Assembly (NCBI GenBank): GCA_018673955.1
Contig: JABHBJ010000042.1
Coordinates: 1 to 39,450, forward strand
Length of the DNA: 39,450 nt
Direction: 5' to 3'
Origin: Chloroflexota bacterium
GTDB taxonomy: Bacteria > Chloroflexota > Dehalococcoidia > Lucifugimonadales > Lucifugimonadaceae
Under the pieces are notes generated by a model that had not been told where the DNA came from, ran no database searches, and worked only from the letters and a program-made list of their open reading frames with translations. A program made the position numbers and the translations under genes. This document shows positions 1 through 39,450 of the stretch, in pieces. Each line of letters begins with the position of its first letter. Positions within the stretch are counted from its first letter, which is position 1.

Positions 1-230
1 CAGCAGCAGCAGCAGAAGCAGAAGCCGCTGCAGCAGCAAAAGCGGAACTAGAAGCAGCAGCAGCAGCAGAAAAAGAAACACGCAGATTAGAACTGGAAGC
101 AGCAGCAGAAGTAGCCGCCGCAGAATTAGTAGCAGCAGCAGCAGAAGAAGCAGCAGCAGCAGCAGAAGCAGAAGCAGCAGAAAAAGAAACACGCAGACTA
201 GAACTAGCAGCAGCAGCAGCAGCAGCTTAG
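1..230 (+). CDS. Ala/Glu-rich helical protein, C-terminal end (5' truncated)
   Basis: Reading from base 3 gives 75 sense codons and a TAG at 228-230. The start lies outside the window. The peptide is almost only Ala and Glu with a few Lys, Arg and Leu, so it should form a long charged helix or coiled coil. A block reading EKETRRLEL occurs twice, about 45 residues apart, so the tail has an internal repeat. Nearly all Ala codons are GCA, unlike the mixed Ala codons of the other genes, which points to growth by triplet-repeat slippage. A strong terminator begins 22 bases after the stop, which supports this frame as the real 3' end. TolA-like or other surface or linker proteins can look like this, but no family can be named. 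Confidence 0.6.
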   Translation, partial: AAAAEAEAAAAAKAELEAAAAAEKETRRLELEAAAEVAAAELVAAAAEEAAAAAEAEAAEKETRRLELAAAAAAA

Positions 231-252
231 CCCTTACAAATAGGCAGTAAAT

Positions 253-296
253 ACTTTGGTCGAATTGGGAATTTTCTGATTCGACCAAAGTTATTT
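253..296 (+). terminator. intrinsic terminator after the Ala/Glu-rich gene
   Basis: A perfect 13-bp stem (253-265 with 279-291) with a 13-base loop is followed by a short T-rich stretch (TTATTT). It sits 22 bases after the stop of the upstream gene. The arms are AT/GC mixed, so it may work in both directions. Confidence 0.7.
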
Positions 297-399
297 AAGT
301 CACGAATGGTTAGCAGAATGTTGTGTTTGGAAAATCGCAAGTAATGAGTACGCGAATGTCGAAGGAAAATTCAGATTAGTCGCCATGGACTAAGCAATT

Positions 400-437
400 T
401 AGGACTTCTCGAATAAATAACTATTCGAGAAGTCCTA
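400..437. terminator. perfect 16-bp hairpin between the first gene and the aldolase
   Basis: Bases 400-415 pair perfectly with 422-437 around a 6-base loop. No clear T run follows on either strand, so it may be a second terminator, a leader hairpin of the downstream aldolase, or a protein-binding inverted repeat. The rest of 231-524 shows no gene; an open frame on the minus strand there has no family features. Confidence 0.5.
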
Positions 438-524
438 TTGCACAATCTTCCAACAGGTTGGGAACAGCTTAGAGTGCTGGGCGTACCTACATTGCACCTC
501 GCTACAACGTGAAAGCCGCCGCCG

Positions 525-1274
525 ATGATTATCAAAACACCCATTGCTAAAATCGATATCGAACGCCCTTCAAAGGACTTGATTAAGCGACTTGAAGGGA
601 TCGGCAGCGCCACGGCTTCGGGCGAACTTCGTAAGCTAGGGATTAATGCCGCTGCAATAGATGGGCTGGTATCTTTCGTTCCCGGGACAAGCGTTGTAGG
701 CCCGGCGATTACGCTGCAGTACATGCCAAAGCGGGAAGATCAGTTTCCAGAGGGTGAGTACCGCGATCCAGAATCGCAAATTCACCGGCACGCGCTGTAT
801 CACGTTCAGTCTGGCGATATCATTGTTGTCGATGGGCGAGGCGAGATCAGCAGCGGTGTATTCGGCGAAATGATGCTGACTTACCTCAAAGGCAAGGGGG
901 GACTCGGTATTGTTATCGACGGAGCAATTCGTGACTTCGGTGATTCGAAAGAGCTCGGTTTGGGTATGTGGATGAAGGGCGTAACGCCGTATTCACACAC
1001 CCAGACGGTGCAGTTCCCGTATGCCTACAACGTGCCGATCGATTGTGCAGGAACGCTGGTAATGCCCGGCGACATCATCATTGCTGACGACGATGGTGCT
1101 GTGGTAGTTCCGGCACAACTCGCCGAGCAATTGGCGGAGGCTGGGGGCGAACATGCTGAGTGGGAAGTGTTCGTACGTATCAAGCTCGCTGATGGTGGAG
1201 ACCTTCGTAAGTACTACCCAATGACAGACGAGGCTCGAGCTGAGTACGAAGAGTGGAAAAAGACGAACGGATAG
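525..1274 (+). CDS. RraA/HMG aldolase family protein
   Basis: The 249-residue protein belongs to the RraA-like family (class II pyruvate aldolases such as 4-hydroxy-4-methyl-2-oxoglutarate aldolase, and the RNase E regulator RraA). The family fingerprint is present: GEMM at 114-117, then IDGAIRDFGD at 131-140 with the substrate/metal pair R136-D137 and D140. A stretch of about 20 extra residues (roughly 67-88) interrupts the N-terminal core compared with short RraA proteins. An in-frame stop lies just upstream, so the ATG at 525 is the first possible ATG, though no good ribosome-binding site is seen. With sugar-acid dehydratases elsewhere in the window, an aldolase role on keto acids is more likely than RNase control, but that is inference. 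Confidence 0.85.
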   Translation: MIIKTPIAKIDIERPSKDLIKRLEGIGSATASGELRKLGINAAAIDGLVSFVPGTSVVGPAITLQYMPKREDQFPEGEYRDPESQIHRHALYHVQSGDIIVVDGRGEISSGVFGEMMLTYLKGKGGLGIVIDGAIRDFGDSKELGLGMWMKGVTPYSHTQTVQFPYAYNVPIDCAGTLVMPGDIIIADDDGAVVVPAQLAEQLAEAGGEHAEWEVFVRIKLADGGDLRKYYPMTDEARAEYEEWKKTNG

Positions 1275-1296
1275 CGATTCTTAGCTAACGTAATTA

Positions 1297-1333
1297 GTAC
1301 CCAGTTCGAGCGATTTTCGCTTGAGCTGGGTAC
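1297..1333. terminator. bidirectional terminator between convergent genes
   Basis: A 16-bp stem with two G-U pairs (1297-1312 with 1318-1333) and an ATTTT loop lies between the convergent aldolase and DUF-type genes. A T-rich stretch follows on the plus strand after a few bases. Confidence 0.6.
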
Positions 1334-1353
1334 GAGGCTTCTATTTCTAGCGC

Positions 1354-1686
1354 TTAGGCCGAAATTTCTACTCGACCAGAAATTCCGTCGAGAACTTTGG
1401 TTTTGAACGTCTCGTGATCAAGCACCGGGTGGATCTGTACCGTGTTCCATCGGTGTATCTCCGCCGCGAAGAACGTGTCAGTGACATCTTGTGCGTCGCT
1501 TGCGCTAACCACATACCAAAGCTTGTGTCCGATCGGAAACGCCCAACCGTTTACTAGTTCGATTCCGTGCTTGTAGGCAGTTTGCTGGATCTCACCCAAT
1601 AGCTCTGCATGGCGCTCGCGATCGCTTGATCCAGGAGAAGCGATACAGGTCTCAGGACTATGTGTGAGTTCTACCATGAATTGCAT
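1354..1686 (-). CDS. small conserved-type protein, possibly ferredoxin-like fold
   Basis: The product is about 110 residues from the ATG at 1686 and starts MQFMVELTHSPET. The frame is open 25 codons further upstream, but that would overlap the preceding regulator and adds a polar, low-quality N terminus, so 1686 is preferred. The size and the beta-strand start resemble small alpha/beta-barrel proteins such as muconolactone-isomerase-like or DUF3303-like families. I cannot assign it firmly. It follows a winged-helix regulator on the same strand and may share its transcript. Confidence 0.6.
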   Translation of the reverse strand: MQFMVELTHSPETCIASPGSSDRERHAELLGEIQQTAYKHGIELVNGWAFPIGHKLWYVVSASDAQDVTDTFFAAEIHRWNTVQIHPVLDHETFKTKVLDGISGRVEISA

Positions 1687-1738
1687 TTTTGTTGCTTTTG
1701 TTGCTGATCGAGAGTGTTTTGGCGAAGTGAGCGGCATT

Positions 1739-2044
1739 TCAGGATTTGTCATTTGGAACATCCGTTGAGAGCATTTCGAGAAGCTCGGTTACCGTTCGGT
1801 GCTGCTCAAGAGGGTGGCGAAGAGGAATGTCTGAAGTAACCGCGTAACGATTCTCCCGACCGATCTTTTCGATGTTGATAAATCCCGCATCGTCCAATTC
1901 ACCCAAAATCCTAAGAATCGCTCGCTCTGTTATGCCGACAAGGTCAGAAATCTCACGGACTTTGATGCCGGGAGTTTTCGAAATTGCCAACAACACATGT
2001 GAGTGGTTTGTCAGGAACGTCCAGGTTGTAGGTACTTCAGCCAA
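1739..2044 (-). CDS. small winged-helix transcriptional regulator
   Basis: This 101-residue protein is essentially one winged helix-turn-helix domain. Residues about 13-50 (HSHVLLAISKTPGIKVREIS then DLVGITERAILRILGELDDA) form the helix-turn-helix, and the wing follows at about 55-70 with IEKIGRENRYAV. It resembles the DNA-binding part of MarR- and IclR-like regulators without a ligand domain. The start codon is TTG at 2044. A -10 box ends only a few bases before it, so the mRNA may be nearly leaderless. A palindrome upstream suggests autoregulation. Confidence 0.8.
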   Translation of the reverse strand: MAEVPTTWTFLTNHSHVLLAISKTPGIKVREISDLVGITERAILRILGELDDAGFINIEKIGRENRYAVTSDIPLRHPLEQHRTVTELLEMLSTDVPNDKS

Positions 2045-2052
2045 GATCTCTA

Positions 2053-2080
2053 CTTATATTTTCAAAACAATGAAGTTCAA
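2053..2080 (-). promoter_or_regulatory. promoter of the winged-helix regulator
   Basis: On the minus strand, TTGAAC (2080-2075) and TATAAG (2058-2053) are separated by 16 bases. Transcription would start about 0-3 bases before the TTG start codon at 2044. Confidence 0.45.
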
Positions 2081-2091
2081 TACATGAATCA

Positions 2092-2105
2092 TAATACATG
2101 TATTA
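2092..2105. promoter_or_regulatory. probable operator: 14-bp perfect palindrome
   Basis: TAATACATGTATTA is its own reverse complement. The half-sequence AATACATG recurs at 2079-2086, 14 bases away and overlapping the -35 region of the regulator promoter. Such sites commonly bind dimeric winged-helix regulators; binding by the adjacent gene product is inferred. Confidence 0.5.
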
Positions 2106-2182
2106 AGCAGCATGTGTTAACTAATGATTAAGTGATTATTTCGGTTTGAGGGAGCACGCCTGAATCAAGTAGGGCGATGAGA

Positions 2183-2536
2183 CTAAATTGGTTCTTTGAA
2201 CCATTCGGAATCGAATATTGTCGGTACTCGGCTCCATAACTCGCCATCTCTTGCCTCTGGAACCTTCTGAAGCATCGTCGACATGATGTCTTGCCATTCC
2301 TGATTTCGAGGTGTTGGCTTGAATCCTATGAAATCCATGTCAAAGTCAAAATCGTCCGGCGCTGTTATGTACATGAACAAGTGATTTCCACTGCGGAAAA
2401 TTTCCATCCGTTCGATGCCGATTGCTTTTTGCTTCTCGCGTATTTCCGGCCACGCGTTGCGGTGATATTCCTCGTATCTGGCGATGATTTCTGGATCGTT
2501 GATCAGGTCAGCAATTTGCGCTATTGATTTCGACAT
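2183..2536 (-). CDS. L-rhamnose/L-fucose mutarotase family (RhaM-like)
   Basis: The 117-residue length and the pattern YEEYHRNAWPEI at 21-32 are typical of the RhaM family, which interconverts the alpha and beta anomers of L-rhamnose or related 6-deoxy sugars. The acid/base His of RhaM corresponds to H25, with Y21 and W29 nearby. IFRSGNHLFMYI follows at 46-57, the second core strand pair. It is transcribed away from the amidohydrolase across a 133-base divergent intergenic region. Sulfatases and sugar-acid dehydratases elsewhere in the window fit deoxy-sugar use. Whether rhamnose, fucose or another sugar is the substrate cannot be told. Confidence 0.88.
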   Translation of the reverse strand: MSKSIAQIADLINDPEIIARYEEYHRNAWPEIREKQKAIGIERMEIFRSGNHLFMYITAPDDFDFDMDFIGFKPTPRNQEWQDIMSTMLQKVPEARDGELWSRVPTIFDSEWFKEPI

Positions 2537-2669
2537 TCGCTTGATTGCTCTTTTCTTAGAGACGTTGTAGTCGTGTGCATGACTGGAACAGGTGCAGTAG
2601 GATGATCCCTCATTCTGTCAGTCGGCTCGTATTTAACCGTCTGTACTTGGCTTACCCTCGGAGGATTGA

Positions 2670-3905
2670 ATGGTGAATACGCAAGCGATTGTGGGTTCGA
2701 CGATTATCGATGGCACAGGTTCTGAACCGATTGCCAAAGGGACGATCCTCATACGTGACGGGAAAATTGTCGACGTTGGTTCCTACGAAAATGTAGTAGT
2801 CCCACCCGATGCCAGCATGATCGATGCGACCGGCAAATTTACAATGCCGGGAATTATCGATGCACACGTTCACGTGACTCCTAATCAAGATGTACCAAAC
2901 GATGTGCGGATAAATCTACGAATCGGGTTCAGCGCAATAAATACGCTAAGGCAATCGTTGGGAGCCGGTGTCACGACGGTCGTAAGTATCGGGGGGGGGC
3001 CGGCAGCGGTTGAATTAACGAATGCCATTAATGAAGGTTATGTCGATAAGTGCGCTAATCAAATTACTGCAGGGGTTGTGAACGCTTCAGGGGGACATGT
3101 TCGTGGTCGTCATGCCGATGGACCGTGGGAGATTCGAAAAGCGGTGCGGGAACTTGCATCTGCAGGATGCACAATGATCAAAACTGCTGCAACTGGAGGC
3201 TTTCAGTGGGAGCACGAACGCGTTCACTGGCCCGACTACACAGAGGAAGAGCTGATAGCTCTTGTCGACGAATGTCGAATGCGAGATATGCCAGTAGCAG
3301 CTCATGCGCACGGTCATGAAGGTTTGAAGTACGCAGTTAACGCCAAGGTGCACATGGTTCATCACGGTGCACTGATCGATGATGAAGGTCTTGAGGCGAT
3401 TACCAAGGCTGACCTCTATTTCGTTCCAACGCTTTTTACAACTAGTATTGGACGCGTTGCGAAAGTTGAATCCCCGTGGACCAAAGAGCGCATGGAAGCT
3501 GCTTACCCAATTCACAGAGAAGGTGTTGCGAAAGCACACAATATGGGAACAAAAATTGCGTTGGGGACTGACGGTGGACCTGGCGACGCAATGATCGAAT
3601 TGTCAGAATTTGTTGATTGTGGCATGTCACCGATGGATGCGATTGTGGCTGGGACGCGGAACACGGCGGACGCACTGTCGATTCTTGATCGGGTCGGAAC
3701 GGTAGAGACAGGCAAAGACGCTGATTTACTGATTGTCTCTAAGAACCCGCTCGATGATATAGACGTGTTGCAGGTTCAAGACAACATATCGCTCGTCATG
3801 ACGCACGGCAAAGTGCAGACAACTTCAGAAGAGATGAAGACGTATCTCGATCCGCGACTCAGCGGCCCGCCGAGACTCATTGTACGAGTGAACGCAGATG
3901 CGTAG
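2670..3905 (+). CDS. amidohydrolase (imidazolonepropionase/Xaa-Pro dipeptidase-like)
   Basis: The 411-residue protein is a metal-dependent amidohydrolase. Residues 1-60 form the outer beta domain (GTILIRDGKIVDVG). The metal ligands follow in the usual order: H66 and H68 in IDAHVHV, a probable carboxylated Lys at K171 in MIKTAATGG, His residues in VAAHAHGHEG (212/214) and VHHGA (near 231), and D301 in LGTDGG. This group includes hydrolases of N-acyl or dipeptide substrates; the actual substrate is unknown. A good ribosome-binding site (GGAGG, 2660-2664) sits 5 bases before the ATG. It converges on the sulfatase with only 3 bases between the stops. Confidence 0.85.
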   Translation: MVNTQAIVGSTIIDGTGSEPIAKGTILIRDGKIVDVGSYENVVVPPDASMIDATGKFTMPGIIDAHVHVTPNQDVPNDVRINLRIGFSAINTLRQSLGAGVTTVVSIGGGPAAVELTNAINEGYVDKCANQITAGVVNASGGHVRGRHADGPWEIRKAVRELASAGCTMIKTAATGGFQWEHERVHWPDYTEEELIALVDECRMRDMPVAAHAHGHEGLKYAVNAKVHMVHHGALIDDEGLEAITKADLYFVPTLFTTSIGRVAKVESPWTKERMEAAYPIHREGVAKAHNMGTKIALGTDGGPGDAMIELSEFVDCGMSPMDAIVAGTRNTADALSILDRVGTVETGKDADLLIVSKNPLDDIDVLQVQDNISLVMTHGKVQTTSEEMKTYLDPRLSGPPRLIVRVNADA

Positions 3906-3908
3906 CAG

Positions 3909-5306
3909 CTACCCGCGTTCGGCTTTGTCGTATTCGGCGTAGATGTACGGGTGCTCAGGATCGTAGTGCGTGAGAGTGTCTGGGTTGTCGACTCGACCCG
4001 CGGGGCGAACGTCGTTTCCTTCGATGCCGTTCACTTTGTCGCCTAGATCAACGCGGCATGCTTCTATGAGCCCTGTAAGTCGGGCGACCACGTCGGGGTG
4101 ACTATCGAACACGTTAGTTGTCTCGCCCTTGTCGGATCCGAGATCGTACAGCTCGTTTATCTCTTCATCGACTTTACGAACGTGCAATTTCCACTTACCG
4201 TCTCGCACTCCCTCAAGAGTATTTCCGTCGTAGTAAAAGAACTCGCTACGTGGCGATTTGGTTGGTTCATTTGCGAACATCAAAGATGAAATATCGTTAC
4301 TGTCGATTGTTCGGTCTTGCGGTAGTTCAGCGTTGGTCAGGCCAGCGATAGTTCCGAAGAAATCGATGGAAGAAACAAGTTCGTTTCTAACTTCACCTGC
4401 CGGAATCTTGCCGGGCCATCGCATGATGCACGGAACTCGCTGTCCACCTTCCCAAGTGGTGCCTTTCTTGCCTCGTAGTTCTCCGTTGCTGCCGCCCTGA
4501 TTGTCCAGGCGTGAGCCATTGTCGCTTGTGAAAATAACGAGAGTGTTATCGTCGATACCTTGTCGTTTGAGTTCGTCGAAAAGCACTTTAGCGACCCAGT
4601 CGACACCGGCAACACATGCGCCATAGTCGCCGTTTTCAGAAGCGTTTACGAGGTTTTCTGGTGCATAGAGCGGAAGGTGAACGTACATGTGTGCGAAATA
4701 GAGGAAGAAAGGATTTTCTTTGTTTCCTCGAATGAACTTTACTGCTTCTTCGGCGTACCGCTCGGTTAGAGCACGAAGATCGGGCTGTTCTTGAATGACT
4801 TCGTCATCACGGATCAGAGGTAGGGGGGGGCGACTTCGTAAGGCCTCAAGGCGATCGTGATCGTCAATGGTCGAGTCTTCAACCTGTCGCCCCATGTCGT
4901 TGCTGTAAGGGAGACCATAGTAGCTATCGAAACCGTGGTTGGTGGGCAGGAATTCTTCCTGATCGCCAACGTGCCATTTGCCAATGATCTTGGTCGAGTA
5001 GCCGACATCTTTCAGCGCACCAGCGATAGTCGTTTCATCTGGATTCAGTCCGATAGCATCGCCCGGGAATAGCACCCGAAAACCATCGAATTCACCGAAT
5101 CCGATTCGTTGTGGGTAGCAGCCTGTTAGCAGTGCTCCTCGTGATGGCGAGCAAACACCTGAGGCGACGTAAAAATCGGTGAACATCACGCCCTCGGCTG
5201 CCATGTTATCGATTGCGGGAGTCTTGTTGATTGTCGACCCGTAGACTCCCAGATCGCCATATCCAAGATCATCGCAGTTGATAAGTACGATATTTGGCTT
5301 TGCCAT
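3909..5306 (-). CDS. type I sulfatase, arylsulfatase family
   Basis: This 465-residue enzyme hydrolyses sulfate esters. The formylglycine signature CSPSR begins at C52, which must be oxidised by a formylglycine-generating enzyme encoded elsewhere. Metal ligands are D12-D13 near the N terminus and D262-N263 in FTSDNGS. GKWHVGD (109-115), H210 and RGKKGTTWEGGQRVP (near 279-293) match the arylsulfatase A / S1 family active site. No signal peptide is present: the protein begins MAKPNIVLINCDD, directly in the catalytic domain, so it should act in the cytoplasm. GGAAG lies 6 bases before the ATG. Confidence 0.93.
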   Translation of the reverse strand: MAKPNIVLINCDDLGYGDLGVYGSTINKTPAIDNMAAEGVMFTDFYVASGVCSPSRGALLTGCYPQRIGFGEFDGFRVLFPGDAIGLNPDETTIAGALKDVGYSTKIIGKWHVGDQEEFLPTNHGFDSYYGLPYSNDMGRQVEDSTIDDHDRLEALRSRPPLPLIRDDEVIQEQPDLRALTERYAEEAVKFIRGNKENPFFLYFAHMYVHLPLYAPENLVNASENGDYGACVAGVDWVAKVLFDELKRQGIDDNTLVIFTSDNGSRLDNQGGSNGELRGKKGTTWEGGQRVPCIMRWPGKIPAGEVRNELVSSIDFFGTIAGLTNAELPQDRTIDSNDISSLMFANEPTKSPRSEFFYYDGNTLEGVRDGKWKLHVRKVDEEINELYDLGSDKGETTNVFDSHPDVVARLTGLIEACRVDLGDKVNGIEGNDVRPAGRVDNPDTLTHYDPEHPYIYAEYDKAERG

Positions 5307-5496
5307 TGATGCTTCCGTTCTTTATTCGTTGTTGCCCAGAATTACGGGTCAGTTTGCACGTGTTTTACCTCTTTCACTAGCGGCCCCCAACTCAATTTGA
5401 ACGTAATGGACTGAAGCGGAGTCGAATCTGGGATATGGTCTGATGCAACCGGTAATTCGAAAAACGTCTTGGAACTGTAATTCTGGAGCCTAATCA

Positions 5497-5844
5497 ATGC
5501 TGTTCTTTCTTCTAGCTAACCTGACCGATGACGGACTTCAGGCGTGTGTAGAAAACCCTGATGCATTTGCTGAGGCATGCGACAGCATTGATGTTCCTGG
5601 TGCCCGGTTGCTATCTCGCTACGCTACATTGGGTCAGTATGACTTCGTCCTGTTGGTCGAGGCGGATTCTGCACAGACCATGTCTCGACTTTCGGTTGTA
5701 CTCGGGGCGAATGCTCACGTTCACGTAAAGTCGATGCAGGCGATCACCGCTCACCTAATGTCAGAACGTGAAGAGGAATTGATCGAGTCAAGTAATCCCG
5801 AAAACAAGAAGAAAACTTCACAACCTGCGAGCGCAGCAAGCTGA
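5497..5844 (+). CDS. GYD domain protein
   Basis: The 115-residue protein matches the GYD family in layout: a first strand (MLFFLLANLTDDG), the central signature LGQYDFVLLVEA at about 45-56 in place of the usual G-[EQ]-YD, then a helix and the strand AHVHVKSMQAI. About 20 polar residues extend the C terminus. GYD proteins are small ferredoxin-like folds of unknown function. GGAG lies 8 bases before the ATG. A small inverted repeat (5843-5848 with 5855-5860) overlaps the stop codon. Confidence 0.8.
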   Translation: MLFFLLANLTDDGLQACVENPDAFAEACDSIDVPGARLLSRYATLGQYDFVLLVEADSAQTMSRLSVVLGANAHVHVKSMQAITAHLMSEREEELIESSNPENKKKTSQPASAAS

Positions 5845-6104
5845 CGTAGCCCGTTACGTCGGTGTTCGGGAGTAACTGATAGTTTTGGTTTCTGATATTC
5901 CCCTTTAGCTTGCCAAGATCGAGGTAGCACTCAGACTTATCCCGACTTTCCGGGTCGATCATCAATAGCACGCGTAGACCAGCGTTGTTGGTGATGTTTG
6001 TGGTTTCGAGTCTTAGGATTTATGAGTCGTCTTACATGAATCTTCGATAATTCTCGATGCTTGGACGTAACGTTGTGGAATCTTGCGATTCGAATTGGCG
6101 CGGG

Positions 6105-6965
6105 ATGCACTATGGTTTGAAGATGTTCTCATTGCTGAATCAGGCGATATATTCGATCGTACTTGCCTCGCTGTTGGCGATGCTTACGGTGGTTGCGTGT
6201 GGTGACAACGATAATGGTTTTCGAGATGATCCTCGAAAAAACGATTCCCCTGATTCCGTTGGGAGTATGGGTGAGGCGAGTGATGCAGAGTTTGATGGCC
6301 AACTGCCCGAACGCAGTCACGGTGAGAGAACTCACGGAATTTGGCCACAGGTTTGGTCGCAGCATGCTCCTAACGTTCAGAGCTGGGAATACAAGGTCAA
6401 TTGCGGTGAGGCGTCATCGCATACAGAACCATGTTTCTTATCGGATATGACCTCCGTCGCGGTCACAACTCCATCAGGTGAGGTGATCGAGCTTGAGAAG
6501 GACTTCAACACGAACGAATTCTCAGGGGAGATTACCCGTCGGTGGGTTCTGTACGGTTCTCCCAACGGTGATTTGCCAGAAAAAGGCGACTACGTGTTCA
6601 GCTACTCACGAGGCGTAGAGCTCGTTTATGAACAGGCGATTCCTTACGATTCGGGCGTTATCTCGTATCCGACCGGAGTTGAGTGGAAGCGAGATGGTCG
6701 TGACATCGTGGTGAATTGGAATCCTCCTACTGAAGTTTCGAAAAACATGCACTACAAAGCGTTGATTTGGCAAGTCGATGACACCCCAGAGGTTTTCATA
6801 TCGAATGTGTTCGATTGGGATGTCGATACTGCGGTTCTACGAGACGTTCCGATGATTGTCGGTGGTAGGTATTCGCTAAACGTCGCCCTTTATTTCGACG
6901 ACGGCTACGCCTACAGCGAGTACGTCATATTTGAGTGGCCCGAGCCGGGTGAGACTGGGTATTAG
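6105..6965 (+). CDS. putative lipoprotein of unknown function
   Basis: A signal peptide of about 31 residues ends in a lipobox (TVVAC), so the mature protein should be anchored at Cys on the outer face of the membrane. The start is uncertain: the frame opens at 6057, but 6105 gives a normal signal peptide with a Lys before the hydrophobic core; an ATG at 6123 is also possible. The mature part begins with a polar linker and continues with beta-rich sequence. The stretch near VEWKRDGRDIVVNWNPP looks like the start of a fibronectin type III-like domain. A Cys pair near VNCGEASSHTEPCFL may form a disulfide. No family is recognised. Confidence 0.7.
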   Translation: MHYGLKMFSLLNQAIYSIVLASLLAMLTVVACGDNDNGFRDDPRKNDSPDSVGSMGEASDAEFDGQLPERSHGERTHGIWPQVWSQHAPNVQSWEYKVNCGEASSHTEPCFLSDMTSVAVTTPSGEVIELEKDFNTNEFSGEITRRWVLYGSPNGDLPEKGDYVFSYSRGVELVYEQAIPYDSGVISYPTGVEWKRDGRDIVVNWNPPTEVSKNMHYKALIWQVDDTPEVFISNVFDWDVDTAVLRDVPMIVGGRYSLNVALYFDDGYAYSEYVIFEWPEPGETGY

Positions 6966-7024
6966 GCGCGAGTGAGCACTCCTTTTAGGAGCATCCACTG
7001 TTCCTGTGTTCCTCCACGAACTAC

Positions 7025-7053
7025 TGTCATTCTGAATCTAGTTCAGAATGACA
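7025..7053. repeat. dispersed hairpin repeat (TTCAGAATGACA type)
   Basis: A perfect 12-bp stem (7025-7036 with 7042-7053) with a 5-base loop lies between the lipoprotein and dus genes. A related imperfect copy occurs at 37834-37856. It has no T run, so it is a dispersed palindrome that may also slow transcription. Confidence 0.55.
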
Positions 7054-7072
7054 AAAGGTTTGTTCTACTTCG

Positions 7073-7078
7073 TATACT
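7073..7078 (+). promoter_or_regulatory. possible -10 box of a leaderless dus transcript
   Basis: TATACT ends 6 bases before the ATG at 7085, so transcription could start at the start codon itself. No ribosome-binding site is seen. A -35-like ATGACA at 7048-7053 lies in the repeat, with a long 19-base spacer, so support is weak. Confidence 0.3.
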
Positions 7079-7084
7079 CATTAG

Positions 7085-8074
7085 ATGTTTATTGGCAATG
7101 TCGAAGTAAAAGGGCTGGCGAGACTGGCCCCTATGGCTGGAATTTCAAATGCTGCGTATCGCACGGTTGCTCGTGAGTGCGGAAGCGCACTAACGACTAG
7201 CGAGGAGATCGACGCAACTGGTCTGACTCGGAAGAACACGAAGACCCGTTACGACATTGCAAAGTATCTTCCCGAAGAGAAGCCAATCGCTCTTCAGATC
7301 CTAGGATCAAACGCTGAAACGCTAGTTCCGGGTGCGCAGTGGTTGCAGGATCAGGGCGCAGACATCATCGACTTAAATATGGGTTGCCCCGTTCAAAAAA
7401 TCACAAAAACAGGTCGTGGTTCGGCAATGATGAAGGATGTCGAGAAGACTGCAAAAATTCTCGAAGCGATGCGTGCGGTTCTCACGATTCCATTCACGAT
7501 CAAGATTCGTAGCGGCTGGGACGAAATGCATCTGAACGCGGTTGAAGTGGCAAAGATGGCGGAGGACGTTGGAGTCGATGCGATCACCGTTCACCCTCGG
7601 ACTCGTTCTCAGCAATTCACGGGTCTATCGAAATGGGACATGATTTCTCAGGTTGTAGATGCCGTGAATGTTCCAGTTACCGGTAACGGTGATGTGAAGT
7701 CGATGTCGGATGCACGACGGATGGCCGCTGAAACCGGCGTTGAGTCGGTGATGATCGGACGAGGAGCCATGGGCAAGCCGTGGGTGTTCGACGAATCGTT
7801 TGAGGATCTTTCGCCGTCTGGCAAATATGAATACCAGACGCGGGTCATTAATCGTCACATGCCTTTGATTATGGAGCACTTCCCTGAGAAAGTCGGACTC
7901 ATTCAGATGCAGCGTCACCTATCGTGGTATGCCGGTGGGCGAGATCGAGTGCGTACGTTTCGGGTCGAACTTTTTGGTGCCGAGAGCTACCAAGAGACCC
8001 GAGACGTTTTTGACAGGTACTGGGCGTCGGTCGACCCATCGGTATCCGAGCAGCCAAACGTGGCGGTGGTTTAG
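7085..8074 (+). CDS. dusB: tRNA-dihydrouridine synthase (DusB type)
   Basis: This 329-residue flavoenzyme reduces uridine to dihydrouridine in the tRNA D-loop using FMN and NADPH. The TIM-barrel landmarks are clear: LAPMAGISNAAYR (14-26), DLNMGCPVQKI (96-106) with catalytic C101, TIKIRSGW (138-145) with K140, TVHPRTRSQQF (168-178) with H170, NGD, and MIGRGAMGKPW near the phosphate-binding end. The length fits full-length bacterial Dus enzymes. Assignment to the DusB/NifR3 subgroup rests on overall pattern. Confidence 0.93.
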   Translation: MFIGNVEVKGLARLAPMAGISNAAYRTVARECGSALTTSEEIDATGLTRKNTKTRYDIAKYLPEEKPIALQILGSNAETLVPGAQWLQDQGADIIDLNMGCPVQKITKTGRGSAMMKDVEKTAKILEAMRAVLTIPFTIKIRSGWDEMHLNAVEVAKMAEDVGVDAITVHPRTRSQQFTGLSKWDMISQVVDAVNVPVTGNGDVKSMSDARRMAAETGVESVMIGRGAMGKPWVFDESFEDLSPSGKYEYQTRVINRHMPLIMEHFPEKVGLIQMQRHLSWYAGGRDRVRTFRVELFGAESYQETRDVFDRYWASVDPSVSEQPNVAVV

Positions 8075-8111
8075 CATACGGCGCGTTTCGGATAGCAATT
8101 ATTTCGAGTGG

Positions 8112-8198
8112 CTAGAAATTCCAAACGACTTGAATCACCAGAAGTAGGATGATGATCAAAGTCGATGCTGCAGCCGGTAGAGCGATTAGTCTGCTCAT
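8112..8198 (-). CDS. possible 28-residue membrane peptide
   Basis: An ATG at 8198 opens a 28-codon frame ending with TAG at 8112-8114. The peptide starts MSRLIALPAAAS and continues with a run of Ile, Leu and Val, then ends VVWNF, a pattern of a single membrane span with an N-terminal Arg. No clear ribosome-binding site is seen. It is the only gene-like item in the 295-base gap 8075-8369. It could be chance. Confidence 0.25.
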   Translation of the reverse strand: MSRLIALPAAASTLIIILLLVIQVVWNF

Positions 8199-8369
8199 AT
8201 CTACAGTCTTGAAATTCCACCGTTTCAAAGTGAAACCCATCTCTAAGTGTTAACCCCCACAGTCGTCGGCGCGAGGTTACGCACATTTGTAATTGATGTT
8301 TGGAGATTTTGGGTCGTCCCGGCTAATGTGGATGCGTTGACTGGTAATTAGAGAAAGAGAAAACGCTAT

Positions 8370-8885
8370 ATGACCGATGATCGGCACTACTTCACGACTG
8401 TAGACGGCCAGTTCGGTAACCTGACGCTAGTGGCTACTGATCGTGGACTTAGGGCGTTACTTTGGCCAGATGACTCGGCATCTCGCGTGCCTTTGCCTTC
8501 TGAATTAGTGGCTGATCATAATCATTCAGTGCTAGCAACCGCACGACTTCAGGTCGAAGAGTATTTATCTAGCGATCGAACCGAATTCGATCTCAAATTT
8601 GATTTGCGAGGCACCGAATTCCAGCAAGAGGTGTGGCTGGGTCTGGCGTCGATTGCGCTTGGAGAAACTTCAACTTATGGCGAGTTGGCGATGCGAATTG
8701 GTCGTCGCAAAGCGATTCGGGCTGTGGGAGCTGCCGTTGGTAGGAATCCGATATCTATTATCTTGCCGTGCCACCGAGTTATTGGCGCTTCAGGCGACCT
8801 GACGGGCTTCGCAGGTGGAATCGAGACCAAGCGAAGCATGCTGGCGTTCGAAGGCGCAGAGATTGGGTGTGAAGATCGTACTTGA
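8370..8885 (+). CDS. ogt: methylated-DNA--protein-cysteine methyltransferase
   Basis: The 171-residue protein repairs O6-alkylguanine by moving the alkyl group to its own Cys. The acceptor motif PCHRV is at 133-137 with C134. The helix-turn-helix region around FQQEVWLGLASIALGETSTY and the GRRKAIRAVGAA block (111-122, including the arginine-finger region) precede it, and GFAGGIETKRSMLAFEG follows. The N-terminal domain is short. The purine-rich AGAAAGAG upstream of the ATG can serve as ribosome-binding site. It converges on the second sulfatase. Confidence 0.95.
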   Translation: MTDDRHYFTTVDGQFGNLTLVATDRGLRALLWPDDSASRVPLPSELVADHNHSVLATARLQVEEYLSSDRTEFDLKFDLRGTEFQQEVWLGLASIALGETSTYGELAMRIGRRKAIRAVGAAVGRNPISIILPCHRVIGASGDLTGFAGGIETKRSMLAFEGAEIGCEDRT

Positions 8886-8903
8886 TGTTCACGATTTCAC
8901 TAT

Positions 8904-8933
8904 CCAATCCCTCCCACTGAGAGAGAGGTTGGG
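8904..8933. repeat. imperfect CT-rich palindrome between convergent genes
   Basis: A CCAATCCCTC-type left arm and a GAGAGAGGTTGG right arm form an imperfect hairpin. It resembles the copy at 12276-12298, and both lie between convergent genes. Confidence 0.4.
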
Positions 8934-8942
8934 CTCGGGCAG

Positions 8943-10415
8943 CTAAACAGTTGGTAGTGGCATGTCGTCCCCGGTTTCATCCTGCCAGATTCTTATTCGA
9001 GCTGCCATTTGGCGAATTCGATCGATGTGTTCGGGATTATTGAACAAGTTGTTAAGTTCGGCAGGATCGGTATTCAGATCGTATAGCTCGCATTGATCAC
9101 CAGGTGACAAGTTCAGTTTCCAGCGATCGCCGGTAACGACGCCACGCCACGGAATCGAAACCATTCGGTTGATATCGGGAGATCCTAGATTGCGATCGCC
9201 CATTCCGTTCCACTGGATGAATACGTCGTTGTCTGAAAGATCTTCCTCACCTCGAAGCACTGGTCGTAGTGATTTTCCTTCGATGTGATCGGGAATTTCA
9301 CTGCCTGAAAGATCCAGAAGCGTAGGTACGAGGTCGACCTGTCCAACAGAACCTGCGACACGTGTTTGCTTGTCGTTGTTCATCCAAGGGACATACATTA
9401 GGAACGGTACGTTCGACGCCTCCTCATATAGAGATCGTTTTTCGAGCATGCCGTGGTCGCCAGCCATCTCGCCGTGCTCGCTAGTGAACACGATGATCGT
9501 ATTGTCGGCCTGTCCGCTTTCTTCAAGCGATTCAAAGATTTTTCCGACTTGGGTGTCGACTAGCGTCACATTTGCGAAGTACTGGGCACGAAGCTTGCGA
9601 AAACCTTCTTCAGTGGTCGTATCGTGAACGTCGCCACCGGCTTCACCTAGCGGATTATTTCCGCCGCCCATGTAGTAGTCAGACCGCAATCGATTTACGA
9701 GTGATCCTGAATCGGGGCGAACGCGAAAACCAGGGCCAACTTCGATTTGGTCGGGATCATAGAGATCGTTCAGAGGGCCAGTATACGGTGGGTGTGGTTC
9801 GAAGAAGTTCACATACAGCATCCACGGTTGATCGGCATGATCGCCTTCAGGGAACTCTCTGATGAACTCCGATGCCTTATGTCCCAAGAATCCGGCTTGG
9901 GTCTGCTCTTCGGTGAGCTCTGCGACTCCTACCCAGCCCTCGTAGGACACCGACATCGATGGCGGTTCAACTCCGTGATCTCGAAGCCACTGGTTGTACG
10001 GAGCTTCCTGATATCGATATTCCTTACGAGTGATGCGCACTCGTTGGAAATCTTCAACAGCTTCCCAAGTATCGAAACCGTGCTGAGCCGTCATGTCGTC
10101 ACCCAAGTGCCACTTGCCCATGTGGGCGTTGTAGTACTCGTCGTCGATCATATCGCCGATCGTCTTAATGTCTCGTGACAACGGAATATTGTTGCGCTGT
10201 AAGCCGGTTGCATACGGATACAGGCCAGTCATAATCGACGCACGGGCGGGAGTGCATACAGGCTGCGTGACATATGCATTTTCGAATACAAAGCTCTTAT
10301 CGGCAAGCTTGTCGAGGTTTGGGGTTTTGATCCAATTGTTGCCGTAAGCGCGCATCGAATCTTGACGCTGCTGGTCGGTGAGGATAAAGAGGATATTGGG
10401 CTTGCGATCTTGCAT
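8943..10415 (-). CDS. type I sulfatase (second copy, different subfamily)
   Basis: The 490-residue protein has the formylglycine motif CTPAR with C54, inside VCTPARASIMTGLYP. D14 and Q15 in ILTDQQ mark the N-terminal metal site. GKWHLGDD, FFEPHPPYTGP and FTSEHGEMAGDHG follow in the order expected of alkaline-phosphatase-superfamily sulfatases. The DQQ and GDHG features place it nearer choline-sulfatase and heparan- or iduronate-type sulfatases than the one at 3909-5306. It has no signal peptide and starts MQDRKPNILFILTD, so it is probably cytoplasmic. The substrate is unknown. Confidence 0.92.
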   Translation of the reverse strand: MQDRKPNILFILTDQQRQDSMRAYGNNWIKTPNLDKLADKSFVFENAYVTQPVCTPARASIMTGLYPYATGLQRNNIPLSRDIKTIGDMIDDEYYNAHMGKWHLGDDMTAQHGFDTWEAVEDFQRVRITRKEYRYQEAPYNQWLRDHGVEPPSMSVSYEGWVGVAELTEEQTQAGFLGHKASEFIREFPEGDHADQPWMLYVNFFEPHPPYTGPLNDLYDPDQIEVGPGFRVRPDSGSLVNRLRSDYYMGGGNNPLGEAGGDVHDTTTEEGFRKLRAQYFANVTLVDTQVGKIFESLEESGQADNTIIVFTSEHGEMAGDHGMLEKRSLYEEASNVPFLMYVPWMNNDKQTRVAGSVGQVDLVPTLLDLSGSEIPDHIEGKSLRPVLRGEEDLSDNDVFIQWNGMGDRNLGSPDINRMVSIPWRGVVTGDRWKLNLSPGDQCELYDLNTDPAELNNLFNNPEHIDRIRQMAARIRIWQDETGDDMPLPTV

Positions 10416-10574
10416 CGTTAAATTTTTGCCTGCGATTACGAGTGAGAATTGTTCAGACTGGAATTTCTTATAGCGTTGAATTTTATTGCGGTCTAAGTGT
10501 TATCAGCCATCGTAAGGGTACGGCAATCCCGCTCACGCTCAATAGTGTGCGACGATGATCTCTGATTATGAGTT

Positions 10575-11111
10575 TTGATACTTTACGAACAACTTGAGAC
10601 TGATCGACTTCTTCTCATACCACTTACGGCTGATTCGCTGCGAACGATATCTCGACTCATATTCCCGGATCCGTTCTGATTGCCACTGATGTTGATGGAT
10701 GACTATCTCCCGGCCGTTTCACAGCGTTTGCGCTATGAAACATCGTAGGTCGTTTGGTAGGGATGGTTGTTCTTAGAAAAAGAATCTCGATGCGTGTTTT
10801 GAACGGTGGGTGTTAGTCGCTCGCCAGATGACACTCGAGCGGTTGGGCTGGCGTTTTCGGTCTACGACGATCAAGAGAACAATGGTAAGACCAAAAAAGG
10901 GGCCAAGGCTGTGGTCGATTGGATTCTGGCTCAGGTAGGAGTGAAGTTGCGGCGTATGACGATTCACTTGAGGAGCTTCTCTACCGTCCGAGTAGCTCAG
11001 CACGTTAAGTTCGAGTTAAAGGGAACTGTTCAAGACAATGTGATGGGCGAAGTTCACCTTTTCGAAGCGAAGAAACGCGTGATTATTCCTCCACCATCGA
11101 TCTCAGTTTAG
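10575..11111 (+). pseudogene. decayed GNAT acetyltransferase
   Basis: Read in one frame from TTG 10575 to TAG 11111, the 178-codon sequence follows a GNAT N-acetyltransferase from end to end. The N terminus has LETDRLLLIPLTADSL, typical of the first GNAT strand. The C-terminal half has NNGKTKKGAKAVVDWILAQ where active relatives have a GYATEGA-type acetyl-CoA loop, then STVRVAQHVKFELKGTV and GEVHLFEAKKR. Four stops break it: TGA 10677-10679, TAG 10746-10748, TAG 10758-10760 and TGA 10800-10802. The acetyl-CoA loop is also altered. There is no frameshift, so decay is mainly by substitution. Outside it, 10416-10574 and 11112-11269 hold no gene; one imperfect hairpin lies inside it at 10716-10741. 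Confidence 0.75.
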
Positions 11112-11269
11112 GTGGTTTTTGACCGCGTTGTTCGGTGATTCGTAGGCTTTAGCCCGACTATTTCGTGATTGCTGGATTCGATTTGTGACCTAGCGTCGCT
11201 TTAGCAATAGAATCGTGATGTCATCTTTTTTAGTCCCACGGTTTTTGACAACCAATCGGAGATATTCGC

Positions 11270-11686
11270 GTGCCAGATAGCTCGGAAACGAATTCACCTG
11301 AAACGACTTCAGAAGTTAAGTTCGAAGCTGCCACGAAGAAAAAACGCGAGATTCGACCGTGGGGTTCGTACGAAATTCTGACTAACGGGCCTGGTTTTCA
11401 GGCGAAGCGACTTACGGTGAAGGTCGAAAAGCGCCTTTCACTTCAGTGGCATCGCCACCGGGATGAAACGTGGGTTGTCGCACGTGGAACGGCTCGTGTG
11501 ACTGTTGGCGAAGAACAGTCCACGCTGGGTCGTGGCGAATCGATGTTCGTTGCTCGCAATATTCACCACCGAATCGAGAATATCTCTTCGGTCGAACCGC
11601 TAGAGATCATCGAAATACAGACAGGCGACTATTTGGGCGAAGACGATATCGTCCGAGTAGAAGACGATTTCGGTCGGGCTGAATAG
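11270..11686 (+). CDS. cupin, mannose-6-phosphate isomerase type II C-terminal family
   Basis: The 138-residue protein matches the C-terminal cupin domain of bifunctional ManC/AlgA-type enzymes, here as a stand-alone protein. Landmarks in order are RPWGSYEIL, FQAKRLTVKVEKRLSLQWH, HRHRDETWVVARGTARVTV (metal-binding His pair), and PLEIIEIQTGDYLGEDDIVR near the end. The first 25 residues are a polar tail. The start is GTG at 11270, with GGAG upstream. It could isomerise a sugar phosphate or act as a sugar-binding cupin; no nucleotidyltransferase domain is attached. Confidence 0.85.
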   Translation: MPDSSETNSPETTSEVKFEAATKKKREIRPWGSYEILTNGPGFQAKRLTVKVEKRLSLQWHRHRDETWVVARGTARVTVGEEQSTLGRGESMFVARNIHHRIENISSVEPLEIIEIQTGDYLGEDDIVRVEDDFGRAE

Positions 11687-11782
11687 GGAATTGAGAGTAT
11701 CTTTACCGTAATGTCTTGAATTTGAGCAGAATGGCGATCCGATCGCATCGGACGGATAGAATCTACTTGTGGGGAGAATCAA

Positions 11783-12253
11783 ATGGAAATGCTCGTACCG
11801 GATGATAAATTTCCGGACATCGAATTAGATATTGCTGGTGGTGGTTCGGTTTCGCTTCCGCGCGATGTCGCTGGGCACTGGACGTACGTTCTGCTCTACC
11901 GCGGTGGTTGGTGACCGTACTGCACTCGGCAGTTAGCTGAGGTGGAAGAATGGTTCGAGCGACTTCAAGAGTTAGATATTAAAATCGTAGCTGGCAATAC
12001 TGATGGTGATTCCGATACGGCTGAAACTCATGCCAATCACGATCTTTCGTTCCCTATAGCTCATAGTGTTCCTGTTGAAATTGCCGAGAAACTAGGTGCG
12101 TGGGTTGGTGAACGGCAGGGTAAGGCCATGGTTCAACCTTGCGAGTTCGTTATCAGGCCCGACGGGACAGTAGCGGCATCGATGTACACGACGACTCAGC
12201 TTGGACGTATGAAGCCTGAGGAAATCTGTAATTTCGTGAAGGCACGGATTTAG
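11783..12253 (+). CDS. peroxiredoxin/thioredoxin-fold selenoprotein (Sec44)
   Basis: The gene begins with ATG at 11783 after a good GGGGAG site and ends with TAG at 12253, giving 156 residues if the TGA at 11912-11914 is read as selenocysteine. Sequence on both sides of the TGA is in the same frame and forms one AhpC/TSA-like domain: LVPDDKFPDIEL, then VLLYRGGW-Sec-PYCTRQLAE (Sec44, Cys47), then VEEWFERLQELDIKIVAGN and the C-terminal EFVIRPDGTVAAS. Cysteine homologues have CPYC at this redox motif, so Sec replaces the reactive Cys. A SECIS-like hairpin follows at the right distance. The likely role is a thiol/peroxide oxidoreductase in the cytoplasm. A sequencing error (TGC to TGA) or a nonsense mutation is the alternative. 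Confidence 0.85.
11912..11944 (+). promoter_or_regulatory. Sec codon TGA and bacterial SECIS-like hairpin
   Basis: Bases 11925-11930 pair with 11936-11941 (one G-U pair), extended by 11923-11924 with 11943-11944 around a bulged G at 11942. The 5-base apical loop AGUUA (11931-11935) has G in its second position and starts 16 bases after the TGA. Both features fit the known bacterial SECIS rules. Confidence 0.65.
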
Positions 12254-12275
12254 CCGAGTAGATTCTGCCTTGATT

Positions 12276-12298
12276 CACCCTCTCCCTGTGGGGGAGGC
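12276..12298. repeat. CCCTCTCCC/GGGGAGG palindrome between convergent genes
   Basis: CTCCC (12282-12286) pairs with GGGAG (12292-12296) between the selenoprotein and the first enolase-superfamily gene. It resembles the copy at 8904-8933 and may act as a terminator in both directions. Confidence 0.4.
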
Positions 12299-12318
12299 GG
12301 CTCGTCCAAGCTGGACGC

Positions 12319-13446
12319 CTACTTGAGCGCTACTGAACCGTCTTCTCGGATTGGTGGTGCTACTAGAGCAGGGTCGAACGGGTGCATTGCGGGGGCGTCT
12401 TCGTTGAAGATGACTCCGAGCCCGGGCTTCTCGGATGGCGTGTACCAACCGTTTTCTAGTTTGATTATCACGTCGGTCATATCACGACGTGGCGGCACTT
12501 CTTCCTGAACCGATTCCTGAACGTCCCAAGAAGGCGAAGCAGTGCCAATGGCGATACATGCGGCGGTAGCGATCGGTCCTTGGAAGTTGTGTGGGCAGAT
12601 CTTGATGTGATGAGCTTCGGCGATCGTTGCAATCTTCTTCACGCCGGTAATTCCGCCAGCTACAGCGATGTCGGGTTTGAAGAACGCTGGCTTCGCCAAC
12701 TGGGCGTACTCACGGAATTCCCAAATGCCCATGTTTCGCTCACCAACGGCGAGCGGTAATCGCATTTTTGTCGCGACTTCACCCATTGCGATGACGGAAT
12801 CGGGAACGATCGGATCCTCGATGAAGTAAGGCCTTAGTTTTGCGACTTCGTCGCAGAATACTATGGCTTCGTGCGGCTGCATGTTCCTGTGAATCTCGAT
12901 TCCGATATCGAAATCCCAGCCCACAGTTTCCCGAACGGCTTCGACCATCTCGACCGCTAGGCCTATCATCCTGGTGTAAGTGAGTTCTGCCCAGTTCTTA
13001 GGCATTGGCGTGAACTTCAACGCAGAAAAACCTTGATCGAGGGCTTTCTTTGCGCCGACTGCGCACTCTTCAGGAGTGCTTCCGCCAATTCCCTGTGCGA
13101 TACCACGAACCTTTTGGCGAACTTTACCGCCAAGTAGATCCCAAACAGGTGCTTGAAGCCGTTTGCCCTTGATGTCCCATAGCGCCATGTCGATAGCGCT
13201 AATCGCACCACCAATGCTGTTACCACGGAATGCTGAGTTGTATCGCCAGAGATAGCTCCAAATGTGCTCGATATCACCGGCGTTCATCCCGATTATTGCG
13301 TCGGCGAATCCGTGAATGGTCGCTTCAGCTGCTTTCGGGTATGACCAATAGCAGGATTCTCCAATGCCTTCGGTTCCATCCTCGGTAGTGATTTTCACGA
13401 CGAGGTAACGGGCTACAAAAAACGTTTCAATTTTCGCAATTTTCAT
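12319..13446 (-). CDS. enolase-superfamily dehydratase, mandelate racemase group
   Basis: The 375-residue protein has the N-terminal capping domain (to about 110) and the modified TIM barrel. Metal ligands are E184, E210 (FIEDP) and E236 (VGERN), with the 26-residue spacings of mandelate racemase. The catalytic dyad is D259-H286 (CPHN), also at exact spacing. H186, two residues after the first ligand, is a second possible acid/base as in galactonate- and mannonate-type dehydratases. K144 stands on the second strand. It should remove water from an acid sugar to give a 2-keto-3-deoxy acid. The first ligand is Glu where Asp is usual. It is followed upstream on the same strand by an oxidoreductase and a related dehydratase. 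Confidence 0.9.
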   Translation of the reverse strand: MKIAKIETFFVARYLVVKITTEDGTEGIGESCYWSYPKAAEATIHGFADAIIGMNAGDIEHIWSYLWRYNSAFRGNSIGGAISAIDMALWDIKGKRLQAPVWDLLGGKVRQKVRGIAQGIGGSTPEECAVGAKKALDQGFSALKFTPMPKNWAELTYTRMIGLAVEMVEAVRETVGWDFDIGIEIHRNMQPHEAIVFCDEVAKLRPYFIEDPIVPDSVIAMGEVATKMRLPLAVGERNMGIWEFREYAQLAKPAFFKPDIAVAGGITGVKKIATIAEAHHIKICPHNFQGPIATAACIAIGTASPSWDVQESVQEEVPPRRDMTDVIIKLENGWYTPSEKPGLGVIFNEDAPAMHPFDPALVAPPIREDGSVALK

Positions 13447-13526
13447 TGTTTTTATTTCAGAGTGGGGAGGTGGGTCCGCAAATGGTTGATTAGTGGGGGT
13501 TGGGATTCGTGGTTAGGTTACGAGGA

Positions 13527-14777
13527 TTAAATATTCCAGTGGGCGTTGATGCTTGCTTCGTACTCTGCAGTTTCTTCGTTCTCGATTTCTTCGATAGTAA
13601 CCGGTCGGCCTAACACTGAAGATTCGAGCGCTGCGTTACAAACAGCGAGGTCTTTTCGTCCGACGTAAGCGTCAACTTCTGGCTTCGTCCCATCAGCAAT
13701 ACATTGCCCGAGTTCGTAGTACTCAAGCGCAACGAGGAACCGATCGGCATCCTCGAACGGCGTGTCGTAAGAGCCAAGCCGATCACTGCCAAAAAGACGG
13801 GTAGTTAGCTCGTCCAAATGGAAATCTGGGACGAGTTCGAGAACATCATCACCAGAAACCACTCCTACGCCATCGATAGTTAGTTTTAGCGGATTGCCTC
13901 GGCGTTGCTTTGCTGGCGCCATAGATCCTTTGCTGCCGTAGATCATTGCGTATTCTGTTGTTTCGCCGTGAGCTGCCCAGAACGAGGTCCACTGACCGAC
14001 CGCACCGTTCTTGAATTTGAGAGTGGATATGACCATATCTTCGGCTGTAGCATCGATTTCGTCAGGCACTTCGCTAGCCCAGTGCTCGTAGAAGTGTGCG
14101 ACACCGATCTTCTCGCCTTTGTACCGCTTTGGCTCCCAGACTTTCGATACGGCGTACACCTCTTCGATGTCGCCTAGGTAGTACATCATCTGGTCGACAG
14201 CATGAACGCCAGCATCTACGAAAATTCCACCAATGTTCTTGTAGTGCCGCCACGGCCAAATGATGATGTCGTTACCACCGCGAGCCGATCCGAGCAAGAA
14301 GCTGTACGGGTCGCCAATCGCACCGGAATCGAGAAGTGCTTTATTGAGTCGACACATAGGGTCACGTCGCTCTTGCTCGCCGACGCTGAGAACTTTGCCG
14401 CTACGCTTCCAGGCGTCGATTACTCGATTACAGCCTCGAACCGTGAGCGAAAGCGGCTTTTCGCAAAGAACGTTGTAGCCGAGATCAAACGCCATCTCGG
14501 CGACGAGATGATGCGAGCCTGAATCGGTAGTGATATCGACTGCCTCGATATCAGGTCGTTTCTTTTTCATATCTTCCATCGATGTGAAGATTTCGGGTCG
14601 GCTTCCGAGCATTTCCTCAGCTTTGTCGGCGAGGTGAATTGCGTTCTCTTCGCGGGTGTCGCAGACGGCGACAAGTTCGACGTTCGCCATCCCGCTTTCG
14701 TAAAGAGCTCCGAGCGCTCGTAGATGACGACCGCCCATGCCACCTGCTCCGACGATTGCGATAGGAATACTGACCAC
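13527..14777 (-). CDS. Gfo/Idh/MocA family oxidoreductase
   Basis: The 416-residue protein has the N-terminal Rossmann fold with GAGGMGG at 10-16 for NAD(P) binding and the family motif EKP at 106-108 with the catalytic Lys K107. FVDAGVHAVDQMMYYLGD near 187-204 carries the usual Asp/His pair of the C-terminal domain (D188, H192). Such enzymes oxidise or reduce hydroxyl groups of sugars and inositols. It starts with GTG at 14777, with GGAG about 8 bases upstream. It lies between two sugar-acid dehydratases on the same strand, which suggests a shared substrate pathway. Confidence 0.93.
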   Translation of the reverse strand: MVSIPIAIVGAGGMGGRHLRALGALYESGMANVELVAVCDTREENAIHLADKAEEMLGSRPEIFTSMEDMKKKRPDIEAVDITTDSGSHHLVAEMAFDLGYNVLCEKPLSLTVRGCNRVIDAWKRSGKVLSVGEQERRDPMCRLNKALLDSGAIGDPYSFLLGSARGGNDIIIWPWRHYKNIGGIFVDAGVHAVDQMMYYLGDIEEVYAVSKVWEPKRYKGEKIGVAHFYEHWASEVPDEIDATAEDMVISTLKFKNGAVGQWTSFWAAHGETTEYAMIYGSKGSMAPAKQRRGNPLKLTIDGVGVVSGDDVLELVPDFHLDELTTRLFGSDRLGSYDTPFEDADRFLVALEYYELGQCIADGTKPEVDAYVGRKDLAVCNAALESSVLGRPVTIEEIENEETAEYEASINAHWNI

Positions 14778-14865
14778 GATTTAGCTCCATAATCTTTTGT
14801 TTAGCCCGGCCTGAGTTAGGCATATTGGCAGTTTTACACCATCACCCGACGGTGTGGGGATGTGA

Positions 14866-15999
14866 CTACCGATCCTGAACGCTGCCGTCGAAACCGATTG
14901 GGGTGTCGAGGACTTTTGGATTTTCTGGGCCGGAAAGAGCGGCTTCGTTTAGTTCGATGCCGAGCCCGGGCCCTTCAGGAACGATGAGGTAGCCATCGAC
15001 AAGTTTTAGCGGCGTTACAAGAAGATCGCTCTTAGGCGGCTCAGATTCGCCGGTGTACTCCTGAAGAGCGAAGTTGGGAATACAGGCATCCAGTTGAACA
15101 CATGCTGCTGTGCTTACAGGAGAAAGCGGGTTGTGCGGAATTACTTTCACATGCTTCGCTTCAGCCATAGCTGCAACTTTTTTCGATCCTGAAAGTCCAC
15201 CGCATAAGCAGAGATCGGGTCGGATGTAAGACGCCGCGTTTGCTTCGAGAAGTTGTTCATATTCGAAGATCGTGGTGAAGCGTTCGCCGGTTGCGATTGG
15301 AATGTTGCACTGATCGGCTACATCTGCCATTCGCGCTGGACTATCGGGGAGCATCGGATCTTCGTAGAAGAACGGGTTGAACTGTTCAAGGCGTCGACCC
15401 AGCCAAATGCTTTCCGCTGGAGCCATTTGTCGGTGAATTTCGACACATATATCGACGTTACCCCCGACCGCTTCTTTGACGGCTCCGACGCGATCAACTG
15501 CTTCGTCTGCCCATTCTGTGTAGGATTTGTGCAGATAGTAGTCGGGTGCAAACGGCGTAAATCGAACTGCTGTAAAACCGTCTTTAGCAGCGGCGACAGC
15601 ACTCGCTACGAGGTCGTCTTTAGTGTCTCCTCCGACGTGCATGTAGCAGCGAACTTTGTCGCGTGTCTTACCGCCCATTAGATCGTAAATCGGTACGCCG
15701 AGTCGTTTGCCTTTGATGTCCCAAAGGGCGATGTCGATCGCTGAAAGCGCGCCTTGTACTACTGATCCCATGAAGTGTGATGAGCGATACAACCACTGGT
15801 AGTGATGTTCGATGTAGTCAGGGTTTTTACCTTTGAGGTATTCGGCCATCGTGTCGACCATCGTCTTGGTCGGTCGTTGCCAGCCGTGAACACCACCCTC
15901 ACCAATACCGACTGTTCCGTCTTCGCAGTAGATGCGAATCAACAACCAGCGATCCCAAAGAATGGTTTCGACACGTTCTATTTTGGTTGGTGTTGGCAT
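14866..15999 (-). CDS. enolase-superfamily dehydratase, mandelate racemase group (second)
   Basis: From the ATG at 15999 the protein has 377 residues. The frame is open to 16053, but the extra 18 residues precede the normal first strand (TKIERVETILWDRW), so the shorter start is preferred. Metal ligands are E187, E213 (YEDP) and E239 (TGER), and the dyad is D262-H289 (IPHNP), again with mandelate racemase spacing. H189 follows the first ligand in an E-x-H pattern, as in the gene at 12319-13446. It probably dehydrates an aldonic acid. A divergent promoter region of about 220 bases separates it from the D-aminoacylase-like gene. Confidence 0.9.
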   Translation of the reverse strand: MPTPTKIERVETILWDRWLLIRIYCEDGTVGIGEGGVHGWQRPTKTMVDTMAEYLKGKNPDYIEHHYQWLYRSSHFMGSVVQGALSAIDIALWDIKGKRLGVPIYDLMGGKTRDKVRCYMHVGGDTKDDLVASAVAAAKDGFTAVRFTPFAPDYYLHKSYTEWADEAVDRVGAVKEAVGGNVDICVEIHRQMAPAESIWLGRRLEQFNPFFYEDPMLPDSPARMADVADQCNIPIATGERFTTIFEYEQLLEANAASYIRPDLCLCGGLSGSKKVAAMAEAKHVKVIPHNPLSPVSTAACVQLDACIPNFALQEYTGESEPPKSDLLVTPLKLVDGYLIVPEGPGLGIELNEAALSGPENPKVLDTPIGFDGSVQDR

Positions 16000-16054
16000 T
16001 TTTGGCCTGATCTGTGTACTGACAGTGGGGTTGCTACGTGCAGAGGCACGCAAG

Positions 16055-16116
16055 CCGAATTGGTTTGATAGCCGAGAAGGTAGCTCTTAATTGAGGCGGT
16101 TACAAGATCAATTCGG
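16055..16116. promoter_or_regulatory. inverted repeat in a divergent promoter region
   Basis: CCGAATTG (16055-16062) and CAATTCGG (16109-16116) form a perfect 8-bp inverted repeat with 46 bases between the arms. It lies between divergent genes and may be an operator pair; no regulator gene is adjacent. Confidence 0.25.
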
Positions 16117-16223
16117 TTTGTGTTGGGCTCTTGGTGGAGTTATAACGACGGCACAAACGTGTATCGGCGTTCGTTAATCACACAATCGAACGTCCCATCG
16201 GACTGAATCCCAGACAACGGAAA

Positions 16224-17732
16224 GTGAACTCAAACTTGCTCGATCTAATAATCAAAGGTGCGACCGTCATATATGGCTCCGGTTCTGAAGGCTCGATTCT
16301 TGATGTGGCGATCGAAGGCGATCGTATCGTTTCGATTGCCTCGAACATCGAAGCTGAATCGGCTGAAGTGTTGGATGCTACTGGACTGGTGGTGGCGCCC
16401 GGATTCATCGACGTTCATTCTCACGACGATTTCCATGTACTGATCGAACCTGAGGTTCGTCACAACATCTTACAGGGCATTACGACCGTGATCGTCGGCA
16501 ACTGCGGATTCGGGGCTGCCGGTTCAGAAGCTGGCAAGATTCAGATGAAGGCGATCAACGAGCCTAGTGCCGATCTACCTGATTGGGCAGGTTACGCTGG
16601 ATATCTTGAAGAAGTCGATACAACATCTCCAGTACTTAACGTTGCTGCACTAATCGGTCATCACACGGCGCGACGTGAGGCGATGGGCGGAGTTGCTGAT
16701 CGACCGCCCAGCGGTTCAGAACTAACGGCGATGCTGGCTAACGTGACTGAAGGCATGGAGGCCGGGGCGGTCGGTTTGTCGACCGGTTTGGTTTACGAGC
16801 CGGGACGTTACGCCAATACCGAAGAAGTTGTCGCACTGTCCAAGGTTGTTGGCAAGCACGGCGGGCTTTACGTTTCGCACATGCGTGACGAAGGGTCGGG
16901 GCTACTCGATTCAGTACGCGAAACATTACACATTGGTGAGGCGAGTGGGACTGCTGTTGAGATTTCTCACCACAAAGCGGTCGGTAAATCGAACTGGGGC
17001 ATGGTCACTCAGTCGCTAGAGATGATCGAAGAAGCGATTGCTCAGGGCCGTGACGTAACTGCCGATCAATATCCATACACAGCTCGCAGTACGATGTTGT
17101 TCGCGCTGGTTCAAAACGGAACCTTCAACGACAGCGAGGGCGGCGCTATGGGCAAGTCGGATCCGTCGGAAGTGCTTTTGTGTTCGGTGCCGGGACAAGA
17201 GGATTTTGAGGGTCGTTCGCTCCAGAGCTTTGTCGAGGAATTCGATCTGCCGGGTGAAGAAGCGGCGAACAAGCTTCTTCGCGACTATTCCGATTCAATT
17301 TTGGTTGCAGCATTCGGTATGGACGAGGGCGATGTGCGAATGGTGATGGCGCACTCATCAACGATGATCGGCACAGATGGCCTGGATCGCGGCTCTAAGC
17401 CTCACCCGAGGGCATGGGGCACTTACCCACGTGTACTCGGCAAGTACGTGCGAGAAGAGGGTGTGATCTCGCTTGAGAACGCCATCTACAAGATGACACA
17501 TATGCCAGCGACTAAGTTCGGAATCGCCAATAGAGGACTGGTCAAAGAAGGTTATTTTGCAGATCTTGTATTGTTCGATCCTGACACCGTGATCGATCGT
17601 GCAACCTACGAAGATTCTCGTGTGGCTCCAGAAGGTATCCCACATGTAATCGTGAACGGAAAATTCGCTGTGAAAAATGGTGAACTCGCTGGATCACGAT
17701 CGGGGCGGGCGTTGCGAAGGGATCAGATCTAG
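16224..17732 (+). CDS. N-acyl-D-amino-acid deacylase family amidohydrolase
   Basis: The 502-residue protein matches the D-aminoacylase branch of the amidohydrolases, which cleaves N-acyl-D-amino acids and related amides. Key features are H65 and H67 in DVHSHDD, the bridging Cys C94 in VGNCGFG, GLSTGLVYEPG, GGLYVSHMRDEG (His ligand), and AVEISHHKA. The C-terminal beta domain ends with ADLVLFDPDTV. The start is taken as GTG 16224; a TTG 12 bases downstream is possible, and the ribosome-binding site does not settle it. It opens the plus-strand half of the sugar-acid island. Confidence 0.88.
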   Translation: MNSNLLDLIIKGATVIYGSGSEGSILDVAIEGDRIVSIASNIEAESAEVLDATGLVVAPGFIDVHSHDDFHVLIEPEVRHNILQGITTVIVGNCGFGAAGSEAGKIQMKAINEPSADLPDWAGYAGYLEEVDTTSPVLNVAALIGHHTARREAMGGVADRPPSGSELTAMLANVTEGMEAGAVGLSTGLVYEPGRYANTEEVVALSKVVGKHGGLYVSHMRDEGSGLLDSVRETLHIGEASGTAVEISHHKAVGKSNWGMVTQSLEMIEEAIAQGRDVTADQYPYTARSTMLFALVQNGTFNDSEGGAMGKSDPSEVLLCSVPGQEDFEGRSLQSFVEEFDLPGEEAANKLLRDYSDSILVAAFGMDEGDVRMVMAHSSTMIGTDGLDRGSKPHPRAWGTYPRVLGKYVREEGVISLENAIYKMTHMPATKFGIANRGLVKEGYFADLVLFDPDTVIDRATYEDSRVAPEGIPHVIVNGKFAVKNGELAGSRSGRALRRDQI

Positions 17733-17805
17733 CGAGACTGTCTTGGTATTGGAGAGTAGACTGCGCCCGATTAGTGCTCGGTTCATTAGGGAACGTTAGG
17801 AAGCT

Positions 17806-18996
17806 ATGTCGTCAGAAATAATCGAATCGGTATCGGTAACGCCGATCCCGTCGAGCTATCGAAAAGAGCTTGGTAAGAACGCATATATCGACAACATCGG
17901 TACACAACGACTCGAATGGGTTGTGCGCGCTAGGAGCTCGAGCGGTGCCGAGGGTATTTCGATTGCTAATCGAATGATGCGAGAAGGCAGCGTTGAGACC
18001 ATGTTGGCGTATATTAAGGGGGCACTGCTTGGGCGTGAGGTCGATCAGCTATTGGAGATTTCAGATGGCGTCGTTACTGGCGCCGGCCCGGGCATGGATC
18101 GTTGGTATCGTCGGAACGGTTGGATGACCATTCTGGCGTTCGATCTAGTCGGTAAAGTTCGCGGGGTATCTGCGATAGATCTACTCGGCGGTAAGAAGCA
18201 CGATTCTGTTCCTGCCTACGACACAACGCTCTATTTCCAAGATTTCCTGAACCCAGAGCGAGGTGCGCTACAGGTTGGCGATGAAGCGGCACAAGCTGTT
18301 GCCGATGGTTGGCGAGCGATCAAGATCAAGCTGGGGCGTGGCGGCAGATGGATGCTGCCCGAAGACGGTATGCGTCGCGATATAGAGGTTGTACTCGGTG
18401 CTCGTGCAGCCGTTGACCACGACGTGAAAATCTATGTCGATGCGAACTTCGGTTACGACGGTCATCTTGATTTATTGGATCAACTCATTAAGGAAGTTAC
18501 ACCGGCAGATATTTTCTGGTTCGAAGAGATGATTACGCACAACCTTGATGGCTACAAGACGATGCGAGAATCGCTTGCCAAGCATGGATCGAAGGCACTG
18601 CTTACTTGTGGCGAGGTCGACCGTGATCCTATCTCAGAAGTGTTCCAAAATTTGATCGACGGTGGCTTGATCGATGGTTACCAGCCCGACATCGTGGGGC
18701 ATGGCTACTTGGGTTGGATGGATCTCGAACGTCAGCTCGAAGGAACCGGCGTTCGAACGATTCCGCATAACTTCGGCAATGGATCGTTCGGAAGCTACGC
18801 CAGCATCGTTTGGGGAGCGGCTTCCCAGACTTACGTTTCGCTTGAAGATGAACGAGTGATTCCGCACTATCTTACCGCCTTGCCTGATTTCACAAACGGC
18901 GCTTACGCACTTCCAACCGGGCCTGGTTTGGGAATGGATATCGATGAAGCCGGTTACGCCCCGCATGCCAAGCATGAGAACAGGATGGAGGCGTAG
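17806..18996 (+). CDS. enolase-superfamily protein, KxK type (tandem copy 1)
   Basis: This 396-residue protein has the enolase-superfamily barrel with K173-x-K175 (AIKIKLG), D212-A-N214 (VDAN), E240 (WFEE), E270 (CGE), D295 (QPDI) and H321 (IPHN). This set is like mandelate racemase: a Lys base on one side and an Asp-His dyad on the other. Unlike the minus-strand pair, it has the standard Asp first ligand. The N-terminal capping domain is atypical. It shares a YFQD...NP block and the GWRA(I/V)K(I/L)KLGR block with the next gene. AGGAAG precedes the ATG. Racemase, epimerase or dehydratase activity is possible; the substrate is unknown. Confidence 0.85.
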   Translation: MSSEIIESVSVTPIPSSYRKELGKNAYIDNIGTQRLEWVVRARSSSGAEGISIANRMMREGSVETMLAYIKGALLGREVDQLLEISDGVVTGAGPGMDRWYRRNGWMTILAFDLVGKVRGVSAIDLLGGKKHDSVPAYDTTLYFQDFLNPERGALQVGDEAAQAVADGWRAIKIKLGRGGRWMLPEDGMRRDIEVVLGARAAVDHDVKIYVDANFGYDGHLDLLDQLIKEVTPADIFWFEEMITHNLDGYKTMRESLAKHGSKALLTCGEVDRDPISEVFQNLIDGGLIDGYQPDIVGHGYLGWMDLERQLEGTGVRTIPHNFGNGSFGSYASIVWGAASQTYVSLEDERVIPHYLTALPDFTNGAYALPTGPGLGMDIDEAGYAPHAKHENRMEA

Positions 18997-18998
18997 AT

Positions 18999-20222
18999 AT
19001 GGAAAATTCAAGCATTGATGGTCACATCATCAACAAAATTACGATTACTCCTGTTGAGAACTACTTTGGTTCGCCCGGCAAAGGTCGACTCGTTGGTCGC
19101 AACGCCAAGATGGAGAACTACGGAATCAACCAGCGTGAGTGGCTGCTTCAGGTTTCGACCGACTCGGGATTGACCGGATTGAGCAACGCCCGACCGGCCA
19201 TGAACAAAGGTGGAATCCTCGACCTGTACAACGATTTTCAAGATCTAATCGGTAAGCCGCTGTCAGGGTTCTTCAACGTCTCGGGCGGTCGTGTGACGAA
19301 CATTAATCCTCGTTGGTCGGACTTGATTGATCGCTACGGATTCCTAGACGTCGCCTTGTTCGATCTGATCGGTCAGTCACTAGGCCAGCCTGCCTACAGC
19401 CTTCTTGGCGATAAGGTGCGAGACAAGGTTGAAGGCTACGATTCGAGCTTGTATTTCCAAGATTTGGTGAACCCAGCTGAGGGTGCGAACGCTGTTGCCA
19501 TCGAAGCCGCTGAAGCAGTAGAAAAAGGCTGGCGAGCCGTGAAGCTCAAGCTGGGACGACCCGGCAAGTGGTTTGAGCCACACGCTGGCACTCGTCGTGA
19601 CATCGAAGTCGTTGAGTCGGTGCGAGCAACGGTTGGTGACGACATAAAAATTCTTGTCGACGCGAACAACGGTTACGACGGTCGAATGGATCTTCTGGAA
19701 GACTTCGTTCGAGGAATTGGAGATCTTAATGTTTTCTGGATGGAAGAAATGGTCACCGAGAATATCGCTGACTATCGAAAACTGAACGAATGGCGAGACA
19801 AATACACGTCAAAGACGATGATCGTTGATGGTGAGAGCCACAAAGGACGCCAAACGATCTACTGGCAGTTGATGGAAGCAGGACTTCTCGATGCCATTCA
19901 GCCCGATATGCTCCACATGGGATTTTGGCAGTTCCACGTATTAGCGAGGGACATCGAAGACTCAGACGTCGACACGCTCATTGCTCCTCACAACTACAAC
20001 GCTGCCTATCTCGGTTTGCGAGCCGATATTCAGTTCGGAGCGTCCACTCGCCGGTTCGTGATCGCTGAAGATTCGACTTTAGATTTCGAGCTATACAAGG
20101 GCGCTGACTACGTGTTTGAAAACGGAGAATACGCTGTTCCTGATTCGCCAGGATTGGCAGTAAGCATCGATCAAGATCTTTACGATCGTGTGTACAAACA
20201 ACACGAAACTATAATCAGTTAG
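18999..20222 (+). CDS. enolase-superfamily protein, KxK type (tandem copy 2)
   Basis: The 407-residue paralogue of the preceding gene begins 2 bases after its stop; a GGAGG inside the upstream gene end serves as ribosome-binding site, so the two are translated from one mRNA. Catalytic residues are K182-x-K184, D221-A-N223, E249 (WMEE), E279 (DGES), D303 (QPDM) and H331 (APHN). The two proteins keep the same spacing but differ widely elsewhere, so this is an old duplication with probably different or paired substrates. They could form a heteromer; that is only inference. Confidence 0.85.
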   Translation: MENSSIDGHIINKITITPVENYFGSPGKGRLVGRNAKMENYGINQREWLLQVSTDSGLTGLSNARPAMNKGGILDLYNDFQDLIGKPLSGFFNVSGGRVTNINPRWSDLIDRYGFLDVALFDLIGQSLGQPAYSLLGDKVRDKVEGYDSSLYFQDLVNPAEGANAVAIEAAEAVEKGWRAVKLKLGRPGKWFEPHAGTRRDIEVVESVRATVGDDIKILVDANNGYDGRMDLLEDFVRGIGDLNVFWMEEMVTENIADYRKLNEWRDKYTSKTMIVDGESHKGRQTIYWQLMEAGLLDAIQPDMLHMGFWQFHVLARDIEDSDVDTLIAPHNYNAAYLGLRADIQFGASTRRFVIAEDSTLDFELYKGADYVFENGEYAVPDSPGLAVSIDQDLYDRVYKQHETIIS

Positions 20223-20254
20223 TTGAATAACAAATTTAGGAACACTAAGAAACG

Positions 20255-21286
20255 ATGAAGGTACTAATAACGGGAATTACTGGTCGAGTCGGAGCAAATA
20301 TTGCTCAAAGCTTTCTCGACCGTGGGGATGATGTTCGAGGATTCGTATGGCCGGGTGATCGACAGGCTGAAAAGATGAAAGGTCTTGGAGCTGAGATCAT
20401 TGAAGGCGATCTGGCGAGTTCGGCTGATGTAAATGCCGTGGTGGATGGACAGGAAGTTGTTATTCACCTCGGAGCAGCGTTTCAGGCGGGTGGTCCGTTT
20501 ACTCCTGAGCAGTATTTCGATACGAACGTGAAGGGAACGTTCAACGTTCTCGAAGCGTCGAAGAATCTTGGCGATAAGCTTAAGCACGTGCTAATCACAA
20601 GCACTGATGCGACGATGTTCAAGTATCCGGAAGGCGGGATCGCTGATCCGATTACTGAGGATTCACTGCCGCTATCGACTACCGATTGGTACGGCTATTC
20701 GAAGGTGCTTTGCGAGAGTTTGTTGAATCGATATCGAGCACAGGACGATCTTCCTGGAACGATCATTAGATTCGCGAACGTTTGGGGTGCTGGCGAGATT
20801 TTGAACTTTGGACAATTTCATCTGAGTCATTTCCTGAAGCAATTCGAATCCAGAACCGATGGCGCCGGCAAAGCGACCTACGAGATTCTTCAAGCTGAAA
20901 GTGCCAAGACAGATGGTGGGCCGCGATTGATCGTTGCACGTGATGCAAACGGTCGTCCGTGGAAGAAGCATCAGGTTGAAGTTCGTGATCTTGTTCATGC
21001 CTACGATCAGGCAGTCGGTAACCCGGCGACATACGGGAATGTGTACCAGCTCGGATCGAAAGAGCCGTTCACTTGGGACGTGCTGATTCCATACATATCG
21101 GAGAAGACGGGAATTCCGTACTCAACGGTAGATCTGGCGATTAATCCAACGTTCTACGAATACGATCTATCGGCTGCAAAGAACGACTTTGGCTACGCTC
21201 CAACACTATCGTTGTTCGACATGGTTGATGAGGGGGTTCGGTACAATGCTGAAGGCGGTGGTGGAATTATTCCGACGAGCGTTTAG
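20255..21286 (+). CDS. NAD-dependent epimerase/dehydratase (extended SDR)
   Basis: The 343-residue protein is an extended short-chain dehydrogenase. The cofactor motif is GITGRVG at 7-13, and D52 in EGDLASSADV contacts the adenine as in the family. The active site has T115-S116 in LITSTDAT and Y146-x3-K150 in WYGYSK. RFANVWGAGE follows as in nucleotide-sugar epimerases. Typical substrates are nucleotide sugars or sugar derivatives. It lies 32 bases after the tandem enolase-superfamily pair on the same strand and likely belongs to the same operon. Confidence 0.9.
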   Translation: MKVLITGITGRVGANIAQSFLDRGDDVRGFVWPGDRQAEKMKGLGAEIIEGDLASSADVNAVVDGQEVVIHLGAAFQAGGPFTPEQYFDTNVKGTFNVLEASKNLGDKLKHVLITSTDATMFKYPEGGIADPITEDSLPLSTTDWYGYSKVLCESLLNRYRAQDDLPGTIIRFANVWGAGEILNFGQFHLSHFLKQFESRTDGAGKATYEILQAESAKTDGGPRLIVARDANGRPWKKHQVEVRDLVHAYDQAVGNPATYGNVYQLGSKEPFTWDVLIPYISEKTGIPYSTVDLAINPTFYEYDLSAAKNDFGYAPTLSLFDMVDEGVRYNAEGGGGIIPTSV

Positions 21287-21304
21287 TTCGTTGGTGTAGG
21301 CAGC

Positions 21305-21406
21305 TTATTTACGTCCCTTGGGATGCCCTTCGTCCCCATCGAATGTCTCTCCACTTCGGTCGATAAGTCGCACGGGCAGGGTCGTAATGAGATCTAGCAG
21401 CGTCAA
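21305..21406 (-). CDS. possible 33-residue small protein
   Basis: A TTG at 21406 opens a frame to the TAA at 21305-21307, downstream of the zinc-finger gene on the same strand and in another frame. The peptide starts MTLLDLITTLPVRLIDRSG and ends DGDEGHPKGRK, a gene-like composition. No ribosome-binding site is seen. It could be a small gene, or the end of a longer protein reached by frameshift from the upstream gene. Confidence 0.25.
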   Translation of the reverse strand: MTLLDLITTLPVRLIDRSGETFDGDEGHPKGRK

Positions 21407-21428
21407 TCGAACAGCGGGCGTTTGGTAG

Positions 21429-21968
21429 CTACGGTCGAACGCGATTCATTGCGACGTATATGCCTACGCCTAGTCCTATGTAAGCGATGATATTGAGGAA
21501 TACGCCGTTCCAGACGCCTAGCATTTCTCCGACTGCAAACCCGACTATCCATATCAACAGCATGGTCACGGCCGCGAGGATTCGTAATCGTGCGTCGAGT
21601 TTGTTTTTACCAACTCGCCTAACGAAATCACCTACAGGGGCACCAGCGAGGGCGATGACGAACGCCGCAGCAACGTTGCCGATCATGAAGCCGAGCGGTA
21701 GCACCCAAAGTACCCATACGATCACCGCGTACGCGATTCCGAATACGACAGCGGACGCTAAAGACAGGGTTATCGATCGAACTACTTCGACGTGGGTGAG
21801 TTGAAAGATCGGTGCTTGTCCGATGTTTGCGCAATCGGGGCAGCGAGCGCCTACGGGTGATTGCACCATGCACTGAGGGCAGATGAAGTCACCGCACCTT
21901 CCGCAACCCAAGTTAGAAAATATGTCAGGATGGCGTAGGCAGGTGCTATCGAAGATGTCGTTTGTCAT
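21429..21968 (-). CDS. zinc-finger (B-box-like) membrane protein
   Basis: The 179-residue protein has an N-terminal zinc-binding part with C10, H13, C22, C25, C30, C33, C43 and C46, in the B-box/rhomboid-type zinc-ribbon pattern. About four membrane segments follow (near 65-85, 88-108, 130-150 and 155-175). Such fusions are common in Actinobacteria and Chloroflexota, and the function is unknown. The zinc domain should face the cytoplasm. Confidence 0.8.
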   Translation of the reverse strand: MTNDIFDSTCLRHPDIFSNLGCGRCGDFICPQCMVQSPVGARCPDCANIGQAPIFQLTHVEVVRSITLSLASAVVFGIAYAVIVWVLWVLPLGFMIGNVAAAFVIALAGAPVGDFVRRVGKNKLDARLRILAAVTMLLIWIVGFAVGEMLGVWNGVFLNIIAYIGLGVGIYVAMNRVRP

Positions 21969-22037
21969 AGGCGGTACAGCATACCCAAAAAGTGTGTCGA
22001 ATTATTGTGATACGTCCGTCGGTATTTCGGTGATTTT

Positions 22038-22706
22038 CTACTGATCGATCCATTCAGAACGACTCTTGATATCTCGGTCGAAGACTAAGCGATTCCAGAG
22101 AAGCCTTGCCGAAATTGATCCATCGGCACCACGTAAAGAGTTAGATGTCATCCGCTTCAAAAGAGTTACACCGATCAGCGCTATCGAGAACGAGAAGATT
22201 TCGTTGGGAAGGTTTAAGAGCAGCACCCACGCAGGAACGGCGAGTGTGGCAATTAGCCACCATACTGCAGAGTCCTGTTTGCGGCTAACCAGAACTACCA
22301 ATGCCGGTATGACCGGGTACGCGAACGCCAATGGGAAGCTGAGTACGACTATCGCCCCTTCGGTCGTTGCAATTCCACGTCCTCCCCGGAATCGGAGGAA
22401 TATTGACCAATCATGACCGACCACACTCGCTATGCCAACGGCTACTTGAACTCCTAGGCCGAGTCCGAGAACGGCATCTGAGACTATCAAGATAGGAAGT
22501 GATCCTTTGATGAGCACATCGACGATGACTACGAACCCGGCCCAGCGTGAACCGAGCTGAGAATAGGCGTTTGAGGCTCCAATATTTTTCGATCCGACTT
22601 CGGTTAGATCGGTATCGCCAATGTATTTTCCGACCAAATACGCTGTTGGAATCGACCCGACGAGATAAGCGGCAACTACGGCGGATAGTGCATCAATGCT
22701 GGGCAT
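22038..22706 (-). CDS. plsY: glycerol-3-phosphate acyltransferase PlsY
   Basis: This 222-residue membrane enzyme moves the acyl group from acyl-phosphate to glycerol-3-phosphate, the first step of phospholipid synthesis. Conserved loops are present: LVGSIPTAYLVGK (motif 1), GSKNIGASNAY, and VGHDWSIFLRFRGGRGIATT (motif 2/3). Hydrophobic segments between them match the usual multi-span topology. Its ATG lies 5 bases after the stop of the PHP gene, so it is translated from the same mRNA. Confidence 0.95.
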   Translation of the reverse strand: MPSIDALSAVVAAYLVGSIPTAYLVGKYIGDTDLTEVGSKNIGASNAYSQLGSRWAGFVVIVDVLIKGSLPILIVSDAVLGLGLGVQVAVGIASVVGHDWSIFLRFRGGRGIATTEGAIVVLSFPLAFAYPVIPALVVLVSRKQDSAVWWLIATLAVPAWVLLLNLPNEIFSFSIALIGVTLLKRMTSNSLRGADGSISARLLWNRLVFDRDIKSRSEWIDQ

Positions 22707-22711
22707 TGTGA

Positions 22712-23653
22712 CTATGCCAATCCTGAGGGGATACTGCCAACGCTTGGGCCGTGTTTTTGCTTCGCCCGAGCAACTAATTTTTCGACAGTGTGTGGTGGAG
22801 GACCGTTAGTGCCGGGCACCGTTTCGTTCTGGGCGCCGAGAGCGTGGTAATCGGTACCGCCAGTTGGTACAAGGTCGAAACGGGTGGCAATATCGATGTA
22901 GGAATCACGACGATCGCTGTTGTACTTCTCGGCGTAGACCTCAATTCCGACCACCCCTTCTTCGACTAGTTCAACAACGAGTGGATTGAGGATTCTGACT
23001 GTACGGGGATGAGCAATTGAGCCGATTCCTCCTGCAGAGTGGATTAGTTTGAGTGCTTCGACCGGGTGAAGTTTTGGTCGCGGGACACGTGCTATTCCTT
23101 TTTCGCCAAGAAATCGATCAAACGCTTCAGCGACAGTGTCGACGTGCCCGGCTTCGACCATAGCTCTTGCGATATGGGGGCGCCCAACTGATCCACCTGC
23201 CATCTCGACAATTCGTTCCCACGAAACGGGACGTTTTATCTCTTCGAGTTTTTTGACCATAGCCCGGGCAGTATCGACTCGTCCGGAGCGGAACTGTTCG
23301 AGAGTTTTCTGTAATTCAGGATGTTCGATATCGATGAAATAACCGAGCAGGTGAAGCTCGGAATCTTCATTCTCGGTTCCGAGTTCGATTCCCGGAATTA
23401 CCGTTAGGTTCGAGTAAGCATTCGTTGCTTCGATCGCCTCGGCGACTCCTTCTGTAGAGTCGTGATCGGTGATAGCGATAGTTTGAAGAGTTGTCGATGA
23501 AATTTGGTCGATGAGCTGTGTTGGCGTTAGCGTGCCATCGGATGCTGTCGTGTGGAGATGAAGATCCACTTCGACGGGCCACTCGGGCCGAACGGCTGGC
23601 GTCTTCGGGTCATATCGGCTTCCTTGCACGTTTTGACCGGTTGAATCGCTCAA
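22712..23653 (-). CDS. PHP-domain phosphoesterase (RNase AM/YciV-like)
   Basis: The 313-residue protein has the PHP metal-binding residues: H32 and H34 in DLHLHTTASDG, D63-H64 in ITDHDS, E90 in PGIELG, H101 in ELHLLGYF, SIAHPRT and PTGGTDYH. The order and the inserted helical part (about 110-190, with GRPHIARAMV) match the family of 3',5'-nucleoside bisphosphate phosphatases and RNase AM. The start is a TTG that overlaps the ymdB stop by 4 bases (TTGA), which indicates translational coupling. A shorter start near the first His motif is possible. Confidence 0.88.
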   Translation of the reverse strand: MSDSTGQNVQGSRYDPKTPAVRPEWPVEVDLHLHTTASDGTLTPTQLIDQISSTTLQTIAITDHDSTEGVAEAIEATNAYSNLTVIPGIELGTENEDSELHLLGYFIDIEHPELQKTLEQFRSGRVDTARAMVKKLEEIKRPVSWERIVEMAGGSVGRPHIARAMVEAGHVDTVAEAFDRFLGEKGIARVPRPKLHPVEALKLIHSAGGIGSIAHPRTVRILNPLVVELVEEGVVGIEVYAEKYNSDRRDSYIDIATRFDLVPTGGTDYHALGAQNETVPGTNGPPPHTVEKLVARAKQKHGPSVGSIPSGLA

Positions 23654-24429
23654 ACTTCGACTTGCCTGTCGACTCGTTCCACAGATGTTGTAAGCCCCGT
23701 CGAATCATCGATATCGATAAGTACCGAGTTGAAGTTGATTAGTCCGCTTCGGACGGGCTGCATTCGTTGGCGGCGTCCTGATAGGAATCGTGCGAGAGAT
23801 CCTTCTACTTCGACACCGAGTATCGAATCGACGGCTCCGACCATGCCTAGATCGGTTACGAAGCCTGTGCCATCGGGCAGGACTTTACAGTCAGCGGTTG
23901 GAACGTGGGTGTGGGTTCCAACCACCGCTGCTACGCGTCCATCGAGGTGCCACGCAAGGGCGGCTTTTTCAGATGTTGCCTCGGCGTGGAAGTCGACCAC
24001 AATGGGTTTGCCTTGTCCAAATCCGCCAGCCAGTAAATCGTCGATCACAGCGAACGGTGAGTCGAATTCGCCGACCCAGACTCGTCCGATCAAACTGATT
24101 ACGGCTATAGGGCCAGAATCATCGCTTGCACCGCGCCCCGGGTTGTCAGTTGGGTAGTTGAGAGGGCGTAGAACCGGGAGAAACGGATCATCGAGGTGGT
24201 CGATGAATTCTCGTTTGTCCCAAACGTGGTTACCGGTCGTGATTACGTCAGCACCGGCTTCAAGCATTTCGGTGACAGTTTCGACGGTGAGTCCAATCCC
24301 CGCGGCGAGGTTTTCACCCTGAAGGGTGACAAAGTCGATATTCATTTTGGCTCTCAGATCTCTGAGCAGGCTGGTTACGGCTTTTCGTCCGCCGCTGCCG
24401 ACTACATCACCGATCATCAATACACGCAT
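23650..24429 (-). CDS. ymdB: YmdB-type metallophosphodiesterase
   Basis: From the ATG at 24429 the protein has 259 residues. This start puts D8, E39, N40, N67 and H68 at the positions known for Bacillus YmdB, and H148, H173 and H175 complete the two-metal site. Ten extra codons upstream are open but unlikely. YmdB hydrolyses cyclic nucleotides (2',3'-cAMP and cAMP in Bacillus). As in Bacillus, it is next to RNase Y, here downstream of it. A hairpin with a weak T-rich tail lies between the two genes, so it may also be transcribed separately. Confidence 0.92.
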   Translation of the reverse strand: MRVLMIGDVVGSGGRKAVTSLLRDLRAKMNIDFVTLQGENLAAGIGLTVETVTEMLEAGADVITTGNHVWDKREFIDHLDDPFLPVLRPLNYPTDNPGRGASDDSGPIAVISLIGRVWVGEFDSPFAVIDDLLAGGFGQGKPIVVDFHAEATSEKAALAWHLDGRVAAVVGTHTHVPTADCKVLPDGTGFVTDLGMVGAVDSILGVEVEGSLARFLSGRRQRMQPVRSGLINFNSVLIDIDDSTGLTTSVERVDRQVEV

Positions 24430-24547
24430 GCGAATCTTTCTAGTGTTTCGTTCGGACATTTGCGTTTATAACGGTGTCGATCCCTGAACGCACAATCAAC
24501 AATGCGGGAATGAGTCGACGAATTCAAGTTGGTGTTTGTCGTGAAGG

Positions 24548-24588
24548 GTTTTAAATAGAACGACCCAGCGATTCTGTCACTGGGTCGT
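24548..24588 (-). terminator. terminator after rny
   Basis: A perfect 9-bp stem (24560-24568 with 24580-24588) with an 11-base loop is followed on the minus strand by TTCTATTT. It lies 30 bases after the rny stop and before ymdB. Confidence 0.55.
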
Positions 24589-24617
24589 GCATGCTCTTGA
24601 CGAGATTAAAGACGCCG

Positions 24618-26147
24618 TTACTGGGCGACCTCTATTGATCGCGATTCCCTGATTACCACAACCTTGATCTGGCCTGGGTAGGCGAGGGTTTCTTCGATCT
24701 TCGAAACGATGTTTCTTGCGAGAGTCGCAGCAGATACGTCATCGACGTTTTCAGGATCGACGAGCACTCGAACTTCACGTCCCGCTTGAATAGCGAAAAC
24801 ACGCTCTACGCCTTCGAACCCCTTGGCGACTTCTTCAAGTGCCTCGAGTCTCTTGATGTAGTTTTCGACCGTATCGTGTCGTGCACCGGGTCGAGCAGCG
24901 CTAATCGCATCGGCAGCGGCAACAAGGAACGATTCGACCGTTGTCATTTCACGATCGTGATGCTCCCGAATAGCCGTGACCACACGATCTTTTTGGCCGT
25001 ATCGCTGCGCAATGTCGGCACCGATTTCGGCGTGAGGTCCATCGACTTCATGTGTGAGTGCCTTACCGATGTCGTGTAAGAATCCTGCTGTTTTGGCGAT
25101 CTGAGCATCGGCCCCGATCTGAGAAGCAAGAATTCCCGCGGCAAGCCCGACTTCAATCGAGTGCTGAAGTACGTTTTCGCCGTAGCTGTATCGATATTTT
25201 AGGCGTCCGACAAGTTTTACCAGTTCAGGATGCAGACCTTTTACATCGACATCGAACGTGGCTGCTTGTCCGGCTTTTCGAACTGTTTCATCGACTTCTG
25301 TACGCGCTTTTTCGACCGACTCTTCGATCCGTGCAGGATGAATCCTGCCGTCTTGAATCAGTTTGTCGAGTGCTATACGAGCGACTTCGCGACGGATCGG
25401 GTCAAAGCACGAAATCGTGATTGCCTCAGGCACGTCGTCGATGATTAGATCGACTCCGGTAGCTGCTTCAATGGCTCTGATATTTCTGCCTTCTCGTCCG
25501 ATCAGTCGGCCTTTCATTTCGTCGTTTGGCAACGGAATGCTGGTGACTGTCGCTTCTGAAACTACTTCAGCCGCGAGTCGCTGCATGCTCGCTGCGAGAA
25601 TAACGCGAGCTTTATCGTCTGCTTCGTCCTGTGCCTCTAGTTCCGCGTCCCTGTATCGGCGTGCCAGTTCGAACTGGATATCTTCTTCGGCTTGATCGAG
25701 CAGTTCTTGCCTTGCATCGGCTAATGAAAGTCCCGAAACGGTTTCGAGTCGTTCACCGGCTTGAAGTCTCAAATCTTCAGCCGCCGAGATTTTTTTGGCG
25801 ATCTGATCTTTTTGAGTCTTTAATCCCAATTCGAGTTCTTTCGTCGAATCGGTCCTGCTTTGTAGAGTTTCTTCTCGTGCTTCAAGACGACTCTGTTGGC
25901 GTTGTATTTCTAACTTCTGCTCGTTGAGCTTTGCTTCTGTATCACTTCGTACATCAAGCGCTTGCTCTTTAGCTTCTAGAAGAATCTCCTTACTTCGAGC
26001 GTTGGATCTGCGCATTTGTTGCGCCGATGCTTCTTCAACTGCTCGCTGTGATTTTGCCGAAAGGAGGTTGTGAAGTTGGAAGCCTAGTCCGCTTCCGATC
26101 ACAACCGCAACTAGGGCTACTAGGACGGATATAAGGATGGTATCCAT
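24618..26147 (-). CDS. rny: ribonuclease Y
   Basis: The 509-residue endoribonuclease starts mRNA decay at the membrane. A membrane segment at 5-25 is followed by a long coiled coil (about 30-190), a KH RNA-binding domain (210-240, MKGRLIGREGRNIRAIEAAT) and an HD domain with H329, H358-D359 (FLHDIGKALTHE). The C-terminal part ends with VVVIRESRS, as in the family. The gene is preceded by rplY with a strong terminator between them, so rny has its own promoter, which is not clear from sequence. Confidence 0.96.
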   Translation of the reverse strand: MDTILISVLVALVAVVIGSGLGFQLHNLLSAKSQRAVEEASAQQMRRSNARSKEILLEAKEQALDVRSDTEAKLNEQKLEIQRQQSRLEAREETLQSRTDSTKELELGLKTQKDQIAKKISAAEDLRLQAGERLETVSGLSLADARQELLDQAEEDIQFELARRYRDAELEAQDEADDKARVILAASMQRLAAEVVSEATVTSIPLPNDEMKGRLIGREGRNIRAIEAATGVDLIIDDVPEAITISCFDPIRREVARIALDKLIQDGRIHPARIEESVEKARTEVDETVRKAGQAATFDVDVKGLHPELVKLVGRLKYRYSYGENVLQHSIEVGLAAGILASQIGADAQIAKTAGFLHDIGKALTHEVDGPHAEIGADIAQRYGQKDRVVTAIREHHDREMTTVESFLVAAADAISAARPGARHDTVENYIKRLEALEEVAKGFEGVERVFAIQAGREVRVLVDPENVDDVSAATLARNIVSKIEETLAYPGQIKVVVIRESRSIEVAQ

Positions 26148-26295
26148 CCGTTCCTCCCTGTGCCTTTGAGTATTTAGTTTTTAGTGCGCAAGCCGAGACG
26201 AACCGCCTCGCTCCGCGAGTGAATAGTAAGTTCGTATCGGGTTTCTTGCAAGGAGTTGAACTCGAAATCCGGTTCGGCGGCGATATTTTCGAGCA

Positions 26296-26330
26296 CAAAA
26301 AAACGCCGCAACCAATGGCTGCGGCGTTTT
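26296..26330 (-). terminator. strong terminator after rplY
   Basis: An 11-bp stem (26300-26310 with 26320-26330, core ACGCCGCA) with a 9-base loop is followed on the minus strand by a run of seven T. It ends the rplY transcript 44 bases after its stop codon. Confidence 0.85.
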
Positions 26331-26373
26331 CGTAATTTCGGTTAGAAGTATTCGAAGGTCTAAAAAGAGCGAT

Positions 26374-27045
26374 CTACTCTTCTTCACCGTCGGAAGATTC
26401 TTCTGAATCGCCGTCGGCTGCGTCTTCACTATCTCCGTCATCTTCACCTGTAGCAGCAGCATCATCATCAGCCGATACTCTCGGCGGCTGAATCCATGCG
26501 ATTCGATCGTCAGATGGACCAGCTAGCGTTACGCCGGCAGGTAACTTGATATCGCCAGCTAAAATTGCTGAATCGACTTCCATCAAACCAGAACAGTCGA
26601 CAACGATTTCGTTTGGAACATCGAACGGCTTTGCTCGAACGAGAATTTCGAACGAACCCTGGGTAACAGCACCTGCACCACCGGATGTACCAGGAGCTTC
26701 TTCCTGACCTGTCAGTGAGACTGGTACTGGAGTTTCAACTTCCTGTTGAACGTCGACTCGCTGGAAGTCAACATGCTGAACCACGCCGGAAACTGCGTGT
26801 CGTGCAATCTCTCGAACGATAGTTACGGTGTCTTTTCCGTCGGTAACCTTGAGAGTAACTGGTGTGGTTCGGCCTGCGGCCTTTAGGACAGATATGAGTT
26901 CTCGGCCATTTGCCTGAAGCGACTCTGAGTCTTCGTTTAGACCGTACATGTGCACGGGAGTAATTCCCTGGCGTCTGAGCGCTCGGTTCTTTTTACCGAG
27001 GGCTGTGCGTAAATCTACGCTGAGTGTTATCGCGTCTGTTGCCAT
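26374..27045 (-). CDS. rplY: 50S ribosomal protein bL25 (CTC form)
   Basis: The 223-residue protein binds 5S rRNA in the large subunit. Residues 1-95 form the L25 domain (VDLRTALGKKNRALRRQGITP and GVVQHVDFQRV), about 96-190 the C-terminal beta domain of the long CTC form, and the last 30 residues are an acidic tail rich in Asp, Glu and Ser. GGGAGAGG lies 7 bases before the ATG. The region upstream is divergent from the Rrf2 gene and holds possible leader hairpins. Confidence 0.95.
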   Translation of the reverse strand: MATDAITLSVDLRTALGKKNRALRRQGITPVHMYGLNEDSESLQANGRELISVLKAAGRTTPVTLKVTDGKDTVTIVREIARHAVSGVVQHVDFQRVDVQQEVETPVPVSLTGQEEAPGTSGGAGAVTQGSFEILVRAKPFDVPNEIVVDCSGLMEVDSAILAGDIKLPAGVTLAGPSDDRIAWIQPPRVSADDDAAATGEDDGDSEDAADGDSEESSDGEEE

Positions 27046-27070
27046 TGCGAGCCTCTCCCATTTCTAGTCG

Positions 27071-27153
27071 GGGACCGAAAACCGGTCTTTCCTGTTGTTA
27101 GCAGTTCAATAAATAGCGGCATGGAGGCACGAAACCTCGTCTGCACAGCTATT
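27071..27153 (-). promoter_or_regulatory. structured leader upstream of rplY
   Basis: Within the 333-base divergent region, 27112-27117 pairs with 27148-27153 (AATAGC/GCTATT), with inner pairs 27119-27121/27142-27144 and 27124-27127/27135-27138. A second small hairpin (GACCG/CGGTC) lies near 27073-27087. They may form an mRNA leader structure. No known riboswitch fits. Confidence 0.25.
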
Positions 27154-27288
27154 AAATGTACCACCAAGTATGAGATTCGTATTGAGTTCATGATTGCGAA
27201 ATGTAACAAAGGTTGTCGTAGCACTAAAAATCGACCGTTTGGGTCAGGAATTGCTTCTCGGTGATATGATTGAGATCCACGAGAGTTT

Positions 27289-27310
27289 GATCTCATATTG
27301 ATCTCATATT
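27289..27310. promoter_or_regulatory. tandem 11-bp repeat, possible Rrf2 operator
   Basis: GATCTCATATT occurs twice head to tail at 27289-27299 and 27300-27310. An inverted relative (ATTGAGATC) lies just upstream, near 27269-27277. The site is 69 bases before the Rrf2 gene and may be its own operator and that of the divergent rplY promoter. Confidence 0.4.
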
Positions 27311-27378
27311 GGATGTGGCTGATCATGGCGTACAGGCATTTTGTCTAGCGTTCTGTATCGTTTGCTGGAGACCTACTG

Positions 27379-27825
27379 ATGCTTGTACCGATGAAGGTTG
27401 ATTACGGGGTTCGCACCCTTGTTTACCTAGCGCAACAAGATGGCCCGGAATTCACTTCCACTTCTGATATTGCTCGTGTTCAGCACATCCCCGAACCTTA
27501 TTTGCTGAGAATTTGCTCAGAGCTACAAAAATCTGGGTTAATTCAATCTCGCAGAGGTCCTCAAGGTGGTCATAAGCTCGCAAAACCATCCGAAGAGATA
27601 TCAGTAAGCGACGTCGTGAACTCGGTTGATTATTCTTTAGCTCCTGTCGACTGTGTCGAAGAACCTGATGGCTGTAGGCTCTCTGGGGCTTGTTCACAGC
27701 GCGATCTCTGGAGTGATGTCGAGACCATGCTACTAGAGCACTTGAGCAAAGTACGAATCAGTGAATTGAAGAACCAGCAGATGACAATGACGTTAGCTGG
27801 TGCTCCAGTAAAAACGAACTTCTAG
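27379..27825 (+). CDS. Rrf2-family regulator with cluster-binding cysteines
   Basis: The 148-residue protein has the Rrf2 winged-helix domain at 1-70 (MKVDYGVRTLVYLA, DIARVQHIPEPYLLRI, GLIQSRRGPQGGHKLA). C92, C99 and C105 follow in a C-x6-C-x5-C pattern near the C-x5-C-x5-C of IscR, so an Fe-S cluster is likely. Relatives include IscR (Fe-S supply) and CymR (cysteine synthesis). The downstream genes for an E1-like enzyme and cysteine synthase favour control of sulfur supply. GGAG lies 9 bases before the ATG. Confidence 0.93.
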   Translation: MLVPMKVDYGVRTLVYLAQQDGPEFTSTSDIARVQHIPEPYLLRICSELQKSGLIQSRRGPQGGHKLAKPSEEISVSDVVNSVDYSLAPVDCVEEPDGCRLSGACSQRDLWSDVETMLLEHLSKVRISELKNQQMTMTLAGAPVKTNF

Positions 27826-28052
27826 TTTGAATGCTTTAGATAGGCTGCATCTAGATCGTTGGTACTGAATCTAACTTTCCGGTTAGCTCCTTGAACTTCC
27901 GCATTGGTGCGCCAAATCTGAAATGTGAGGCGATATGCGTCGATCAGCGGAGTAGAATTTATAGTTATTGCTCTGGTCAATCTCGGTTTGCATATACGAA
28001 AAGCGTTTATTCGAGAATTGGTCGGAGAATAGTAAGAGGAATATTTAGGGAC

Positions 28053-28910
28053 ATGGCAGAGACTAACGGCTTCACACCACTCACGCCCGGGCAGGTTCAG
28101 CGATACAGTCGCCACCTGATCATGGACGGCGTTGGCAGCGTAGGCCAGCGAAAATTGATCGATTCGAAGGTGCTAATCGTAGGTGCCGGTGGGCTTGGTT
28201 CACCTGTTGCGCTTTATCTTGCGCTGGCTGGAATTGGAACGCTCGGTATCGTCGATTTCGACACCGTTGACGTTTCGAACTTGCAACGCCAAATTTTGCA
28301 CACTGATGCAGATGTTGGCCGCCCGAAGGTTATTTCGGCTAAAGAGACGATCAATGCACACAATCCGGAAACAAACGTAATCCTCCACGAGGAACCGATT
28401 AATTCCGACAATGCGATGGATATCATCCCCAACTACGACATCATCGTGAACGGGGCGGATAACTTCGCAACTCGATATCTTGTAAACGATGCGTCCTTTT
28501 TAGCTGGGAAGCCGCTTGTCGATGGTGCCATATTGGTGTTCGATGGGCAGGCGACAACTTATCAGCCGGGTAGTGGTTGCTACCGTTGCATGTTCCCAGA
28601 TCCTCCACCCCCGGGTGAAGTTCCTAACTGTTCAGAAGCTGGCGTAATTGGCGCACTTCCTGGACTTGTTGGTTCAATTCAGGCGTTGGAAGTAATCAAG
28701 CTCGCTATGGGTGTTGGTGAAACACTCACGAGTCGAATGCTTCTGATCGACGCTTTGACGATGGACTTCCGGGAGATCAAAATTCGCCAGAATCCAGATT
28801 GCAAACTTTGCGGAGCAAATCCAGAAGTCACGGAATTGATCGATTACGAGATTTTTTGCGGAATCCTTCCTCCTGTATCCGTTGAAGAGCATATGGTGTC
28901 GCCTGACTAA
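28053..28910 (+). CDS. ThiF/MoeB-family E1-like adenylyltransferase
   Basis: The 285-residue protein starts at ATG 28053; the frame is open from 27891, but those 54 residues are not family-like. It activates the C-terminal glycine of a ThiS/MoaD-type sulfur carrier with ATP. Motifs are GAGGLGSP (44-51), VDVSNLQRQ (72-80), NGADN (133-137), catalytic C193 in NCSEAG, and zinc ligands C176, C179, C250 and C253. No rhodanese domain follows, so it is MoeB-like rather than MoeZ-like. The next gene is cysteine synthase, suggesting a role in cysteine synthesis from a thiocarboxylated carrier. Confidence 0.93.
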   Translation: MAETNGFTPLTPGQVQRYSRHLIMDGVGSVGQRKLIDSKVLIVGAGGLGSPVALYLALAGIGTLGIVDFDTVDVSNLQRQILHTDADVGRPKVISAKETINAHNPETNVILHEEPINSDNAMDIIPNYDIIVNGADNFATRYLVNDASFLAGKPLVDGAILVFDGQATTYQPGSGCYRCMFPDPPPPGEVPNCSEAGVIGALPGLVGSIQALEVIKLAMGVGETLTSRMLLIDALTMDFREIKIRQNPDCKLCGANPEVTELIDYEIFCGILPPVSVEEHMVSPD

Positions 28911-29026
28911 TTATTTGGTGCTTCGCCTATGGGCGGAAAACTACAAATGCAACTTGAGCAGTGCGTCTCGGGTCGAAACTTTTAGAGATTAGTCACTAAC
29001 TCACTTACCCACGAAAGAAATTTTTC

Positions 29027-30004
29027 TTGGCCTCAACTTATGTCGCACCGTTTACAGCGGTGAAAACAGACGCACTCCAAGCCATCGGCAACACGCCGTT
29101 GGTCGACGTGTCGATCCTGAGTCCAGATCCTAAGATAAAAATCTTTGGCAAGCTTGAGTCAGTAAACCCAACGGGTTCAGTGAAAGACCGCGCAGCCCGA
29201 TCGCTTATTCAAACTGCTGAAAAAGAAGGTCTGATCAAGCCTGGCGACACCATTCTTGAGCCGACTTCGGGCAATACCGGACTCGGTTTAGCGATGATCG
29301 GTCGAATCAAGGGCTACAACGTAAAAGTTGTTATGCCTGCGAGTGTTCCACCGGAGCGAGTTCATCTTCTAGAGGCGTTTGGGGCAGAAGTGATTCTGTC
29401 GCATAAGGACAAAGGCACGAACGAATCTATTCTTGTCGCTAAACAGTTGGCGGAAGAAAATCCTTCGTATTACATGCCATTTCAGTACGGTAATCTCGCA
29501 AACCCCAGAGCGCATTACACAACGACGGGTCCTGAAATCGCTCGTGATATGCCGGACGTTAACGCGTTTGTTGCGGGGCTCGGAACCGGCGGTACGCTAA
29601 TGGGTGTTGGTAAGGCTCTTAGTGAGCACAACCCCGATATTGAGATTATCGCTACGGCGCCGCATCCCGACGATAAAGTGCAGGGTTTACGGTCCATCGA
29701 ACACGGGTTTATTCCGCCGATCCTCGATCTCGATAAGCTCGATGGTCGAATTCTTGTAGACGGCGAAGAAGCGTTCTATTGGACACGACGGCTACTTACA
29801 GATGCTGGCTACTTCGTTGGAGTCTCGTCGGGAGCGACGTTCGCCACGGCTCGTAAGATCGCTCAAAAATGGTCGAAAGAGGGCCGTGAAGGCAAGATTG
29901 TTTGTATGTTCGCCGATGGGGGTTGGAAGTATCTTTCAACAGGAATTTACGGTGAAGAATTCAAGTTCAAGCAATCGGAAATCGAAGGCAAGACCTGGTG
30001 GTAG
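29027..30004 (+). CDS. cysM: cysteine synthase, CysM type
   Basis: The 325-residue PLP enzyme makes cysteine by beta-replacement. K53 in NPTGSVKDRA binds PLP, SGNTG and GTGGTL bind cofactor and phosphate, and VSSGATFATA closes the site. The C-terminal GGWKYLSTGIY is the pattern of the mycobacterial CysM branch, which uses O-phosphoserine and a thiocarboxylated protein, CysO, as sulfur donor. The start is TTG at 29027, with GAAAGAAA upstream; no in-frame ATG lies nearby. A neighbouring E1-like enzyme supports the protein-thiocarboxylate route, but no CysO gene is in the window. Confidence 0.92.
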   Translation: MASTYVAPFTAVKTDALQAIGNTPLVDVSILSPDPKIKIFGKLESVNPTGSVKDRAARSLIQTAEKEGLIKPGDTILEPTSGNTGLGLAMIGRIKGYNVKVVMPASVPPERVHLLEAFGAEVILSHKDKGTNESILVAKQLAEENPSYYMPFQYGNLANPRAHYTTTGPEIARDMPDVNAFVAGLGTGGTLMGVGKALSEHNPDIEIIATAPHPDDKVQGLRSIEHGFIPPILDLDKLDGRILVDGEEAFYWTRRLLTDAGYFVGVSSGATFATARKIAQKWSKEGREGKIVCMFADGGWKYLSTGIYGEEFKFKQSEIEGKTWW

Positions 30005-30044
30005 CCGCTTAGCTGCCCAAGTTCTCGTAAATAGAGTTATTATC

Positions 30045-30083
30045 ACGACCCTCAATCGTTTTTTGATTGAGGGTCGTTTTTTG
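30045..30083 (+). terminator. strong intrinsic terminator after cysM
   Basis: A perfect 13-bp stem (30045-30057 with 30065-30077) with a 7-base loop is followed by a run of six T. It ends the Rrf2-cysM unit. Confidence 0.92.
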
Positions 30084-30155
30084 TGCCGGAAGCACGTTTT
30101 GAGTCAGAGACTCGTTTTCTTTGTGTGACATCCGCTTTTTGGGGAGTTGTAGATT

Positions 30156-31577
30156 TTGTCGGATAGTACAGAGTTAGTGTTCAAGACTGCCCGTGAGCAG
30201 GCAAAGTTGATCGCTGACGGTGAGATATTGTCGGAAGAGCTCGTAAATGCTCATTTGGATCAAATCGAACGGCTCAACCCAGCCGTCAACGCAATGGTCA
30301 CGATGGTTGCAGAATCTGCTTTGGAACAGGCGTGCGAGGCCGATATGGCGCGCATGGATGGCGAAGAAATGGGACCTCTGTACGGTCTTCCAATCGCCAT
30401 CAAAGATCTCCAAAACACCAAAGGAATTCTTACGACTCAGGGTTCACTTATATACAAAGATTTCGTCCCAGAGTCAGACGCGCTGATTGTTGAACGGGTG
30501 AAAAAAGCTGGCGCAATCGTTATTGGTAAGTCGAACACTCCTGAGTTCGGCGCTGGATCGCAAACGTTTAACGCTGTATTTGGATCGACCAAGAATCCAT
30601 ACGATGTGGGCAAGACCTGTGGTGGTAGTTCAGGCGGTGCTGGAGTGGCTCTTGCGACAGGAATGACGACTATTGCAACCGGTTCTGACCTAGGCGGTTC
30701 TTTGAGAAATCCTGCAGCATGGTCGAATGTAGTTGGTATTCGACCTAGTCCGGGTCGGGTTCCTTCAGTTGGTGGCGACCTCGGTTGGCTAAATCTTTCT
30801 ACAGATGGGCCGATGGGGCGCACCGTTGACGATGTTGCCTTGCAACTCAGCGTTATGGCGGGTGACGATGCTCGTTCGCCCTTATCGCTTCGAGAGTCAG
30901 GTACGGGATACGCAGGTTCGTTAGGCCGAGATTTCAAAGACGTTCGTATTGCGTGGAGCAAAGATCTTGGCGGTCGACCAATCGACGCAGAGAATAGTCG
31001 GGTCACAGAATCGGTGAAGCATGTGTTCGATGATCTCGGTTTGATCATTGATGACGATGAACCGGACTTTTCAACTACCGACGAAATTTTCCAAGTGCTG
31101 CGGGCTTATAGCTTTGCGATCAAGCACGAAACTCACCTGCGGGATCATCCCGAAAAGCTAAAAAAAACGGTTCGCTGGAACGCTGAGCAAGGGCTTAAGC
31201 AATCGGCAATCGATGTTGCTCACGCCGAGCGGCTCCGCACTCGATTATGGGAGCAGCTTTTAGGGTTCTTCGACAAGTACGAGTTCCTCGCCATGCCCGT
31301 GACGTCAGTACCGCCGTTTTCGATCGATCTGGAGTACCCGAACGACATCAACGGCGTAGTGCCAGAAACGTATCTCGACTGGATGTGGCCATGCTATACC
31401 GTGTCCGTGACGGCGTTGCCAGCAATGTCGATTCCAGCCGGATTCACGAAAGACGGACTTCCGGTTGGATTGCAGTTGGTGGGTCGCCCTCGTGACGAGA
31501 TGGGTCTGCTTCAATTGGCAAGCGCCTTCGAGGGCGAAACGAATTTCTGGAAACAACGACCGGGCCTGGTTGGATAA
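30156..31577 (+). CDS. amidase (amidase signature family)
   Basis: The 473-residue hydrolase has the Ser-cisSer-Lys triad: K83 in PIAIKDL, S158/S159 in GGSSGGAG, and S182 in SDLGGSLRNPA. The signature region spans about 75-190, and the C-terminal ALPAMSIPAGFTKDGLPVG is typical. It hydrolyses amides; the substrate is unknown, and the lack of GatB/GatC genes nearby argues against tRNA amidation. The start is a TTG at 30156, with GGGGAG about 10 bases upstream. It heads a plus-strand run that continues with an SDR gene 27 bases later. Confidence 0.92.
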   Translation: MSDSTELVFKTAREQAKLIADGEILSEELVNAHLDQIERLNPAVNAMVTMVAESALEQACEADMARMDGEEMGPLYGLPIAIKDLQNTKGILTTQGSLIYKDFVPESDALIVERVKKAGAIVIGKSNTPEFGAGSQTFNAVFGSTKNPYDVGKTCGGSSGGAGVALATGMTTIATGSDLGGSLRNPAAWSNVVGIRPSPGRVPSVGGDLGWLNLSTDGPMGRTVDDVALQLSVMAGDDARSPLSLRESGTGYAGSLGRDFKDVRIAWSKDLGGRPIDAENSRVTESVKHVFDDLGLIIDDDEPDFSTTDEIFQVLRAYSFAIKHETHLRDHPEKLKKTVRWNAEQGLKQSAIDVAHAERLRTRLWEQLLGFFDKYEFLAMPVTSVPPFSIDLEYPNDINGVVPETYLDWMWPCYTVSVTALPAMSIPAGFTKDGLPVGLQLVGRPRDEMGLLQLASAFEGETNFWKQRPGLVG

Positions 31578-31604
31578 CGTCATTTAGAGATAGGAATCAT
31601 CAAT

Positions 31605-32405
31605 ATGGATCTCAAACTTGTCGGCAAGTGTGCGGTGATTACGGGTGGTAGCCGAGGAATTGGTAAGGCGATTGCTCGAACGCTGGCGGAAGAGGGTGTG
31701 TCGGTTGTGATCTCAGCTCGGGGGCAGGAAGCACTCGATGCGACTGCGAAAGAACTGACGAACGAAACTGGTTCGACGGTTACCGGAGTCGTTGCCGATA
31801 CGGGGTCTGACGACAGCGTGCGTAATTTGATCGTCGAAGCAAAATCCATTCTCGGTGGCATAGATATTCTCGTTAATTGCGCAGCTCGGCCCGGCGGACA
31901 AAACACCGTACCGACTCTCGCCGGGGTGACTACTGAAGAGTTCAACGATCACATGAACGTGAAGGTGATGGGCTATTTGAGATGTGCGCGTGAAGTGGCA
32001 CCGATTATGACCGAGCAGGGTTGGGGTCGAATTATCAATATTTCGGGAATGGCATCTCGGAACACTGGAACAGTTGTCGGTTCGATGCGAAACGTTGCAG
32101 TAACGGCGATGACGAAAAACCTTGCGGCCGAACTTGGCAAGCACGGAATTAACGCCACTGTTATTCATCCTGGTATGACGCGCACAGAAGCGACCGAAAG
32201 CGTTGTCGCCAAGCGCGCTGTTGCCGAGGGGATTAGTGAAGAAGCAGTTGAACAAAAGCTGGCGCAAGGTAATTTGTCGGGCACGATCATCGATGCTGCC
32301 GACATCGCTTACGTGGTCGCAATGTTGGCTTCACCGCTTTCGATTGCAATAAACGGTGATGGAATCGCAGCCGGCGGCGGAGTTGGAACGGCAATCTACT
32401 ACTAG
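31605..32405 (+). CDS. short-chain dehydrogenase/reductase lacking the YxxxK pair
   Basis: The 266-residue protein has the classical SDR cofactor motif GGSRGIG (14-20), N91 in VNCAA, N118, and the catalytic Ser S147 in IINISGMA. At the expected places 13 and 17 residues after S147, Tyr and Lys are replaced by S160 and V164 (GSMRNVAV). The fold is intact and the C terminus is normal, so this is a divergent branch rather than a broken gene. It either uses other residues or has a binding role. It follows the amidase closely and precedes the hydroxypyruvate-isomerase pair. Confidence 0.88.
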   Translation: MDLKLVGKCAVITGGSRGIGKAIARTLAEEGVSVVISARGQEALDATAKELTNETGSTVTGVVADTGSDDSVRNLIVEAKSILGGIDILVNCAARPGGQNTVPTLAGVTTEEFNDHMNVKVMGYLRCAREVAPIMTEQGWGRIINISGMASRNTGTVVGSMRNVAVTAMTKNLAAELGKHGINATVIHPGMTRTEATESVVAKRAVAEGISEEAVEQKLAQGNLSGTIIDAADIAYVVAMLASPLSIAINGDGIAAGGGVGTAIYY

Positions 32406-32478
32406 ATTGGGTGGGGGTGTGGCGATCTCCTAGTTGCTTACATCTACTGCTCGACGCGCTGATAGGCCGTATATCTCG

Positions 32479-32506
32479 TCGACAAGAATCAATCACCAAG
32501 TATGAT
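32479..32506 (+). promoter_or_regulatory. promoter before the hydroxypyruvate-isomerase pair
   Basis: TCGACA (32479-32484) and TATGAT (32501-32506) are separated by 16 bases. A perfect 8-bp inverted repeat (ATATCTCG 32471-32478, CGAGATAT 32523-32530) brackets it. The predicted leader to ATG 32600 is about 85 bases. Confidence 0.4.
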
Positions 32507-32599
32507 TGTGTGACTCTGGCGTCGAGATATCTTTCTTAGCACCAGATATTCAACACAGGAAATCAGTTCCTAGATACGACTGACCGGAGAACTTCGCCG

Positions 32600-33376
32600 A
32601 TGACCAAACTTGCCGCCAACCTTTCGATGATGTTCACCGAAGTTGATTTTCTCGACCGATTCGAAGCGGCAGCAAATGTCGGGTTTAAGGGCGTCGAGTA
32701 TCTATTCCCGTACGACTTCCCGGCTGAGCAGATCAAAGAAAAACTCGATAAGTACGACTTGACCCAAGTTCTATTCGACTTTCCTGCGGGCGACTGGGCA
32801 GCTGGCGACCGTGGATGTGCAGCGTTTCCAGATCGAGTCGGCGAGTTCCAAGATGGCGTTGGTACTGCAGTTGAATATGCCAAGGTTCTCGGTTGTGAGC
32901 GGCTGACGGTTCTTGCCGGTAAAGCCGTTTCTCGCGTTAGTGACATGAAAATGCATGACACCTTGATAGACAACATGAAGTTCGCTTCAGAAGCCGTCGC
33001 AGGTACTGACATCACGGTACTGCTAGAAGCGATCAATACGATTGATATTCCTGGTTACTCGGTGTTTCGTACGAACCAGAGCCGAGCCGTTGTTGAAGCG
33101 ACTGGGGCGGACAACGTGAAGGTTCAGTACGACATTTACCACATGCAAATCATGGAAGGTGACGTGACTCGGGCTATTGAAGCGAACTTGGATGTTATCG
33201 GTCACTTCCAGCTCGCTGATAATCCTGGGCGACACGAGCCCGGTACTGGTGAGATCAACTACGATTTCCTATTGCCACACATCGACTCCCTCGGCTACGA
33301 CGGTTGGGTTGGGTGTGAGTACGCCCCGGCTGGTGATACCGTTGCCGGACTCGGTTGGGCTGCGAAGTACCTCTAG
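32600..33376 (+). CDS. hydroxypyruvate isomerase family protein (tandem copy 1)
   Basis: The 258-residue TIM-barrel enzyme matches the Hyi/OtnI family, which interconverts hydroxypyruvate with tartronate semialdehyde or 2-oxo-tetronates. The catalytic Glu pair is E143 (LLEAINTIDIPGY) and E240 (GCEY). Metal or substrate residues include D178, H181 (YDIYHMQIMEGD) and QLADNPGRHEPGTGEINY. The copy is about 258 residues, the usual length. The next gene is a paralogue, so the pair may handle two related keto acids. Confidence 0.92.
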   Translation: MTKLAANLSMMFTEVDFLDRFEAAANVGFKGVEYLFPYDFPAEQIKEKLDKYDLTQVLFDFPAGDWAAGDRGCAAFPDRVGEFQDGVGTAVEYAKVLGCERLTVLAGKAVSRVSDMKMHDTLIDNMKFASEAVAGTDITVLLEAINTIDIPGYSVFRTNQSRAVVEATGADNVKVQYDIYHMQIMEGDVTRAIEANLDVIGHFQLADNPGRHEPGTGEINYDFLLPHIDSLGYDGWVGCEYAPAGDTVAGLGWAAKYL

Positions 33377-33487
33377 TTCGAACGAGTTACTGGAACTCGA
33401 TTGGTCGGAATAGGCGCACCGTTTTAGACTGAGATATTAGTAGGCACGTCTGGGTCATTTTGAGTTGGGGACGTGAAAGGATCGTAA

Positions 33488-34261
33488 ATGCCGAAGCTTG
33501 AAGCAAATTTGCAGTGGATGTTCAACGAGTACGATCTCATCGATCGATACGACGCTGCGGGGCGTGCTGGGTTCAAGGGAGTTGAGCTTCAGGCTCCGTA
33601 TTCTCTTGAGATCGACCATATCGTCGAGCGGCTTGAACGAAATTCTCTAAAGCATGTAATTATCAATTCGCCAGTTGCCGATCCTGACAGCGGGATCAAC
33701 AACATCGCCCTTCGTGCCGATCGTAAGGATCTGTACGCAGAGCGAACGGCACAGGCGGTTGAGTACGCGGCGGGGCTTGGCTGCATTGGTGTAAACATCG
33801 GCTGTGGCCCAATAGGCGATATCGATCCCGACGAAGCGCACGAGATGTTTATATACAACATTCGTCATGCTGCTGAAGAGCTTGAAAAGGTCGGTGTGAT
33901 TGCTTTGGTCGAACCTATAAACACACGCGATCAGCCGGGATTTTTCGTGAACACCACGAAGGGCGGACTAGAGGCTATCGCTGAGGCGAATCATCCGAAC
34001 TTGGCTTTGCTTTACGACTTCTACCATATGCAAATTATGGAAGGTGAACTTTCACTTACAGTCAAAGAAAACCTTTCATCTATCAAACACATTCAGATCG
34101 CCGATAATCCAGGACGACACGAACCGGGCACGGGAGAGATTAACTACAACCACATTCTGCCTTATCTCGATGAAATCGGCTACGAAGGTTGGGTTGGTTG
34201 CGAGTACGGCCCGAGTGGCAATACCGAGCAAACTCTTGGCTGGGCTTCGGCCTGGTTGTAA
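33488..34261 (+). CDS. hydroxypyruvate isomerase family protein (tandem copy 2)
   Basis: This 257-residue paralogue of the preceding gene keeps the catalytic E142 (LVEPINTRDQPG) and E239 (GCEY), the YDFYHMQIMEGE block and IADNPGRHEPGTGEINY. The two differ in the loop around 60-75, which shapes the substrate pocket (FPAGDW in copy 1, SPVADPDSG in copy 2). AAAGGA lies before the ATG at 33488. A separate role on a related 2-oxo acid or a sugar is likely. Confidence 0.9.
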   Translation: MPKLEANLQWMFNEYDLIDRYDAAGRAGFKGVELQAPYSLEIDHIVERLERNSLKHVIINSPVADPDSGINNIALRADRKDLYAERTAQAVEYAAGLGCIGVNIGCGPIGDIDPDEAHEMFIYNIRHAAEELEKVGVIALVEPINTRDQPGFFVNTTKGGLEAIAEANHPNLALLYDFYHMQIMEGELSLTVKENLSSIKHIQIADNPGRHEPGTGEINYNHILPYLDEIGYEGWVGCEYGPSGNTEQTLGWASAWL

Positions 34262-34303
34262 CCGCGCCGATTAAACTTTTTACTCCTGAGGTCGACTCTT
34301 AAT

Positions 34304-37066
34304 ATGAGCACACAAGACATAACCCAATTTGATAGTGAAGATGCCGACTTACGAGCAGATATTCGTCGAATGGGTGACATGCTTGGTCAGACCCTGCGGA
34401 ATCTATGGGGTGAAGAAATTTTCGATATGGTCGAATACGTTCGTGCTTCGACTCGTACGTTGAGAGAATCACCAAACCCTGAACTACGTGAGGAACTTTT
34501 CAAGAAGCTCGATGATTCGTCGCTGTGGATGGTCATTCGTACTGTTCGAGCGTTCACCAGTTATTTTCATCTTGCGAACGTTGCCGAGCAGCACCACAGA
34601 ATCGAGTTCAAAGGCCTTGCCGGAGCGCGCCGAGAATGGCTCGAAGAAGCGTTTGATCGAATTCGTGAAGCTGGCATTCCGATAGAAGAGATCAGTGATG
34701 TTGTGAATCGTTTGGAAGTTCGACCTGTTTACACCGCACACCCGACTGAAGCCGCAAGGCGTTCGATTCTAAACAAACTACGTCGTGTTGGTGAACTGCT
34801 GAACGAGCGATCGAATCCACGGTTGTTGGTATCGGAAACCCGCCGACTCGATAGTCGATTGGCTGAGGTTGTCGAAGAGATTCTTCAAACTGACGAACTG
34901 AGGCATCAGCGCCCGGCACCAACGGACGAAGCTCGCAACATCATCTACTACATGGAGGACATGTTTAAGTTCGCCATTGCGGAGGTTGAAGAAGCGCTCG
35001 ACGACCAATTGGAGACGTTCGGAATTTCTCGAGCGCCGACTACTAGGTCGATGCAGTTCGGAACGTGGGTTGGTGGCGATCGTGACGGAAACCCCAATGT
35101 CACGCACGAGCTAACTCGCCAGATTCTCGATTTGCAGCACGAGCGCGCGTTGAAGATGTTCGCTCCTGCGATCAAGGCTCTTGCCCAAACACTTAGCCAA
35201 TCGACGCGAATCGTTGAAATATCCGACGAACTCAAAGAATCGCTCGAAAAAGATCGTGCTGAACTGCCATCGGTTTGGGATGAGTTTTGGAATCTCGATG
35301 CCGACGAACCGTATCGCCTGAAGTGCGCATTTATTTACGAGCGGGTACTGAATGGAATTTCTTCCACTAAGGGTTCCAAGAACGGCAAGGCAAGTTATTC
35401 GAACGTCGACTCACTGTTGGCCGATCTTGAACTTATTCTGGACTCGCTCAAAGCGAATCAGAGCGGTTCATCAGCGAATGGTGAGGTTCGACGTGTGATG
35501 CAGCGTATCTCCGCATTCGGAATGACACTCGCGACGATGGACATCCGACAGCACGCCGAAGTTACCGGTACAGCGGTGAACGAACTTATCGATCGGGTTG
35601 AATCGATTGAAGGTGGATTTGGAAGTCTATCGATGGACGAACGATCAGCACGGTTGGTAGAGGAACTGAATTCCAAGCGAGTTCTTAGTTCCAGAGCTGC
35701 TTCGTACTCGCCGGCGACCACTGAAGTACTCGATCTTGTCGACACTGTTCGCCAAGCGCAGGATGACTATGGAAATCAGGTCATCGAAAGCTGGATTGTC
35801 GCGATGACACGCGACATCGACGACCTTCTTGCTGTGTTGGTGCTTACCAAAGAAGCAGGACTTGTTGTGCCTGAAGAAGGCATTTCACGTATCTCAGTTG
35901 TTCCGTTATTTGAAGAAATTGAAGACCTTCGACGCAGCCACGAAGTGATGGATAGTTTCCTCTCGATTCCTGAGATAAAGTCGTTGGTCGAGGCTTCAGG
36001 TGGAGTCGTTGAGGTCATGCTCGGCTATTCCGATTCCAACAAAGACGGCGGAATTACAACTTCTCAGTGGGAGCTGTACAAGGCTCAACGTGAACTGCGA
36101 ACTATCTCACAGAAGCACGGCGTTGCGATTCGGTTGTTCCATGGTCGAGGCGGCACTGTCGGCCGTGGTGGTGGGCCTACCAAAGACGCAATCATGGCTC
36201 AGCCATACGCGACAGTAGATGGGCGAATCAAGATCACTGAGCAGGGTGAAGTGATTTCCGATAAATATGGACTTCCTGAACTCGCAAGAAACCACCTTGA
36301 GCTATCCGTAGCCGCTGTGATTGAGGCCAGTTTGCTCCATGACGAACCTCGCTATACCGACGAAAAACTCGAAGAGTGGTTCGCCGCTATGGACTGGATT
36401 TCCGAGCGGGCTTATGCAAAATATCGCAGCCTGATCGAGACTGAAGGGTTCGTCGATTACTTCATGGATTCGACTCCGGTAGAAGAGCTTGCTGGAATGA
36501 ACATTGGATCACGACCTGCGCGCCGAGCTTCAGCGGGCGGTAAGCGGAGTATCGACGATCTTCGGGCTATTCCGTGGGTGTTCGGTTGGATGCAGAGTCG
36601 ACAGGTTGTGCCGGGTTATTACGGAGTCGGACAGGCGCTTCGTGAGGCTCGAGAGGCGGGAATGGGAGATGTTCTGAAGGAGATGTTCAACGAGTGGTCG
36701 TTCTTCAATACGTTTATTTCGAACGTAGAAATGACGCTTGTGAAATCGAGCATGGAGATTGCTGGTCGATACGTCGACACGCTTGTTGATCCGAGCTTGC
36801 ATCATATATTCGAAGACATTAAGGGTGAACGAAATAAGTCTGTTCAGGAACTGCTTCGAATCACTGAGCAAGAAAATCTGTTGGATCACCAGCCAGTGCT
36901 GAAACGAACTTTGGCCGTGCGGGAATACTACGTTGATCCCCTCAACTATCTGCAAGTTTCATTGTTGGCACGCCGTCGTTCATCCGAAGAGGCCGATCCT
37001 GCTGTTGAACGGGCATTGCTACTATCGATCAACGGCGTTGCTGCTGGTTTAAAGAACACAGGATAG
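34304..37066 (+). CDS. ppc: phosphoenolpyruvate carboxylase
   Basis: The 920-residue enzyme adds bicarbonate to PEP to make oxaloacetate, refilling the TCA cycle. Landmarks are VYTAHPTEAARRS with H146, FGTWVGGDRDGNP, EVMLGYSDSNKDGG, FHGRGGTVGRGGGP with the catalytic His near residue 613, RAIPWVFGWMQSR, and the C-terminal INGVAAGLKNTG. The length is standard for bacterial Ppc. It follows the isomerase pair by 42 bases and precedes pgpA by 5 bases. Confidence 0.97.
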   Translation: MSTQDITQFDSEDADLRADIRRMGDMLGQTLRNLWGEEIFDMVEYVRASTRTLRESPNPELREELFKKLDDSSLWMVIRTVRAFTSYFHLANVAEQHHRIEFKGLAGARREWLEEAFDRIREAGIPIEEISDVVNRLEVRPVYTAHPTEAARRSILNKLRRVGELLNERSNPRLLVSETRRLDSRLAEVVEEILQTDELRHQRPAPTDEARNIIYYMEDMFKFAIAEVEEALDDQLETFGISRAPTTRSMQFGTWVGGDRDGNPNVTHELTRQILDLQHERALKMFAPAIKALAQTLSQSTRIVEISDELKESLEKDRAELPSVWDEFWNLDADEPYRLKCAFIYERVLNGISSTKGSKNGKASYSNVDSLLADLELILDSLKANQSGSSANGEVRRVMQRISAFGMTLATMDIRQHAEVTGTAVNELIDRVESIEGGFGSLSMDERSARLVEELNSKRVLSSRAASYSPATTEVLDLVDTVRQAQDDYGNQVIESWIVAMTRDIDDLLAVLVLTKEAGLVVPEEGISRISVVPLFEEIEDLRRSHEVMDSFLSIPEIKSLVEASGGVVEVMLGYSDSNKDGGITTSQWELYKAQRELRTISQKHGVAIRLFHGRGGTVGRGGGPTKDAIMAQPYATVDGRIKITEQGEVISDKYGLPELARNHLELSVAAVIEASLLHDEPRYTDEKLEEWFAAMDWISERAYAKYRSLIETEGFVDYFMDSTPVEELAGMNIGSRPARRASAGGKRSIDDLRAIPWVFGWMQSRQVVPGYYGVGQALREAREAGMGDVLKEMFNEWSFFNTFISNVEMTLVKSSMEIAGRYVDTLVDPSLHHIFEDIKGERNKSVQELLRITEQENLLDHQPVLKRTLAVREYYVDPLNYLQVSLLARRRSSEEADPAVERALLLSINGVAAGLKNTG

Positions 37067-37071
37067 TATCG

Positions 37072-37578
37072 TTGGAATCCTCTTCACCATCACAAAATAG
37101 CCCTTTTGTTTCGTTCGTAGCTGAAACCATCGCAACAGGTTTTGGCTCTGGGAAATGGCCGTTTATCGCACCGGCGAGTGTGGGCACGCTTGCCGCTTTA
37201 GTTGCGTACTGGCTACTCGATATTTCCGTGTTTGACGGCGATGGCGATTCTGTTTGGTTCTTCGCGTTGATCGGTATCGTGACCGCAGTTGGAATATGGG
37301 CGACCGACTACATCGACAATGAAGGCGATCACGATCCGAAACGCGGCGTGATCGACGAGTGGGTTGGTGTTTGGGTGACGGTTTTGTTTTTGCCTGTCAC
37401 TTGGCCGTGGATGATCACCGGATTCTTCGTTTTCAGGGCTTTGGACATCTTTAAGCCGTTGGGTGTTCGCAAGATCGAAGCTTGGCCTGGCGGATGGGGC
37501 ATCATGTTCGACGATATTGCTGCCGGAGTAATCGGAGCAGTGATACTGAACGCCGTGCGACTGATCTTCTTCGCTTAG
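37072..37578 (+). CDS. pgpA: phosphatidylglycerophosphatase A
   Basis: The 168-residue membrane enzyme removes phosphate from phosphatidylglycerophosphate to form phosphatidylglycerol. Motifs are ATGFGSGKWPF (21-31), GVIDEWVG (92-99) with D95-E96, FRALDIFKP (121-129) and WPGGWGIMFDDIAAGV (138-153) with D147-D148. The start is TTG at 37072, 5 bases after the ppc stop, with AGGA at the end of ppc as ribosome-binding site. Confidence 0.93.
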   Translation: MESSSPSQNSPFVSFVAETIATGFGSGKWPFIAPASVGTLAALVAYWLLDISVFDGDGDSVWFFALIGIVTAVGIWATDYIDNEGDHDPKRGVIDEWVGVWVTVLFLPVTWPWMITGFFVFRALDIFKPLGVRKIEAWPGGWGIMFDDIAAGVIGAVILNAVRLIFFA

Positions 37579-37601
37579 GCGATGGGAATTGCCGTCAGCT
37601 C

Positions 37602-37666
37602 TGTCATTGCGAGGAGTTCGCCGACGTGGCAATCAATGGTCACGGGCAACACTGTTGCTGAAGTTG
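37602..37666 (+). repeat. dispersed repeat TGTCATTGCGAG type, copy A
   Basis: This copy shares TGTCATTGCGAGGAGT, GACGTGGCAATCA and TGGTCAC with the copy at 38793-38860. It starts 23 bases after the pgpA stop. The 312-base gap 37579-37890 holds no gene but several repeat copies. Confidence 0.65.
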
Positions 37667-37741
37667 AGAGTATGTTTCTGTGAGTTGAAGTCGATGCGGG
37701 TTCGAGAAGCCTAAATCGTTAGCCGCGTTGCGTAGATCGCT

Positions 37742-37781
37742 GATTGCAACGTCGACTCAGGGTAGACTGCTCGTAATGACA
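37742..37781 (-). repeat. dispersed repeat TGTCATTGCGAG type, inverted copy
   Basis: The minus strand reads TGTCATTACGAG and, further on, CGACGTTGCAATC, a degenerate copy in the opposite orientation. A truncated copy (GCAATGACA) lies at 37877-37885. Confidence 0.5.
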
Positions 37782-37833
37782 GATATTCGTTTTTTGGGGT
37801 GAGTGAGTCGATTGTGTCGAATCGGCGATAGAT

Positions 37834-37856
37834 CCTGAAAATTAATTCAGTATGAC
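37834..37856. repeat. dispersed palindrome TTCAG-TATGAC type
   Basis: CTGAA (37835-37839) and TTCAG (37846-37850) followed by TATGAC resemble the perfect hairpin at 7025-7053. Confidence 0.35.
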
Positions 37857-37890
37857 GGGGTCGTTCAATTGGCGGCGCAATGACAGTAGC

Positions 37891-38709
37891 TTAGGTCTTC
37901 GCTTGTTTTCTGAGGATTTGGGTCAAGAACGTGTTCACTAGTTCGACGAATCGTTCCGGCTGGGCGTCGTGCATGCCGTGCCCGACATCATCCCACTTAA
38001 CGTAGCGACCGTTAATTAGTAGATCATCCGCTTTTGTGGCTTCCGAGTCGCTGAGCTCCGCGCCCATGTCGGTGCTCGCCTGCATGAGCAGCACCGGGGT
38101 TTTGATTTCACTAAGTACTGCATCAGGATCCCACGATTCTGCTAACTGTCCGTCACCTGGGAATGCCCAGACTTCTGGGTCGACTTTTGCGACTGATACA
38201 GCCCTTTTCGCAATCGATTCGTTCGAAGATGAAGTATCAATTTTCCTGAGTTCTACCGCTGTTTCAGAGACGCTCAGGTTCTTCATCCGAATATCGTATG
38301 TAGCCTGAAACTGAGAAGTTTGCTCGACATAAAGCGGTGGGTCTTCGAGAACTGCCGCAGCTACTTGGTCTGGGGTGACCGCAGAGACGCCCGCTGCCGT
38401 GACTGCGCCCAACGAATGGCCGACTAGGAAAGCTGGCTCTCCTATGACATTTCGAAGGAACTCGACGATCTCGATTGGATAGTCGATGAATCGGTATCTA
38501 TTGGGTGTCCGCCCCGAGTCGCCGTGACCACGTAGATCAACAGCGTATACGTGCCAATCTTTGGCAAAATCGTCGATCACTGCTGACCAGTTCGCCCAGC
38601 GCCCGCCTATGCCGTGGATTAGCACCAATGGCGGTCCGTTGTTAGGACCCTCGGCATAGTTCACTTCGATAGTGCTGGCAGCGAATTTCTTTTCTGGGTA
38701 GATGGTCAT
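37891..38709 (-). CDS. alpha/beta hydrolase
   Basis: From the ATG at 38709 the protein has 272 residues. The frame is open to 38829, but that part overlaps a dispersed repeat, so the shorter start is chosen. The alpha/beta hydrolase core has the oxyanion motif HGIGG (32-36), the nucleophile elbow GHSLGA with S99, VDLRGHGDSG (58-67), and the catalytic His H244 in DVGHGMH. The acid residue is probably the Asp in QASTDMG. Esterase, lactonase or C-C hydrolase activity are all possible. A lactonase would fit the sugar-acid genes, but this is speculation. Confidence 0.88.
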   Translation of the reverse strand: MTIYPEKKFAASTIEVNYAEGPNNGPPLVLIHGIGGRWANWSAVIDDFAKDWHVYAVDLRGHGDSGRTPNRYRFIDYPIEIVEFLRNVIGEPAFLVGHSLGAVTAAGVSAVTPDQVAAAVLEDPPLYVEQTSQFQATYDIRMKNLSVSETAVELRKIDTSSSNESIAKRAVSVAKVDPEVWAFPGDGQLAESWDPDAVLSEIKTPVLLMQASTDMGAELSDSEATKADDLLINGRYVKWDDVGHGMHDAQPERFVELVNTFLTQILRKQAKT

Positions 38710-38792
38710 ATGGTTCGGCTGAGATGAGGATGTTTGCCAAGAGAGATTAGCAGAAGTGAGATAGAATGAACGGGTGTGATGCTTGTCATCTT

Positions 38793-38860
38793 TGTCATTG
38801 CGAGGAGTGAAGAATGAACGACGTGGCAATCAGTGGTCACAGGTAATGCTGTCGTTGACT
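38793..38860 (+). repeat. dispersed repeat TGTCATTGCGAG type, copy B
   Basis: This copy shares long blocks with 37602-37666 but has a longer middle (AGTGAAGAATGAACGACG). It lies upstream of the alpha/beta hydrolase and overlaps the region often mistaken for its N terminus. Confidence 0.65.
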
Positions 38861-38957
38861 TAGGGTGACATGGGTGTGTTGTTGGCTACGGTTGCATGAA
38901 TCTTTGGCGACTGACTATCGTTGATCGGTTTGTCGAGCGCTGTGGTCGTTCGGAAAC

Positions 38958-39450
38958 TTATTCGGTCCAGAAGCGTTTTGTTGCTCGGATGAAGTCGTGG
39001 TTGCGGGCGATGTGTGGAGAGTGCCCGACTTTTGGCCATGTGAGAAGCCGAGAGTCAGGGATAAGTCCGATTACACGTTCGGATTCTTCCTTTGACATGA
39101 TTCCGCCTTTGTCGGCTGCGCCGGCGATCATAAGAGTGGGGCACTCAATCGAAGAGAACATATCGTCGAACGTTTCGGTATCTTCAGCTCGGCTGATGGG
39201 CCCTTCTTCTAACGCAGGATCCATCTGGAACCACATCTGTGCGATGCGTCTGATGCTGTCTTCTGAAGCGCCTTCGTATTGTTCAGCTACGGCTTGAATC
39301 AGATCGTTGGGCGTTGCAGCATCACGAATCTCTCGTGCTCGTCGACCGCGCTCTTCAGATGGTCGTTGGCGTGCTTGCTTACGTACTTCTGAGTTGGCTC
39401 CTGAGTACGGCTCGACTAATATTGCCTTTGAAACCAGCTCGGGATGTTCA
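38958..39450 (-). CDS. alpha/beta hydrolase, C-terminal part (cut by window edge)
   Basis: The minus-strand frame is open from the window edge to the TAG/TAA-type stop at 38958, giving 163 visible residues. The visible part starts EHPELVSKAILVEPYSG, typical of the strand after the nucleophile elbow. It continues through a helical lid and ends with CPTLMIAGAADKGGIMSKEE (acid residue region) and WPKVGHSPHI with the catalytic His. The N-terminal part with the nucleophile lies beyond 39450. It resembles the neighbouring hydrolase at 37891-38709 only at the fold level. Confidence 0.85.
   Translation of the reverse strand, partial: EHPELVSKAILVEPYSGANSEVRKQARQRPSEERGRRAREIRDAATPNDLIQAVAEQYEGASEDSIRRIAQMWFQMDPALEEGPISRAEDTETFDDMFSSIECPTLMIAGAADKGGIMSKEESERVIGLIPDSRLLTWPKVGHSPHIARNHDFIRATKRFWTE

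Follow-up and report, generated by a model that had tools for sequence, protein, structure and literature searches.

A peroxiredoxin-like gene kept across a family of uncultured Chloroflexota very probably encodes a UxxC selenoprotein with an intragenic SECIS hairpin

The window, by which we mean the whole 39,450-nucleotide stretch of Chloroflexota DNA that was analysed, carries a gene for a 156-residue protein of the AhpC/TSA fold that is very probably a selenoprotein (we put this at about 96%). Its UGA codon would be read as selenocysteine (Sec) by way of tRNA-Sec and SelB, guided by a hairpin within the gene at 11925-11941. The case is a comparative one: comparison with relatives shows that the UGA is conserved, that both of its flanks are coding, that the predicted hairpin is constrained and that genes for Sec decoding are present in the genome. 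The features discussed below are as follows.

11783..12253, + strand: Sec-containing peroxiredoxin-like (Prx-like) gene, 156 amino acids with TGA as Sec, stop codon TAG
11912..11914, + strand: UGA codon, Sec44; Cys homologues have the first residue of their CxxC motif at this column
11921..11923, + strand: codon for Cys47, the second residue of UxxC, invariant
11925..11941, + strand: predicted bacterial SECIS hairpin, with stem 11925-11930 / 11936-11941, loop AGUUA at 11931-11935 and a conserved G at 11932
11770..11776, + strand: purine-rich, ribosome-binding-like sequence, read by eye; GGGGAG stands just 5' of the ATG

The frame starts with the ATG at 11783 and terminates with the TAG at 12251-12253, and its single internal stop is the TGA at codon 44. 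An earlier note on this DNA had described a frame open on both sides of the TGA, and no other stop falls within 11783-12253. Under table 11 this gene is listed only as 11942-12253, a 103-residue frame with a GTG start that is missing the first 53 codons and the active site, which is the loss that had been foreseen for a simple gene caller.

Near-full-length copies of the gene occur in 36 of the 76 genomes of the host's family, 39 copies in total; 38 of these contain exactly one TGA and the other contains none. When 36 TGA copies were aligned, 34 from the host's family and two from elsewhere in the class, the TGA stood at the identical codon in 36/36. The earlier note had placed this TGA where homologues have the first Cys of a CxxC motif (GGW-TGA-PYC), and the homologue alignment agrees: class-wide, column 44 is TGA or Cys, with one informative Ser, and four changes on the tree account for the distribution of Sec, Cys and Ser. 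Outside the class, another family of the phylum contributes a further Sec copy (L190), whose hairpin has the same AGUUG loop and a G+C-rich stem. Against close relatives, pN/pS is well below 1 both 5' and 3' of the TGA for almost every pair compared; the exception is one very close pair with few changes, in the short part 5' of the TGA. Because the TGA is kept in every aligned copy, the flanking protein is conserved and pN/pS is so low, the frame stands far above chance. A scan of contigs with alignment A1 returned only Cys forms, because A1 placed C at the Sec column, and we used these forms as a Cys control.

Within the class, Prx-like frames at greater distance (L049, L050, L052, L054; G257:C48; G288:C35) also have one TGA at the motif, as in FYRGHWUPFC. 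Such TGA-bearing frames often lie two or three side by side, and they are probably further Sec Prx-like families.

The host genome (2.2 Mb in 103 contigs, 87% complete) contains all of selA, selB, selC and selD, the search for which had been proposed as a check. Named relatives point to Chloroflexota as the phylum, and the genes in the window allow no more than a guess at a SAR202-like affiliation. A tRNA-Sec with anticodon UCA matches Rfam RF01852 at 66.4 bits (cut-off 47), and ARAGORN agrees; SelB scores over its cut-off, and SelA and SelD are found at 4.6e-155 and 7.5e-109. SelD (L181:1735-3045, on contig C96 of host genome G000) has one in-frame TGA, at SCAGUAGK, and is therefore likely a selenoprotein itself; SelD is a known selenoprotein family (PMC13188914). 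Within the host's family, SelB is present in 34/36 genomes with the gene versus 19/38 without it (Fisher p = 2e-5, with species that are not independent and with two genomes holding gene fragments left out). Of the two gene-bearing genomes that lack SelB, one is 76% and the other 56% complete. Class-wide there is one exception, G142, which has a TGA copy and no SelB over the cut-off; its gene seems broken at the C-terminus.

Around the gene, we found no conserved operon partner: the upstream cupin gene and the downstream enolase-superfamily gene are kept in close relatives only. Several enolase-superfamily (mandelate racemase-like) paralogues are clustered at 12319-20222, that at 12319-13446 assigned by Pfam and the others by eye. 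The 36 genes of the window end in TAG (25), TAA (7) or TGA (4), and a low-complexity GCAGCAGCAGAA-type repeat tract occupies positions 1-230 at the contig edge. Apart from its main genes, the window has two other TGA-interrupted frames, neither of them plausible. An Rfam search of the window gave no match, and a scan of viral contigs gave no relative.

The predicted hairpin, CUCGGC-AGUUA-GCUGAG, has a 6-bp stem and a 5-nt loop with G in second position. The earlier note was right about the size of the loop and its G; the distance of 16 bases that it gave for the hairpin belongs to the start of the loop, and the stem begins about 10 nt after the UGA. Published terms for a bacterial SECIS element are a loop of 3-9 nt with G in its first two positions, a stem of 4-16 bp, a distance of 16-37 nt from the UGA and a minimum free energy of at most -7.5 kcal/mol (PMC13188914). 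The window hairpin lies within the loop, stem and spacing terms; the bare 17-nt hairpin, at -7.2 kcal/mol, falls just short of the energy term, and a 45-nt fold reaches -16.3. The folding energy of the window sequence alone is unremarkable (z = -0.56), so the hairpin in a single sequence is not evidence by itself; the comparison across relatives is.

Across the 36 aligned TGA copies, 29 have the hairpin after the TGA with a constant AGUU(A/G) loop. The other seven, the L043 group (L043, L152, L156, L159, L161, L163 and L165), come from seven genomes of one genus and have a USYC motif; they share the Sec codon and have a different downstream sequence, AGCTACTGCCGNAGGCAGCTAG, without the window-type hairpin. 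They were left out of the covariation and codon tests, which cover the 29. In these copies, 88.5% of cells pair, and covariation scores 0.442. Shuffles, which do not model relatedness, average 0.154, and none of 500 reaches the observed score; sliding the partner strand yields at most 0.162. The column pair 15-29, which joins a wobble base (column 15) to the second base of codon +9 (column 29), varies among U-A, G-C, C-G and U-G. Two copies have U-A instead of G-C at pair 18-26, and with it Asp instead of Ala. RNAalifold favours another, nearly invariant hairpin at columns 8-12/18-22, which we rejected as the SECIS element: it has no two-sided pair changes, four of the five pairs are almost fixed, and the start of its loop is only about 9 nt from the UGA.

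Codon choice points the same way. For the leucine of the loop, 29/29 copies use TTA or TTG, which make up 18% of Leu codons in the remainder of these genes; for the glutamine, 29/29 use CAG, whose share elsewhere is 74%. When about 140 codon positions were ranked by codon choice given the residue, +7 came first and +4 second, with +8, +5 and +9 in the top twelve; the constraint is maximal at +4 to +9 after the TGA. The Cys homologues carry no such constraint (TTA/TTG in 24/73, CGG in 10/73). Compared in this way across relatives, the predicted hairpin is shown to be under constraint at the RNA level, with compensatory changes in its stem.

A tandem duplication offers a natural control. In G257 (L173:3913-4954) two copies stand in tandem: the first has the TGA and a CAGTTA loop; in the second the Sec codon has become TCA (Ser) and the loop reads CAATTA, a synonymous change having removed its G. 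The tree sister of the Ser copy is a Sec copy from another genome, with support 100/100. Loss of the loop G in the Ser copy is as expected if this G serves only Sec insertion, and it is a single event. The pair is also ready-made material for testing the requirements of SelB.

The read-through product matches Pfam AhpC-TSA (PF00578) over residues 7-132 (E=1.8e-21; 76.8 bits against a cut-off of 26), and because the match spans these residues the homology crosses the TGA. The motif is YRGGW-U-PYC-TRQL, and homologues have GxW-C-PYC where the window protein has GGW-U-PYC. An AlphaFold model, built from the alignment with Sec replaced by Cys, is a high-confidence Prx-like fold (pLDDT 91.6) in which residue 44 directly precedes a helix at 45-56, like CxxC thioredoxin folds. 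The closest solved folds are Bcp4, AhpC, PrxQ and 1-Cys peroxiredoxins. When aligned to PxxxTxxC-type peroxiredoxins (e.g. L048), Sec44 falls at the Thr position and Cys47 at the position of the peroxidatic Cys. The protein is thus outside the peroxiredoxin pattern PxxxTxxC/U, whose Thr site three residues before the peroxidatic position is here Sec44, and none of the NCBIfam peroxiredoxin models attains its cut-off with it.

We infer that catalysis would most likely begin with attack by Sec44, a selenolate sited ahead of the first active-site helix, on an oxidised substrate (peroxide or disulfide). Cys47 would then resolve the intermediate as a Sec44-Cys47 selenenylsulfide, and a thioredoxin-type reductant would reset the enzyme. 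Because Sec44 and Cys47 occupy the Thr and peroxidatic positions, a peroxidase cycle would be no more likely than one like that of thiol-disulfide oxidoreductases. A further idea, which we hold to be possible and on balance doubtful, is that within the Prx-like selenoenzymes the clade is a subfamily of its own, with Sec at the old Thr site and Cys at the peroxidatic site both redox-active, and with a substrate or cycle unlike those of peroxiredoxins.

Could this instead be a Prx-like gene of the ordinary Cys type, its TGC or TGT turned into TGA by faulty sequencing or assembly or by a recent nonsense mutation? Cys homologues with TGC or TGT at codon 44 do exist, but a read error is excluded in practice because the same TGA recurs in 36 separate species genomes of the host's family. 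Purifying selection on both sides of the TGA and a hairpin constraint seen in TGA copies only also argue against this explanation, which we regard as extremely improbable. We give equally little credence to UGA as a sense codon, for Trp or Gly, in this organism. UGA is indeed a rare stop, yet it does terminate 4 of the window's 36 genes; no internal in-frame TGA occurs in SelA or SelB, the residue aligned with the UGA is Cys, neither Trp nor Gly, and a tRNA-Sec with the UCA anticodon is present.

In every Sec gene, decoding of the UGA has to compete with termination. This, together with the GTG at 11942, speaks for an account in which the UGA is mainly a selenium-sensitive stop and the important product is the 103-residue frame from that GTG. 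Such a product, however, would begin beyond Sec44 and Cys47 and miss the fold's first strands, and the codons 5' of the TGA are under purifying selection; we consider this account very unlikely. Decoding of the UGA as Sec is the reading that we prefer.

The gene is a new lineage member of the Prx-like UxxC selenoproteins, not a new kind. The earlier note had limited the novelty to lineage and member, and rightly so, since Prx-like UxxC selenoproteins are already described in PMC1088965, PMC2398784 and PMC13188914. What is added is a clade-wide Sec Prx-like lineage in uncultured Chloroflexota, which is not described in those three papers or in PMC1794560, where three selenoproteins are already counted for Chloroflexi. 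Ordinary gene calling truncates these Chloroflexota proteins, and in their alignment the comparative case for a bacterial SECIS element is unusually clear.

Several known systems share features with the window protein. The SelL-related redox protein NF040769 has a Prx-like fold in common with it, and 11/11 A1 members match that model weakly (best 2.6e-6); the window protein has only one Sec and scores 14.6 bits against the cut-off of 120. Classical and Sec peroxiredoxins (Bcp/PrxQ, AhpC, TxxU Sec-Prx) share the fold (Bcp4 3hjp, TM 0.88) and the AhpC-TSA domain, whereas in the window protein Sec replaces the Thr of PxxxTxxC and Cys47 takes the peroxidatic site. A 2026 review lists a 'Prx-like thiol:disulfide oxidoreductase, UxxC, UxxU' and a cd02970 'UxxS' form (PMC13188914). 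The latter, a peroxiredoxin-like selenoprotein, shares the superfamily name and Sec at the first motif position, and differs, when compared by description, in that the window protein is UxxC. The nearest counterparts are the Prx-like family found in the Sargasso Sea in 2005, with UXXC instead of TXXU (PMC1088965), Prx-like 1 of the 2008 GOS survey (pfam00578, UxxC, 225 sequences; PMC2398784) and the Prx-like thiol:disulfide oxidoreductase of the 2026 review. Like these published proteins, the window protein belongs to PF00578, has a single Sec in UxxC rather than TxxU or TxxC, has a predicted bacterial SECIS element just 3' of the UGA and comes from marine or other uncultured bacteria. Compared by description, the present clade is set apart from them by its motif, YRGxW-U-xYC-xRQL (with PYC, GYC or SYC), and by the retention of Sec through most of a single Chloroflexota family.
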